Virus record (IMG/VR): IMGVR_UViG_3300036851_000525 | Coordinates: 1 to 42,819 of that record | From: a virus | Strand: one strand, 5' to 3' | Length of the DNA stretch: 42,819 nucleotides | Shown: one piece after another, positions 1 to 42,819 of the stretch | How positions within the stretch are numbered: position 1 is the first letter of the stretch | Layout of the letters: each line of letters starts with the position of its first letter | Made by a program: the position numbers and the translations under genes | The notes under the pieces: generated by a model | Told to the model about the DNA's origin: nothing | Seen by the model: only the letters and a program-made list of their open reading frames with translations | Database searches by the model: none

Positions 1-127
1 GCTCGACTCCACGAAGGCGGCGAAGGTGCGCCCGAGCCGGTTCGAGAGGTAAGCGTGGCGCTGGGGGTAGACCGGCACCGTGACGTCGCCGAGGGTGATC
101 TCGTGCGAGAGCGCGCCCTTGCCGTTG
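1..127. repeat. Terminal direct repeat, left copy
   Basis: These bases are identical to the last 127 bases of the window. The repeat lies inside a coding sequence (the tail assembly chaperone) that reads on correctly across the join. A length of exactly 127 matches a common maximum assembly k-mer, so I read this as the overlap of a circular assembly rather than a biological terminal repeat. The unique genome length is then 42,692 bp. Confidence 0.95.
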
Positions 128-168
128 GCGAGCCCGCCGAGATCCTTGGGGAGCGTCGCGGCCTCCAT
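1..168 (-). CDS. Tail assembly chaperone, N-terminal part (cut by the window edge)
   Basis: This is the first 56 codons of the tail assembly chaperone. The ATG at 168 overlaps the TGA of the major tail gene (TGATG). Reading across the circular join into 42288-42819 gives one uninterrupted 190-residue protein. By position (after the major tail protein and before the tape measure) and by its frameshifted partner, it corresponds to the lambda G-type chaperone that coats the tape measure while the tail tube polymerises. The truncation is an artefact of where the map was opened. Confidence 0.85.
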   Translation of the reverse strand, partial: MEAATLPKDLGGLANGKGALSHEITLGDVTVPVYPQRHAYLSNRLGRTFAAFVESS

Positions 169-833
169 CAGGGAACTGTCGCTCCGGTCTCCTCCAGGAA
201 GCAGCCATGCTCAGAGCCCTCGTCGCTGATGGTGGACTCGGGGTAGGCGCGGAAGGTGCACTCGCGCGAGACCAGGTCGTCGCGCCCGACCTCCAGCTCC
301 GAGCCCTCGGCGGCAATCGAAGCGGAGTAGAGCACCAGGCCGACGAGCTTGCCGCGCAGCCCGCCCTCGCCCGAGGCGTACTCCTTCGGGCGCTCGGCGA
401 TCATCGCCCAGCGGAAGCGGGTGAGCGAGCCGATCGAGCCGAAGGGCTGGCGGGTCTGGGCCGAGGTGCCTGACGCCGCGGCGCCAACGGCGATCGTGAC
501 GGCCGCCGCGCCCTCCTCGATGATCTTCTGCAGCGCCGAGGTGATCTCGGCAAAGGGCACCGTCAGGCTGCGCTCGACGCTCGTGATCTTCTCCAGCACC
601 GCCGTGGTCTTCTGCTCGATCTCGTAGGTCTCGGAGTCCATGTCGCGCTCGTAGGAGGTGGCGTCCGCAGTCGCGCCCGCGTCGATCCAGCCCGTCTTCG
701 GGGCGTAGGGAGTCGAGAGCGAGATGATGTCGTTGAGCTTCGTCGGGACCGCGACGGTGGTAGGGGCGTAGAGCACCCGTGCTGGCCCGGTGAGGATGTT
801 GGCGAGGATGGCCTTGTCGTGCACGCTGGGCAT
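168..833 (-). CDS. Major tail (tube) protein
   Basis: This 221-residue protein should be the repeating subunit of the non-contractile tail tube. The N-terminus names a short segment followed by a beta-rich body (GWIDAGATADATSYERD, then EIEQKTTAVLEKITSVERSL), the usual pattern of siphophage tube proteins with an early 'difference' strand and alternating hydrophobic strands. It starts with ATG at 833, overlapping the previous stop, and its TGA overlaps the chaperone start. Position between the tail terminator and the chaperone/tape measure supports the call. Assignment is by context and composition, since the family has little fixed sequence. Confidence 0.8.
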   Translation of the reverse strand: MPSVHDKAILANILTGPARVLYAPTTVAVPTKLNDIISLSTPYAPKTGWIDAGATADATSYERDMDSETYEIEQKTTAVLEKITSVERSLTVPFAEITSALQKIIEEGAAAVTIAVGAAASGTSAQTRQPFGSIGSLTRFRWAMIAERPKEYASGEGGLRGKLVGLVLYSASIAAEGSELEVGRDDLVSRECTFRAYPESTISDEGSEHGCFLEETGATVP

Positions 834-1033
834 CAGCCCTCAGCCTCCTTGCCTTCCTTGAAGGTGAACTTGTGGTAGGCGAGGTCGTCGAGCCGCTTCA
901 CCTGCTCGGCCGAGAGACCGGACACGGCTTCGCCCTCCGGGAGTGTCTTGCCGTCGATCTCGACCGCGCCGGCCTGATTCTGCGAGGAGTCGGTGGTGCC
1001 CTCGTAGGTGACGGTGAAGGTCTTGGCCGCCAT
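833..1033 (-). CDS. Small hypothetical structural-region protein
   Basis: A 66-residue protein with an Ala/Lys-rich start and a C-terminal half that reads LSAEQVKRLDDLAYHKFTF, ending in an acidic/lysine tail. It has no membrane segment or metal motif. ATG at 1033 overlaps the stop of the tail terminator and its stop overlaps the major tail protein start, so it is translated within the tail operon. The C-terminal half resembles the short Rho-N/SAP-like or bacterial-head helix pairs often found in small phage proteins, but I would not name a function. Confidence 0.7.
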   Translation of the reverse strand: MAAKTFTVTYEGTTDSSQNQAGAVEIDGKTLPEGEAVSGLSAEQVKRLDDLAYHKFTFKEGKEAEG

Positions 1034-1452
1034 CAGGGTGCCACCTCGTCGCGGACGGTGATGGTGAGCGTGGCCTGGCGGGCGCTGCCGCCGCCCTGGA
1101 TATCCACGAACGGCGGAACGAGCGAGGCGTCCGAGATAGCCTCGGCCGCCTTCACCCGGTTTGCGAGCGTCCTGTCGCGTGCCAGCTCATCCATGAGCGT
1201 GTCGCAGAAGCTACCCAGGCTCGCGGACGCCTCGTCGGCAGGTTCCGGCTCCACGAGCAGGATCAGCTCGCAGGTGCGCACTCGCTCAAGCCGCTGTTGG
1301 GTGCGTCCCGCGACCTGTCGGATGCCGGTGATCGCGACGGCGAGATCGGGAAAGGGGAAGTCTCCCTCGGGCGCGGAGCGAGCCTGTTGAAGCTCGGGCA
1401 GAGTCTCGATGGCCCAGTCGATCAAGGCGTCGATCGTCTGCGCGGTGGTCAC
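1033..1452 (-). CDS. Tail terminator / minor tail protein
   Basis: A 139-residue protein starting with GTG at 1452, overlapping the preceding stop by 4 bp (GTGA). It begins with a helix (IDALIDWAIETLPEL) and ends with beta strands (ARQATLTITVRDE). That helix-then-strand arrangement, the length of about 140 residues and the position between the gp10-like connector and the tube protein fit the tail-terminator family (lambda gpU-like), which caps the tail tube and joins it to the head. The sequence itself is divergent, so the call rests mainly on gene order. Confidence 0.65.
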   Translation of the reverse strand: MTTAQTIDALIDWAIETLPELQQARSAPEGDFPFPDLAVAITGIRQVAGRTQQRLERVRTCELILLVEPEPADEASASLGSFCDTLMDELARDRTLANRVKAAEAISDASLVPPFVDIQGGGSARQATLTITVRDEVAP

Positions 1453-1973
1453 AGGGCCCTCGCAATCCGGCGCCCAGCCTCACTCACTATCGCCCCGGCC
1501 AGGACGCGGATCTGCGACAGCGGCCTCGCCGCCCAGTCTGAGCCCGGGCGATAGCCCTTGACGCTGGTCCGGTAGAGCACCTGGCCGCCGATTGTCAACC
1601 GCAGGGCCCTGTTCGGCGGCTTGGGATAGATGCGGCCGACGCGATGCCCCCACCGCGAGACCGCCACGTAGTCGAAGCCCGTCTCGGGATCCCTCGCCCG
1701 CGCTGTGATACGCGCCGATTTACCCGAGATCGAGGCGAGGATGCCGCGTTCCAGGCGGCCGGTGTCCTGCGGAGCGACCGCTCTAAACAGCCGCACCGAT
1801 CCACGTGCGGTCTCTCCGACCGCCCACTCCATCTCGTCATCACTGCGATCGGCCAGGCCGAGGAACTGCTTGGCGACCCTTCGACCCCCGACCGTGCGAG
1901 CGGTGACGCTCACCGGTGTCGCAGCGACACCCCGCAGTCGCGCCCGCGCGCTGGGCGCTTCCGCGGTCGCCAT
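1449..1973 (-). CDS. HK97 gp10-like head-tail connector / tail completion protein
   Basis: A 174-residue protein. The segment APQDTGRLERGI followed by DPETGFDYVAVSRWGH is the family signature of HK97 gp10-like neck proteins ('P-x-DTGRL...' and a later Y-A-x-x-xxxG). It should sit at the head-tail junction. ATG at 1973. Codons about 15-19 are made by the 15-bp palindrome at 1916-1930, giving the residues VAAT, so the N-terminal 20 residues may be a flexible, added segment. It overlaps the next gene by 4 bp. Confidence 0.75.
   Translation of the reverse strand: MATAEAPSARARLRGVAATPVSVTARTVGGRRVAKQFLGLADRSDDEMEWAVGETARGSVRLFRAVAPQDTGRLERGILASISGKSARITARARDPETGFDYVAVSRWGHRVGRIYPKPPNRALRLTIGGQVLYRTSVKGYRPGSDWAARPLSQIRVLAGAIVSEAGRRIARAL
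1916..1930. repeat. 15-bp palindrome copy 1, in frame inside the gp10-like gene
   Basis: GTGTCGCAGCGACAC, flanked by G and C to make a 17-bp perfect outer palindrome. It lies 43-57 bp inside the start of the leftward gp10-like gene and is translated as VAAT. Confidence 0.95.
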
Positions 1974-2018
1974 CCGTGGCGATAGGAAGGAGCCGATCCG
2001 TGGCTCACGGCGAACACG

Positions 2019-2435
2019 CTAGCCCGTCACGCGGGCGGACTGTCTTCGCCGCCGGCCGCGCTCTCTCTCGCACGCGCGGCAGTGCCGCGAGCCGCTGGGG
2101 GCAACCCGCAGGTTCGAGCCCACGTAGGGGTGACCCTTCGGGCAATGTGTTCTCGGCGGGTTGTGGAGCGCATGATGTGCCGCTGCCTCCATGACCTTCA
2201 GGTGCGCCGGGTTGCAGCAGCGGCGGTTCTCGCAGATGTGATGAACGTGGTGGCCCTCGGGGATCGAGCCGACCAGGAGTTCGTATGCCACGCGGTGCGC
2301 CTGGACCTGGTTCTGCCCGAAGACGCGGAACGCCCCGTAGCCACCGCTCATCGCTCCGATCCAGAGCCAGCAGGAATCGGTCTTCTGCACCTTCAGCCAG
2401 AACCGCGCTTCGAGGGAGAGGCCAGGAGGCGTCAC
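2019..2435 (-). CDS. HNH endonuclease (homing type)
   Basis: A 138-residue HNH protein. Residues about 12-25 (FWLKVQKTDSCWLWIG) and the core HHVHHICENRRCCNPAHL match the HNH_3-type phage endonucleases, with the catalytic His pair and the Asn of N-P-x-H-L. A C-terminal Cys4 zinc element follows (THCPKGHPY ... RHCRACER). The GTG start at 2435 overlaps the stop of the connector gene by 4 bp (GTGA), so the gene has been fitted into the operon without breaking its neighbours. It is not needed for morphogenesis and is likely a free-standing homing endonuclease. Confidence 0.9.
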   Translation of the reverse strand: MTPPGLSLEARFWLKVQKTDSCWLWIGAMSGGYGAFRVFGQNQVQAHRVAYELLVGSIPEGHHVHHICENRRCCNPAHLKVMEAAAHHALHNPPRTHCPKGHPYVGSNLRVAPSGSRHCRACERERGRRRRQSARVTG

Positions 2436-3217
2436 CAGTACGGACTCCGGGTCTGCGCACGCGGCGCGACGGTCACTCCGATGCCGAAGTTGTCCAGCTC
2501 GAAGAGCGACCCGTCGTAGGCGTTATAAGCGTTCGGCTGCTCGACCGCGGAGGAGACCGCGGGGATCTCGGCCTCGCCCTTCGCGAGCTTCGCCAGCAGC
2601 TCGGCGGCGCGGCGGTAGCGCAGCAGCACGGGATGGTTCTCGACCAGGGGGTGGTTGCGGCGGTGGACGAGCGTCGCTGAGTGGGCCGCGAGGTCACGGG
2701 TCAGCTGGGCGATCAGCGGCGGGATCGAGCCCTGGACGAACGGCACCGTGTAGCGCTGGGCCAGCTGGGCGTCGATCTGCTGCTGAGCCTCGGTGATCGC
2801 GTCAGCCAGCTCCGCGTTCGAGAGGTTCGCCGCGGTCGCGTCGTCCTGCTTTCCACGCGGAGCAAGAGCATCGCGCAGGTCCGCGATCGAGGTGTAGAGC
2901 GTCGTCGGGGCGCCGGAGAAGACCGGATCGGAGGTGGCCGTGTCTCCGGAGGCATCGAGGAAGACGACCCGATACCAACCCTGGGCGAGCGTCGCGTTCT
3001 CAACGGTGAAGTTGCGCGAGCGCGGGTTCTCGGGATCGGTGTCGACGGGGGAGAGGTTCTGGGTGCCGAGGCTCGTCCACGGCCCCGCGTCCGCCGCGGA
3101 CTCCTCGATCCGCGCCTGGGTCCAGGGGTCGACTGTGGGCGGGTGGCGGGGCGGTGGGCGATACCCGGTGAGCGAAACTACGAGAGGAATAGCGAGGCTC
3201 CTTTTCGAGAGTTGCAC
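2432..3217 (-). CDS. Head-tail connector (gp6/gp36-like) with an added beta domain
   Basis: This 261-residue protein has a C-terminal connector-like part (about 105-230: SIADLRDALAPRG, then NAELADAITEAQQQIDAQLAQRYTVP and a helix pair) typical of phage gp6/DUF1320-type adaptor proteins that dock under the portal. The first 100 residues look like a fibronectin-type strand set (ESAADAGPWTSLGTQ ... QGWYRVVFLDASGDTATSD). The annotated ATG overlaps the 3' end of the upstream HNH gene by 40 bp. A start downstream of the HNH stop would lack an ATG, so the exact N-terminus is unsure. Confidence 0.7.
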   Translation of the reverse strand: MQLSKRSLAIPLVVSLTGYRPPPRHPPTVDPWTQARIEESAADAGPWTSLGTQNLSPVDTDPENPRSRNFTVENATLAQGWYRVVFLDASGDTATSDPVFSGAPTTLYTSIADLRDALAPRGKQDDATAANLSNAELADAITEAQQQIDAQLAQRYTVPFVQGSIPPLIAQLTRDLAAHSATLVHRRNHPLVENHPVLLRYRRAAELLAKLAKGEAEIPAVSSAVEQPNAYNAYDGSLFELDNFGIGVTVAPRAQTRSPYW

Positions 3218-3828
3218 ACATGGTGTGCGACCTGCAGGTTCGCATACGAGTGTTCGCCGCCACGCGCGAGCGGAACAATGTGGTCGAGGTCAAAGGCGAG
3301 CGGGTCTACGTCTTCGCCGCAGATCCCGCAACAGCCGTCGTCCATCTCAAGGACAACGAGAGCATCGACACGCTCGACACGCGAGGTGGCCTTCGCTGCC
3401 CTTCGCCGGGCCTCTTTCTCACGATGGATTTCGCGAGCACGTTCAGGGTTCTTTTCGCGCCATCGGCGGACCCATTCGTCGCGCCGTTCCGGGTCCGTGC
3501 GCAAATAGGCAGCTCGACGAGCTGCTCGCTGAGCTGGGTCGCGGCGATATCGCTCTTGCCGCTGCCGCTGAACGCACTCAATGCACGTTCGGCGTCGATA
3601 GCCACGATCTTGCTGCCCGTAGAACCCCGTTAACGGCTTCCGGACTTCGCACACCTGGCAGACCCTCCCGAGCCGACGTTCCTCCTTCTTTTGCCTCTCG
3701 CGCTCAGCGCGTCGTTCGGCAAGAACTCGCTGCTTTCGTGCTACCGCTCGCGCGATGATCTTGTCCCGATTGCGCAGGTAGTAGCGGCGGTCCTGCTCGC
3801 GCTTCGCTGCGGGGTCGGCGTACGGCAT
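3178..3828 (-). CDS. HNH endonuclease with long basic N-terminus
   Basis: A 216-residue protein. A strongly basic region (residues 1-55 and 90-145, Arg-rich) contains a zinc element (CQVCEVRK ... RRTCIEC). The C-terminus is a canonical HNH fold: CGICGEDVDP, FDLDHIVPLARGG, YANLQVAHHVCNSRKG. The two CxxC pairs, the DH pair and the HxxCN site are all present, so it should be an active endonuclease. ATG at 3828 follows directly on the stop of the fibre-like gene. It sits between two structural genes, like the other HNH genes here. Confidence 0.92.
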   Translation of the reverse strand: MPYADPAAKREQDRRYYLRNRDKIIARAVARKQRVLAERRAERERQKKEERRLGRVCQVCEVRKPLTGFYGQQDRGYRRRTCIECVQRQRQERYRRDPAQRAARRAAYLRTDPERRDEWVRRWREKNPERAREIHREKEARRRAAKATSRVERVDALVVLEMDDGCCGICGEDVDPLAFDLDHIVPLARGGEHSYANLQVAHHVCNSRKGASLFLS

Positions 3829-4664
3829 CAGCGCTCGACGGTACCCGTGCGGGCGGTCTGCGCCGCGCCGCCGGCGACTCGCGCGGTTCCGCCGCGCACG
3901 CCTGAGACCCGGCCGGTCCAGGTGCCCGCCACCCCGGCTGGGAGCGCGAGAGTCGGGATTGCGAGGTCCGCCAGACCCACGGCCTCACTCAGAGGGTGAG
4001 TGGACCCCTTCGCGATCGAATCGAGCAGCGCCGCGATCTCGGGGATCGAGAGGCCCGCCGCCCGGGAGATGAGATCCGCGACCGCAAGTGCCTCCAGCTG
4101 CACCCGCCCGGGCCGCTTGGCGATCTCGTCCGCCAGCGCCGCCGCATCGGCGAGCGTGCGCATGGCCTGCCACTGGCGAGCCTGGCCGTCGGTGAGCGCG
4201 ACGAAGTCGGCCAGCAGGAGCGCGACGCCCTCCTGCACCTGGTCGGCCAGGGGGATGGTCTCGAAGGTGTTGCGACCGATCCCGCGAAAGCTCGCGTCCG
4301 CTACCGCAAGCGCGTCCGCCTCGCTTCGCCCCGGCTGCTTGGAGAGCGTGTCAGCAACAGCAACCGAGTCCGCCTCGGGACGAGCCACGCGCTTGGCGGT
4401 CGTGTCGCCGAGCGCAACGCTGTCCTGCTCGCCTCGCCCGGCTGCTCTCCCGGAGGTATCGGCCAGCGCAACGGCATCGGTGCTCGGGCGCGCGATCGCC
4501 TTGCCAAGCGAATCGGAGAGCGCCAGCGTCTCTGAGGGCCGAGTGCCCGACGCTTTGCTCGCGGCGTCTGCGAGCGCCACCGTCTCGGAAAAGGCGAGCA
4601 CCTTCGCCCGGTCGAGTGGGTCCGTCCCGAACGCGACCTGGCCGAAGAAGACCCCGCCGAACAT
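3828..4664 (-). CDS. Repetitive fibre-like virion protein
   Basis: A 278-residue protein with about ten degenerate repeats of roughly 21 residues. Each has the pattern E-x-(V/L/I)-x-L-(A/S/T)-D-x3-K/R-x3-(R)-x3, for example SETLALSDSLGKAIARP and TDAVALADTSGRAAGR. The N-terminus (MFGGVFFGQVAFG) is the F-G-Q motif common on phage fibre or decoration proteins. The last 60 residues are Gly/Ala/Thr-rich. It lies between head and connector genes, so it may be a head fibre or neck appendage. The regular spacing suggests a stacked beta or coiled rod. Exact role unknown. Confidence 0.7.
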   Translation of the reverse strand: MFGGVFFGQVAFGTDPLDRAKVLAFSETVALADAASKASGTRPSETLALSDSLGKAIARPSTDAVALADTSGRAAGRGEQDSVALGDTTAKRVARPEADSVAVADTLSKQPGRSEADALAVADASFRGIGRNTFETIPLADQVQEGVALLLADFVALTDGQARQWQAMRTLADAAALADEIAKRPGRVQLEALAVADLISRAAGLSIPEIAALLDSIAKGSTHPLSEAVGLADLAIPTLALPAGVAGTWTGRVSGVRGGTARVAGGAAQTARTGTVER

Positions 4665-4958
4665 CTAGGCCTTGTCGAGCCGCCCCAGCACCAGCCGCGC
4701 CAACTTCGCCACCACGAGTACCGCCAGCCGCGTGGTCTGGGTACGCCGCAGCGGAGTCAGCGCCGCCCAGGTCACGTCGTCGGCCGCGTCGGCCTCAATC
4801 CGGTCGAGCGCCTGCTCAATTCGGTCTGCAATCTGGCGGCGGTTGTCCTCGCGCGAACCGGCACGGTGGATGACCTTGATCCCCTCGGGAACCTCCTCGA
4901 AGTCGGCCTCGGGGAACATCCGCTGAAGCTGGCTGAGGGTCTGTTCGCTGATCGCCAC
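4665..4958 (-). CDS. Hypothetical protein in the head/fibre region
   Basis: A 97-residue, highly helical protein (MFPEADFEEVPEGIKVIHR, then a charged helix with repeated DRIEQALDRIEADAADD and a basic Leu/Val-rich end). I chose the GTG at 4958, which overlaps the TAG of the preceding gene (TAGTG). The stop abuts the ATG of the repetitive fibre gene. Tight coupling to two fibre-like genes suggests an accessory or chaperone for the fibre, but nothing in the sequence proves it. Confidence 0.7.
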   Translation of the reverse strand: MAISEQTLSQLQRMFPEADFEEVPEGIKVIHRAGSREDNRRQIADRIEQALDRIEADAADDVTWAALTPLRRTQTTRLAVLVVAKLARLVLGRLDKA

Positions 4959-5692
4959 TAGACGCCCACCTTGAAGAGGCCGAACTGGGGCGAGTAGGTG
5001 CCTGCGGTGAGGACGTTCAACGCGCCGCCCGAGTCCTGATACGCCTCCACCTCGACGTAGTCGGTGCCGTTGAAGCGCCGCACGGTCGTCATCGAAACCG
5101 ACGCGCCGACTCCAGAACCAGCGTTCGGGGTCAAGGTCTGCGCCCAGTAATCGGTGCCGTTCTTCTTCAACAGCACCCAACGAATGCCGGTTGCGTTCGC
5201 GGCAAAGGTGAGATTCACCCACACCGCGTATACACCAGCCGGAGGAGTCAGACGGGAGGTGTTGGTCGAAGTCGAATGGATCGAGTCCGTGTCTTCGGTT
5301 TCCGAGTTGAAGGCGAGGATCGTCAGCGTCGCGTTCGCGATCGACTGGTTGGCGTTGTGGTAGACGTGGGCGTAGGCACCCTCGACGTCCTTCAGCGTCT
5401 TCGCCGTGATCGCGGCGAAGATCAGGTCCCCGACCCCGATCGTGCGCGCGGAGGAGTCCTCTTGCGCCCGGGTGATGGTGAGCGTGTCGGTCGAGCGGGC
5501 GGTGACCCGCACCACCTCTGCATTGGCCGGGGTGGGCCGTTCGTTGACCGGGCAAACGACGGCGTTGAACGGGACCGCCGGAAAGCGGGTGCCCTCCCCC
5601 GCAGTGACGACCAGGGAAGTGCCGGACGCCGCGGGAGAGGGAGCGGTCGCGACGGCCGAGACCGCGAAGTTCTTGTGGGCGTCGAAGGGCAT
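4958..5692 (-). CDS. Fibre / head-decoration protein with C1q-like C-terminus
   Basis: A 244-residue protein. Residues 1-105 match the N-terminal module seen on many phage fibres (TLTITRAQEDSSARTIGVGD then AAITAKTLKDVE). Residues about 110-244 are beta-rich with the look of a C1q/TNF-type jelly roll (VYAVWVNLTFAANATGIRW, YWAQTLTPNAG, ending YSPQFGLFKVGV). Such trimeric knobs bind surface sugars or proteins. Because it is encoded among head genes, it may be a head fibre rather than a tail fibre. Confidence 0.72.
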   Translation of the reverse strand: MPFDAHKNFAVSAVATAPSPAASGTSLVVTAGEGTRFPAVPFNAVVCPVNERPTPANAEVVRVTARSTDTLTITRAQEDSSARTIGVGDLIFAAITAKTLKDVEGAYAHVYHNANQSIANATLTILAFNSETEDTDSIHSTSTNTSRLTPPAGVYAVWVNLTFAANATGIRWVLLKKNGTDYWAQTLTPNAGSGVGASVSMTTVRRFNGTDYVEVEAYQDSGGALNVLTAGTYSPQFGLFKVGV

Positions 5693-5730
5693 CTAGGCCC
5701 CTACCGCCTTACCCGACCGTCCGAGCGTGA

Positions 5731-6291
5731 CTAAGACACCGTCGCCTCGACGATGTTGAACGAGCCGCAGTCCGCGCAGACCCGCGCCTGGCCCTTGCCA
5801 TGACGACCTCCACGCAGCTGCAAGTTCTCGACGCGATTGTCCGCCCGATCGCCGTTGACGTGGTGCACCGTCTCGTTGCGCTCAAGCGGGCGGCCGAGAT
5901 AGTCGGCCATGACAAGGCGATGCTCGAGGATGTAGCGCCCGTTGTGGCGCATGGCTGCGAAGCGATGATCGTCGGGCAGCCACGTGTGGACATACCCGTT
6001 TGCGTCGACATGGCGCCCACCCGTCCATGACGGGTGATTCGGTCCCTGGCGGTGTTTGAATCGCCCCTTCGCACACTCGGGGGAGCAGTATTTGGCTCCG
6101 AAGTTCGCTGGCCGAAAAGCGCGTCCACAGGTCGGGCATTCGCGGTCGGGCAGCTTCCTGAACCGACGGGAGTAGTCCTCGCCGAAGCACTTCCGGGAGC
6201 AGTAGTAAGTGCGTGTCTCCCAGCGCTGTCGGGAGTACGCCTTCGGCTTAGCGAACTCTTTGCCGCAGACCAGGCACCGCTTCGTGTCCAT
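5731..6291 (-). CDS. HNH endonuclease with N-terminal zinc ribbons
   Basis: A 186-residue protein. Two zinc-ribbon units come first (CLVCGKEF...YYCSRKC and CPTCGRAF...YCSPEC). They are followed by the PNHPSWTGG motif and an HNH_3 core (YILEHRLVMADYLGR, then ETVHHVNGDRADNRVENLQL), with a final CADCG pair. All expected catalytic residues (HH, N, N) are present. It sits between the 6320 structural gene and the fibre gene and is clearly separate from both. It is a free-standing homing-type nuclease. Confidence 0.93.
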   Translation of the reverse strand: MDTKRCLVCGKEFAKPKAYSRQRWETRTYYCSRKCFGEDYSRRFRKLPDRECPTCGRAFRPANFGAKYCSPECAKGRFKHRQGPNHPSWTGGRHVDANGYVHTWLPDDHRFAAMRHNGRYILEHRLVMADYLGRPLERNETVHHVNGDRADNRVENLQLRGGRHGKGQARVCADCGSFNIVEATVS

Positions 6292-6319
6292 GGCCGCATG
6301 CTATCAACAAAGGCCCTCG

Positions 6320-6799
6320 CTACCCTACGGTAATCGTCCATGTGATTTGCAGGGTGTCGTTCGCGCCCTTGTTGATCACCGAGAACACCGCCCGCGCGTA
6401 GAGGTCGCCGACGCTCGCGGCATTGAGGATCCCAGCCTCGGTGATCGCCCCGGTGGCATCCCCAGCGGCCCAGTCCCCTACGAACGTGACGACGTTACCC
6501 GAGCGGGTCTTCGAGGTCAGGGCGTTGCGGTCGAGCTCGGTCTGGAGCGCCGTGTCGCCCGCGGCCGCGGCGGTGGTCCCGGTGCCGACGGCCATGTGGG
6601 TCGGCTTGGCGATCGACGGCGAGGCGAGCAGCTGGTCGGCGATCGCGTTCTTGCCGACGGTGACGATCAGGTTGTGGATCGTCTCCTCGTGCTTGACCTC
6701 GCCATCGGGGCCGCGCAGGACGATCTGAACGTTGTCCTCGACCTCAGGCGCGTCGCTGAACGGCGGCTCCTGCACGTCTGGGGCGGCCACGCCGGCCAC
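6320..6799 (-). CDS. Conserved virion protein of unknown role
   Basis: A 159-residue beta-rich protein starting with GTG at 6799. The segments THMAVGTGTTAAAAGDTALQ, TELDRNAL, GDWAAGDATGAITEAGI and FSVINKGANDTLQITWTIT belong to a common phage structural family with no firm function, often found next to fibre or capsid genes. It follows the capsid-region SAP-like gene by 5 bp. The fold looks like a fibre-base or head-surface protein. Confidence 0.7.
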   Translation of the reverse strand: MAGVAAPDVQEPPFSDAPEVEDNVQIVLRGPDGEVKHEETIHNLIVTVGKNAIADQLLASPSIAKPTHMAVGTGTTAAAAGDTALQTELDRNALTSKTRSGNVVTFVGDWAAGDATGAITEAGILNAASVGDLYARAVFSVINKGANDTLQITWTITVG

Positions 6800-6804
6800 C
6801 TCTG

Positions 6805-7149
6805 CTACTCCGAAGGCTCGGCGGTTACGCCCGCGGCCTCGAGGGCGGCGACCCGCTCCTCGTTGTTCGAGGCATCAGAGAGATCGACGCCGTGTTCGGC
6901 GGCCAGGTCCTCGAGCTCGCCCTTCTTGAGCGAGGAGAGGCCGCCACCGCCCTTTTCGGCGATCGCGCCCAGCTCAAGCAGCGTCTTGGTCTGGTCCGCG
7001 TCGGCGTCAAGCTGAACTTCCTCGCCCTTCGAGATGTCCTCCAGCACCGGCGGGATGATCCGGCCCTCAAGCAGGCCCGCCTCCACCACCTCGCGGTTGC
7101 GCAGGTTCTGAAGCTGGTCCGCCTTGACGATGTAGGTCTCGGTCGCCAT
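6805..7149 (-). CDS. Small protein with Rho-N/SAP-like helix pair, downstream of the major capsid gene
   Basis: A 114-residue protein. The N-terminal half (YIVKADQLQNLRNREVVEAG) is followed by a C-terminal element LSSLKKGELEDLAAEHGVD and a second helix ending VAALEAAG. That is the helix-extended-helix pattern of Rho N-terminal/SAP domains, usually nucleic-acid binding. ATG at 7149 overlaps the capsid stop (TGATG). In phages this type of gene directly after the major capsid gene may serve the head-completion step, but this is inferred from position. Confidence 0.65.
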   Translation of the reverse strand: MATETYIVKADQLQNLRNREVVEAGLLEGRIIPPVLEDISKGEEVQLDADADQTKTLLELGAIAEKGGGGLSSLKKGELEDLAAEHGVDLSDASNNEERVAALEAAGVTAEPSE

Positions 7150-8036
7150 CAGACTCCGCTCAGCTTTGTCGCGGCCAGGGGCTGGTCGATGAAGCCCGCG
7201 CTCTTGCGGAAGATGTTGTGCCGCACCGCCCGGATTCCCTGGGCACGCAGGTCGTGCGGGCCGTCGACCTCGAGCGGGACCTCGTCGGCGAAGCCGCCGA
7301 CGGTCTTCTGCTCCACCACCCAGGCCTCGCCGGCGACCACCTGGCGCGAGACGTAGAGGCTCATGTCCCAGAACTTCGGCCCGAGGGTGCCGCGCAGGGC
7401 CGGGTTGTCGCCTGCCGCTTCGCCCACGTAGGGCTTCTGGATCTCGTCCGAGCCGAGCAGATCCTCCTCGGTGGTCGGGTTGATGATCAGCGCGTTCGGC
7501 TCAAAGCCGAGCTCCTGGTCGCGGATCAGCTTGCGGGCGCGGGCGACGTTCTTGCGGATCGTCGCCGTCGCCTGCGACCAAGCGGTTGCGACCGCAAGGG
7601 TGTTCGTGGTCGCGGCGCGCAGGGCGGCCATCAGCTGGCCGTCGATCGACTTCAGCATTCCGTTCCGGAGCACCGTGAGCTGACGCTGGACCTCGCCCAT
7701 GTTGTTGCGGCGGGCCATCTCGTCGGTGATCACCAGGCCGAGCCCGCGGCCGACAGTCGGCTTGGAGAGCGGTGTGCCGACTCCGGCGATCGCCTCGGGG
7801 ATCTGGCCCCTCGGACCCAGAACCTCGACGTCGTTCTCGGGGAACAGCGGCGCCGACTCCCAGAACTGCACCGCGCCGCCCTCGGCCCTGCCGGCGTTGC
7901 GCAGCACCTGGTCGGCGATGAACTGACGCTCGAGCACCGACTTGACCAGCGGCGGGACCTTGAGCGGGTCCTTCAGCAGCGCCGAGACAGTGAGTGTCGG
8001 GCCCTCGGTTCCGTATGCGATGACTGTGGTGGCCAT
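7149..8036 (-). CDS. Major capsid protein
   Basis: A 295-residue protein, of HK97-like type by context. It has an N-terminal arm (LLKDPLKVPPLVKSVLERQFIADQVLRN), an early beta region (AVQFWESAPLFPENDVEVLGP), a long helix-rich middle (ITDEMARRNNMGEVQRQL, LKSIDGQLMAALRAA) and late strands (NALIINPTTEEDLL). It is preceded by a decoration protein and a protease/scaffold fusion. Size and order are right for the shell subunit of a siphophage. ATG at 8036, just 3 bp after the upstream stop. Confidence 0.88.
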   Translation of the reverse strand: MATTVIAYGTEGPTLTVSALLKDPLKVPPLVKSVLERQFIADQVLRNAGRAEGGAVQFWESAPLFPENDVEVLGPRGQIPEAIAGVGTPLSKPTVGRGLGLVITDEMARRNNMGEVQRQLTVLRNGMLKSIDGQLMAALRAATTNTLAVATAWSQATATIRKNVARARKLIRDQELGFEPNALIINPTTEEDLLGSDEIQKPYVGEAAGDNPALRGTLGPKFWDMSLYVSRQVVAGEAWVVEQKTVGGFADEVPLEVDGPHDLRAQGIRAVRHNIFRKSAGFIDQPLAATKLSGV

Positions 8037-8039
8037 GGC

Positions 8040-8468
8040 TTAGAAGATGTAGGCGAGCTTGGTCTGGCCATCGGCGGCGATCTCAAGCGCCTGGCCGATG
8101 ACGGTGGCTGCGTCGGGGGCCGCTCCCGCGACCCCGACCTTGCCCGCGGCGGCGGCGATCAGCTTGTCTCCCGCCACTGCCGCGCCGGAGAAGACGACCG
8201 GGATCACGCAGGCCCGGACGACCGTCAGCGCGTGCTCGTCGCCGACCTTCGGGCCCGCGATGTGGGCCGCGGTGGCGGGGACGTCGAAGAGCGCCACGCC
8301 CACGACCAGCTCCGAGCCGGCGCCGGCGACGCCGCACCAGCGCGAGCCGGGGTTGCCTCCGGCCGCACGGGCCTCGACGACGTTGCCGCCGACAATCGCC
8401 TCGACGGCGGTGAAGGAGATCGGGAGCCCGGTGCCGCCGACCGAAAAGCGAGGAGCGATCGAACCCAT
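8040..8468 (-). CDS. Capsid decoration / DUF2190-like protein
   Basis: A 142-residue Ala/Val/Gly-rich protein with many short beta strands (FSVGGTGLPISFTAVEAIVGGNVVE ends the first; SELVVGVALFDVP, ACVIPVVFSGAAVAGD follow; GQALEIAADGQTKLAYIF closes). This pattern and the position between the protease/scaffold and the capsid gene match DUF2190-type head decoration proteins, which stabilise the shell as trimers. Its ATG overlaps the upstream stop. Confidence 0.72.
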   Translation of the reverse strand: MGSIAPRFSVGGTGLPISFTAVEAIVGGNVVEARAAGGNPGSRWCGVAGAGSELVVGVALFDVPATAAHIAGPKVGDEHALTVVRACVIPVVFSGAAVAGDKLIAAAAGKVGVAGAAPDAATVIGQALEIAADGQTKLAYIF

Positions 8469-9649
8469 CAGGCGTTCGCCTCCATCCAGGCCTTGGCGAA
8501 CTCGTCGCGCTCCTTCACCTTCTGCTCATCGTCGTCGGCGGAGAGCGCGGAGCCGCGCTCGGAGAAGTCGATCGTGTCCTTGGCCGCGTCGAGAACCTCG
8601 GTCAGGACCTTGCGGGCGTCGACCTTGCTCCCGCTCGAGAGCTCGATCGGGCCCTCGTCGGGCAGCTCGAGCACCGGCCGGGCCATCTCGACCAGCGCCG
8701 GCGGGACGCCCTCGCGAATGTAGTCGTCGCGGATCCGCTCGAAGCGCTGCTTGGCGAGCTCGGTCTCAAGCGTAGAGACGCGCCGGGTGGCGCTGTCGGC
8801 CTGCGACTGGGCGAGCTCGAGCGCCTTGCGGGAGGTCTTGTCGAGCGAGGCGGCGACCGGGGTCTTCTTGGCCTCGGCGGCCTCCTCTTCCTCCTCGCCT
8901 TCCTCCTCCTCCCCGTCCTCGTCGCCGGGCTTCTCGGCCTCGGCCAGGAGCGCGTTCAGGAGACGCTGGGCCTCCCTCTGCTCCTCCTCGGTCGGCTCCT
9001 CGTCGTCTTCGCCGTTCTTCTTCTCGGCGTCGGGGAGCTTCGAGAGCAGATCGCGGAACTTCGCGACCTCCTCCTCGGAGAGAGCCTGGGCGTCCTTGCC
9101 CTGCTCGGCGGTGGCGTCCTTGCCAGCCATCTGGCCAGGCTTATACCACGACCCCTCGGACGCAAAGTCGAGAACGGCGTCGTCGGCCGACGCTTCGACC
9201 GCTTGCCAGGGCGCCATTCCCTTCACCACTGGGTCCGGCGTGGCGAGGACATGAGCGAGCACCTCGCCGTCGTCCTCGGGCTTCAGCCGCACTGAGACCG
9301 GGAGCTTCGGGAAGTCGGCGAGCAGCTTGGCTCCCTGGCGGTCGGCGCGGATCTTGGCGAACAGCCCCTTGTCGGTCAGCTCCAGATCCTCGACCTCACC
9401 GCGCATCCGCTCCACGTCGTCGTGGTGGGCGTTGTCTTTCGTCGCTAGCAGGAAAGGAACGAGATCCATCGCGCCCGCCTTGAAGCGCTCGACGATCTGC
9501 GCCAGTCGCTCGCGGGTGAAGTTCAGCGCCCCGTGCTTCGGATGCCTCACCGTCGCGATCGGGAGGATCTGCTTGACGAAGACCCGCCGCCCGGTCTTGC
9601 TCGCGGGCTGTTCTACGAACGGAAGCTGGAGGGACTTCGCGGCGTCCAT
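8468..9649 (-). CDS. Prohead protease fused to scaffold (Mu gpI-like)
   Basis: A 393-residue protein from the ATG at 9649. The first 160 residues (VFVKQILPIATVRHPKHG, VPFLLATKDNAHHDD, GLFAKIRADRQGAKLL) resemble the Mu I-like capsid maturation protease domain. The middle and C-terminus are acidic, Glu-rich and coiled-coil (residues about 200-340), as expected for an internal scaffold that is cleaved out before packaging. The order protease-scaffold, decoration, capsid fits head assembly. The palindrome at 9661-9675 sits 12 bp upstream of the start. Confidence 0.75.
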   Translation of the reverse strand: MDAAKSLQLPFVEQPASKTGRRVFVKQILPIATVRHPKHGALNFTRERLAQIVERFKAGAMDLVPFLLATKDNAHHDDVERMRGEVEDLELTDKGLFAKIRADRQGAKLLADFPKLPVSVRLKPEDDGEVLAHVLATPDPVVKGMAPWQAVEASADDAVLDFASEGSWYKPGQMAGKDATAEQGKDAQALSEEEVAKFRDLLSKLPDAEKKNGEDDEEPTEEEQREAQRLLNALLAEAEKPGDEDGEEEEGEEEEEAAEAKKTPVAASLDKTSRKALELAQSQADSATRRVSTLETELAKQRFERIRDDYIREGVPPALVEMARPVLELPDEGPIELSSGSKVDARKVLTEVLDAAKDTIDFSERGSALSADDDEQKVKERDEFAKAWMEANA

Positions 9650-9660
9650 GCCTGGCGGCA

Positions 9661-9675
9661 GTGTCGCAGCGACAC
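9661..9675. repeat. 15-bp palindrome copy 2, upstream of the protease/scaffold start
   Basis: GTGTCGCAGCGACAC in the 34-bp gap between the 9684 stop and the 9649 start, about 12 bp ahead of the ATG where a ribosome-binding site would be expected. Confidence 0.95.
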
Positions 9676-9683
9676 TCGACGGC

Positions 9684-10895
9684 TCAGGCCGCGGCCTTCT
9701 CCTTCCAGGCCTCCGGCACAAGGTCCATCGCCCCGAGCGCCTTCGCCCGGGCGAGGATGAAGCGCCGCAGCAGCGCCCGTTTGTCCGCCGGCGCCCGGCC
9801 GTAGGCGGCGATCGCGCGCCGCAGCTCGTCCTTGTTGCGGATCGGGAACGAATGGTCGTAAGCCGTTTGCCCCTTGGCCGCGGCCTTCTCGCGCGACTCG
9901 GCGGGGATGTGCTTGGCCGCCAGCTCGACCTTGCGCCCGCCCCGGACCTTGATGATCGAGCCGTCCTCCATCATCCGGTAGCCCTTCCCCAGCTTCGGCT
10001 TGCGCTTGGCCCGGCGCATCCGCTCCTTGTCGGGCAGCGCGTTCCAGCGCTTGACGGCCTCGTCGGTCGTGAGGCTCTCGCGCTGCTTCGGCTCCTTCGC
10101 CTCGGCGGGCTTGAAGGTACTGGCCACCTTGCGCGCCGCGCGCTTGACCCGATCGCGCTTGCGCTCGGTCGGCACGTCAGCCTTCAGCGCCGCGGTCGCG
10201 GCCTTGCGCAGCGGCGAGTCGGCGGGTGCGCTCTCCTCGACAGCACGCAGCAGCTTGCGCTTCTCTGGCCCGAGCCGGCCGCCGTGGCGGGGGTCGGCCA
10301 GCGCCTTGACGAGGCCCTCCCAGCCCTTCGGGCGCTTCTCGCGCGGGATCTTCGCCAGCTCCTCCAGCACCTTGGTCTGCTCGCGGGTGGTCTTCAGGCC
10401 CTGCGCGGAGAGCGGGGCGCCGCCCTGCTTCTCCATCGCCTTCTTCTGGCCCGGGCGCACCCACATGCGGCGGGTGAAGACCTTGCCTGCCCGCGAGCGA
10501 ACCTTGACCGCGATCTGGACGAGGCCGGGGCGGGGTGAGGCGAGGTCGATCATCTCCGCCTCCTGGTCCACCTGCTGGAAGGCGAGCTCGATTACGCGGC
10601 GGTCGGCTGCAGGGAGCGAGGTGTCGGCCTTCGCCCGGGCCTTCAGCGCCGTCCACTGGGCGACCGCCTTGCAAGCCTCGGCGCGGGAGCCGGGGTTCAC
10701 CTGCTGGGCGCCGGGGAAGTTCAGGTCGCCGGTCGCGCACATGCGCTTGGCCGCGTTGATCGCCGTCGCGATGGCGCGCGAGCGGGTCATCCCCTTCGCG
10801 ATCAGGTGGACCGCGATCCGCTCGATGTAGCGCGGCAGACCACCGTGCTTCTCGACCCAGTTGACGCGCGGCGAGGTGTCGAGCATGCCAGGCAT
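9684..10895 (-). CDS. Large basic head-region protein of unknown function
   Basis: A 403-residue, Lys/Arg-rich protein. The N-terminal module (NWVEKHGGLPRYIERIAVHLIAKGM ... RAEACKAVAQW, continuing to about residue 90) and the C-terminal module (FPIRNKDELRRAIAAYGR then LLRRFILARAKALG) are both recurring phage modules. The C-terminal one has the pattern yPI-x-n-xx-(D/E)-L-x-xAI. The linker between them is charged and poorly structured. It stands between MuF and the protease/scaffold. It may help head assembly, but no enzymatic motif is visible. Confidence 0.7.
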   Translation of the reverse strand: MPGMLDTSPRVNWVEKHGGLPRYIERIAVHLIAKGMTRSRAIATAINAAKRMCATGDLNFPGAQQVNPGSRAEACKAVAQWTALKARAKADTSLPAADRRVIELAFQQVDQEAEMIDLASPRPGLVQIAVKVRSRAGKVFTRRMWVRPGQKKAMEKQGGAPLSAQGLKTTREQTKVLEELAKIPREKRPKGWEGLVKALADPRHGGRLGPEKRKLLRAVEESAPADSPLRKAATAALKADVPTERKRDRVKRAARKVASTFKPAEAKEPKQRESLTTDEAVKRWNALPDKERMRRAKRKPKLGKGYRMMEDGSIIKVRGGRKVELAAKHIPAESREKAAAKGQTAYDHSFPIRNKDELRRAIAAYGRAPADKRALLRRFILARAKALGAMDLVPEAWKEKAAA

Positions 10896-11210
10896 TCAGG
10901 CTGGCTCTGTAGTCGTAACCGCAGGGATCATCGTGTCGGCGAGCTTCAGGCCGCTACCGCAGTTCGGGCAGGACTTCAGGACGGCAAATGGCCCGCCCCC
11001 GAACCACAGTACGGAGCCGTCAGTGCAGTACTCGCAGCCTGGACCAGGACGGGCTTCAGAGTGCCTGTCCGACAGGGCGGCCGCCGCGATTGCTTGGAGC
11101 CCCTCGTAACCACCGCCCGCCTCGCGGTAGATCGCGATCCAGGGTCCAGCGTCCTCCGGGCCTCTGATCGCGCGCAGCGCGCTCTCCAAGCGTTCGACCT
11201 TGGTAACCAT
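10896..11210 (-). CDS. Zinc-ribbon protein, hypothetical
   Basis: A 104-residue protein with a helical first half (KVERLESALRAIRGPEDAG) and a zinc ribbon (CEYCTDGS ... SCPNCGSGLKL). I start it at the ATG at 11210; an upstream extension would run through the imperfect palindrome at 11254-11268 and has poor coding character. Its stop abuts the ATG of the next gene. It resembles the many small zinc-ribbon proteins of the early region. Function unknown. Confidence 0.7.
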   Translation of the reverse strand: MVTKVERLESALRAIRGPEDAGPWIAIYREAGGGYEGLQAIAAAALSDRHSEARPGPGCEYCTDGSVLWFGGGPFAVLKSCPNCGSGLKLADTMIPAVTTTEPA

Positions 11211-11253
11211 GCCTAGCCGAGCATCGTGCCACTCGGGCAGGGCGGACCCGGGA

Positions 11254-11268
11254 GTGTCACTGCGACAC
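11254..11268. repeat. Palindrome copy 3 (one mismatch)
   Basis: GTGTCACTGCGACAC differs from the consensus core by one base. It lies 44-58 bp upstream of the ATG at 11210. Confidence 0.85.
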
Positions 11269-11580
11269 CGGGCCACAGATCGGCCCATCCCTGGCAAGCA
11301 GTGAAGCGCGGCCTCTGCATGGCGACACCCTGAGAAGGACCGGCGACGAGACCCCTGGCACCCGAGTTCCTCAGCCTCTTGTGGAACCGCCTGCGACGCT
11401 GCTGCTGCCTGGCGCTGTCATTCCCGAGGGATGAGTCCCTTGCCGTGGGCGGGCGGGCCTTGCCTCTCGCCGCCTCCTCGCGGGGCGTTGTCAGCGAGAG
11501 CCGACCGCTAGGCGAGCCTCCGTGCTCGTGCTTCCCATGCGGAGGTCTTACCGCCACCTGTCGGACAGACCCCTGAACCA

Positions 11581-11602
11581 CAAACGGCGCCCGAAGGCGC
11601 CG
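11581..11602 (-). terminator. Candidate terminator hairpin after MuF
   Basis: On the minus strand this reads as a perfect 7-bp stem closed by a TTCG loop (CGGCGCC-TTCG-GGCGCCG), followed by TTTG. It lies about 60 bp after the MuF stop in the direction of transcription. The U-tract is short, so efficiency is uncertain. Confidence 0.5.
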
Positions 11603-11663
11603 CCGGTGGATGGACCCCACGAGCACGGGGTACGAAACAGCCTAGTTCGCCGTCACGACGGCA

Positions 11664-12296
11664 TCAGCCCATCAGCTCGCCATCGGGCCAGGGCGGACCC
11701 GGCTCGCAGCGGCAGGCCCCGCCGTGGAGCATCCCAGGGAAGACGGGCTGGCCCTCGACCGTCGGCGGGCGATCAGCCCTGAAGTTGCGCCCGTGCGCCT
11801 GGCGGCAGCCGCGAGTGGTGCGCTCGTCGCGCACCGAGCGCCAGCCGAGTGTGAGGCCGTAGCGTCCGGCGGCCTCGTCCACCCGCACAGCCGCCTCGAT
11901 CCGCAGCCGCTCGGCGTCCAGGTGGGCGGCGAGGTAGCGGCGCTCGGCCTGGACGGCCGCGAGGTGGCGGTCCTCCGGCACGTCGAGCCGGCGTGAGGCA
12001 TTCAGCAGGTAGGCGGCCCGGCGGGCGTAGGCGGTGCGGCGGATCTGGCGAGCTGCCACCCCCTCGCCCGCGATCGCGGGCAGCTCGCGAGCTCCGATCA
12101 GCGCGATCGTCTCGGCGACTGCCGCGGCGGAGATCCCGAGCGGTGCGAGCAGGCTTGAGGCGTAGCCGACGAATGCGGCGCCGGCCATGCCGCCGAGCAG
12201 GGCGACTACGAGGGCGGCGAGGGCAGCGGTCTCGGCCTCGGAGAGCTGCTCGGGCGGAGCCTCAGACGCCGGTGTCGCAGCGACACTCGCCTCCAT
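11664..12296 (-). CDS. MuF-type minor head protein
   Basis: A 210-residue protein. Residues 25-75 are hydrophobic helices (AALAALVVALLGGMAGAAF). The C-terminus carries the Mu gpF/SPP1 gp7 signature: RTTRGCRQAHGRNF, then PPTVEGQPVFPG, then HGGACRCEP. MuF proteins sit inside or at the vertex of the prohead beside the portal and are encoded right after it. Codons 4-7 (VAAT) are supplied by the palindrome 12272-12286. ATG at 12296 immediately follows the stop of the tape-measure-like gene. Confidence 0.88.
   Translation of the reverse strand: MEASVAATPASEAPPEQLSEAETAALAALVVALLGGMAGAAFVGYASSLLAPLGISAAAVAETIALIGARELPAIAGEGVAARQIRRTAYARRAAYLLNASRRLDVPEDRHLAAVQAERRYLAAHLDAERLRIEAAVRVDEAAGRYGLTLGWRSVRDERTTRGCRQAHGRNFRADRPPTVEGQPVFPGMLHGGACRCEPGPPWPDGELMG
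12272..12286. repeat. 15-bp palindrome copy 4, in frame inside MuF
   Basis: GTGTCGCAGCGACAC, 10-24 bp inside the MuF start, read as VAAT on the coding strand. Confidence 0.95.
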
Positions 12297-12680
12297 CTAG
12301 TTGTTCTTCCGAACGACAACCGCCGCCACGAGGGCGGCGGCGCCGATCAAAGGACCAAAGACATACTCTGGTCGACTCAGCATCCTATCCAGGATTGCGG
12401 CCAGCAACTCCCTCCTGGTTGCTCGCAGCCGCGCCCGGCGTCGGGCACGACGTACATCTCGTTCCGCTTCGGCGTACTCGCGGTCAAACGCAGCCAAATC
12501 CGCCGATATCGCTCTCAACTCACTGCGCGCCCGCTCGTTGTCACCCAGAATGTCGAGCAACGTCGCGGCGACATCGGGATCAGAAAGAGCGCCGCCCGCC
12601 CTCGAACCGAAGCCCCAGGGCGGGCGGACATGGAGATCAGCGAAGCGCCGAACTCGACTAAGCACTCTAAACGGGGTCAC
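12297..12680 (-). CDS. Membrane-anchored paralogue of the tape measure N-terminus
   Basis: A 127-residue protein. Residues 36-93 align without gaps to residues 3-60 of this phage's tape measure protein: both carry LGDNE, then a D-L-A-x-F-D block, then RQEL/RREL. By hand I count about 35 identities in 58. Residues 1-35 are basic and unrelated. Residues about 107-123 form a hydrophobic, probably membrane-spanning helix (FGPLIGAAALVAAVVV) ending in RKNN. ATG at 12680 overlaps the portal stop (ATGA), and its stop abuts MuF. Function unknown; see findings. Confidence 0.8.
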   Translation of the reverse strand: MTPFRVLSRVRRFADLHVRPPWGFGSRAGGALSDPDVAATLLDILGDNERARSELRAISADLAAFDREYAEAERDVRRARRRARLRATRRELLAAILDRMLSRPEYVFGPLIGAAALVAAVVVRKNN

Positions 12681-14008
12681 GGACTGACCCCGGCCTCGCG
12701 CAACAGCGACTCGGCCGCGCTGATGCCGTTCTGCAGCTGCTCGGCCGGTGCCTCCGCCTTACGACCCTGGAGCGCCTTGGCCACCTGGTCGACGTCGAGG
12801 TCCAGGTGCTCGGCCACTTTGACGACCAAGAGATCGAGAAACTCCTGCGGCGGCGGGGACTGCTGGCCTGAGAGCGCCTGCAACAGCTCGCGCGCCGCGT
12901 CCGCCGCCTCCTGGGTCAGCTTGCCGAACTTGAAGGCCGGGGTGCGCCCGGCCGGGAAGTTCCACCGGATCAGGTCCGCCACCGCGTAGCTCGTCAGCAC
13001 CGCGCCCATCTCCTCCAGCACCGCGTAGCGCGAGCGCAGGAAGAGGTCCGACTGGTCGGCCGAGAGCGCGAAGCTCCCCTTGCCCGAGCCCTGCTGGGCG
13101 AGATCGGTGAAGCTGGCCAGCACCGAGGCGGACATCTCGGCCGAGAGCCAGTCGAGGCACTCCTTGAAGGCCGCGCCGTCTGAGCCGGGCTCCATCAGGT
13201 CGATCGACTGCGAGCCGGTGATGCCCACGACCCCGCCGCCCTTCAGGCCGGCGACCTTCTGGGCGAGCTTGTCCGCCTCGCCGGCGTCGTTGCGCTCGTC
13301 CTTGGCCGCCGCCCACGGCGTCGCGTGGCGCTCCAGGAAGGCGAACCAGAGGAAGCGCACCTTCTGCTTGGACTCGAACGCCCGGTAGGCGGTCTCCATC
13401 GCGGAGCGACCTGTCAAGGGAGCGCGCGCCTGGTCGTGCAGATAGACGAGCGCCTTCTCGCGCGGGATCGGCACGGTCTTGAGGTTCCCGTCCTTTGAGA
13501 TCCGCTGGGTGAAGCCGGCGAAGCCGCCGTCCTCCTTGTCGCGCCGCAGCGTGCACGACGCCGCGGGCCGGAAGGCGAGCTTCTTGTAGGCGACCCGATC
13601 GCCCAGGACGCGGAAGACCTTCTCGAAGAACGCGCGCCGGAAGACCACCGCGGAGGAGAGCTGGGCGATCACGTGCCCGATCGGGGTCGACATGCCGCCC
13701 TCATGCAGCGGGGTCTCGAGCGCCACGCGGACGAACTCCGCCTCGCCGGAGTCGCCCTCCTGGGGCACGATCGACCAGGGGGCCCAGCGCAGCGGGAGCG
13801 TCAGCGCCTGCTCGACCTGCTGCGCCTTGCCGTCGCGCTGGAGCATGTCCGAAAGGTCACGCTCGTTCGGCTGCTCGAAGGTCGTCGAGCTAGCCCAGTC
13901 GCCGAAGTCGGAGAAGAGCCTGCCCTCGGGGTCGACCGAGCCGAACTCGCCCTCCGGTGGACCGCCGTTGCGCAGCGCGGTCCCGTCTGTCAGCTCGACG
14001 TTCGGCAC
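12677..14008 (-). CDS. Portal protein
   Basis: A 443-residue protein of the portal family, probably the Mu gp29/DUF935-like branch (DLSDMLQRDGKAQQVEQALTL near residue 55, APWSIVPQEG, a long helical stem and an acidic C-terminus). The portal is the dodecameric ring through which DNA enters the head. I chose the GTG at 14008 over the upstream ATG because the extension would translate the palindrome 14016-14030 out of frame as QCRCDT. Gene order terS-terL-(homing gene)-portal-MuF is standard. Confidence 0.87.
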   Translation of the reverse strand: MPNVELTDGTALRNGGPPEGEFGSVDPEGRLFSDFGDWASSTTFEQPNERDLSDMLQRDGKAQQVEQALTLPLRWAPWSIVPQEGDSGEAEFVRVALETPLHEGGMSTPIGHVIAQLSSAVVFRRAFFEKVFRVLGDRVAYKKLAFRPAASCTLRRDKEDGGFAGFTQRISKDGNLKTVPIPREKALVYLHDQARAPLTGRSAMETAYRAFESKQKVRFLWFAFLERHATPWAAAKDERNDAGEADKLAQKVAGLKGGGVVGITGSQSIDLMEPGSDGAAFKECLDWLSAEMSASVLASFTDLAQQGSGKGSFALSADQSDLFLRSRYAVLEEMGAVLTSYAVADLIRWNFPAGRTPAFKFGKLTQEAADAARELLQALSGQQSPPPQEFLDLLVVKVAEHLDLDVDQVAKALQGRKAEAPAEQLQNGISAAESLLREAGVSP

Positions 14009-14015
14009 GGCCTGA

Positions 14016-14030
14016 GTGTCGCAGCGACAC
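14016..14030. repeat. 15-bp palindrome copy 5, upstream of the portal start
   Basis: GTGTCGCAGCGACAC fills the gap between the homing-type gene (stop 14034) and the portal GTG (14008), 8-22 bp upstream of the start. Confidence 0.95.
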
Positions 14031-14033
14031 TGG

Positions 14034-14906
14034 TCAGCGTGTCTTAGCTCGGCGACGTGCCGCATCACGTGTTCGGCACTCGTCACACCTCATGAACCCA
14101 CTCGGCGGCTCCGTGCGGCCACATGTCGAACACAAACCTGCCTCGCGCCAAGCTGCCCGACGTCGTCGCTGATACTCGCGCTGAGCACGGCCATCTTGCT
14201 GGCGTTGATACCGCGCCTGACTGGCTCGAAGGCACCGCTTGCAGACGGGGTAACGTCGACCCTCATAGGCACCGCGTCCCTTGATCCAGACGACGTTCTC
14301 GCCAGTGATCTCGTGTCCCTGCCGACACACGTCGGCCCGACCCCGATGGCGCGGACGGGACTCAAATCCTGCCGCTCGGATCGCTTCGTTCCACGTTCCA
14401 AAGACCGTCTTGACCACCCACGAGGAGGGACGACTATTGCGCTCCCCCGCCAAGTGCCTGGTTCCGTTTCCACACCGGCTCGCCCGTCGCTCCCACTCCT
14501 TGGCGAGTGGAGGCCTGCCGGTTCTCGCCGCCCAACGTCGGATCGCTGCGATGATGCGAGCCTCGGTCCAATAGCGGCCCGCCCCTCGATCAGTCGCTAG
14601 ATCACGCGCCGTCGCTCGTACATGGTCGCTGACTAACACAGCACCCGGGAATTGGCGCCGATACTCCGCTGACGCCATGCCGTGAAAACAGCGGAGGTGA
14701 GAGGACAAGTAGTGCAACTCCACCCCGCACAACAAACAGGCGATCCGACCATCGCGCGACGACGATAGGCCGGCTCCTGCCTTCCGACGCGGATTCTTGT
14801 AGTTCGCCAGGCGGCAGGCGTCTGAGCACCAACGGGCCTTAGGGCCGCGGTGTTCTAATGACGCGCCGCAGCCTTGACAGGCGTCAGCCGAACCCTCGCT
14901 TCCCAC
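14034..14906 (-). CDS. Homing-type DNA-binding protein: zinc fingers plus homing-associated repeat
   Basis: From the GTG at 14906 this is 290 residues. In order: a CQGCGASL...WCSDAC zinc ribbon; a Ros/MucR-type finger (CLLCGVELHYLSSHLRCFHG, then EYRRQFPGA); a homing-endonuclease-associated repeat (YWTEARIIAAIRRWA, GRPPLAKEWERR, TVFGTWNEAIRAAGF); a CRQGHEITGENVVW...CKRC finger; and a last CSTCG...CDEC pair. I see no clear HNH or GIY-YIG catalytic core, so it may be a DNA-binding remnant or a divergent nuclease. It splits the terL-portal junction. Confidence 0.75.
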   Translation of the reverse strand: MGSEGSADACQGCGASLEHRGPKARWCSDACRLANYKNPRRKAGAGLSSSRDGRIACLLCGVELHYLSSHLRCFHGMASAEYRRQFPGAVLVSDHVRATARDLATDRGAGRYWTEARIIAAIRRWAARTGRPPLAKEWERRASRCGNGTRHLAGERNSRPSSWVVKTVFGTWNEAIRAAGFESRPRHRGRADVCRQGHEITGENVVWIKGRGAYEGRRYPVCKRCLRASQARYQRQQDGRAQREYQRRRRAAWREAGLCSTCGRTEPPSGFMRCDECRTRDAARRRAKTR

Positions 14907-14937
14907 CTCTGCATCTTCATCTACCGCTCGGATGCGC

Positions 14938-16299
14938 TCATGACCAACGGTGCACCCCGGGCGCCGGCTCGTCGGTGTAGCGGTGGACCGCGTCCTCCGG
15001 TAACGGGCCGCCGCCATAGCCGATCAGATCCGTGAGCGCCCACACGCAGGCATCGAGCAGATCGAGCCCCGGCACGACCTCCTGGCCGGTGAAGCTCGTC
15101 ATCGCCTCCTCGAGCTCGGGGTGGTAACCGAGGTGGCAGACCTTGCCCTGCTCGTAGAGCATCGCAATCGGATGAGCACGTACCCGCTTCCCGTCTGAAG
15201 CGTGAACGATCCGCACCGGGGCATGGATGCCGGTGTCACGCTGGACGCGGTCAAGCAGCTCCGCCAGCGGTTGGCCACCGTAATTTTTCTCCAGCACCAG
15301 CTTGCCGCCGTGCTGGCGGGCCAGCTCAAGCGCCCGCGTCAACCAAGCGAGCTGAGAGCCGCGGTGAGTCTCGGTGTGAAGGACGTAGAAGCGGTTGTCC
15401 ATCCCGAACCCGGCCACGCAGATCGCCTGCTCCGATGCCGCCCCACCACCGGCAGGGTCGAGGCCGATGCTGATCGCCTGATAGCCGGCATAAGGATCGC
15501 TCTCCGCCCGCTGGTCGTCGATCCAGGCCATCTGCCACAGCGTCCCCTCGATGTCTTCGAGCAGCTCGCCGGCCAGCTCCTGCCTGCCGAGTCGCGTTCC
15601 CCGGTAGCGCTCGACGACCGCCTGAACGAACGCATCGGAGAGATTCGAGAGGTTGTCCTCGGTGCGCATGTGGGTCACCACGTCCGCCTCCTCGCGCACG
15701 ACGCGCTTGACCAGGCGCGTCGGCTTCAGCGTCGTGGTCACGACGATCTGGGCCTTGCCCATCCGGACGGCGAAGCGGATCGCCTGGTCCCACGCCTGCT
15801 CGCCCCAGCGCGGGCGCCAGTTGCGCAGCTCATCACACCAGCATCGCTTGAGGTTCTCGCCCTCGACCTTGACCGCGCCCGAGAAGGCTTCGTCGATCAG
15901 CACCCTCGCGCCAGAGGTCAGCCACAGCTCCCCGAGTGAACGGTTCCAGGTCCGCACCCCGATCCCGCGCCGCTTGAGCGCCGGCAGCAGGCCGGAGACG
16001 CCCTCGACGCACTTGTCGCGCGCCTCGCCGAAGGTCGGGGCAACGATCGCGGAGGCGTCGCCGGCGCCGTCGTCTGCCAGCTCGGCCGCGAGCCATTCGG
16101 CTCCGGTGCGCGTCTTCCCGCCGCCGCGGCCGCCACGCACGAGCCATACCTGCCACTCCTGCTTCGGAGGCAACTGCTCAGGTCGGGCGACCTGCTCCCA
16201 CGGCTCGTAAACGAGCTCGAGCAGCCGGTCGCGCAGCGCCTGCTTGCGCTCAATCGGCCACTCTTGCCAGTCAGGCGGGCTTGCCGCTCGGCTGGCCAT
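14938..16299 (-). CDS. terL: Terminase large subunit
   Basis: A 453-residue packaging motor from the ATG at 16299. Walker A is GGRGGGKT (residues 56-63). The Walker B acid pair is in CWCDEL (about 153-158). A coupling-like TTTLKPT lies at 188-194. The C-terminal RNase H-like nuclease has D281 (SIGLDPAGGG), E337 (LVLEKNYGG) and D416 (LLDACVW). All active-site residues are present, so both ATPase and nuclease should work. It overlaps terS by 29 bp. The motor docks on the portal and cuts concatemers. Confidence 0.95.
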   Translation of the reverse strand: MASRAASPPDWQEWPIERKQALRDRLLELVYEPWEQVARPEQLPPKQEWQVWLVRGGRGGGKTRTGAEWLAAELADDGAGDASAIVAPTFGEARDKCVEGVSGLLPALKRRGIGVRTWNRSLGELWLTSGARVLIDEAFSGAVKVEGENLKRCWCDELRNWRPRWGEQAWDQAIRFAVRMGKAQIVVTTTLKPTRLVKRVVREEADVVTHMRTEDNLSNLSDAFVQAVVERYRGTRLGRQELAGELLEDIEGTLWQMAWIDDQRAESDPYAGYQAISIGLDPAGGGAASEQAICVAGFGMDNRFYVLHTETHRGSQLAWLTRALELARQHGGKLVLEKNYGGQPLAELLDRVQRDTGIHAPVRIVHASDGKRVRAHPIAMLYEQGKVCHLGYHPELEEAMTSFTGQEVVPGLDLLDACVWALTDLIGYGGGPLPEDAVHRYTDEPAPGVHRWS

Positions 16300-16798
16300 C
16301 CATCTGCCCCAGGAGCTTCGCGATCTCCCGATCGAGCTCGGTGATCTCGACGTTCTCGCTGCGCGAGGTGGGCGCACCGGAGAGCAGCTGGATCTTGTCG
16401 ACCGCGATCGCGATCGCGGTCATCAGGCTCACCTTGTCCCGGAAAGTCGGCTCGGCGAGCTCCCCCAGGTGGAAGCCTCCCTCAGCATCGAACTTGTGCA
16501 CCGTCGCCGGCTCGAAGAGCTGGGTGCGGAGCAGCTCCACATCGCTCATCAAGTCCTTGGCGAGCTGGACCCGACGCTGCGCGAGTGTCTTCTCCATCGC
16601 AGCGATTGCCGCTGTCTGCTTTGTTTTCCTGTCGCCTGTGACCCCTGCGCGCTCCGCCCACTTGCTGATCGTCGCCCGCGGGATGTCCATCTGGCGCGCG
16701 GTCTCCGCTGGCCCAAGCTCGACGTAGAGGCGCAGCGCCTCCTCGCGCTGCTGCTCGGTGTAGGTCCGGCGTCCGTTCTGTCGGCCATCCGTGGCCAT
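16271..16798 (-). CDS. terS: Terminase small subunit
   Basis: A 175-residue DNA-recognition subunit. The N-terminal helix-turn-helix (REEALRLYVELGPAETARQM, then IPRATISKWAERAGV, residues about 17-52) is of the type that binds the packaging start site. A central helical oligomerisation region (MEKTLAQRRVQLAKDLMSD) and a C-terminal segment that would contact TerL follow (LGQMDGQPSGKPA). ATG at 16798. A palindrome copy lies 24-38 bp upstream, inside the region where a packaging site would normally be found. Confidence 0.9.
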   Translation of the reverse strand: MATDGRQNGRRTYTEQQREEALRLYVELGPAETARQMDIPRATISKWAERAGVTGDRKTKQTAAIAAMEKTLAQRRVQLAKDLMSDVELLRTQLFEPATVHKFDAEGGFHLGELAEPTFRDKVSLMTAIAIAVDKIQLLSGAPTSRSENVEITELDREIAKLLGQMDGQPSGKPA

Positions 16799-16913
16799 GT
16801 CTTGAGGCTACCCCGCCCTAGTGTCGCTGCGACACCGGCTCGTGCACCACGGCTGGCAGGGCGCTCCCCAGGGCGCTCCACACTCGGGGCACGGCGGGAG
16901 CGAAGGACCGGGC
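16799..16913. other. Gap upstream of terS with a truncated zinc-ribbon frame
   Basis: The ATG at 16921 (minus) overlaps the preceding gene and begins PSLPPCPECGAPWGAP, a normal half zinc ribbon. The frame then loses coding character, passes through the palindrome and runs on inside terS. It may be a decayed small gene, or a gene with a sequence error, with the palindrome placed in its tail. The gap is also where a cos/pac site could lie. Confidence 0.4.
16822..16836. repeat. 15-bp palindrome copy 6, upstream of terS
   Basis: GTGTCGCTGCGACAC, 24-38 bp upstream of the terS ATG. It uses T at the centre instead of A (the same palindrome read from the other strand). Confidence 0.95.
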
Positions 16914-17096
16914 TCAGCCATCCCTCTCCCCGGAGGAGTCGATGTGCTCCAAGGCACGGCGAGCAATCGTCACGTAGTCGTTCGGCCCGCCAAGATTCGC
17001 TATCTCCCTCAGCGCCTCTACCGCTGATTCCAATACTCGCTCTTGCCGCTCGAGGTCGGCTCGATACTCCTCGCCCGGAGAGGGTTGCTTAGCCAC
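16914..17096 (-). CDS. Small hypothetical protein
   Basis: A 60-residue helical protein (EEYRADLERQERVLESAVEAL, then NDYVTIARRALEHIDSSGE). The GTG at 17096 overlaps the TAA of the upstream gene by 8 bp (GTGGCTAA), which favours it over the ATG 15 bp earlier. It looks like a short phage regulator or adaptor. No motif recognised. Confidence 0.6.
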   Translation of the reverse strand: MAKQPSPGEEYRADLERQERVLESAVEALREIANLGGPNDYVTIARRALEHIDSSGERDG

Positions 17097-17253
17097 GGAG
17101 CAGCCTTTCAATCCGTCGCCTCAATCGCATCCACTTCTGCTGGGCGTGAGCGATGCGCTTGTACCTGTCGCGCTGTTGTTCGAGTTGAACCTTGCCCGTG
17201 TCGGAGAACCGGCAGCCGCAGTTGGGGCAGATGCAGACTCCCCGCTCACTCAT
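17089..17253 (-). CDS. Small zinc-ribbon / coiled-coil protein
   Basis: A 54-residue protein starting with ATG at 17253. It opens with a CICPNCGCRF zinc knuckle and continues with a basic helix (QLEQQRDRYKRIAHAQQKW). It overlaps the upstream stop by 8 bp and the downstream start by 8 bp. The combination suggests nucleic-acid binding, but the role is unknown. Confidence 0.6.
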   Translation of the reverse strand: MSERGVCICPNCGCRFSDTGKVQLEQQRDRYKRIAHAQQKWMRLRRRIERLLRG

Positions 17254-17629
17254 CCTGTTCTCCATCCCGTTCCTCTAGGAAGCCGATGGCCTCAAGAGCA
17301 GCACGAGCGTAAGCGTCGGGTCGCCATTGATTTGCTGGCTGCTTGCCTTCGAGATAGCGTCGGATCTCCTCGCCGTGCTGCTCGTAGACCGCCCCAGACG
17401 CTCGCGCGAGAAGCTCCTCCCGCTCTGCTTGGGTAGCGGGGAGGAGGAGGGCGTGAAGCTCTTGCATCTGGGTAGGGACGTGCTGGCCCCGGGGACCAAC
17501 TTGGCTCTCTGTTCCTTGCTCAGAACCGTTGCACCACCAGATCGTGTCGGGGTACGGCTCAACCATCTGCTCGCACTCAGAACACCGCCACACCGTGATC
17601 CTCTCGGGAAGGGGCTGGGGGTCAGGCAC
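17246..17629 (-). CDS. Hypothetical protein with a zinc-ribbon start
   Basis: A 127-residue protein from the GTG at 17629, overlapping the previous gene's stop by 8 bp. It has an N-terminal WRCSECEQMV...WWCNGS metal site and a helical C-terminal half (QAEREELLARASGAVYEQHGE, then AYARAALEAIGFLEE). It is common in composition for phage early genes, with no assigned family. Confidence 0.65.
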   Translation of the reverse strand: MPDPQPLPERITVWRCSECEQMVEPYPDTIWWCNGSEQGTESQVGPRGQHVPTQMQELHALLLPATQAEREELLARASGAVYEQHGEEIRRYLEGKQPANQWRPDAYARAALEAIGFLEERDGEQDE

Positions 17630-17765
17630 GATGCCTCAACTTGTAGACGAATCGCCGCAGCTTTCCGCGCCACGTTCGAGGCGGCACTTCAGCCTCAATG
17701 CGACGAAGGGGATGCACCCTCCAGCGGTTCATGCTCACGCCACGGTGCTTGTTGTAATCAGCCAC
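17622..17765 (-). CDS. Small basic hypothetical protein
   Basis: A 47-residue, Arg-rich protein starting with GTG at 17765 (TAGTG overlap with the gene before). It reads as a basic peptide (NRWRVHPLRRIEAEVPPRTW, then KLRRFVYKLRH). Both ends overlap neighbouring genes, which supports translation. Function unknown. Confidence 0.5.
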   Translation of the reverse strand: MADYNKHRGVSMNRWRVHPLRRIEAEVPPRTWRGKLRRFVYKLRHRA

Positions 17766-17836
17766 TAGTCCTCCCTCCCTGAGACGGGCTGCTCTGGGTT
17801 ATGGCCTTCGCCATTCGGCTTCGGCTGGTCAGGCAT
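17765..17836 (-). CDS. Very small hypothetical peptide
   Basis: A 23-residue frame (ATG at 17836) that overlaps the upstream stop by 8 bp and ends TAG at the next gene's GTG. It is hydrophilic, Pro/Glu-rich and without motif. Kept only because both junctions are exact overlaps, as elsewhere in this operon. Confidence 0.35.
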   Translation of the reverse strand: MPDQPKPNGEGHNPEQPVSGRED

Positions 17837-18122
17837 CGACCACCTCGGGGACCTCCTGCACGTCGACAGCGGGCCACGGCACGCCCTCCGGTTGGCGCTG
17901 CTCGCGTTGCGCTGCCTCCCACTCCTCGGGGCGGCAAGCCCACACGACGGGGAAGTCGTAGCCCTCTAGCTCCTCGGTTATGGCAATCCGGTCGTGCAGC
18001 TGGCCGAGGGCATCCCTCACTTGAACTGACTGGCCGGGTTCGATCATGACCGTCAGGGTAGGACCGACCTGTGTGCCGTACAAGGAATTGTCGGACAGCC
18101 ACGACGACTCGACAAAGGCCAC
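17829..18122 (-). CDS. Hypothetical protein, start uncertain
   Basis: Up to 97 residues from the GTG at 18122. An ATG at 18047 would give 72. The C-terminal part (VRDALGQLHDRIAITEELEGY, then WACRPEEWEAAQREQ) is well formed. The first 25 residues overlap the preceding gene by 70 bp in another frame, yet look coding (ESSWLSDNSLYGTQVGPTL). Either the two genes truly overlap or one gene has been split by a -1 frame change. No family recognised. Confidence 0.55.
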   Translation of the reverse strand: MAFVESSWLSDNSLYGTQVGPTLTVMIEPGQSVQVRDALGQLHDRIAITEELEGYDFPVVWACRPEEWEAAQREQRQPEGVPWPAVDVQEVPEVVDA

Positions 18123-18199
18123 GCGAGTCGTGCTCGCTCCGCGTAGGCATTCAGGGCAGCCTCTAGCCCCTCCTCGTTTGGCTTCATGTTCTCCTTCAT
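18053..18199 (-). CDS. Small hypothetical protein overlapping the next gene
   Basis: A 48-residue frame from the ATG at 18199, which overlaps the HNH stop (ATGA). The first half is a sound helix (EEGLEAALNAYAERARL). The last 23 residues are Arg/Pro/Ser-rich and look non-coding. The change coincides with the start of the frame at 18122, one base offset, so the two may be one gene. Confidence 0.45.
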   Translation of the reverse strand: MKENMKPNEEGLEAALNAYAERARLAWPLSSRRGCPTIPCTAHRSVLP

Positions 18200-18528
18200 G
18201 CTGCCCGTTCCCTCGCCTTGTCGAAGACGTGCTCCATTCCCAGCTCCCGGGCGAACTCGACGGCCGACGCGGGCGGCCACCAGCGGATTCGCTTGTTCTC
18301 GAGCAGCTGGTGGTGGCGCACGCAGATCAGGCCGAGGTTGCGGGCGTCGTCAAGCAGCTCGCGGAGCTTGCGCTCGAACGCCGGCGGGATCGTGACCCGG
18401 GCGCGCTCGGCATCGGTCAGGGAGGCGAAGTGGCGGTACTGGCGCTTGATGCGCGACTGCGAGAGGAAGTGGTGCTTCGTGGGGCGGCCGGAGCAGGTGC
18501 CGTCGGCGAAGGCGCAGACCGCTCTCAT
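18196..18528 (-). CDS. HNH nuclease-like protein
   Basis: A 110-residue protein from the ATG at 18528 (overlapping the upstream TGA). It has an N-terminal CAFADGTCSGRPTKHHFLSQ site and a C-terminal RNLGLICVRHHQLLENKR, the two halves of a compact HNH fold: Cys-x6-Cys, HH, then C-x-x-HH. The spacing is short, like restriction- or recombination-associated HNH nucleases of phages. It is embedded in the early operon with exact overlaps and so is probably an operon member rather than a recent insertion. Confidence 0.7.
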   Translation of the reverse strand: MRAVCAFADGTCSGRPTKHHFLSQSRIKRQYRHFASLTDAERARVTIPPAFERKLRELLDDARNLGLICVRHHQLLENKRIRWWPPASAVEFARELGMEHVFDKARERAA

Positions 18529-18656
18529 GGCAGCCACCAGGCCCGAATGATCGGCCACATGCGCTGCCCCTCGGCGGGATCGCCCACTCCGAGATCGACG
18601 GCGGCCAGATCGAAGCCGAGGCGCTGGAGGAAACGACGGCGCAGCTCGCTATCCAT
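18525..18656 (-). CDS. Small hypothetical protein
   Basis: A 43-residue protein (ATG at 18656) with an N-terminal helix (SELRRRFLQRLGFDLAAVDLG) and a Trp-rich end (MWPIIRAWWLP). It overlaps the upstream gene by 8 bp and the HNH gene by 4 bp. Function unknown. Confidence 0.5.
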   Translation of the reverse strand: MDSELRRRFLQRLGFDLAAVDLGVGDPAEGQRMWPIIRAWWLP

Positions 18657-18855
18657 CGTCGACCTCTGATGGCGCGTTCTCCACGAGCGCGAACAAGCGC
18701 TTGACGTGCCCGTTCGACAGAGTGACGTCGACCAGCGCGAGGTCATCCGGCTCTGTCGGGTCGAGCTTCGTACTCGGCGGCCCCTTCATGGCCCCACGGA
18801 CATGCATCGCCAAGTCGTCCAACAACGTCAAGGCTTCGTCGTGCCAGCCGCTCAT
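18649..18855 (-). CDS. Small hypothetical protein
   Basis: A 68-residue protein (ATG at 18855, overlapping the TGA before it). It starts with a helix (WHDEALTLLDDLAMHVRGAM) and ends with DDLALVDVTLSNGHVKRLFALVE. No motif; it looks like a small alpha/beta phage protein. Confidence 0.6.
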   Translation of the reverse strand: MSGWHDEALTLLDDLAMHVRGAMKGPPSTKLDPTEPDDLALVDVTLSNGHVKRLFALVENAPSEVDDG

Positions 18856-19076
18856 GCGAGCAACCGATCCAGTTCGTCCTCGCTGCGCTTCGGCCAGCGA
18901 CGCCGGCAGGCTTGGGTAGAGGCGCAGACCGTGTAGCTCTGCCCGACGAGGCGGCCCTCGAACTCGTACTCGCCTCCGACCGTCTTGAAGCCGCGCGTTC
19001 CCACTCGGCCGCACTGCTCGCAACGCTGCTTGCCGGCGGGGTCGTGGCCGTGGGTGGAGTGGCGGCGGGGCTTCAT
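18852..19076 (-). CDS. Zinc-ribbon protein
   Basis: A 74-residue protein from the ATG at 19076. It carries a zinc site (RCEQCGRVGTRGF ... VCASTQACRRRW) in a small beta-rich body. It is the first gene after the attP region in the leftward direction. A palindrome copy lies 17-31 bp upstream of its start. Confidence 0.6.
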   Translation of the reverse strand: MKPRRHSTHGHDPAGKQRCEQCGRVGTRGFKTVGGEYEFEGRLVGQSYTVCASTQACRRRWPKRSEDELDRLLA

Positions 19077-19299
19077 GCCGCCACCTGAGCCGGTGTCGCA
19101 GCGACACTCGCGCGCCAATAATGCGCGCCAATCGCTGGCGCGCACGCGAGGCGAGGCGCGGCCGACACGGGTCCAGACGCCGCATCGACGCTGGGATCAC
19201 GCCCGCGCAGGCGGGGCTTTTCAGATGTAATACATGCGGTCGATTCCGCTCTAGATACCCGCGCGCGCGGGGTGCGCGCCAATTCTGGACGCCAATGGC
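19077..19299. other. Putative attP region with paired arm-type sites
   Basis: This non-coding stretch follows the integrase stop. It holds four direct repeats of TGCGCGCCAAT type: 19110-19119 and 19123-19132 on the left, 19274-19283 and (imperfect) 19287-19296 on the right, each pair 13 bp apart and all in one orientation. They flank about 140 bp holding two G/C hairpins (19202-19215 and 19258-19272) and a T-arm-like hairpin GCGGTCGATTCCGC (19236-19249). This is the layout expected of a tyrosine-recombinase attP with P and P' arms; the core may match the 3' end of a host tRNA gene. Confidence 0.65.
19093..19107. repeat. 15-bp palindrome copy 7, at the edge of attP
   Basis: GTGTCGCAGCGACAC, 17-31 bp upstream of the zinc-ribbon gene start and directly beside the first arm-type repeat. 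Confidence 0.95.
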
Positions 19300-20436
19300 T
19301 CATCCAGACGCCCCCGCTAGGTAGGCGTCGAGCAGCCCCGCGGCCTCGGACTCAGAGCCCGGCATCAGATGCCCGTAGAGGTCGAAGGTCGTCTGGATTG
19401 AGGCGTGGCCCATGTAGGACTGCAGGGCCTTCGCGTTGACGCCGGCGGCGATCGAGAGCGCAGCGAAGGTGTGGCGGCACTCGTGGAAGGTGACCCGCTC
19501 GAGCTCCTTCCCCCACGCCTCATCCGCGCGGCGCTGGACACCCTCCGCGTAGAACGGGCGTGTCTCGATGGCGCCGAAGGCAAGCTCTCCCCCACGGCGA
19601 CCGGAGGCCAGCAGGTGAGCAGCGAGGGGCACTCGCAGCGTCTCGGGGATCGGCACCCGGCGGCGGTTGCGGCCCTTGGTCTCGATCCGCCCGGCCTCGA
19701 AGTCCCAGCCGTAGCGGACGTGGATCACCCGCTGCTCGAGGTCGATCAGCTCGGCCGGGAGCGCCTGCAGCTCGCCGCGGCGCAGGCCGGTGTAGAACGC
19801 CGTCGCCCAGATCGCCCGGTCGCGCTCGGGCACGGCCGCGATGAGGGCCTTGGCCTCGACCGCCGTGGCGATCCTCTCCCGCCTCGAGCGCACGGCCGGC
19901 AGGCGCAGGCCCTCGGTCGGGTTGCGCTCCACCTTCCCCTGCTCGACCAGACGGCGCATGATCGCCTTGAGCGGGATCACGCTCGACTGCACGGTCGCCG
20001 GCGCCAGGCCGGAACCGACGAGCTCGTCGACCAGCTCCTGGAGGTCGACGCGGCGCAGGTCGGAGACCGGCTCGGGCCCGAGCTCGGGCAGGACGCGCAG
20101 GCGCAGGTTTTGCTCGTAACCGCGCACGGCCGAGGGCTTGTAGGGCTCGCCCGATCGGTTGCGCACCACCCCGCGCCGGGCGAGGTCGACCCACTCGTTG
20201 ACCGCCTCAGCGACGGTCTGGCGGCTGCCCGCGGCGACCTCGCGGCCGCGGCGCAGGGCGATCTTCGCGTCCCGGCGCCAGGCCTTAGCCGCGGTCTCGT
20301 TCGTAAAGGTGCGGCAGATCCGCTGCCCGGTTGCGTTATCCCACACCCTCGCCTGATAGGTCGGCTCGCAGTTGCAGCGCCCGCCAGCGCGTGAGCGGCA
20401 CTGGCGCTGGTGGCGCACGTCGATCCCGTTGGCCAC
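19300..20436 (-). CDS. int: Tyrosine integrase
   Basis: A 378-residue site-specific recombinase from the GTG at 20436, which has a GGAGGA ribosome-binding site 6-8 bp upstream. The N-terminus has a Cys-rich arm-binding start (CRSRAGGRCNC) and an AP2-like strand region. A SAM-like core-binding domain spans about 75-175. The catalytic domain has R219 (YTGLRRGEL), H318-x-x-R321 (HECRHTF), H344 (YMGHASIQTT) and Y354 (FDLYGHL). All catalytic residues are present. It integrates and, with the excisionase, excises the prophage. Confidence 0.95.
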   Translation of the reverse strand: MANGIDVRHQRQCRSRAGGRCNCEPTYQARVWDNATGQRICRTFTNETAAKAWRRDAKIALRRGREVAAGSRQTVAEAVNEWVDLARRGVVRNRSGEPYKPSAVRGYEQNLRLRVLPELGPEPVSDLRRVDLQELVDELVGSGLAPATVQSSVIPLKAIMRRLVEQGKVERNPTEGLRLPAVRSRRERIATAVEAKALIAAVPERDRAIWATAFYTGLRRGELQALPAELIDLEQRVIHVRYGWDFEAGRIETKGRNRRRVPIPETLRVPLAAHLLASGRRGGELAFGAIETRPFYAEGVQRRADEAWGKELERVTFHECRHTFAALSIAAGVNAKALQSYMGHASIQTTFDLYGHLMPGSESEAAGLLDAYLAGASG

Positions 20437-20467
20437 GGGGTTCCTCCTCGGTTGGGGTCGAGCGATG

Positions 20468-20686
20468 CTAGGCACGGCCGTTCCCGCTCGACAAGGTGCC
20501 CCGCGAGGCCTTCTCCGCATAGCGCTCAAGTTCCGCCACCGGGACTAGGCGCAGGCTCCCCTCGCGGATCAGCTGCAGGTGGGGCTGGACGTACTTCTCG
20601 AAGCTCGTCAGCCCGATCCCCAGCGAGGCCGCGGCCTCCTCGCGGGTGAGCGCGACACGAGGAACGGGCGCGACTTGGACGCTCAC
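20468..20686 (-). CDS. Excisionase-like small DNA-binding protein
   Basis: A 72-residue protein from the GTG at 20686 (GTGA overlap with the membrane peptide). It carries a winged HTH of the MerR/excisionase type (ALTREEAAASLGIGLTSFEKY, then a wing GSLRLVPVAELERYAEKAS). Placed 31 bp upstream of int in the same operon, it is the likely recombination directionality factor. Many helix_17 proteins of this kind are also simple regulators. Confidence 0.75.
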   Translation of the reverse strand: MSVQVAPVPRVALTREEAAASLGIGLTSFEKYVQPHLQLIREGSLRLVPVAELERYAEKASRGTLSSGNGRA

Positions 20687-20841
20687 GCGACGCCCTTCGT
20701 GGAGCTCAGCCCGGCGACCGTCCCGACCAGCAGGCACAGCCCGCCCACGATCGGCAGCCGGCCGTCGGCACCGACGAACTCGAAGATCAGCCCGACGGCG
20801 ATCGACCACATGCCGATCGCGAGTGCGAAGGCGGCACTCAT
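20683..20841 (-). CDS. Small membrane protein
   Basis: A 52-residue protein with two hydrophobic segments (ALAIGMWSIAVGLIFEFVG and LPIVGGLCLLVGTVAGL). ATG at 20841 overlaps the upstream TGA, and its TGA overlaps the excisionase GTG. Likely a two-helix inner-membrane protein. Function unknown. Confidence 0.65.
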   Translation of the reverse strand: MSAAFALAIGMWSIAVGLIFEFVGADGRLPIVGGLCLLVGTVAGLSSTKGVA

Positions 20842-21110
20842 CGTCCCCTCCGCAGCACGAGGGTCTGATCTTCGGAGCCCACCGGGCCGGGCGCAAGAGG
20901 AACACCGGGAGCCGTCTTGACCCGGTGCGGCGCCGCGGCCCGGTCGACCCCGACTGCGGCCTTGAGCTTCTGGTCGAGCCGCTCGCAGGCGATGAAGATC
21001 TCGCCCGCATCCTCTGGGGCGATCAGGTCGTGGGCCAGCGCGTCGCGGGTCTCCAGCCTGATCCGGCGGATCAGGCTGGACGTCGCGATCTCGAAGACGA
21101 GCAGCGTCAT
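20838..21110 (-). CDS. Hypothetical protein
   Basis: A 90-residue protein (ATG at 21110), with helices IRLETRDALAHDLIAPEDAG and ACERLDQKLKAAVGVDRA and a basic C-terminus. It overlaps the zinc-ribbon gene upstream and the membrane peptide downstream by 4 bp each. No recognised family. Confidence 0.6.
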   Translation of the reverse strand: MTLLVFEIATSSLIRRIRLETRDALAHDLIAPEDAGEIFIACERLDQKLKAAVGVDRAAAPHRVKTAPGVPLAPGPVGSEDQTLVLRRGR

Positions 21111-21325
21111 GCCGCCGCCCAGGCCGGGCCCTCGGCCAGGCAGACGAACACGTGCGGGTCGCCCTGGGCTGTGTGGATGACGTAGGAGCTGATCTTGCGG
21201 GCGCGGGTGCAGGAGCGGCAGCGGGCGTAGAGGCTGCCGAGGGTGCCGCGTACGACGTCGAGGCGGCCGCCGCAATCGAGGCAGCCCGGTTCGGTTCGCA
21301 TCCCGGCGAGGGAGAGGCGGTGCAT
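21107..21325 (-). CDS. Zinc-ribbon protein
   Basis: A 72-residue protein (ATG at 21325) with a four-Cys ribbon: CLDCGGRLDV ... RCRSCTRA, followed by a beta strand end (DPHVFVCLAEG). Small phage zinc ribbons of this type may bind nucleic acid or RNA polymerase, but nothing here is specific. Confidence 0.65.
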   Translation of the reverse strand: MHRLSLAGMRTEPGCLDCGGRLDVVRGTLGSLYARCRSCTRARKISSYVIHTAQGDPHVFVCLAEGPAWAAA

Positions 21326-21597
21326 CAGCCCCTCCCCGGCAGCGGCGCGAACATGAGCTGCTTGCCGTTCGCCTCGAACATCACCTTCAGGTGGATGAAC
21401 AGGTCGGCGATCGCCTCCGTGTCGTCGTCGTAGCCCCACATCTGAAGGCCGCCCTTGGAGTCGTCGTTCAGGAAGACGATGCACTTCACGTCGTCCACCT
21501 GGTCGCCCTTCTCGTCGAGGACGGCAGTCATCTCGGCGCAGAGCCGGGTCAGCCGATCGAACGGCTCGCCTTCGTTGCGACGGGCATCGAAACTCAC
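21325..21597 (-). CDS. Hypothetical protein
   Basis: A 90-residue protein from the GTG at 21597, overlapping the stop of the upstream gene. It reads as an alpha/beta fold (FDRLTRLCAEMTAVLDEKGD, VDDVKCIVFLNDDSKGG, EAIADLFIHLKVMFEANG). No known motif. The tight coupling suggests joint expression with the neighbouring coiled-coil/zinc protein. Confidence 0.65.
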   Translation of the reverse strand: MSFDARRNEGEPFDRLTRLCAEMTAVLDEKGDQVDDVKCIVFLNDDSKGGLQMWGYDDDTEAIADLFIHLKVMFEANGKQLMFAPLPGRG

Positions 21598-22391
21598 GCC
21601 GCCGCCTCCCCCCTCTGCGCCCGCTTGTAGTCCCGCCACCAGGCGCGCAGGGCGTTGAGCTGGTCCTGGTGAGAGCACCCGCGCTCGCAGAGCAGCTGGC
21701 CGTCAGGGGTCAGCGTGGCCACGGCTCCCCGGGGGCCCTCGTCGAGGGTCGGCGCGGCGAGGGCGCAGTTCGCGCAGAAGCCGGTCGCACCGACCTCCTC
21801 GTCCCAGCCCGATCGGCCGTACTGGCAGAAGGCCCGCTTCAGCTCCCGGAAGGCGACGGCGCGCTTGCGCCTTCCCTCCTTCGCGTGGTCACGGAAGCGG
21901 TCCATCGAGGACTCGGAGGCGAAGATCGTCTTGAGGTCGCAGTAGGTCGTCGGGTTGCGCGGACCCCAGCCGATCTCCCCGGCGAGCACGGCACGGGCGC
22001 CCTCGATCGCCTCGAAGAACTCGGGCAGCTCGTGGCCACCCTTGAAGCGCTCCTCGACAGGCTCGAAGCGGTCGGCGGAGAACTCGCGCGCCTCGGGCCG
22101 GATCAGCTCGCGCCAGCGCTGCCAGACCTGCTCCATCTGGTCCCAGTAGAGGGAGGTCTCCTTACGCTGGTTTCGCTCCCCTCGCAGACGTGAGATCAGC
22201 GAGCGCTTGCCGCGCAGCTCGCGCTCCAACAGGACGTTGTCCTCCTCGCGAGCACGCACCTCACCCCGAAGCCGCTCGATCTCCTCGGCCTGGGCCGCAA
22301 CGGCGCGGGCGAACTCCTCGGCGCGGCCGTGTTCAGCGACGCAGTTGGGGCAGTCGCGCAACGGGACGACGTTCGAGGGCTCGGCGCTCAC
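21594..22391 (-). CDS. Coiled-coil protein with zinc-binding ends
   Basis: A 265-residue protein (ATG at 22391). It has an N-terminal CPNC pair, a coiled coil at about 28-80 (AAQAEEIERLRGEVRAREED), a helical core, and a C-terminal set CANCALAAP ... LCERGCSH. The middle (RAVAFRELKRAFCQYGRSGW) resembles conserved but unnamed phage proteins. No enzymatic motif. Confidence 0.6.
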   Translation of the reverse strand: MSAEPSNVVPLRDCPNCVAEHGRAEEFARAVAAQAEEIERLRGEVRAREEDNVLLERELRGKRSLISRLRGERNQRKETSLYWDQMEQVWQRWRELIRPEAREFSADRFEPVEERFKGGHELPEFFEAIEGARAVLAGEIGWGPRNPTTYCDLKTIFASESSMDRFRDHAKEGRRKRAVAFRELKRAFCQYGRSGWDEEVGATGFCANCALAAPTLDEGPRGAVATLTPDGQLLCERGCSHQDQLNALRAWWRDYKRAQRGEAAA

Positions 22392-22585
22392 GAGTGCTCC
22401 ATGTCGAGCTGGCCGGCGCCGACCTCCTCCACCTCGCGCAGGCGGGCGCGCAGACGGTGGTTCTCCTTCTCGACGGCCTGGAGCTGCTCGATGCGAGTGG
22501 CCTGGTCGGCGTTGACCTTGCGCAGGCCGGCGACGAGATCGGCGGTCGAGATGGACTCGCCGGGAAGAGTAGTTGCGGCGCTCAT
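22388..22585 (-). CDS. Small coiled-coil protein
   Basis: A 65-residue protein (ATG at 22585) that is one long amphipathic helix (LVAGLRKVNADQATRIEQLQ, then EKENHRLRARLREVEEV). Heptad spacing predicts a dimer or a partner for the coiled-coil protein encoded next. It overlaps both neighbours. Confidence 0.6.
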   Translation of the reverse strand: MSAATTLPGESISTADLVAGLRKVNADQATRIEQLQAVEKENHRLRARLREVEEVGAGQLDMEHS

Positions 22586-22899
22586 GTCGCCAAAGCGCCT
22601 ACAGGCTCGTCGTCGTACTCGTCTAGGCGAGTACCGCAGTCGAAACAGGTGACCTCGGCGTAGCTCTCATCGAAGTCGTCTGAGCCGCCCGGACTAAACT
22701 CGTAGCCGTTGAACGTGGCCTCCTCCGCGAGCTGGTAGCGGTTGATCGCCATCCACCCCGTACCCGTGGACAGGCCAGCTTCAAGTCGTCCGACGGTGAT
22801 CTCGGCGAAACGCTTGACGGTACAGCCGCGGCAGTAGTTCGCGCCCGCTTCGTCCTCAGGCCCGAACGCCCCGATCTGCATGTCGAAGCCGCTCAACAT
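22582..22899 (-). CDS. Zinc-binding hypothetical protein
   Basis: A 105-residue acidic protein from the ATG at 22899. It has an N-terminal YCRGC pair and a C-terminal CFDCG pair that could form one zinc site across the domain. The body is rich in Tyr and Asp/Glu (YQLAEEATFNGYEF, SDDFDESYAEVT). Unknown role. Confidence 0.55.
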   Translation of the reverse strand: MLSGFDMQIGAFGPEDEAGANYCRGCTVKRFAEITVGRLEAGLSTGTGWMAINRYQLAEEATFNGYEFSPGGSDDFDESYAEVTCFDCGTRLDEYDDEPVGALAT

Positions 22900-22927
22900 T
22901 CTCTGGCGCTCTCGATGGGTTGCGCCC

Positions 22928-23197
22928 TCATCGCCCGCCCTCGTAATGCATGCAGCCGCCGAGCGCGTGGCAGATGTCGTCGATGCAAGGAGCGGGGCCG
23001 CCGAACTTGCAGGTGCCCGTCGCACCTGTCCATTCCATGTAGTCGATGTCGTCAAGCGGCGAAGCGCAGTCGAGGCAATAACCGTCGCCCGTGGCCTGGC
23101 GCCAGCCGCAAGCGGGGCAGATCTCAACCTCGGGCGGGTCGGGAGGACCGCTCGCCCAAGCGTCAGGGAAAATCATGTGCGGGCCGAACGAGATCAC
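22928..23197 (-). CDS. Zinc-ribbon protein
   Basis: An 89-residue protein (ATG at 23197) with an Asp/Pro-rich start, a four-Cys ribbon (CPACGWRQATGDGYCLDCAS) and a further Cys-rich tail (CKFGG, CIDDIC, CMHYEGG). It overlaps the upstream gene by 4 bp; a 28-bp gap separates it from the next start. Unknown role. Confidence 0.6.
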   Translation of the reverse strand: MISFGPHMIFPDAWASGPPDPPEVEICPACGWRQATGDGYCLDCASPLDDIDYMEWTGATGTCKFGGPAPCIDDICHALGGCMHYEGGR

Positions 23198-23739
23198 GCC
23201 GCCGCCTCGATCTTGTCCTTACGGACCCACGATCCGCAGGTGGGACATGAGCACTTCTCAGGCTCGCGGGTCGCGTCAAGCGGTGCGTCCGGGTCGTCCT
23301 CCAGCCACTTGGCGCGCATGTCAGAGCGCGAGAGAATCTTCGCGTCGTCCACCGCGTCCTTCCATGAGCCCTTGCCCGCCTTGAGTGTCGGAAGCGCCAT
23401 CTGACATTTCTCCAGATCCACCCCGGCGAGAGCGTTCATCGGCACGCCGCGCACCACGACAAGCTCCTGGTAGGCGCGGATCAGCTTGTAGGCGTGGCCC
23501 CACGAAATCTCGATGTCCGGGGAGGCAAGCCAGGCCTTCGGGGAGTCGTAGTCGAGCAGCTCCCAGAGACGCTGCTCGAGGAACTCGTGCAGGTCGCGGG
23601 CGAGCAGCACCCAGGCGGAGCGAATGTCGCGGCAGCGCTTGACGATCGCGTGCTCTAGCTCTGAGGCGCGGGCGCCCAGCTCCTCCGCCTCCCGTTCGGT
23701 CAGCGCGACTCCGTTCGACTGGCCGAACTCGTGACCCAT
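23194..23739 (-). CDS. Conserved phage protein with helical core and zinc pair
   Basis: A 181-residue protein (ATG at 23739). The middle segment (LARDLHEFLEQRLWELLDY, then YDSPKAWLASPDIEISW and HAYKLIRAYQELVV) is a familiar early-gene fold seen beside recombination genes of actinophages. The C-terminus has CSCPTCGSWV. Probably a replication or recombination accessory protein, by context only. Confidence 0.65.
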   Translation of the reverse strand: MGHEFGQSNGVALTEREAEELGARASELEHAIVKRCRDIRSAWVLLARDLHEFLEQRLWELLDYDSPKAWLASPDIEISWGHAYKLIRAYQELVVVRGVPMNALAGVDLEKCQMALPTLKAGKGSWKDAVDDAKILSRSDMRAKWLEDDPDAPLDATREPEKCSCPTCGSWVRKDKIEAAA

Positions 23740-23741
23740 TT

Positions 23742-24148
23742 CTACTCGGCAGCCTCCGGGGTCCAGCCGGGAGAGACGACCTCGCGCATCATCTCGGCCG
23801 CAACCTCCTCGTCCACTCGCTCACCGAGCGTCACGGCATGGAACCAGGCGTGGGCGAGGTTGGTTACGCCGTCGCGCCAGTTCGCTTCGTTGAAGCGGTC
23901 GATCGCCTGCTGAAAGGCGAACTGGGTCTTGGTCATGCCCTCGGGGCGGAACAGGTCTTCCTCGGCCGGGCGCGCACGCCCGTTCGACCGTCCACGCACC
24001 TCCCCCACCTGCTCGAGCGGCACGTCGTAATACCGCGCGGCGATCTCGCGCAACCCTCAGCCGGACCAGCGGTGTCGCTCGGGACCAAGCCGAGATCCTT
24101 CGAGATCAGCCCCAGATCAGTGTGGTCCTGTCGCTCTGCGACACTCAC
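23742..24148 (-). CDS. Hypothetical protein, apparently frameshifted near 24050
   Basis: Translation should start at the GTG at 24148, coupled to the upstream stop (GTGA). The frame reads sensibly (HTDLGLISKDLGLVPSD) to about 24058, then becomes Arg-rich. The frame one base back then opens at 24053 (TTG) and reads well to 23742 (IAARYYDVPLEQVGEVRGR, then FNEANWRDGVTNLAHAW). A -1 change restores one protein of about 135 residues. I see no canonical slippery site, so a sequence error or a real mutation is possible. A start at the 24053 TTG alone gives 103 residues. Confidence 0.5.
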
Positions 24149-24579
24149 GCCGCACGCCTCTCCGCAGCCTGCCTCGCCGCCGCGCCCGGTGACTGCCGCT
24201 TGGCCGACTGCGTGTCCATCGGCTTCGACTCGCCGCCTTCGATCTTGAGCAACGACTGGAGCGACGAAGTTTCCTGCCTTCGGTTCTGCGAGACGACCTC
24301 GAGCTTTGCGACCTCGCGCTTCGCGGTACGCCAGCGCCGGTAGACGTCGCGGTGCGCTCGGCGGGTGGCCGACTTGATGACGTGCTCAGCGGGATCTCCC
24401 TTGCGCCCGTCCTCCTCCATCTCAGCCTTGAGCTGAACTGCGACTTCATCCCAGACCTCCTCCCAGGCGTCCTCGGCTTCGGAGAGGTCGTGGTAGGCGT
24501 CGGAGATCGCCTGCGCGAGGTTGGCGAGCACCTTCGTCCCGTCGTCCAGGCGCTCGCTCGGCGTCTTCTGGTCGCTCAT
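24145..24579 (-). CDS. Hypothetical coiled-coil protein
   Basis: A 144-residue protein from the ATG at 24579. It is mostly helical and charged: VLANLAQAISDAYHDLSEAE, then DEVAVQLKAEMEEDGRK, then a basic helix (RAHRDVYRRWRTAKREVAKL). Overlaps at both ends (ATGA in, GTGA out) place it in the recombination operon. No family recognised. Confidence 0.55.
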   Translation of the reverse strand: MSDQKTPSERLDDGTKVLANLAQAISDAYHDLSEAEDAWEEVWDEVAVQLKAEMEEDGRKGDPAEHVIKSATRRAHRDVYRRWRTAKREVAKLEVVSQNRRQETSSLQSLLKIEGGESKPMDTQSAKRQSPGAAARQAAERRAA

Positions 24580-24656
24580 CGCCTCTCCCCGGCGGCCACG
24601 GCAATCGCGTAGCCGAGCAGAACTCCGACTCCAAGGACGACGGCGCCCTCGATCAC
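24576..24656 (-). CDS. 26-residue membrane peptide
   Basis: A 26-codon frame starting with GTG at 24656, overlapping the SSB stop, and ending in a TGA that overlaps the next ATG. It is one hydrophobic helix (AVVLGVGVLLGYAIAVAAG) with a charged end (ERR). The double overlap makes chance unlikely. Role unknown. Confidence 0.5.
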   Translation of the reverse strand: MIEGAVVLGVGVLLGYAIAVAAGERR

Positions 24657-24982
24657 GCCGTCGCCTCCTCACGGGCACGCGAGAGGAACTGGACCGACTC
24701 GGCCACGATGCGCACGCGCGAGCGGTTATCGCCGCCCTCGGTCTGCCAGCGGTCCTGGCGCAGCTTGCCGTCGATCGCGACGGGCCTGCCCTTGGCCAGG
24801 TGCTCGGCGCAGACCTCGGCCAGCTTGCCGAAGACCACGACGTCGAGGAAGTCGGGGCGGTCGACCCACTCGCCGTTTTCCTTCGCCCGGCCGTTGACCG
24901 CGACGCGCAGCTGGCAGCCGCCGTTGAAGGACTCGGGGTCGGCGGTCAGGTTGCCGGTGATGACGACTCGGTTGAGGTTCAC
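24653..24982 (-). CDS. ssb: Single-stranded DNA-binding protein
   Basis: A 109-residue OB-fold SSB: NRVVITGNLTADPESF, LRVAVNGRAKENGEW, then FLDVVVFGKLAEVCAEHLAKG and GKLRQDRWQ. It ends directly after the OB domain (FLSRAREEATA) and lacks the long Gly-rich linker and the acidic DDDIPF-type tail that recruits host repair proteins. It may therefore serve only the phage recombination module beside it. ATG at 24982. Confidence 0.92.
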   Translation of the reverse strand: MNLNRVVITGNLTADPESFNGGCQLRVAVNGRAKENGEWVDRPDFLDVVVFGKLAEVCAEHLAKGRPVAIDGKLRQDRWQTEGGDNRSRVRIVAESVQFLSRAREEATA

Positions 24983-25890
24983 GCGAGCGCCTCCTGCTCA
25001 GCGAACTCCTGGTCGAAGCCGACCGGGCGCTGGTCGGCGGCGGTCTTCACGCGCTGGCTGCAGGCCCGGTACTCCTCGTAAGCGGGCAGCAGTCGCAGCG
25101 CGTCCTCGGGCTCGCGCCAACTGACCGTGAGGTCGTAGTTGCCGTGCGAGTCGAGCCGGACGATCGCCCGGTAGTCGGTGGGCGCGTAGCCGCACTCGCG
25201 CCGGGCGACCTCGTAGAGCCCGACCTGGGCCAGATTCTCGGGGTAGGGCGTGCGGACCTGGCCGTCGGGGTGGGTCTTCGAGGGCTTGGTGCGCGGGAAC
25301 TCCTCGCTCGTCTTGACGTCGAAGAGGCCGACACCCCGCGGCGCCGGCGAGCCGTCCGGGAGCGTCTTGATCCCGAGCGTCGCCGTAAAGTCCGGCCGGC
25401 CGGCGAAGCCGTGCTTGACCGAGGCGACCATCTGCTCGTGCTCGTGCACGACCGGGCGGAAGTCGGCGACCCAGCTGGCGCCGCCCTGGATGAACCCCCG
25501 CTCCTCGGGCAGGAACTCCGACAGCGGACGAACCTCCTCGCCGAGCATGAGCGCGATCAGGTCGGCGTGCGAGAGATGCCCGCGCTCGGCCTTCTGGTCC
25601 CAGATCTGGCGGAAGCGAAGCCCGCGGGCGCCCATGCGCGAGAGCGCGCCCATCACGTTCACCGGCAGCTCGCCCTCGCGCGCCAGCTCGATCGCGGCGG
25701 CGACGGTCAGCTTCTCGGCCGCCCAGGGAAGCCCGGGCTTGTCGAGCATCCCCAGGATCGTCGTGACGCTCGGCAGCTTCTCGCCGTCGACGAGGTAGCA
25801 GCGCCGCTTGGACCTGCCGTTGGCGTCCGGCTCGCCGTCCTCGAAGACGATCGAGATCCCGGAGGAGGTGATGGTCTCGTGTCGCGCCAT
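24979..25890 (-). CDS. PD-(D/E)XK nuclease (RecB/Cas4-like exonuclease)
   Basis: A 303-residue nuclease. The active site is FAGRPDFTA (D167), then FDVKT (D191 and K193), with candidate acids at 150-152 (HEHEQMV) and a later QVGLYEVARR helix (about 220-230). This order matches the RecB/Cas4-type fold. It is encoded next to a single-strand annealing protein and an SSB, so its likely job is to resect double-stranded ends for phage recombination. ATG at 25890 overlaps the annealing-protein stop. Confidence 0.85.
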   Translation of the reverse strand: MARHETITSSGISIVFEDGEPDANGRSKRRCYLVDGEKLPSVTTILGMLDKPGLPWAAEKLTVAAAIELAREGELPVNVMGALSRMGARGLRFRQIWDQKAERGHLSHADLIALMLGEEVRPLSEFLPEERGFIQGGASWVADFRPVVHEHEQMVASVKHGFAGRPDFTATLGIKTLPDGSPAPRGVGLFDVKTSEEFPRTKPSKTHPDGQVRTPYPENLAQVGLYEVARRECGYAPTDYRAIVRLDSHGNYDLTVSWREPEDALRLLPAYEEYRACSQRVKTAADQRPVGFDQEFAEQEALA

Positions 25891-26732
25891 CAGCCCTCCC
25901 CTCCCTCGTCGAGCTCAGGCTGCTCCACGGCGCCGCCGGCCCACTCGTAGACCTTGATCGACTGCTCAACAGTGAGGTCGGTCAGCTCCTTGACGCCGAA
26001 GCCGCGCAGCTTGGTCGGCAGCTGCTCTTCGAGGCCTGCGGTCTTGATCTGCTCGAAGAGGCGCTCGGCCGCGTCCTTCGGCAGCTTCCGCTCCTCCGGG
26101 CGTCCAGTGCCCGTGTCGCTCTTGGCCTGCTCCTTCGCGGCCTCTTCCGAGACGTCGGGATCGAGGTCGGTGGCACCGAGGTAGACCTCGTGACCGGGGC
26201 CGATCTGGGCGAAGGCGCGCTTGGCGGCGTTGGTCTCCGAGCCCTTGAAGCGGTTGCCGATCGTCGAGGCCTGGTTGACCCCGCCGCGGCTCTTGCCGGT
26301 GGTGAGGATCGTGCTCCGATCCGCGGCTCCGCCGCGTTGACCGACGTAGACCGTGACCTCGGCGAGCTTGCCGTGGTCCTGGCCTTCGCCGAGATACTCG
26401 ACCTCGTACCACCACCAGAGCGGGGTGAGGACGTTGTTCATGCGGTCGATCAGGACCTGGAGCGAGCGCACGCCCGTCGACGGATACGGCTTGCCCTCCA
26501 CCTTGCCGACGTGCTGGATGAAGCCCTGCGGGATCGGTCGCTTGAGCAGCGGCCAGAGCTCCAGGAACAACGCGGCGTCGAGGTCGGTGGCGTCGCCGCG
26601 GATCTCCGCGGCCTCAGCGGCGATCGCCTCTTCGTAGGTGACGGCCTCGGCGAGCGCCGACTGCTCGGATGTCGCTGCGGCGCCGTTGTCCTGGCCGGCC
26701 TTCGACTTGGCGCTGGTCTTGGCGGCGGTCAC
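25890..26732 (-). CDS. Single-strand annealing protein (Rad52/Sak-like)
   Basis: A 280-residue protein from the GTG at 26732. After a low-complexity start, a Rad52-type core runs from about 55 to 180 (STGVRSLQVLIDRMNNVLTP, WWWYEVEYLGEGQDHGKLAE, ETNAAKRAFAQIGPGHEVYLG). The C-terminus is acidic and Lys/Glu-rich. Together with the nuclease and the SSB this forms a Red-like recombination module. Exact annealase family (Sak, Erf or RecT-like) cannot be set by eye. Confidence 0.78.
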   Translation of the reverse strand: MTAAKTSAKSKAGQDNGAAATSEQSALAEAVTYEEAIAAEAAEIRGDATDLDAALFLELWPLLKRPIPQGFIQHVGKVEGKPYPSTGVRSLQVLIDRMNNVLTPLWWWYEVEYLGEGQDHGKLAEVTVYVGQRGGAADRSTILTTGKSRGGVNQASTIGNRFKGSETNAAKRAFAQIGPGHEVYLGATDLDPDVSEEAAKEQAKSDTGTGRPEERKLPKDAAERLFEQIKTAGLEEQLPTKLRGFGVKELTDLTVEQSIKVYEWAGGAVEQPELDEGGEG

Positions 26733-27058
26733 GAGGCCACCTCCTCGGCTTCTTCGTCGAGCGCGGGCAAGTTGCGCTCAAGCGACCCGTCCGACTCCTC
26801 CTCGGCCTCCTGCTCCTCGACCTCGTAGGCCACCCTCGAGGCGACCGTGAAGCGGGTGAGCGCCCAATCGTCGGCGATCACCATGTACTCGCCAGCACCG
26901 TCGTCGCCGAGCAGCTCCAGCGCCTGGTCGAGCGCCTTCGCGGCGTAGCTGTAGGGCTCAGGAAAGAAGGTGCCGATCTCCTCCCACTGGGCGAAGCGGA
27001 ACTGCTCGCCGTCGGCCAGCGCCGTGCGGCGCAGGATGATGTACTTCTCGTCAGGCAA
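26729..27058 (-). CDS. Hypothetical protein, TTG start
   Basis: A 109-residue protein starting with TTG at 27058, supported by an AAGGAG ribosome-binding site 7 bp upstream and an 8-bp overlap with the previous gene. The core (KYIILRRTALADGEQFRF, then YAAKALDQALELLGDDG and EYMVIADDWALTRFTV) resembles small phage regulators; the tail is acidic (VEEQEAEEESDG). Unknown role, always beside the recombination genes here. Confidence 0.65.
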   Translation of the reverse strand: MPDEKYIILRRTALADGEQFRFAQWEEIGTFFPEPYSYAAKALDQALELLGDDGAGEYMVIADDWALTRFTVASRVAYEVEEQEAEEESDGSLERNLPALDEEAEEVAS

Positions 27059-27260
27059 GGGGTATCTCCTTGTCTCGGGCCCCGGGGCGTGTCAGCGCCG
27101 TCGGGGCCATTTGCTTGGTCAAGGGCGGGTAGCCCAGGTTTCTGCGGGCGCGCACCTCGTCGAGTGCGGCGGCCACGTTCTGCGCGTCGGAGATGCGGGC
27201 CCGATGCTCGCGCTCGAAGCGATCGGCGACCAGGAGGCGGAAGATGTGCGGGCGGAACAT
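27051..27260 (-). CDS. Small hypothetical protein
   Basis: A 69-residue protein (ATG at 27260, overlapping the TGA upstream). It begins with a strand/helix (FRPHIFRLLVADRFEREHRA) and is basic. It carries the AAGGAG that serves the next gene in its last codons. No family recognised. Confidence 0.55.
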   Translation of the reverse strand: MFRPHIFRLLVADRFEREHRARISDAQNVAAALDEVRARRNLGYPPLTKQMAPTALTRPGARDKEIPLA

Positions 27261-27379
27261 CAGCCCTCGTCCTCCCAGGCGTCGTAGAACCCGAGGACGT
27301 CAAGCGCTCGGTCCAGTAGGAAGGCGAGCGCCGCCATGAAGAGAGTGATCGCGCCAACGGCGGCGAGGAACGCAGTCAT
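27260..27379 (-). CDS. 39-residue membrane peptide
   Basis: ATG at 27379; stop overlaps the next start (TGATG). One strong hydrophobic helix (AFLAAVGAITLFMAALAFLL) followed by a charged end (DAWEDEG). Likely a single-pass inner-membrane peptide. Unknown role. Confidence 0.55.
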   Translation of the reverse strand: MTAFLAAVGAITLFMAALAFLLDRALDVLGFYDAWEDEG

Positions 27380-27606
27380 GCGACCAGCTCCTCACGCGCG
27401 GCGGAGAACTCCCAGTAGGCGTCGACCAGCTCAGCGGCAGTCGGAGAGCGGGGCTCGCCGTCGACGAGCTTGATCAAGGTCGGGCCGCGGTCCTTGAGCA
27501 GCGGCGGGTTGTCGCGGCGCCACTGGCCCGCTTCCTGGGGCGTGGTGAAGGTGGGGCTCACGACCTGGCCGCCATGGATCGCCCAGTTGCGCCAGCAGAA
27601 GCTCAT
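27376..27606 (-). CDS. Small hypothetical protein
   Basis: A 76-residue protein (ATG at 27606) with a Cys/Trp start (SFCWRNWAIHGGQVV) and a helical end (AAELVDAYWEFSAAREELV). Overlaps both neighbours by 4 bp. No motif. Confidence 0.55.
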   Translation of the reverse strand: MSFCWRNWAIHGGQVVSPTFTTPQEAGQWRRDNPPLLKDRGPTLIKLVDGEPRSPTAAELVDAYWEFSAAREELVA

Positions 27607-28013
27607 GGCGCTCCTGGCTCCGAAGCACCCACGAGTCCAAGCTCACGACCGGCGCGGGGCAGCAGCGTGTGGAGCGTGTCCCAGCGCCACTCTCGATCGC
27701 CGACACGGAACTCGTAGGAGCAGTTGTCCCAGTCCCAGTAGAGGCGGATCGGCAACCCGCCCTGTCTCGCGTGGTCCGCGATCCGCTCGGTGGCCACGAC
27801 GGCCTCCTCGACGTCAACGCCGCGCCCCTGCGAGTAACGCAGCGCCACCTTGATGCGCAGGGTGTGGAGCGCGTTCAGGTAGGGAGCCGCCAGGCGCTTG
27901 TCGTCCTCGGGCCTAGACCCCACCAGGTCGCGGAGCACCTCCTCCTCGTCGTACGTGAGGCCTAGGAAGCCGCGATACACGGACTCGGCCATGGTGAGCG
28001 GCACTTCGGGCAT
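27603..28013 (-). CDS. Hypothetical protein
   Basis: A 136-residue protein (ATG at 28013). The central part is a regular helix (SRPEDDKRLAAPYLNALHTL, LRIKVALRYSQGRG, EEAVVATERIADHARQ), and the end is acidic/aromatic (YWDWDNCSYEFRVGDREW). It overlaps the 27-residue membrane peptide start and ends at the next ATG. No family recognised. Confidence 0.6.
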   Translation of the reverse strand: MPEVPLTMAESVYRGFLGLTYDEEEVLRDLVGSRPEDDKRLAAPYLNALHTLRIKVALRYSQGRGVDVEEAVVATERIADHARQGGLPIRLYWDWDNCSYEFRVGDREWRWDTLHTLLPRAGRELGLVGASEPGAP

Positions 28014-28096
28014 CAGAGCACCACCCCACCGGCGAGCAGCGCGGCCACCACGGGCAGGGCGCCGGTCAGGCAGGCGAGCGCGTAGGCAAGGCGCAT
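28013..28096 (-). CDS. 27-residue membrane peptide
   Basis: ATG at 28096 overlaps the upstream TGA and the TGA overlaps the next ATG (TGATG). The peptide is almost entirely one hydrophobic helix (LAYALACLTGALPVVAALLA). Role unknown. Confidence 0.5.
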   Translation of the reverse strand: MRLAYALACLTGALPVVAALLAGGVVL

Positions 28097-28353
28097 CAGA
28101 GTCCCGCCGCCCGGTCACGCTGGAGGTCGGCCTTCGCGTCGAGCTCGCCGTCCGCCCAGTCGGAGAAGTCGTCGACCGACATCGACCGGAGCAGGCGCTC
28201 GATCGCGTCGGCGGTCACCTCATCGACGTACTCGTGGTAGCTCGCGGAGGCGTGGCCGCCCTGCTCGTCGGTCACCTGGTTGGCGACGCGCTCGGAGAGG
28301 TTGGCGATCGCGGCCTGGACGTCGGGGCGGTCGAGGATCTGGGCGAGGTCCAT
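28096..28353 (-). CDS. Small hypothetical protein
   Basis: An 85-residue acidic, helical protein (VQAAIANLSERVANQVTDEQ, then EVTADAIERLLRSM). ATG at 28353 overlaps the Cro-like stop, so it is co-translated with the switch gene. No family recognised. Confidence 0.6.
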   Translation of the reverse strand: MDLAQILDRPDVQAAIANLSERVANQVTDEQGGHASASYHEYVDEVTADAIERLLRSMSVDDFSDWADGELDAKADLQRDRAAGL

Positions 28354-28595
28354 CAGGCGGCGATCTCCGCCGGCTCAACCGGCTCGACCGGCCAGAGGGA
28401 GTCGGCATCTATGTCGAGCGCCGCGGCGAGCTTGCGCTGCACACGCGGGCCCGGCACATGCGGCCGGTCGCTCTGCTCGCACTGAGAGACGATCTGCTGC
28501 GAGACGCCCGCCAGATCGGCCAGCTCACGCTGCGTCAGACGAGCGCGGAGACGGGCGAGGCGAAGGCGGCTGGGTGGCGGAAGCTGGTTGGTCAC
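28353..28595 (-). CDS. XRE-family regulator, Cro-like, leftward
   Basis: An 80-residue protein with one helix-turn-helix (LTQRELADLAGVSQQIVSQC, residues about 20-40) of the Cro/CI type. The GTG at 28595 lies about 12 bp after a predicted leftward start point. As the first gene of the early operon, it is the Cro-like side of the lysis/lysogeny switch. It is a likely repressor of the opposing rightward gene. Confidence 0.85.
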   Translation of the reverse strand: MTNQLPPPSRLRLARLRARLTQRELADLAGVSQQIVSQCEQSDRPHVPGPRVQRKLAAALDIDADSLWPVEPVEPAEIAA

Positions 28596-29127
28596 GGTAC
28601 CCTGTACGAACGAATCGTACTACGCACAGAAGACGAACGCAAGCGCCGCGAACGAATCGTGCGGCGACAAGAAGCCGCACGTTGCGTACGTTGCTCCCGG
28701 TCTTGGACGAGAGGCGGAGCGGCGAGAGATATGCGCGCGGATCAGGCAGGCGAGGATCGAGGCGGGTCGCAAGCAGCGCGACATGGCCGACGAGCTCGAC
28801 GTCGAGCTGCGCACCTACCAGAACTACGAGGACTTCCGCGTGCCCTGGGATCGCCTCCACGACATCGCCCGGCTTACGAACGTCTCGTGGGAATGGATCG
28901 CCCGCGGCGAGGAGCCGCCCGACGTGGGCGACGAACTACGGCGCGTTCACGCGGAGATCGCGGAGGTCAACCAGAAGCTCGACGATCTACTGACAGGTCG
29001 GTCGGCAGAGAAGGTGGGACGGGCTGCAACCGCCGCCGGCCGAGCGTCGCGCAGCACTCCTCGCGAATCGTCTCGAGCGTCGCGCGCCAAGGCGAAGAAG
29101 CGTCCAGGCGCGGCAGGTGGCGGGTAG
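28588..29127 (+). CDS. XRE-family repressor, rightward
   Basis: A 179-residue protein. The HTH lies at about 55-75 (RQARIEAGRKQRDMADELDV, then LRTYQNYEDFRVPWDRLHDI), followed by an Arg/Lys-rich tail. The only start in frame before the HTH is the TTG at 28588, which overlaps the leftward gene head to head, so the true start is unclear. The operator repeats lie inside this segment. It is the likely prophage repressor. The Ser/Arg tail beyond about residue 135 is where an antisense frame also reads well. Confidence 0.75.
   Translation: MVTVPCTNESYYAQKTNASAANESCGDKKPHVAYVAPGLGREAERREICARIRQARIEAGRKQRDMADELDVELRTYQNYEDFRVPWDRLHDIARLTNVSWEWIARGEEPPDVGDELRRVHAEIAEVNQKLDDLLTGRSAEKVGRAATAAGRASRSTPRESSRASRAKAKKRPGAAGGG
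28604..28620. promoter_or_regulatory. Operator 1 of the regulator switch
   Basis: GTACGAACGAATCGTAC is an inverted repeat with 6-bp arms (GTACGA/TCGTAC) and a 5-bp centre. It covers the -10 and start region of the leftward promoter, so binding there would block the early operon. Confidence 0.7.
28614..28642 (-). promoter_or_regulatory. Leftward early promoter (PL)
   Basis: On the minus strand, TTGCGT (28637-28642) and TACGAT (28614-28619) are 17 bp apart, close to the sigma-70 consensus. The expected start is near 28607, giving a leader of about 12 nt before the GTG at 28595. The -10 lies inside operator 1. Confidence 0.65.
28649..28660. promoter_or_regulatory. Operator 2 of the regulator switch
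   Basis: CGAACGAATCGT repeats the core of operator 1 exactly, 42 bp (four helical turns) to the right. It is nested in a GCCGC/GCGGC inverted repeat. The spacing fits cooperative binding on one face of the DNA. Confidence 0.6.
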
Positions 29128-29188
29128 CCAGCTCGAGCAGCTCCCCGAGCATCTCCTCCTCCGCCCGCACCTCATCGCTGACGAACAT
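28967..29188 (-). CDS. Possible small SOS-linked gene, antisense to the repressor 3' end
   Basis: A 73-residue frame, convergent with and overlapping the last 161 bp of the repressor gene. The first 50 residues have good coding character (FVSDEVRAEEEMLGELLELA, then SPWRATLETIREECCATL); the end decays. Its ATG lies inside a LexA-like box. It could be an antirepressor-type or SOS-timed gene, or simply a shadow of the repressor tail. Weakly supported. Confidence 0.35.
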   Translation of the reverse strand: MFVSDEVRAEEEMLGELLELATRHLPRLDASSPWRATLETIREECCATLGRRRLQPVPPSLPTDLSVDRRASG

Positions 29189-29195
29189 CTGTTCG
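29182..29195. promoter_or_regulatory. LexA-like (SOS) box
   Basis: CGAACATCTGTTCG has perfect 5-bp arms and matches the actinobacterial/Firmicute LexA consensus CGAACRNRYGTTYG at all but one position. It overlaps the start of the antisense frame 28967-29188. A leftward -10-like TACGAT lies just upstream. Confidence 0.5.
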
Positions 29196-29331
29196 CTGAT
29201 CGTACTCCGTCCTCAAAGTCTCCGGTTACTCCCCTCTGGAGCGCGATGCATACCTGAATGGGCCAGTCCGGATCAAGGGGCAAGCGAGGCAAAAGCACAA
29301 GCGCGTTCGATCTGCGCCGAGAAGTTGCGCA

Positions 29332-29346
29332 GTGTCGCTGCGACAC
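29332..29346. repeat. 15-bp palindrome copy 8, upstream of the DUF4190-type gene
   Basis: GTGTCGCTGCGACAC, 18-32 bp upstream of the rightward ATG at 29364 and directly before its ribosome-binding site. Confidence 0.95.
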
Positions 29347-29363
29347 CGGGAAAGGACTGAGGC

Positions 29364-29738
29364 ATGAACGACGAGCAACGGCCACCCGGCCAACCCCAAG
29401 TCGTCTACGTCGAGCGCAAGAGCAACGGACTCGCAGTCGCCGCGCTCACCTGCGGCATCGTCGGACTCGTGCTCGGGCTGATCCCGATCCTGTTCTTCAT
29501 CGCCTGGGCGCTCGGGATCACCGCATTCGTGCTCGGCCTCGTGGCCCGCGGCCGAGTCAAGCGCGACCCGGAGATCGGCCGCCGCAAGATGGCCACCTGG
29601 GGGGTGTGGCTCGGGGTGGCGGCATTCGCGATGGGCTGCGTCGGCTTCGCCGTGCTCGACGACATCTTCAGCGACACCGAAGAAGACCTAGAGCAGATCG
29701 AGCGCGACCTGGAGCGCGACCTCGAGAACGTGCCCTGA
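29364..29738 (+). CDS. DUF4190-type membrane protein, likely lysogeny gene
   Basis: A 124-residue membrane protein. It has a Pro/Gln-rich start (EQRPPGQPQVVYVERKSNGL), then a pair of membrane helices (LAVAALTCGIVGLVLGLIPI, LFFIAWALGITAFVLGLVAR), a third hydrophobic segment (WLGVAAFAMGCVGFAVLDDI), and an acidic C-terminal helix (EEDLEQIERDLERDLENV). This fits the DUF4190 family of actinobacterial membrane proteins. It is transcribed with the repressor, not with the lytic genes. Palindromes flank it on both sides. It probably acts in the lysogen. Confidence 0.75.
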   Translation: MNDEQRPPGQPQVVYVERKSNGLAVAALTCGIVGLVLGLIPILFFIAWALGITAFVLGLVARGRVKRDPEIGRRKMATWGVWLGVAAFAMGCVGFAVLDDIFSDTEEDLEQIERDLERDLENVP

Positions 29739-29777
29739 AAAGTGGCGGGTGGGCTAGTTCGACGCCACTCGAACTTA

Positions 29778-29792
29778 GTGTCGCAGCGACAC
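29778..29792. repeat. 15-bp palindrome copy 9, downstream of the DUF4190-type gene
   Basis: GTGTCGCAGCGACAC, 40 bp after the DUF4190-type stop and about 100 bp before the HNH start. It is the only one not within about 60 bp of a start, apart from the copy in the tape measure. Confidence 0.95.
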
Positions 29793-29890
29793 CGCAAATA
29801 GCCCCTGAAACGGCGCCGGCCCCGAAGGGCGTCCTCCAGGGCCGTGTATAACGCCGAACTGTGCTGATCGAAGAAGGCACAGCGTAGGAG

Positions 29891-30409
29891 ATGGGTCGGC
29901 CCGAGCCCCACCCGTCCTTCCGAGAGCGGTTGCTGATCCTCGGCTTCGCCTCCTACACCGCGTATCTGCACTCAAGTCACTGGCGGCGTTTCCGTGAGCG
30001 CTATCGAAGCCGGTGCGCTTGGCAGTGCGCGTGCGGCGAGACGGAGGATCTAGACCTCCACCACCTGACCTATGAGCGGTTGGGCGACGAACGGCTCTGG
30101 GATGTCATGCCGCTCTGCCGTCCCTGCCACGCCGCCCTCCACCGCGCTGTCGACGCAGGCCTCGCAACGCTTAAAGAACCTCGGTTAGCAAACGAAGAGC
30201 GAGCGCGCGAAAACCGGCGAACAAACCCCATAGTCGCCCGCTACCACGCCCAACTCACCGAAGAAGAGCGCGTGCGAATCATTGCCCGCAGTCGGGAGCG
30301 CTTGGCTGTCGAGCTACGCCAGGACTCTCCAGCTCAGATCCGTCTAGCGACCGCTGTTGCCGAACGAGTTGGCGTAAACGTTCCCGCCCAGGAGGCGCCG
30401 AAGCGATAA
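29891..30409 (+). CDS. HNH endonuclease, rightward
   Basis: A 172-residue protein with a TAGGAG ribosome-binding site before the ATG. The HNH core is CAWQCACGETEDLDLHHLTY, then YERLGDERLWDVMPLCRPCH, with HH and the C-x-x-CH pair present. A basic C-terminal helical extension follows. It lies in the lysogeny island in the same direction as the DUF4190-type gene and is likely a free-standing homing nuclease. Confidence 0.88.
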   Translation: MGRPEPHPSFRERLLILGFASYTAYLHSSHWRRFRERYRSRCAWQCACGETEDLDLHHLTYERLGDERLWDVMPLCRPCHAALHRAVDAGLATLKEPRLANEERARENRRTNPIVARYHAQLTEEERVRIIARSRERLAVELRQDSPAQIRLATAVAERVGVNVPAQEAPKR

Positions 30410-30624
30410 GTCCGCTGGCCTCGGCCAACAATCCCGTCAACTCGCGGGACCCACGGCTGCCGCCAGCCTGAGTGGTCTGGTATCGCACGTGGGAACGCAG
30501 GGCGGGAAGACGCCGTGAAGGGGGGAAACCACGGAAGGATGGGGGGATTCGCCATCCCGCAATCGTGTAAACACCTCGCCCATCCTTCCTCTCGGTCTCA
30601 AACAGCGGGCACGTAGGAAGAGGA
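30410..30624. other. Non-coding convergent gap with a large stem-loop
   Basis: Between the rightward HNH gene and the leftward RusA gene no coding frame is evident. It contains several G/C-rich hairpins, the strongest being the 11-bp perfect inverted repeat at 30533-30543 and 30579-30589. I searched by eye for a tRNA and found no convincing one. Confidence 0.7.
30533..30589. terminator. Large inverted repeat, possible bidirectional terminator
   Basis: GGAAGGATGGG pairs with CCCATCCTTCC across a 35-nt loop that has its own small GGGAT/ATCCC hairpin. Position between convergent genes favours a transcription barrier, although there is no clear T-run. A structured RNA is an alternative. Confidence 0.4.
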
Positions 30625-31029
30625 TCAGAGCGGAACGAGCTCCAGCTCGGTGTGCGGCTCGTCGCCCGGCTCCGCGTAGGCCTTGCGCGCCTCGAGCTCG
30701 ACCACCTGGCGGTCGTCCGCGAACGCCAGCCGATTGAGCGGATCGAAGACTCCCTTCACGAGGTTATCCACGTCCGGCGAGGGGAACTCCGGAGCGCCCT
30801 TGCGAAGTGCTCCGTCGCCTCGCAGGTGCGACGGTGGTCGGGCGAAGTAGAAGCTCGCCTCGGCCCGCAGCGGCGCGGTGCCGAGATGCGGGCGCCCCTC
30901 GACAAGCCAAGCGGCCTGGACGCGCTGCTCGTACTCGACCACGTTCGGAGCCTTGAAGTAGCGATTGCCCTTGCGACGTGCACGCTGCCAGGGCACCGGG
31001 TCGCCGGGGATCGTGATCGTGACTACCAA
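30625..31029 (-). CDS. rusA: RusA-type Holliday junction resolvase
   Basis: A 134-residue protein with the RusA pattern: VTITIPGDPVPWQRARRKG at the start, then SPDVDNLVKGVFDPLN (D86, D88) and FADDRQVVELEARKAY (D105, D106). These acids bind metal in the RusA active site. It should resolve branched DNA ahead of packaging. In this map it is the last leftward gene before the lysogeny island, far from the main recombination module. Confidence 0.9.
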   Translation of the reverse strand: MVVTITIPGDPVPWQRARRKGNRYFKAPNVVEYEQRVQAAWLVEGRPHLGTAPLRAEASFYFARPPSHLRGDGALRKGAPEFPSPDVDNLVKGVFDPLNRLAFADDRQVVELEARKAYAEPGDEPHTELELVPL

Positions 31030-31241
31030 CCCTCGGTGACCTCCACCAGCACGGCGGCCGAGCCCGGGCGTGCACGGATCCGCGCCACCTTCGGGCGGCC
31101 CTTCTCGACGAAGGCGATCTCCGTCAGCTCACCCTCGGCGTCGACGCCGTAAACGCGCACGTTCGGGTGGCCGCGCTCGCCGAGCAGCTGCTCGGCATCC
31201 GCCTCAGCGCCACGTTGCTCTGCGGATGAACCAGCGGCCAT
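31023..31241 (-). CDS. Small hypothetical protein
   Basis: A 72-residue protein (ATG at 31241) with an acidic start and a beta-rich body (VRVYGVDAEGELTEIAFVEK, then VARIRARPGSAAVLVEVTEG). Overlaps the RusA start by 7 bp. It looks like a small adaptor but has no named family. Confidence 0.55.
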   Translation of the reverse strand: MAAGSSAEQRGAEADAEQLLGERGHPNVRVYGVDAEGELTEIAFVEKGRPKVARIRARPGSAAVLVEVTEGW

Positions 31242-31305
31242 AGAGGATCACGCTGGCGATGGTGGCCGTCCATGCGGCCAAGTCGAGCGCGCGGCTTCGC
31301 TTCAC
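31204..31305 (-). CDS. 33-residue membrane peptide
   Basis: GTG at 31305, overlapping the TGA before it. Basic start (KRSRALDL) and a hydrophobic helix (AAWTATIASVILYGRWF). The frame overlaps the next gene by 38 bp. Possible lysis-cassette accessory. Confidence 0.45.
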   Translation of the reverse strand: MKRSRALDLAAWTATIASVILYGRWFIRRATWR

Positions 31306-31397
31306 GGCGGAGCGACGGTGAGCGTGATCAGGACGGCCAGGAGGATCGCGCTGGCGAGAATCAGCCACGCGATGACGCTGCTGGTTCTGTGGTTCAT
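31302..31397 (-). CDS. 31-residue membrane peptide
   Basis: ATG at 31397, stop overlapping the next GTG. One strong helix (VIAWLILASAILLAVLITLT). It stands between the muralytic enzyme region and the 33-residue peptide, so it could act as a small holin-like or pinholin-like partner. Confidence 0.5.
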   Translation of the reverse strand: MNHRTSSVIAWLILASAILLAVLITLTVAPP

Positions 31398-31531
31398 CTG
31401 TGCAGGTCGCCGTGGCGCCGAGAGCGCCGGGGGACATGCACCACATAGCCCCGCGCCAGCCAGTGGCTTAGGTCGTGCGGGCTGACGACCCGATAGTGCC
31501 CGCCCGCGTTGCGGACGAGAATCCTGTTCAC
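31394..31531 (-). CDS. Small hypothetical protein
   Basis: A 45-residue protein from the GTG at 31531 (overlapping the muramidase stop, GTGA). It has an aromatic, His/Arg-rich sequence (HYRVVSPHDLSHWLARGYVV) and no membrane helix. Coupled to the lysis genes; unknown role. Confidence 0.5.
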   Translation of the reverse strand: MNRILVRNAGGHYRVVSPHDLSHWLARGYVVHVPRRSRRHGDLHR

Positions 31532-32016
31532 AGCCGCCGTTCCCAGCGTTCGCGCGCCTCCATGGCTGCACGGCTGTAGGCCTCGGCGGCCGGGCCCGAG
31601 CCGTTGTACGAGCGGTACGCCTCCTGCAGGCTTCCCTCCCGCCGCCGGTTCTCACGCAGGATCTGGAAGCCGGTGAGCATGTTGTAGAACGGATGCCAGC
31701 AGCCCCCAGCGCGGTCGGCCCGATCCTGGAACGTCCACCAAGTGAGCTGCGCAGGGCCGACTCCCTGCATCTGCCGCCCTGGCGTGCCGCGCTGGCGCTT
31801 GTAATCCGCGTAGCTGCGGCGCGTGACGCGCCCCGCCCCGGAGAAGATCGTCGGGTCGTGGCCGAAGACGTTCCGCCCCCAGGACTCCAGCTCGATCAGC
31901 GCGGCCGCGGTGGCGATCTTCACGCCGGCGCGCCGGGCGGCCCGGATCAGCCGGAAGGCGTTGCGGATCCCGTGCCGTCGGAGCGTCCGCGCGTGGCGGA
32001 TGTCGCGCGGCCTCAC
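31528..32016 (-). CDS. Peptidoglycan glycosidase, transglycosylase/lysozyme-like
   Basis: A 162-residue enzyme from the GTG at 32016. A helical start leads to the catalytic segment ALIELESWGRNVFGHD, with E44 the likely acid, then MQGVGPAQLTWW and an end YNGSGPAAEAYSRAAMEAR. This is the SLT/goose-lysozyme pattern. It should cleave the glycan strand and is encoded just after the holin, so it is one of two cell-wall enzymes here. It has no signal peptide or binding domain. Confidence 0.8.
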   Translation of the reverse strand: MRPRDIRHARTLRRHGIRNAFRLIRAARRAGVKIATAAALIELESWGRNVFGHDPTIFSGAGRVTRRSYADYKRQRGTPGRQMQGVGPAQLTWWTFQDRADRAGGCWHPFYNMLTGFQILRENRRREGSLQEAYRSYNGSGPAAEAYSRAAMEARERWERRL

Positions 32017-32243
32017 GTGTGCTGCTCGGGCGGCTTCGTGTCCTCGGCGAGGGTCTCCAGCGCCGAGCGCTCCTCGTACTTGCCCCAGTTGTTGAGCCAC
32101 ACCCCCACGACGGCGGCGAGGGCGCCGACACCGCCGACGAGCCCGATCACGCTCGTGGTGTCGAGGTCGGCGAGGATGGGAAGGACCGCGGCCGCGAGCG
32201 CGGCTGCGGCAGTGAAGTAGACAGCGATGCGGTTCGGAAGCAC
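32013..32243 (-). CDS. Holin
   Basis: A 76-residue protein from the GTG at 32243 with two hydrophobic helices (YFTAAAALAAAVLPILAD and VIGLVGGVGALAAVVGVWL) and an acidic, hydrophilic end. Size, topology and position between two lytic enzymes are typical of a holin. It overlaps the glycosidase start. Confidence 0.78.
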   Translation of the reverse strand: MLPNRIAVYFTAAAALAAAVLPILADLDTTSVIGLVGGVGALAAVVGVWLNNWGKYEERSALETLAEDTKPPEQHT

Positions 32244-32254
32244 GATGCTCCTCC

Positions 32255-32884
32255 TTAGATCTGTCCGTCGCGATCCGCGAGCACCCGCCCGAGGACCGCC
32301 TTTCGTTCGCCGTCAGCGCGACGGTGAAATCGTTCGACGCGCTCGCGCCAGAAGGTCACCCAGCGGTTCTGTCGCCGCCAGCGCTTGCCGTGGCCGGTGT
32401 GCCCCTCTCGCTTACGCTCGCGGCGGTGGTAGAGCAACCGCTCGGCTGCGGCACGCTGGCGCTTGCCGAGCTTGCGCAGCGGGTCGGGGCGTGGGGCCCA
32501 GACGCCGGCGCGGTACTTGAGGTGCCACCACTCCCACGAGGCGTCGCTCCATTCCTTCGCCCAGCCGAATTGCCGGCCGATGCGATCAATGGCTGCGCGC
32601 TGCGCCTGCAGCGGGAGGTCGACGGCAAGCGCCCAGCCGTGGTTCGAGGTGCCGGGCGTCGCAGCGTCGCTGCCGAAGATCTGCTTGGCGAGCACCTGGC
32701 GGGCGAAGGAGCGGTAGCACCGGCCTACGGACCCGTCGATGATGGTGAGTGGCACGCCGAGCCGGTTGACGCTCGCGAAGTGCATCGCCTTGTAGGCGCG
32801 CGCGGCCGACTTGAGCAGCCCGGCGTTCGAGCCGGGGATGGGGCTCAGTGCGGATGAGGGTGCGTTGCCGTTCGGGAAGGTCAT
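32255..32884 (-). CDS. Endolysin, M15/VanY D-Ala-D-Ala carboxypeptidase
   Basis: A 209-residue peptidase. The zinc site is intact: S80-N-H82-x6-D89 (TSNHGWALAVD), with E118 and H121 (SWEWWHLKY). It should cut the peptide side chains of peptidoglycan at lysis. The last 75 residues are strongly basic (RERKREGHTGHGKRWRRQ) and may bind the wall. ATG at 32884, 10 bp before the holin in the leftward order. Confidence 0.9.
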   Translation of the reverse strand: MTFPNGNAPSSALSPIPGSNAGLLKSAARAYKAMHFASVNRLGVPLTIIDGSVGRCYRSFARQVLAKQIFGSDAATPGTSNHGWALAVDLPLQAQRAAIDRIGRQFGWAKEWSDASWEWWHLKYRAGVWAPRPDPLRKLGKRQRAAAERLLYHRRERKREGHTGHGKRWRRQNRWVTFWRERVERFHRRADGERKAVLGRVLADRDGQI

Positions 32885-33210
32885 CGGTGCTCCGTCTCGT
32901 ACGGCACGAGCTCCAGTTGCGAGCCCACAAATGCACGCCTACGGGCCAGCGTGACGGGCGGGACGCGCACGAGGGGACGGCGACGTCGGATCGACCCCAG
33001 CGCGCTCCAGAAGGCGGAGGAGCGCACGGCCCATTCGAGGTCTCGCAGGGCCTCGCGGCGGCAGGAGGTCGAGCAGTACTCGCCATCGGTGCGGAAACCC
33101 TCCAGGGACCGCTTACAGCCGAGCCGACCGCAGACCCCAGGTGAACCGTTCCGGCCGGTCTCAGGGCTAAGCGCCGCAGCGCTGAGAGCATCGTGAGCGA
33201 TGCCGTCCAT
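32881..33210 (-). CDS. Small zinc-finger protein next to the endolysin
   Basis: A 109-residue protein (ATG at 33210). A Cys-rich middle (GVCGRLGCKRSLEGF, then EYCSTSCRREALRD) could bind one zinc. The ends are hydrophobic/basic. Overlaps the endolysin start (ATGA). No known family. Confidence 0.55.
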   Translation of the reverse strand: MDGIAHDALSAAALSPETGRNGSPGVCGRLGCKRSLEGFRTDGEYCSTSCRREALRDLEWAVRSSAFWSALGSIRRRRPLVRVPPVTLARRRAFVGSQLELVPYETEHR

Positions 33211-33239
33211 GCCTCTGAGGTTGTGGGCTGCGGCGGACG

Positions 33240-33884
33240 CTAGGGCTCGGCGGTGAAGGTGCAGCCGGTGAGCAGGGTCCCCGGCTGGAGCGGGTCATCG
33301 TCGCCCGTGCAACTGACGGTGAAGGTGTTGGCGGCGAGGTAGGCGGCGATCGCCGCGGCGAGCTGCTCGTCGGTCGGGCCGGGCCCGGGGTCGCCCTTCT
33401 CGCCGGGCGGACCCTGCGGCCCCTCGGGCCCCTCCGGTCCTTCCGGTCCCTCCGGCCCAGGCGGGCCCGGTCGCCCCTCGCCGCCGGTCTGCCCGAACGG
33501 TCCTTCCGGTCCGATCGGCCCGATGTCGCCCTGCGGCCCCTCGGGCCCCTCCGGTCCTTCCGGTCCGGTCTCGCCGAGCGAACCCTGGACACCGGGCTCT
33601 CCGGGCTCGCGGTCGATGATGCGCTCGACGCGCTCCACCCTGACTTCGACGACCCGCGCCTTGCGGCTCGAGCGCTCCGCCTCGCTGGTCGCCTTCTCGG
33701 CACGGCCGGTCGCGCTGGCCGCCTTGCGCTCGGCCTTCTTCGAGATCTCCGCAGCCCGCCCGGCGGCGGACTCCGCCTCTTGGGCGCGCTCGGAAACCTC
33801 GTCGGGGCTGCGCAGCAGCAGCACGGCCGCGGCCGAGAAGGCAGCCAAAAGCACCGCGGCGGCAAGTAGGCGCCTACGGTCCAC
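33240..33884 (-). CDS. Membrane-anchored, coiled-coil, collagen-like protein
   Basis: A 214-residue protein starting with GTG at 33884. It has an N-terminal membrane anchor ([20 protein letters not shown]), a coiled-coil stalk at about 30-90 ([20 protein letters not shown]), a collagen-like Gly-x-y stretch at about 92-165 ([13 protein letters not shown] is typical), and a small beta C-terminus ([16 protein letters not shown]). The codons of the repeat are nearly uniform. It sits in the lysis region; a secreted or virion-surface fibre is possible. Confidence 0.75.
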
Positions 33885-34179
33885 GCCGGCGCCCGATGTC
33901 GCGCAGGATCACGACTAGGGCATAGAGCGCAACGAGGTAAGCACCCACCACCAGCAGCGACTCCGCCCCGAACGGAGCGTGCTCGAGCAGGCGCTGGCCG
34001 AGCTCGAGCTGGGCGAAGACCACCAGACCGGAAAAGGCGCAGGCGATCAGCGCCACGTGAACCGCCTTCGCCCCTCCTCCTCGCAGCGCGATCGGTGCCC
34101 ACTGGTAGACGACCAACCCGGCCAGCCCAAGCACCGCACCGCCGAGGCTGAGGACCAGCGCGCGGTAGAGCTCAAGCAT
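33874..34179 (-). CDS. Small polytopic membrane protein
   Basis: A 101-residue protein (ATG at 34179) with three or four hydrophobic helices ([60 protein letters not shown]). Positioned in the small-membrane-protein cluster upstream of the lysis genes; likely a holin-like or accessory membrane protein. Confidence 0.65.
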
Positions 34180-34354
34180 CGTTGCCCTTCCGCAGCAGCC
34201 GCTCCCCGAACGCCCAACCAGCGACGAGCATCATCAGAGCGTGGATCGTCGGGGGCGGGTCGTACGCGGGCCAAGCCGCGTCCAGGATGAACGAGACGAC
34301 CCAGGCCACGAGCACCACCAGCGCGATGATCGCCGCGATCCGATCACGGTCCAT
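34172..34354 (-). CDS. Small membrane protein, holin-like
   Basis: A 60-residue protein (ATG at 34354) with two hydrophobic helices (AAIIALVVLVAWVVSFILDA and IHALMMLVAGWAFGERLL) and a basic end. Overlaps the upstream gene by 11 bp and the next by 8 bp. Possible second holin or antiholin. Confidence 0.6.
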   Translation of the reverse strand: MDRDRIAAIIALVVLVAWVVSFILDAAWPAYDPPPTIHALMMLVAGWAFGERLLRKGNDA

Positions 34355-34523
34355 CCCGCCCGCCGTCCCTGGTGCCGTTGCGGTAGAGCCAGAGGGCGAC
34401 CATGAAGCCGAGGCAGAAGCCGGTCACCGAGTAGGCGATGTCGAGCATCACGTCGACGCTCTCGGCGGTGGCGATGATCGCGAGGGTGGCCCAGAGAATC
34501 GTGGCAAGGATCAGCTCGCTCAT
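34344..34523 (-). CDS. Small membrane protein
   Basis: A 59-residue protein (ATG at 34523) with two hydrophobic helices (LILATILWATLAIIATAE and IAYSVTGFCLGFMVALWLYR). It is the first gene of the membrane-protein cluster after the tail hub. A palindrome copy lies 36-50 bp upstream of its start. Confidence 0.6.
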   Translation of the reverse strand: MSELILATILWATLAIIATAESVDVMLDIAYSVTGFCLGFMVALWLYRNGTRDGGRDGP

Positions 34524-34558
34524 GTCGCCGTCCGTGGCTTCACGTGAACGAGCCTACG

Positions 34559-34573
34559 GTGTCGCAGCGACAC
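34559..34573. repeat. 15-bp palindrome copy 10, directly after the tail hub stop
   Basis: GTGTCGCAGCGACAC follows immediately on the stop of the 34574-36583 gene and is 36-50 bp upstream of the next start at 34523. Confidence 0.95.
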
Positions 34574-36583
34574 TCAGGCCTCGACCCCGTAGGAGCGCAG
34601 CAGCGCCGAGAACACCTCGCGGCTGGCGTCGAGGGCGCAGACGGCCGCCTCCTCGGCCTGGCGATAGGTGACGGTCGCGATCCGGCCCGAGCGACCCGCG
34701 GCGCCGGTGTCGGGATCGGTCAGGTGCGGGAGGCGGACCAGCTCGTCGGTTGCGAGCAGCAGCTCGGAGGGGTGCAGGGCCCCGCCGCCCTTGATCCGCC
34801 GCGCCCCTTCGCCGACGACGCTCAGGTTCCCGGCGAAGGGCGTGCGCAGCTGGAGCGAGAGGAAGGTGTCGGCGATCGTGGTGGCCTCTTCGACGGTGAT
34901 CGCCTGGCCGACCTCCAGGCGCTTGGTGCGGGTAAAGCGGCGTCTGTCCGGCAGCGTCGGGGCGACGACCTCGACCAGCAGCGAGTCGACCCACCACTGG
35001 CCGTTGGATGCGGTCAGGGCGAGGCTGACGGCGCTCGTGTCAGCCTTCGGCTGCCAGACGACGCTGTAGAGCCCGAAGACGCTCGTGGGCGCGACCGTGA
35101 CCTGGCTGTAGTCGCTTGCGCTCCCAAGCCTAAGCGTCCCGGGCAGGAGCACCGGATCCACTCCGGGGACCACGTAGCGCAGGGCGAGGGTGACCCTGTA
35201 GCTGGTTCCCCGGCGCCAGGTCCCGGATGCATCCGAGGAGAGCCGCGGCGAGCCGACTGCCGGCACGAAGCGCCCGGAGGCGGGAGTGCTGTGGTAGGTC
35301 GCGGTGTCCCTGGTGAGGGTGCCGTCGACCACCGTCCAGCCGGAGGCATCGGTGGCGAAGGAGGGGTTGGGAAACGAAGGCGAGGAGACCACCTCACCGG
35401 CGACGCCCGAGAGCTGGGAGATGCTGCGCTCCAGGCGCAGCGGCGCCCCGTCCGGGATGGTGCCGACGACGATGCAGCGGTTGTAGCCCGCCTCGCCCGA
35501 GGTCTGGGCGGTGAACTCGAACTCCGCCCCCTCCCCGGTCTCGAGCGAGGGCCGGGTCGGAAGGGGCTCGTAGACGAGCTTGCGCGCGATGTCGACCTGG
35601 AGGCGCTGGCGCAGAAGATCGTCGGCGGCCTCCGCCAGCTCGCCCGGGGTGCGCGGCGCAAGCGGCGCGAAGTCCGACATCGGCTGCGTGGTCGCGACGA
35701 TCCGGTCGGTGCCCTGGTCGAGCAGGGGGCAAAGGGGCAGGACGTCCTTGAGCACGTCCGAGGGGGTGAGGATCGACGCGTTGGCGGCCTCGTAAGCGGT
35801 CTGACGGAAGACCCGGATCGCAGTCAGCCGGGCCAGGATGTCCGCGGTCGCGACCCCGCTCGCGCCCGTCTGCCAGAGGAAGATCGTCACATAGCGGCGC
35901 GGCGTTGTGAACGTGACGGCGTGGAAGCCGGTCGCCGGGTTGTTGATGTTCGTGCCCTCATAGGTGCCCGTCGTCGTGCCGCCGTCATCGGTGTCATGCC
36001 CGCGGAGGTAGAGGTCGCGCGCCGTGCCGAGGTTGAGTGCCTCTATCCCCACCACGACTCGCTTCGCGTCGGGCTGGCGCAGGTCGAGCGTCACTCCCAC
36101 CGCTTGGCCTTGAGTGATCTCCGCCCCGTTCTCCCAGCCGAGCACGATCGCCCCGTCGCCGTTCTCGACCTTGCCGGAGGCGAGGTAGGTGGTCAGCGGG
36201 GTGAGACTGCGCTGGCGCGGGTCGTACCAGTCGGTCAGGCGCGAGTGCACGTACGCCCGCTCGAGCTGGTCGTCGTGCAGATGGTACTGCCAGCCCTCGC
36301 CGCGCACCGCCACGAGCGGGTCTGAGCCCTCGCGGCCGAGCGGCTCCTTGACCCTCCCCGCCCAGACCGGCACCCCGCCGACCTCGACCTTGCACGGCGT
36401 CCAGGAGAGCAGGTCGGGGTGGAGCTGGCCTGGATCGCGCCGGACCACGAACGAGCACATATCCGGGCCGCGCCGGTTCGCGGTCAGCTCGAGCGACTCC
36501 GGCACCACCGCCGGGCTCCCCTGCGCCTCCAGTGTCACCCAGCGCCCGTCGAGAGCCTGGAGCTGAACCGCTGCGTCAGCCAC
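34574..36583 (-). CDS. Tail hub / baseplate-type minor tail protein with carbohydrate-binding insert
   Basis: A 669-residue protein (ATG at 36583). The first 200 residues have a gp27/Tal-like hub pattern (FVVRRDPGQLHPDLLSWTP, VPVWAGRVKEPLG, ERAYVHSRLTDWYDP), and later parts include ELAEAADDLLRQRLQVD. About residues 385-540 resemble a CBM-type sugar-binding domain (NPSFATDASGWTVVDG, then YRVTLALRYVVPG). It probably forms the tail tip that contacts the cell surface. Confidence 0.75.
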   Translation of the reverse strand: MADAAVQLQALDGRWVTLEAQGSPAVVPESLELTANRRGPDMCSFVVRRDPGQLHPDLLSWTPCKVEVGGVPVWAGRVKEPLGREGSDPLVAVRGEGWQYHLHDDQLERAYVHSRLTDWYDPRQRSLTPLTTYLASGKVENGDGAIVLGWENGAEITQGQAVGVTLDLRQPDAKRVVVGIEALNLGTARDLYLRGHDTDDGGTTTGTYEGTNINNPATGFHAVTFTTPRRYVTIFLWQTGASGVATADILARLTAIRVFRQTAYEAANASILTPSDVLKDVLPLCPLLDQGTDRIVATTQPMSDFAPLAPRTPGELAEAADDLLRQRLQVDIARKLVYEPLPTRPSLETGEGAEFEFTAQTSGEAGYNRCIVVGTIPDGAPLRLERSISQLSGVAGEVVSSPSFPNPSFATDASGWTVVDGTLTRDTATYHSTPASGRFVPAVGSPRLSSDASGTWRRGTSYRVTLALRYVVPGVDPVLLPGTLRLGSASDYSQVTVAPTSVFGLYSVVWQPKADTSAVSLALTASNGQWWVDSLLVEVVAPTLPDRRRFTRTKRLEVGQAITVEEATTIADTFLSLQLRTPFAGNLSVVGEGARRIKGGGALHPSELLLATDELVRLPHLTDPDTGAAGRSGRIATVTYRQAEEAAVCALDASREVFSALLRSYGVEA

Positions 36584-39209
36584 CGAAGAGCCGGTATCGC
36601 GGTGTCAGCGCCAGGTGGACGGTGGCCGCTTCCGAGGTCGATTCCGACACCGCGTCGGCGGTCGGGTCGTCCGGTGGCCGGGTGGCGAGGGCGAGGAAGA
36701 GATCGTTCAGGCCGGGGGCCAGCTCGATCCCGCGCGAGAGCCCCGAGTCCTCGAAGTAGGGCCCCGTCGCCTGGGCGGTGCGGCCCTGGCCGCCCGCGAG
36801 GATCAGCTTGCGCGCCTCGGCGCTGGTGTTCAGAAAGCGCGGGTAGCTTGAGTCATTCGGCTCGCCGGTCGGGGAGCTGGCCCGCCGCCGAGCCGGGACG
36901 GCGTAGAGGCGCTCCACGCTCCAGACCGAGCCGGCGCTGCCGGCGCCGAGGGTGCCGGCGAGCCAGAGCTTGTGCTTTGCCTGGCGGGCGGGAAACGCGA
37001 TCGAGCCCAGGCGCACGGTGCGATAGGCGTCGCCGGAGGAGGGGACGGTCAGAAGCTGCCCGCGCGAGCCGTGCTCGACGGTGAACCGCTCGCCGCCGAA
37101 GCCGGTCCCGGGGTCGGGCCGGGCGGAGAGGATCAGCCGAGGGGTGACGAGCTGGCTCGAGAGCCGCACCAGGGCGTAGAAGTCGATCAGCAGCTCATCG
37201 GAAAACTCATCCGGCGCAAGCGTGCCCGGGTCGATCACCCACGAGGCCGCATACGTCTCGGCCGCAGTGGGGGTGGCGTCGGCGATCGCGCTGCCGGAGA
37301 CCGCCCAGCCGGAGAGATCGGCAACGCCGTCCGAGGCATCCCAGCGCCCGAACGGCACCCTCGCCCCGGAGAGCGGAGAGACAGGCCGCCCGTTCCAGCC
37401 GACCAGCGCGAACACGGGCGCGGAGCCTCCCGCCGCACGTCCCAGGTGGAGCTCGCACGACGCCGGAGCGCTGCCCGGAATCGCCCCGCCGAGGACGATC
37501 TGCTTCGGCAGCGTCTGGTTGCGGTAGGTGAAGGGCTCGACCTTCAGATCGTCGAGCCGGGCCGAGGTGTGGAAGGGGTTCCAGCGCACCCAGGCATCGC
37601 CGGAGATCCCCGCGCCGAACTTCGTCTTCGCCGCCCCGGTGAGGGTGTGGGTGGTCGTCTTTATCGGGGTACTCATCGGCCCCGGCTCGGAGGTGAAGTG
37701 CTCGACGGTGATTACGTCCCCCTCGATCCGGGCGCGGAGCCAGAACGAGGTGCTGGTCGCGAAGCTGGCGAGCGTCCCGTCCGCAGCCAGGTTGGTAGGC
37801 ACCCCGGCGTCATAGCGGTCGATCGTGACCGAGTGGTTGGCGCCGTTGTCGTTGAAGAGCCCGACGCGCAGATAGTTCGATCCGTCGAGGCGCTTGAGGA
37901 TCGCGTAGACCTCGTAGATGCTCCCCATGCTCGACGGGGTGGTGTGCTTGATCTGGATCTGGACGTCCTCGTACTCATAGCCGCGGGCGGAGTGCCCGAA
38001 GCGCTTCTCGGCCGTCGAGGACGGGACCAGCTGGCCTCCCCCTGCCCCGAGCGTCCCCGACCCCGCGTCGAAGCTGTAGTCCTCCAGTGTCGAGCGGTCG
38101 TACAGCTCGCTCGTGGAGGCGTGAGTGGTGCCGGTCCAGCGGGCCTTGTCGGAGTCGCCGTCGAAGTAGAGGGTCGGGGAGGACTCCTGGGCAAACTTGA
38201 CCGCGTCAAGCTTGAACGCCATCACGTCGCTCGCAGTCTCGGTGTAGTGGTGTATGTAGACGGCCGCGAACGCCGCCAAAGCCGGAGCCGTGAATGTGTC
38301 CGACAGGGCAAACTCGCCGCCGCCCGTATCGTCGACTACCGCGCCGGTGCTCGTACCGACGCTCGCCCCGCCCGAGTCATACCAATAGACGCGCTGGCGA
38401 ATACCTCCCGCCCCCGCCGCGCCCGCAGAGATGTTCACCTGCGATATCAGGGTGTAGCTCAGCCCGGTGGTAACGGGCATGCCGCCTGTGCCTGTGGTGC
38501 TGAGCGCCCCCATCTCCGCCGAGCCACCGGGTACCGGATCGGGTGATGTGGCCGCAACGGAGAGCGACGCACCGCCGACCTCGGCCCAATCGGTGACTCG
38601 GACGAAGGTAGTCTGGGGAATCTCGGAGCCCGGCGAGTAGTAACTCCACCCCGCCGTGTCCACCTCGAAGCTCGGGTTGGTGACGAGGTTCGTCCGCACC
38701 AGCTCTGCATCCGGCGGGAGCGAGAAGTCGTCGTAGATGTCCATCGGCAGCCCCAGGGCGAGCGGGGCGATCGGGAAGCCGACCTCGATCGCGAGCGCGT
38801 GCTGCTGGCCGAGCAGGGTGAGGTCGATCAGGGGCTTCCAGTCAGCGGGCCCGCGCACGTCGTAGAAGGTCGAGCGAGTTACCCCGCGCGCGCGGAACTC
38901 GACCAGCCGCCCCTGGGCGTCATCGGAGATGTCGGCCACCAGGCGATCGGCCTCGGCCAGGCAGGCGTCCTCGGAGGCGCCCTTGGCCGCGAGTGTGAAG
39001 GCCAGCTGGGCGTTGCCCTGGCGCTCGCCGACCACGCGCGAGCCCGAGAAGCGCCCGGGGCCGCTGGAGAGAATCGAGCTGCGGCCCGGAGGGCTGAGGG
39101 CGAGGGTGTTCTTGCCGAGCAGGGCGGCGCTGCCGTCGTTCAGCTCGCGGACCAGCACCGGCCGGCCGCCGTCGCTCAGCTCGACGATCCGAAGCAGGTC
39201 GTCGGCCAC
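36576..39209 (-). CDS. Distal tail protein with carbohydrate-binding modules
   Basis: An 877-residue protein. The N-terminus (LVRELNDGSAALLGKNTLAL, then a Dit-like QHALAIEVGFPIAPLALGL segment) fits a distal tail protein. Several surface modules follow, including TNLVTNPSFEVDTAGWSYYS, LYFDGDSDKARWTGTTHAS and NYLRVGLFNDNGANHSV, the pattern of CBM-bearing siphophage tail proteins. It overlaps the hub gene by 8 bp. It should connect the tail tube to the adsorption apparatus and bind host sugars. Confidence 0.78.
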   Translation of the reverse strand: MADDLLRIVELSDGGRPVLVRELNDGSAALLGKNTLALSPPGRSSILSSGPGRFSGSRVVGERQGNAQLAFTLAAKGASEDACLAEADRLVADISDDAQGRLVEFRARGVTRSTFYDVRGPADWKPLIDLTLLGQQHALAIEVGFPIAPLALGLPMDIYDDFSLPPDAELVRTNLVTNPSFEVDTAGWSYYSPGSEIPQTTFVRVTDWAEVGGASLSVAATSPDPVPGGSAEMGALSTTGTGGMPVTTGLSYTLISQVNISAGAAGAGGIRQRVYWYDSGGASVGTSTGAVVDDTGGGEFALSDTFTAPALAAFAAVYIHHYTETASDVMAFKLDAVKFAQESSPTLYFDGDSDKARWTGTTHASTSELYDRSTLEDYSFDAGSGTLGAGGGQLVPSSTAEKRFGHSARGYEYEDVQIQIKHTTPSSMGSIYEVYAILKRLDGSNYLRVGLFNDNGANHSVTIDRYDAGVPTNLAADGTLASFATSTSFWLRARIEGDVITVEHFTSEPGPMSTPIKTTTHTLTGAAKTKFGAGISGDAWVRWNPFHTSARLDDLKVEPFTYRNQTLPKQIVLGGAIPGSAPASCELHLGRAAGGSAPVFALVGWNGRPVSPLSGARVPFGRWDASDGVADLSGWAVSGSAIADATPTAAETYAASWVIDPGTLAPDEFSDELLIDFYALVRLSSQLVTPRLILSARPDPGTGFGGERFTVEHGSRGQLLTVPSSGDAYRTVRLGSIAFPARQAKHKLWLAGTLGAGSAGSVWSVERLYAVPARRRASSPTGEPNDSSYPRFLNTSAEARKLILAGGQGRTAQATGPYFEDSGLSRGIELAPGLNDLFLALATRPPDDPTADAVSESTSEAATVHLALTPRYRLFGG

Positions 39210-42092
39210 CTAGAGCCCCACCCTCTGGCGCGGCGCCGGGCGGTGCCCCTCGCCGAAGATGCCCGCGATTACGAGCCGGGCCGCCTCGCGCTGGACGCGC
39301 GGGTCGCCGGGATGAAGCGACTGCTGGGTGAGGCTGACCTGGTAGTTGTGGTTGATCTCGGTCTGGGACGGCGGTGTCGCTGCGACACCGGCGGACGAGA
39401 CGGCCATGGCGGCGGCCGGGGCGACGCGGCTGATCTCGGCGCTCATCGTTGCCACCACCCCCGCGCTGGCCCGCTCAAGGCCTTGCGAGAACCCGCGCAT
39501 GGTGTCCACCCCGAGCCGGCGGAAGACCTTCGAGGGCGAGCCGATCCCGAAGATCTCCTTGGCGGCGTTCAGCGGGGCCGAAGCGATGTCCTTGGCCGTG
39601 TTCACGAGGTCGTCCAGCATCGACTTCATGCCGCCGACCAGGCTCTTGATCAGCTCCACGCCGAGGTTGAACCAGTTGCTCGCGAAGCCGCTGATCAGTC
39701 GCAACGCGTCGTTGACCGCGTTCGCGACCACGTCCTTGATCGAGCCCCAGATGTTGGCGGCGGAGGCCTTGATCGACTGCCAGACGTCGACGAGTACCCC
39801 CTTGGCGCTCTGGAAGACCGAGACCGCCACCTCCTTCGCCCCCCGGACAGCGGTGCCGATGGCCTCCTTGACCCCGCCCCAGATGTTCGAGGCCGCGCCC
39901 TTGATCGCGTTCCAGACCCCCGAGACCGCGCCCTTGCCCGCCTCCCAGACCGAGACGACGGCGTTCTTGGCCGCGCCGGTGGCCGTGGTGATCACGCCGC
40001 GAATCGCGCCCCAGATCGACGACGCAGCCGAGCGGATCCCGCCCCAGATCGCCTGGATCGCCGCCTTGCCGTTCTCCCACGCCCCGCGAACGAGCGAGAC
40101 GACGGCCTGGACCGAGCCGACGATGATGCCGCGGATCGCCGCCCAGACCGACGAGGCGACGGCCTTGAGGGCGTCCCAGACCGCGGCGATCGCCGTGCTC
40201 CCGCCCTGCCAGATCGCCACCACGACCGAGGCGTAGATCTGAGCGACCGCGGAGGCGTAGGCCCCGATCGCGTTCCAGACCGCCTGCGCGGCGGCCTTGA
40301 GGGCGTCCCAGACTCCGGTCAGCCACGCCTTGATCGCGGTCCAGGCCGCAATCGTCGCAGTCTTCACCCACTCCCACTTGGCGATGATGAGCGCCGCCAG
40401 AGCGGTAATCGCGACCGCGATCGCGACCACCACGGCCACCGGCAGGCCGAGCGCGGCGGCAAGGGCGACGGCCCCGACCGCGAGCGCGCGCAGGATCATC
40501 CCGATCGGCCCGAGCGCGGCTCGTATGACCCCGCCGAGCTTCGAGAACACGGGCCCGATCTTGGAGCCGATCTTGACCAGCACTCCCCCCACCGAGGAGA
40601 ACACCGAGACGATCGCGCCGACGATCGAGACCACGACCTTGCCGAAGGCCGCAAGTCCCGCCAGGGCGCCGATGACCGCGACGAGGTCGCCGGGGAGCGC
40701 GCTCAGCACCCGCATCAGGCCGGTGGCCGCCTTGCCGAAGGCGGAGAAGAAGGCCGCGATGCCCGGGCCGTAGGTGCGGGCGAAGTTCGCCAGATCGCGG
40801 ATCGAGAAGAAGACCTCGTTGAAGAACTGGCGGATGCGCTTCTGCCCCTTGGCCGACTCCGCCCAGCGGGCGAACTCGTTCACGATCGAGGTCAGGTCGC
40901 GCACCCCCGCACGCCCGTTGTCGATCAGCGCCGAGAAGACCGCGGAGACCACCCGCCCGACGGCGGTCCCGAGCCGCAGCAGGCTGGCGAAGTCGCGCAC
41001 CATCTCGCGGATCACCCCGCGCGTGCCCTGAATGTCGCCGGTCGCATGGGCGATCTTGGCCAGGCCGTCCGCCACCCCGCGCGCCCCCTTGATCAGCAGC
41101 GGCATGGCCGCCCGCGCGATGTCGAGGAAGATCTCCGCCAGCAGGGCGATCGAGCGGGTGAGCGGACCCGAGATCGGAGCGCTCGCCCGCATCAGGGCGC
41201 CGAACTCCGGGACGAGATTCGCCACCCGCGTCCCAAGCTGCTCGACAGCCGCTCCCGCCGCCTCGCCGAAGGCGGTGAAGGCGGGCTTCAGCTCGCCGAC
41301 TGCGTGTCGGATGGCGTGCACGGCGGGGACCAGCCCGTCCACGAAGGCGACGATCCCGGTATGGGCGGCGTCCTGGAACTCGCGCCCGAGCCCACGCACC
41401 TCCTCCTTCAGCCGCTGGGCGGCCGGCCCGCCCTCCTTCAGGCCCTTCACCACCGCGAGGCCGAAGACCCCCGCCGAGATAGCCGCGCCGGCGAACGCGA
41501 GGCCAAGCGCCCCCAGTCCGACGGCGGCCGAGGCGAGCACGGTCACCATCGGCGCGAGCGTCCCGACGAGGCTGATCATGCCCGGGATCAGGACGCCAAT
41601 CAGGATGGTCCCGACCGTCCGCACCTCTCCGGCGAGGTTGCGCAGGCCACCGCCGAAGCGCCCGCCCGCCCGCTCGGCCACACCCGCTCCGCGGGCGAAG
41701 CCGCCGAAGTCCGGGACCACCGCCTGGAGCTGGTTGCGCAGGCCCCCGATCCCGCCGACGATGTTCTCCAGCGCCCCGCGGCGGACGTCGACGTCGACCT
41801 CCACCTCGCGCCGGTCGAGTGCTGCCAGCTCGCGCTCGAGCACGCGCAGCTGGACCTGGGCCTCGGAGATCCGCGCCCCGATCTCGGGCGTGGTCTCCTC
41901 GCCCTCCAGGCGCAGCAGCTCCTGGCGGATCGCCCGGATCTCCGCCTTCGCCCGCTGGGTCTGGACGTCGAGCTCGGCCTCGGCGCGCTCCTGGTCGAAC
42001 TTGGCCAGGTCGCCCGAGACCTCCTTGAGGTCGGCTCTCGCTTGCTCGTTATCCCCAAGGATCTCGAGCAGGACGCTCGCGACGTCAGCCAT
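39210..42092 (-). CDS. Tape measure protein
   Basis: A 960-residue protein from the ATG at 42092, which overlaps the T-frame chaperone stop by 8 bp. A helical N-terminus (LLEILGDNEQARADLKEVSG) and coiled coil (to about 110) lead to a long middle rich in Gly/Ala/Val membrane-like helices and Trp-rich repeats (AAAQAVWNAIGAYASAVAQI style, about 540-850). Length sets tail length; at about 1.5 angstrom per residue this predicts a tail near 140 nm. The last 60 residues hold a palindrome-encoded VAAT. Confidence 0.9.
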   Translation of the reverse strand: MADVASVLLEILGDNEQARADLKEVSGDLAKFDQERAEAELDVQTQRAKAEIRAIRQELLRLEGEETTPEIGARISEAQVQLRVLERELAALDRREVEVDVDVRRGALENIVGGIGGLRNQLQAVVPDFGGFARGAGVAERAGGRFGGGLRNLAGEVRTVGTILIGVLIPGMISLVGTLAPMVTVLASAAVGLGALGLAFAGAAISAGVFGLAVVKGLKEGGPAAQRLKEEVRGLGREFQDAAHTGIVAFVDGLVPAVHAIRHAVGELKPAFTAFGEAAGAAVEQLGTRVANLVPEFGALMRASAPISGPLTRSIALLAEIFLDIARAAMPLLIKGARGVADGLAKIAHATGDIQGTRGVIREMVRDFASLLRLGTAVGRVVSAVFSALIDNGRAGVRDLTSIVNEFARWAESAKGQKRIRQFFNEVFFSIRDLANFARTYGPGIAAFFSAFGKAATGLMRVLSALPGDLVAVIGALAGLAAFGKVVVSIVGAIVSVFSSVGGVLVKIGSKIGPVFSKLGGVIRAALGPIGMILRALAVGAVALAAALGLPVAVVVAIAVAITALAALIIAKWEWVKTATIAAWTAIKAWLTGVWDALKAAAQAVWNAIGAYASAVAQIYASVVVAIWQGGSTAIAAVWDALKAVASSVWAAIRGIIVGSVQAVVSLVRGAWENGKAAIQAIWGGIRSAASSIWGAIRGVITTATGAAKNAVVSVWEAGKGAVSGVWNAIKGAASNIWGGVKEAIGTAVRGAKEVAVSVFQSAKGVLVDVWQSIKASAANIWGSIKDVVANAVNDALRLISGFASNWFNLGVELIKSLVGGMKSMLDDLVNTAKDIASAPLNAAKEIFGIGSPSKVFRRLGVDTMRGFSQGLERASAGVVATMSAEISRVAPAAAMAVSSAGVAATPPSQTEINHNYQVSLTQQSLHPGDPRVQREAARLVIAGIFGEGHRPAPRQRVGL
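39374..39388. repeat. 15-bp palindrome copy 11, in frame near the tape measure C-terminus
   Basis: GTGTCGCTGCGACAC, translated as VAAT within SSAGVAATPPSQTEINHNYQ. It lies 165-179 bp upstream of the next gene start (39209), the one copy not near a start apart from copy 9. Confidence 0.95.
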
Positions 42093-42351
42093 CAGCGCCC
42101 CGCTTCCACCAGGCCTCCTGAAGGCCACGTGACCGGCCTCCGTGCAGGCGCGAGGGCGGGACCGAGACGACCTTGCGGAGGTTCTTCGGCTTGTGCTGCG
42201 CCGTTGCCATCATCGCCCCGAAGGCCTCGAGCTCGCGCTTGCGGCGGCGGTTGTAGGCCTCGCAGAGCGCCACCAGGCGCGGGAAGGTCAGGCCTCGCTC
42301 GGCGAGGGCGTTGGGTCGCTCGGACCAGAACTCGTCGGGTCCGATTCCCCA
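42085..42351 (-). CDS. Tail assembly chaperone, frameshifted extension (T-type)
   Basis: This frame is one base behind the upstream chaperone gene and has no good start of its own. It reads WGIGPDEFWSERPNALAERG, then FPRLVALCEAYNRRRKRELE, the recognised C-terminal extension of G/GT tail chaperones (W-G-I, then E-F-W). It should be made only as a fusion by -1 slippage on a fraction of ribosomes. The slippage point is not obvious; T-GGG-GAA at 42345-42351 is the best candidate I can see. Confidence 0.75.
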   Translation of the reverse strand, partial: WGIGPDEFWSERPNALAERGLTFPRLVALCEAYNRRRKRELEAFGAMMATAQHKPKNLRKVVSVPPSRLHGGRSRGLQEAWWKRGADG

Positions 42352-42819
42352 CTCGGCGGCGGCGAGCTCGCAGAGATCGTCGAGAGCCTCTCGGTCATCT
42401 GGACCCGAATCAGGCTTCTCAGCAGCGTAGGGTCCACGATCTTGCCGAGGTTGCCGAGCACGTCGAACCGGTTGACCCGCCAGACGGTCTCGAAGGCCGC
42501 CACGATCTCGGGGAAGGTGGGCGAAGCATCCGCCGCCTCGTCGTAGTCCCCGGCCTCTAGGGCCGCCTCCGAGCCGTAGCCGGCGAAGACGTGGCGGGGC
42601 ATGCGCGCGGGCAGCGCCGGGATCAGCGCCGCCAGCACGTCGTAGGTCTTCTCGCCCAGGAAGAGGAGGAAGTTCTCGGTCGTGAGCTCCTCGCTCGACT
42701 CCACGAAGGCGGCGAAGGTGCGCCCGAGCCGGTTCGAGAGGTAAGCGTGGCGCTGGGGGTAGACCGGCACCGTGACGTCGCCGAGGGTGATCTCGTGCGA
42801 GAGCGCGCCCTTGCCGTTG
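42288..42819 (-). CDS. Tail assembly chaperone, main frame (continues from base 168 across the circular join)
   Basis: This is the body of the 190-residue chaperone; the first 30 residues lie at 79-168 in window coordinates. Segments include TVPVYPQRHAYLSNRLGRTF, EELTTENFLLFLGEKTYDVL and RFDVLGNLGKIVDPTLLRSL. The Ser/Pro-rich end is replaced by the T-frame when ribosomes shift. Chaperones of this kind bind the tape measure helices and deliver tube subunits. Confidence 0.8.
   Translation of the reverse strand, partial: NGKGALSHEITLGDVTVPVYPQRHAYLSNRLGRTFAAFVESSEELTTENFLLFLGEKTYDVLAALIPALPARMPRHVFAGYGSEAALEAGDYDEAADASPTFPEIVAAFETVWRVNRFDVLGNLGKIVDPTLLRSLIRVQMTERLSTISASSPPPSGESDPTSSGPSDPTPSPSEA
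42693..42819. repeat. Terminal direct repeat, right copy
   Basis: Exact copy of bases 1-127. See the left copy for its reading as an assembly overlap. Confidence 0.95.

Follow-up and report, generated by a model that had tools for sequence, protein, structure and literature searches.

The N-terminus of a phage tape measure protein (TMP) is its head-proximal end, as described for 80alpha (PMC11661146) and TP901-1 (PMC5099701). In 80alpha residues 1-37 of the TMP bind the tail completion protein (PMC11661146). In TP901-1 removal of the N-terminal residues 2-31 abolished infection and no plaques were formed (PMC5099701). The TMP is also targeted by phage and host proteins, namely Ltp (PMC3952083), Tab (PMC10884400) and SNIPE (PMC13190303). 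Here we describe a small phage gene that carries a diverged copy of the N-terminus of the phage's own TMP and ends in a predicted membrane helix.

The virus record analysed here (the window, i.e. the whole stretch of DNA) has 42,819 bp and carries a direct terminal repeat of 127 bp (1-127 and 42693-42819). Because of this repeat and a gene order that runs across the ends, the genome is most likely complete and probably circular or circularly permuted. The late genes are located on the minus strand and run from the terminase through the portal, head and tail genes and across the ends to the chaperone and the TMP. Since an integrase is present, a temperate lifestyle is probable. The small gene lies between the Portal_Mu gene and the MuF-like gene and is tightly packed there: the portal stop and its own start share the four bases GTGA (12680-12677), and its TAG directly abuts the ATG of MuF. 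The earlier note had placed it correctly without giving the strand, which is minus (Table 1).

Table 1. Coordinates of the small gene, its TMP counterpart and further features of the window
Feature	Position	Strand	Basis or remark
Small gene	12297..12680	minus	127 aa, GTG start
Codons for small-protein residues 36-93, copy of the TMP N-terminus	12402..12575	minus	BLASTP, shuffle control, AlphaFold2
Codons for small-protein residues 104-126, predicted C-terminal transmembrane helix	12303..12371	minus	Hydropathy and model
TMP, 960 aa	39210..42092	minus	PHROG 58 tail length tape measure protein, E 1.8e-66
Most likely TMP start	42092	minus	TGATG overlap with frame 42352-42092
Codons for TMP residues 3-60, counterpart of the copy	41913..42086	minus	Within modelled helix 2-64
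Probable tail assembly chaperone	42288..42770	minus	From its position upstream of the TMP; no Pfam or PHROG match
Portal protein (Portal_Mu)	12677..14086	minus	PF06074, E 6e-39
MuF-like minor head protein	11664..12296	minus	PF04233, E 2.6e-5, just below the Pfam cut-off
Candidate tail completion protein	1449-1973		Sequence resemblance only; no Pfam match
Palindrome copy	12271..12286	.	In the first MuF codons, just downstream of the small gene
Palindrome sites, 16 bp each	1915, 9660, 11254, 12271, 14015, 16820, 19092, 29331, 29777, 34558, 39373
Probable lysis cassette after the tail genes	31528-34354		Sequence inspection only
Small membrane proteins in the lysis-like cassette	34172-34354, 33874-34179, 32013-32243		Inspection
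Peptidase-like ORF	32255-32884		Inspection; no Pfam match
Transglycosylase-like ORF	31528-32100		Inspection; no Pfam match

The earlier note had aligned residues 36-93 of the small protein by hand with TMP residues 3-60 and counted roughly 35 identities. BLASTP reproduced this alignment without a gap, with 35/58 residues identical and 47/58 positive (73.6 bits, E 2e-20). The match spans residues 15-72 of the TMP ORF 39210-42128 (minus). Because the TMP most likely starts with the ATG at 42092, where it overlaps the stop of the upstream frame, these are residues 3-60 of the TMP counted from that ATG. Chance similarity between coiled coils, the objection that the note itself had raised, was ruled out by the E value together with shuffle controls. 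The Smith-Waterman score is 176, whereas 1000 residue shuffles averaged 38 and reached 70 at most. With the heptad classes kept, 1000 shuffles averaged 49 and reached 81 at most, at an observed score of 175. The reversed protein scored 49, and the 114 longest ORFs taken from 19 related contigs gave no more than 53, versus 175 observed. Thus the match is far above the level of random coiled coils and the similarity stands; that the small gene contains a copy of the TMP N-terminus is certain. Besides two pairs that stem from the end repeat, it is the sole protein pair of the window at E 1e-4 or better in an all-against-all comparison. The homology is limited to the extreme N-terminus of the TMP. 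Over these 58 residues the small protein is homologous to a TMP; with 127 amino acids it does not have a tail-spanning length, and it matched no full TMP profile in PHROGs or Pfam.

At the DNA level the two segments have diverged, as had been stated in the note. The codon positions 1, 2 and 3 agree at 39, 39 and 22 of 58 sites, respectively, and pS is 0.79, i.e. saturated, at a dN of 0.38. Saturated synonymous change at this dN implies that the protein sequence was conserved during divergence, which by these values appears to be old and protein-constrained. The constraint may have acted on two TMPs that diverged before a piece of one was captured.

The AlphaFold2 model of the small protein was built from a two-row alignment and, with so few sequences, supports helices, not assemblies. 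It predicted a weak N-terminal helix (residues 3-17) and a rod of 68 residues (35-102) with a pLDDT of about 90, which continues into a hydrophobic helix (104-126). TMP residues 1-147 were modelled as one helix over 2-64 and further helices thereafter, and the common stretch forms a single helix of roughly 60 residues in both models. The rod has a periodicity of 3.5 residues; in the register common with the TMP, hydrophobic residues occupy 16 of the 19 a/d positions. Identity to the TMP is 13/17 at a/d positions, which does not differ significantly from the 22/41 at the others (p 0.14). Outside the copy, the basic start seen in the note was confirmed in the sequence. The same holds for its C-terminal membrane helix, which was found by hydropathy at residues 105-123 (mean 1.98), besides the model; the last residues of the protein are RKNN.

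The codon usage of the small gene differs from that of the genes around it. It has a GC3 of 0.65 and a codon score of -0.27, while most structural genes, including TMP, portal and capsid, have a GC3 of 0.81-0.95 and codon scores of +0.2 to +0.58. GC3 is 0.92-0.94 for TMP, portal and capsid; the direct neighbours MuF and portal have 0.88 and 0.94. All parts of the small gene are low (N-terminal 0.59, rod 0.68, membrane 0.67), and its codon usage resembles that of the HNH homing genes of the same genome. Other low-GC3 genes include the HNH endonuclease 3178-3828, located among the head-tail genes, and the homing-endonuclease-associated gene 14034-15017 with an HNH_repeat and a ROS/MucR domain, located between terminase and portal. 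Both are of the low-GC3 homing-endonuclease type with overlapping ends. Because foreign codon usage covers all three segments, the small gene looks as if it had been imported as a unit, with a fusion that probably preceded the arrival, and not like a recent copy of the resident TMP. A recent direct duplication of the phage's own TMP is likewise disfavoured by the GC3 of 0.68 for the copied segment versus 0.93 for the TMP segment.

Foreign codon usage would also be expected if the gene were a captured fragment without function, i.e. a piece of another phage's TMP with a hydrophobic tail that landed between portal and MuF and persisted by keeping translation coupled and doing no harm. The HNH homing genes show that the genome picks up inserts, the conservation of the protein could stem from selection on two TMPs before the capture, and the absence of a homologue from every search and from 60 portal-MuF loci (see below) points in the same direction. 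Yet the ORF is intact and fits exactly between its two neighbours by overlap and abutment, the membrane helix is complete with a charged end, and the a/d core of the coil has been kept. A fusion that occurred before the import, as suggested by the codon usage of all three segments, argues against a mere fragment as well. On balance we consider a functionless capture possible but rather doubtful; even so, the gene would still record that pieces of TMP genes move into head operons.

The small protein matched no family in Pfam, PHROGs, PADLOC (2023 library, which may lack Tab and Tai) or the PDB, and tblastn of phages and plasmids yielded no homologue, in agreement with the note's statement that no described family of this design is known. 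None was obtained by scans of IMG/VR queried with the small protein, the alignment of small protein and TMP, the TMP and the next tail protein, or by a scan of genome contigs with the same alignment; these scans require an exact short peptide match and can miss distant homologues. Likewise, there was no homologue in about 1200 genomes, where the inspected matches were chance coils or a RecF-like match, or in 11 more virus contigs. In the literature no relevant publication on a truncated TMP or a TMP decoy was found. The arrangement is real and, so far, unique.

Relatives were sampled by portal (64 IMG/VR loci and five genome loci) and by capsid (80 more, best 40%). The closest portal relatives found have at most 43% identity. 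Their tails differ: a TMP search of 32 contigs sharing portal or capsid gave one weak match. A TMP candidate was present in 26 related contigs, and none of them encodes a paralogue of its own TMP N-terminus, as judged by ORFs that match the first 200 residues of the candidate at E 0.01 or better. The weak TMP similarity of Marky and L225 was discarded because it mainly concerns the second helix module, outside the first 36 residues common to the small protein. A TMP-like protein of 1191 residues (30770-34342) on G030, the contig of another phage (in L152 and L155), matches with its residues 996-1101 a separate small ORF (92335-92865) at 34% over 120 aa (E 2e-8).

MuF homologues were present in 50 related loci, and 60 loci with portal and MuF homologues, which were not deduplicated, entered a survey of the junction. 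There was no room for a gene at 34/60, mostly due to a 4-bp overlap, while 175-2887 bp separate the two genes at the remaining 26. In the Streptomyces phages Marky and Intolerant the portal is followed directly by a protease/MuF gene. The small gene was found at none of the 60 junctions; the inserts at the 26 are unrelated and varied, several being small membrane proteins. Insert-bearing junctions include L010, L013, L015, L017, L018, L020, L028, L034 and L056, and the insert in L018 has a weak, below-threshold holin match. Relatives accommodate variable accessory genes at the portal-MuF junction. The earlier note had named absence from collinear relatives as an observation that would refute its proposal. 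This absence was seen at 60/60 loci, but only in distant relatives (portal about 34-43% identical) with differing tail genes. Atypical composition and absence from the same site in relatives are two of the usual marks of an accessory gene, and the small gene has both; an acquired accessory gene of the moron type is the best reading.

The small membrane proteins at the same junction in relatives raise the question of whether the gene is a lysis accessory, encoding a holin-like protein with a coiled coil. Its single membrane helix next to a coiled coil and the holin match in L018 would be in line with this. Yet a separate lysis-like cassette, recognized by inspection, follows the tail genes, and the small protein matched no family, holin families of Pfam and PHROGs included. 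A holin is therefore disfavoured and a role in lysis is highly improbable.

The earlier note had suggested that the protein, being encoded at the portal, could be located at the portal or neck. It would then be a part of the virion, made together with portal and MuF and located in the head interior, the portal channel or the neck, where it pairs, upon joining of the tail, with the TMP N-terminus. The position in the head operon and the tight coupling to portal and MuF are consistent with this, and ejected internal head proteins can be hydrophobic. What stands of the note's proposal is that the TMP N-terminus does work at the neck, as in 80alpha and TP901-1 (PMC11661146, PMC5099701). Portal adjacency as a sign of a neck role was not supported, because the codon usage is foreign and the small gene is missing from a junction that is variable and at most loci empty. 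Furthermore, neck proteins do not usually end in a membrane helix, and a candidate tail completion protein is already encoded elsewhere. The membrane anchor is more in line with a cellular protein than with one of the neck, and we regard a virion part as unlikely.

Expression signals were analysed between 11600 and 13200. A scan limited to sigma-70-like promoters detected none there, and one terminator-like site was found with 0.6 expected by chance. The palindrome GTGTCGC(A/T)GCGACAC occurs at 11 sites genome-wide; searched as a 16-mer with at most two mismatches, it gave 21 matches counting both strands versus 0.1 expected. The exact palindrome was missing from all loci that are not from this genome. 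Palindromes fall just inside the portal and MuF starts, in the first codons. Because several sites are near gene starts or ends, we suspect that the palindrome is a repressor site scattered over many places of the genome, comparable to the stoperators of mycobacteriophage L5. Given its location in the late operon, the lack of a promoter-like site in the scan and the possible repressor palindromes in portal and MuF, the small gene may be silent in the prophage.

Our preferred explanation, which we put forward tentatively and consider little more probable than a captured fragment, is that the small gene encodes a tail-anchored coiled coil of the TMP N-terminal type that acts on the TMP in trans, as a decoy in exclusion or assembly. 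Judged from sequence and models, a rod of foreign origin that carries the core of the TMP N-terminus and is anchored in the membrane would best fit a protein that mixes with the TMP in trans. The small protein would be a tail-anchored protein of the inner membrane, with the diverged TMP rod as its cytosolic part; this orientation is suggested by the charge, since the membrane-side half of the rod is rich in Arg. Because the a/d core is identical at 13/17 positions, the rod may pair or co-assemble with the same segment of TMP N-termini. Held at the membrane, it could block insertion or release of an incoming or rival TMP, or docking of the TMP in the neck, and the outcome would be superinfection exclusion or assembly interference. 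The more specific version, a membrane-tethered coil that joins the TMP bundle of an incoming or competing phage and poisons it by dominant-negative exclusion, seems rather improbable to us.

The decoy is favoured by the homology to the TMP N-terminus only, the conserved protein, the import as a foreign unit, the variable junction with its small membrane proteins in relatives, the combination of rod and membrane helix, the heptad register common with the TMP, the probable temperance of the phage and the precedents of Ltp, Tab and SNIPE for proteins that target the TMP. On the other hand, the small gene lies on the late-gene strand, is translationally coupled to the portal and has no promoter-like site that the scan detected. 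If made together with the phage's own TMP, a decoy would be harmful; silence in the prophage would confine exclusion to late infection and expose the own TMP to the decoy. Tab and Tai escape self-harm via a separate promoter and an antidote (PMC10884400), and no antidote gene was identified here. The searches also gave no homologue to show selection on the small gene itself, and the reported target of both Ltp and Tab lies in the C-terminal part of the TMP and not at its N-terminus (PMC3952083, PMC10884400).

Compared with described proteins, the small protein is neither a TMP nor a lipoprotein of the Ltp type, and it gave no match to a known defence protein. It resembles the TMP N-terminus in sequence, in the modelled long helix and in heptad register, but it is 127 instead of 960 residues long, lacks the length-measuring part, has a basic N-terminus of its own and one terminal membrane helix, and is encoded at the portal. 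The superinfection exclusion protein gp15 of HK97 is likewise encoded by a moron, but to our knowledge it is not a copy of a TMP. Ltp, the superinfection exclusion lipoprotein of phage TP-J34, is phage-encoded, membrane-anchored and acts on the TMP, an action that is hypothesised for the small protein. Yet Ltp is no copy of a TMP, sits outside the cell on a lipid anchor and uses acidic repeats to bind the TMP C-terminus (PMC3952083), whereas the small protein contains no cysteine and hence no Ltp-type lipobox, is anchored by a C-terminal helix and as a whole has a pI of 11.3. Tab, the tail assembly blocker of phage JBD26, is a small accessory phage protein targeting the TMP, the putative target of the small protein as well; it differs in that its gene lies between those for the terminase, on the opposite strand, and has a promoter of its own and an antidote, and in that its effect was traced to the TMP C-terminus (PMC10884400). 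SNIPE is membrane-tethered and associates with the TMP during injection, and the N-termini of some homologues are related to a phage tail needle, but it has DUF4041 and a GIY-YIG nuclease and contains no TMP copy (PMC13190303). For the role of the TMP N-terminus in neck and ejection, the small protein offers a tool of 60 residues. Taken together, the exclusion and defence proteins considered here that target the TMP (Ltp, Tab and SNIPE) are unrelated binders, while a partial copy of the TMP used against the TMP would, if true, represent a simple and novel route to such an inhibitor.
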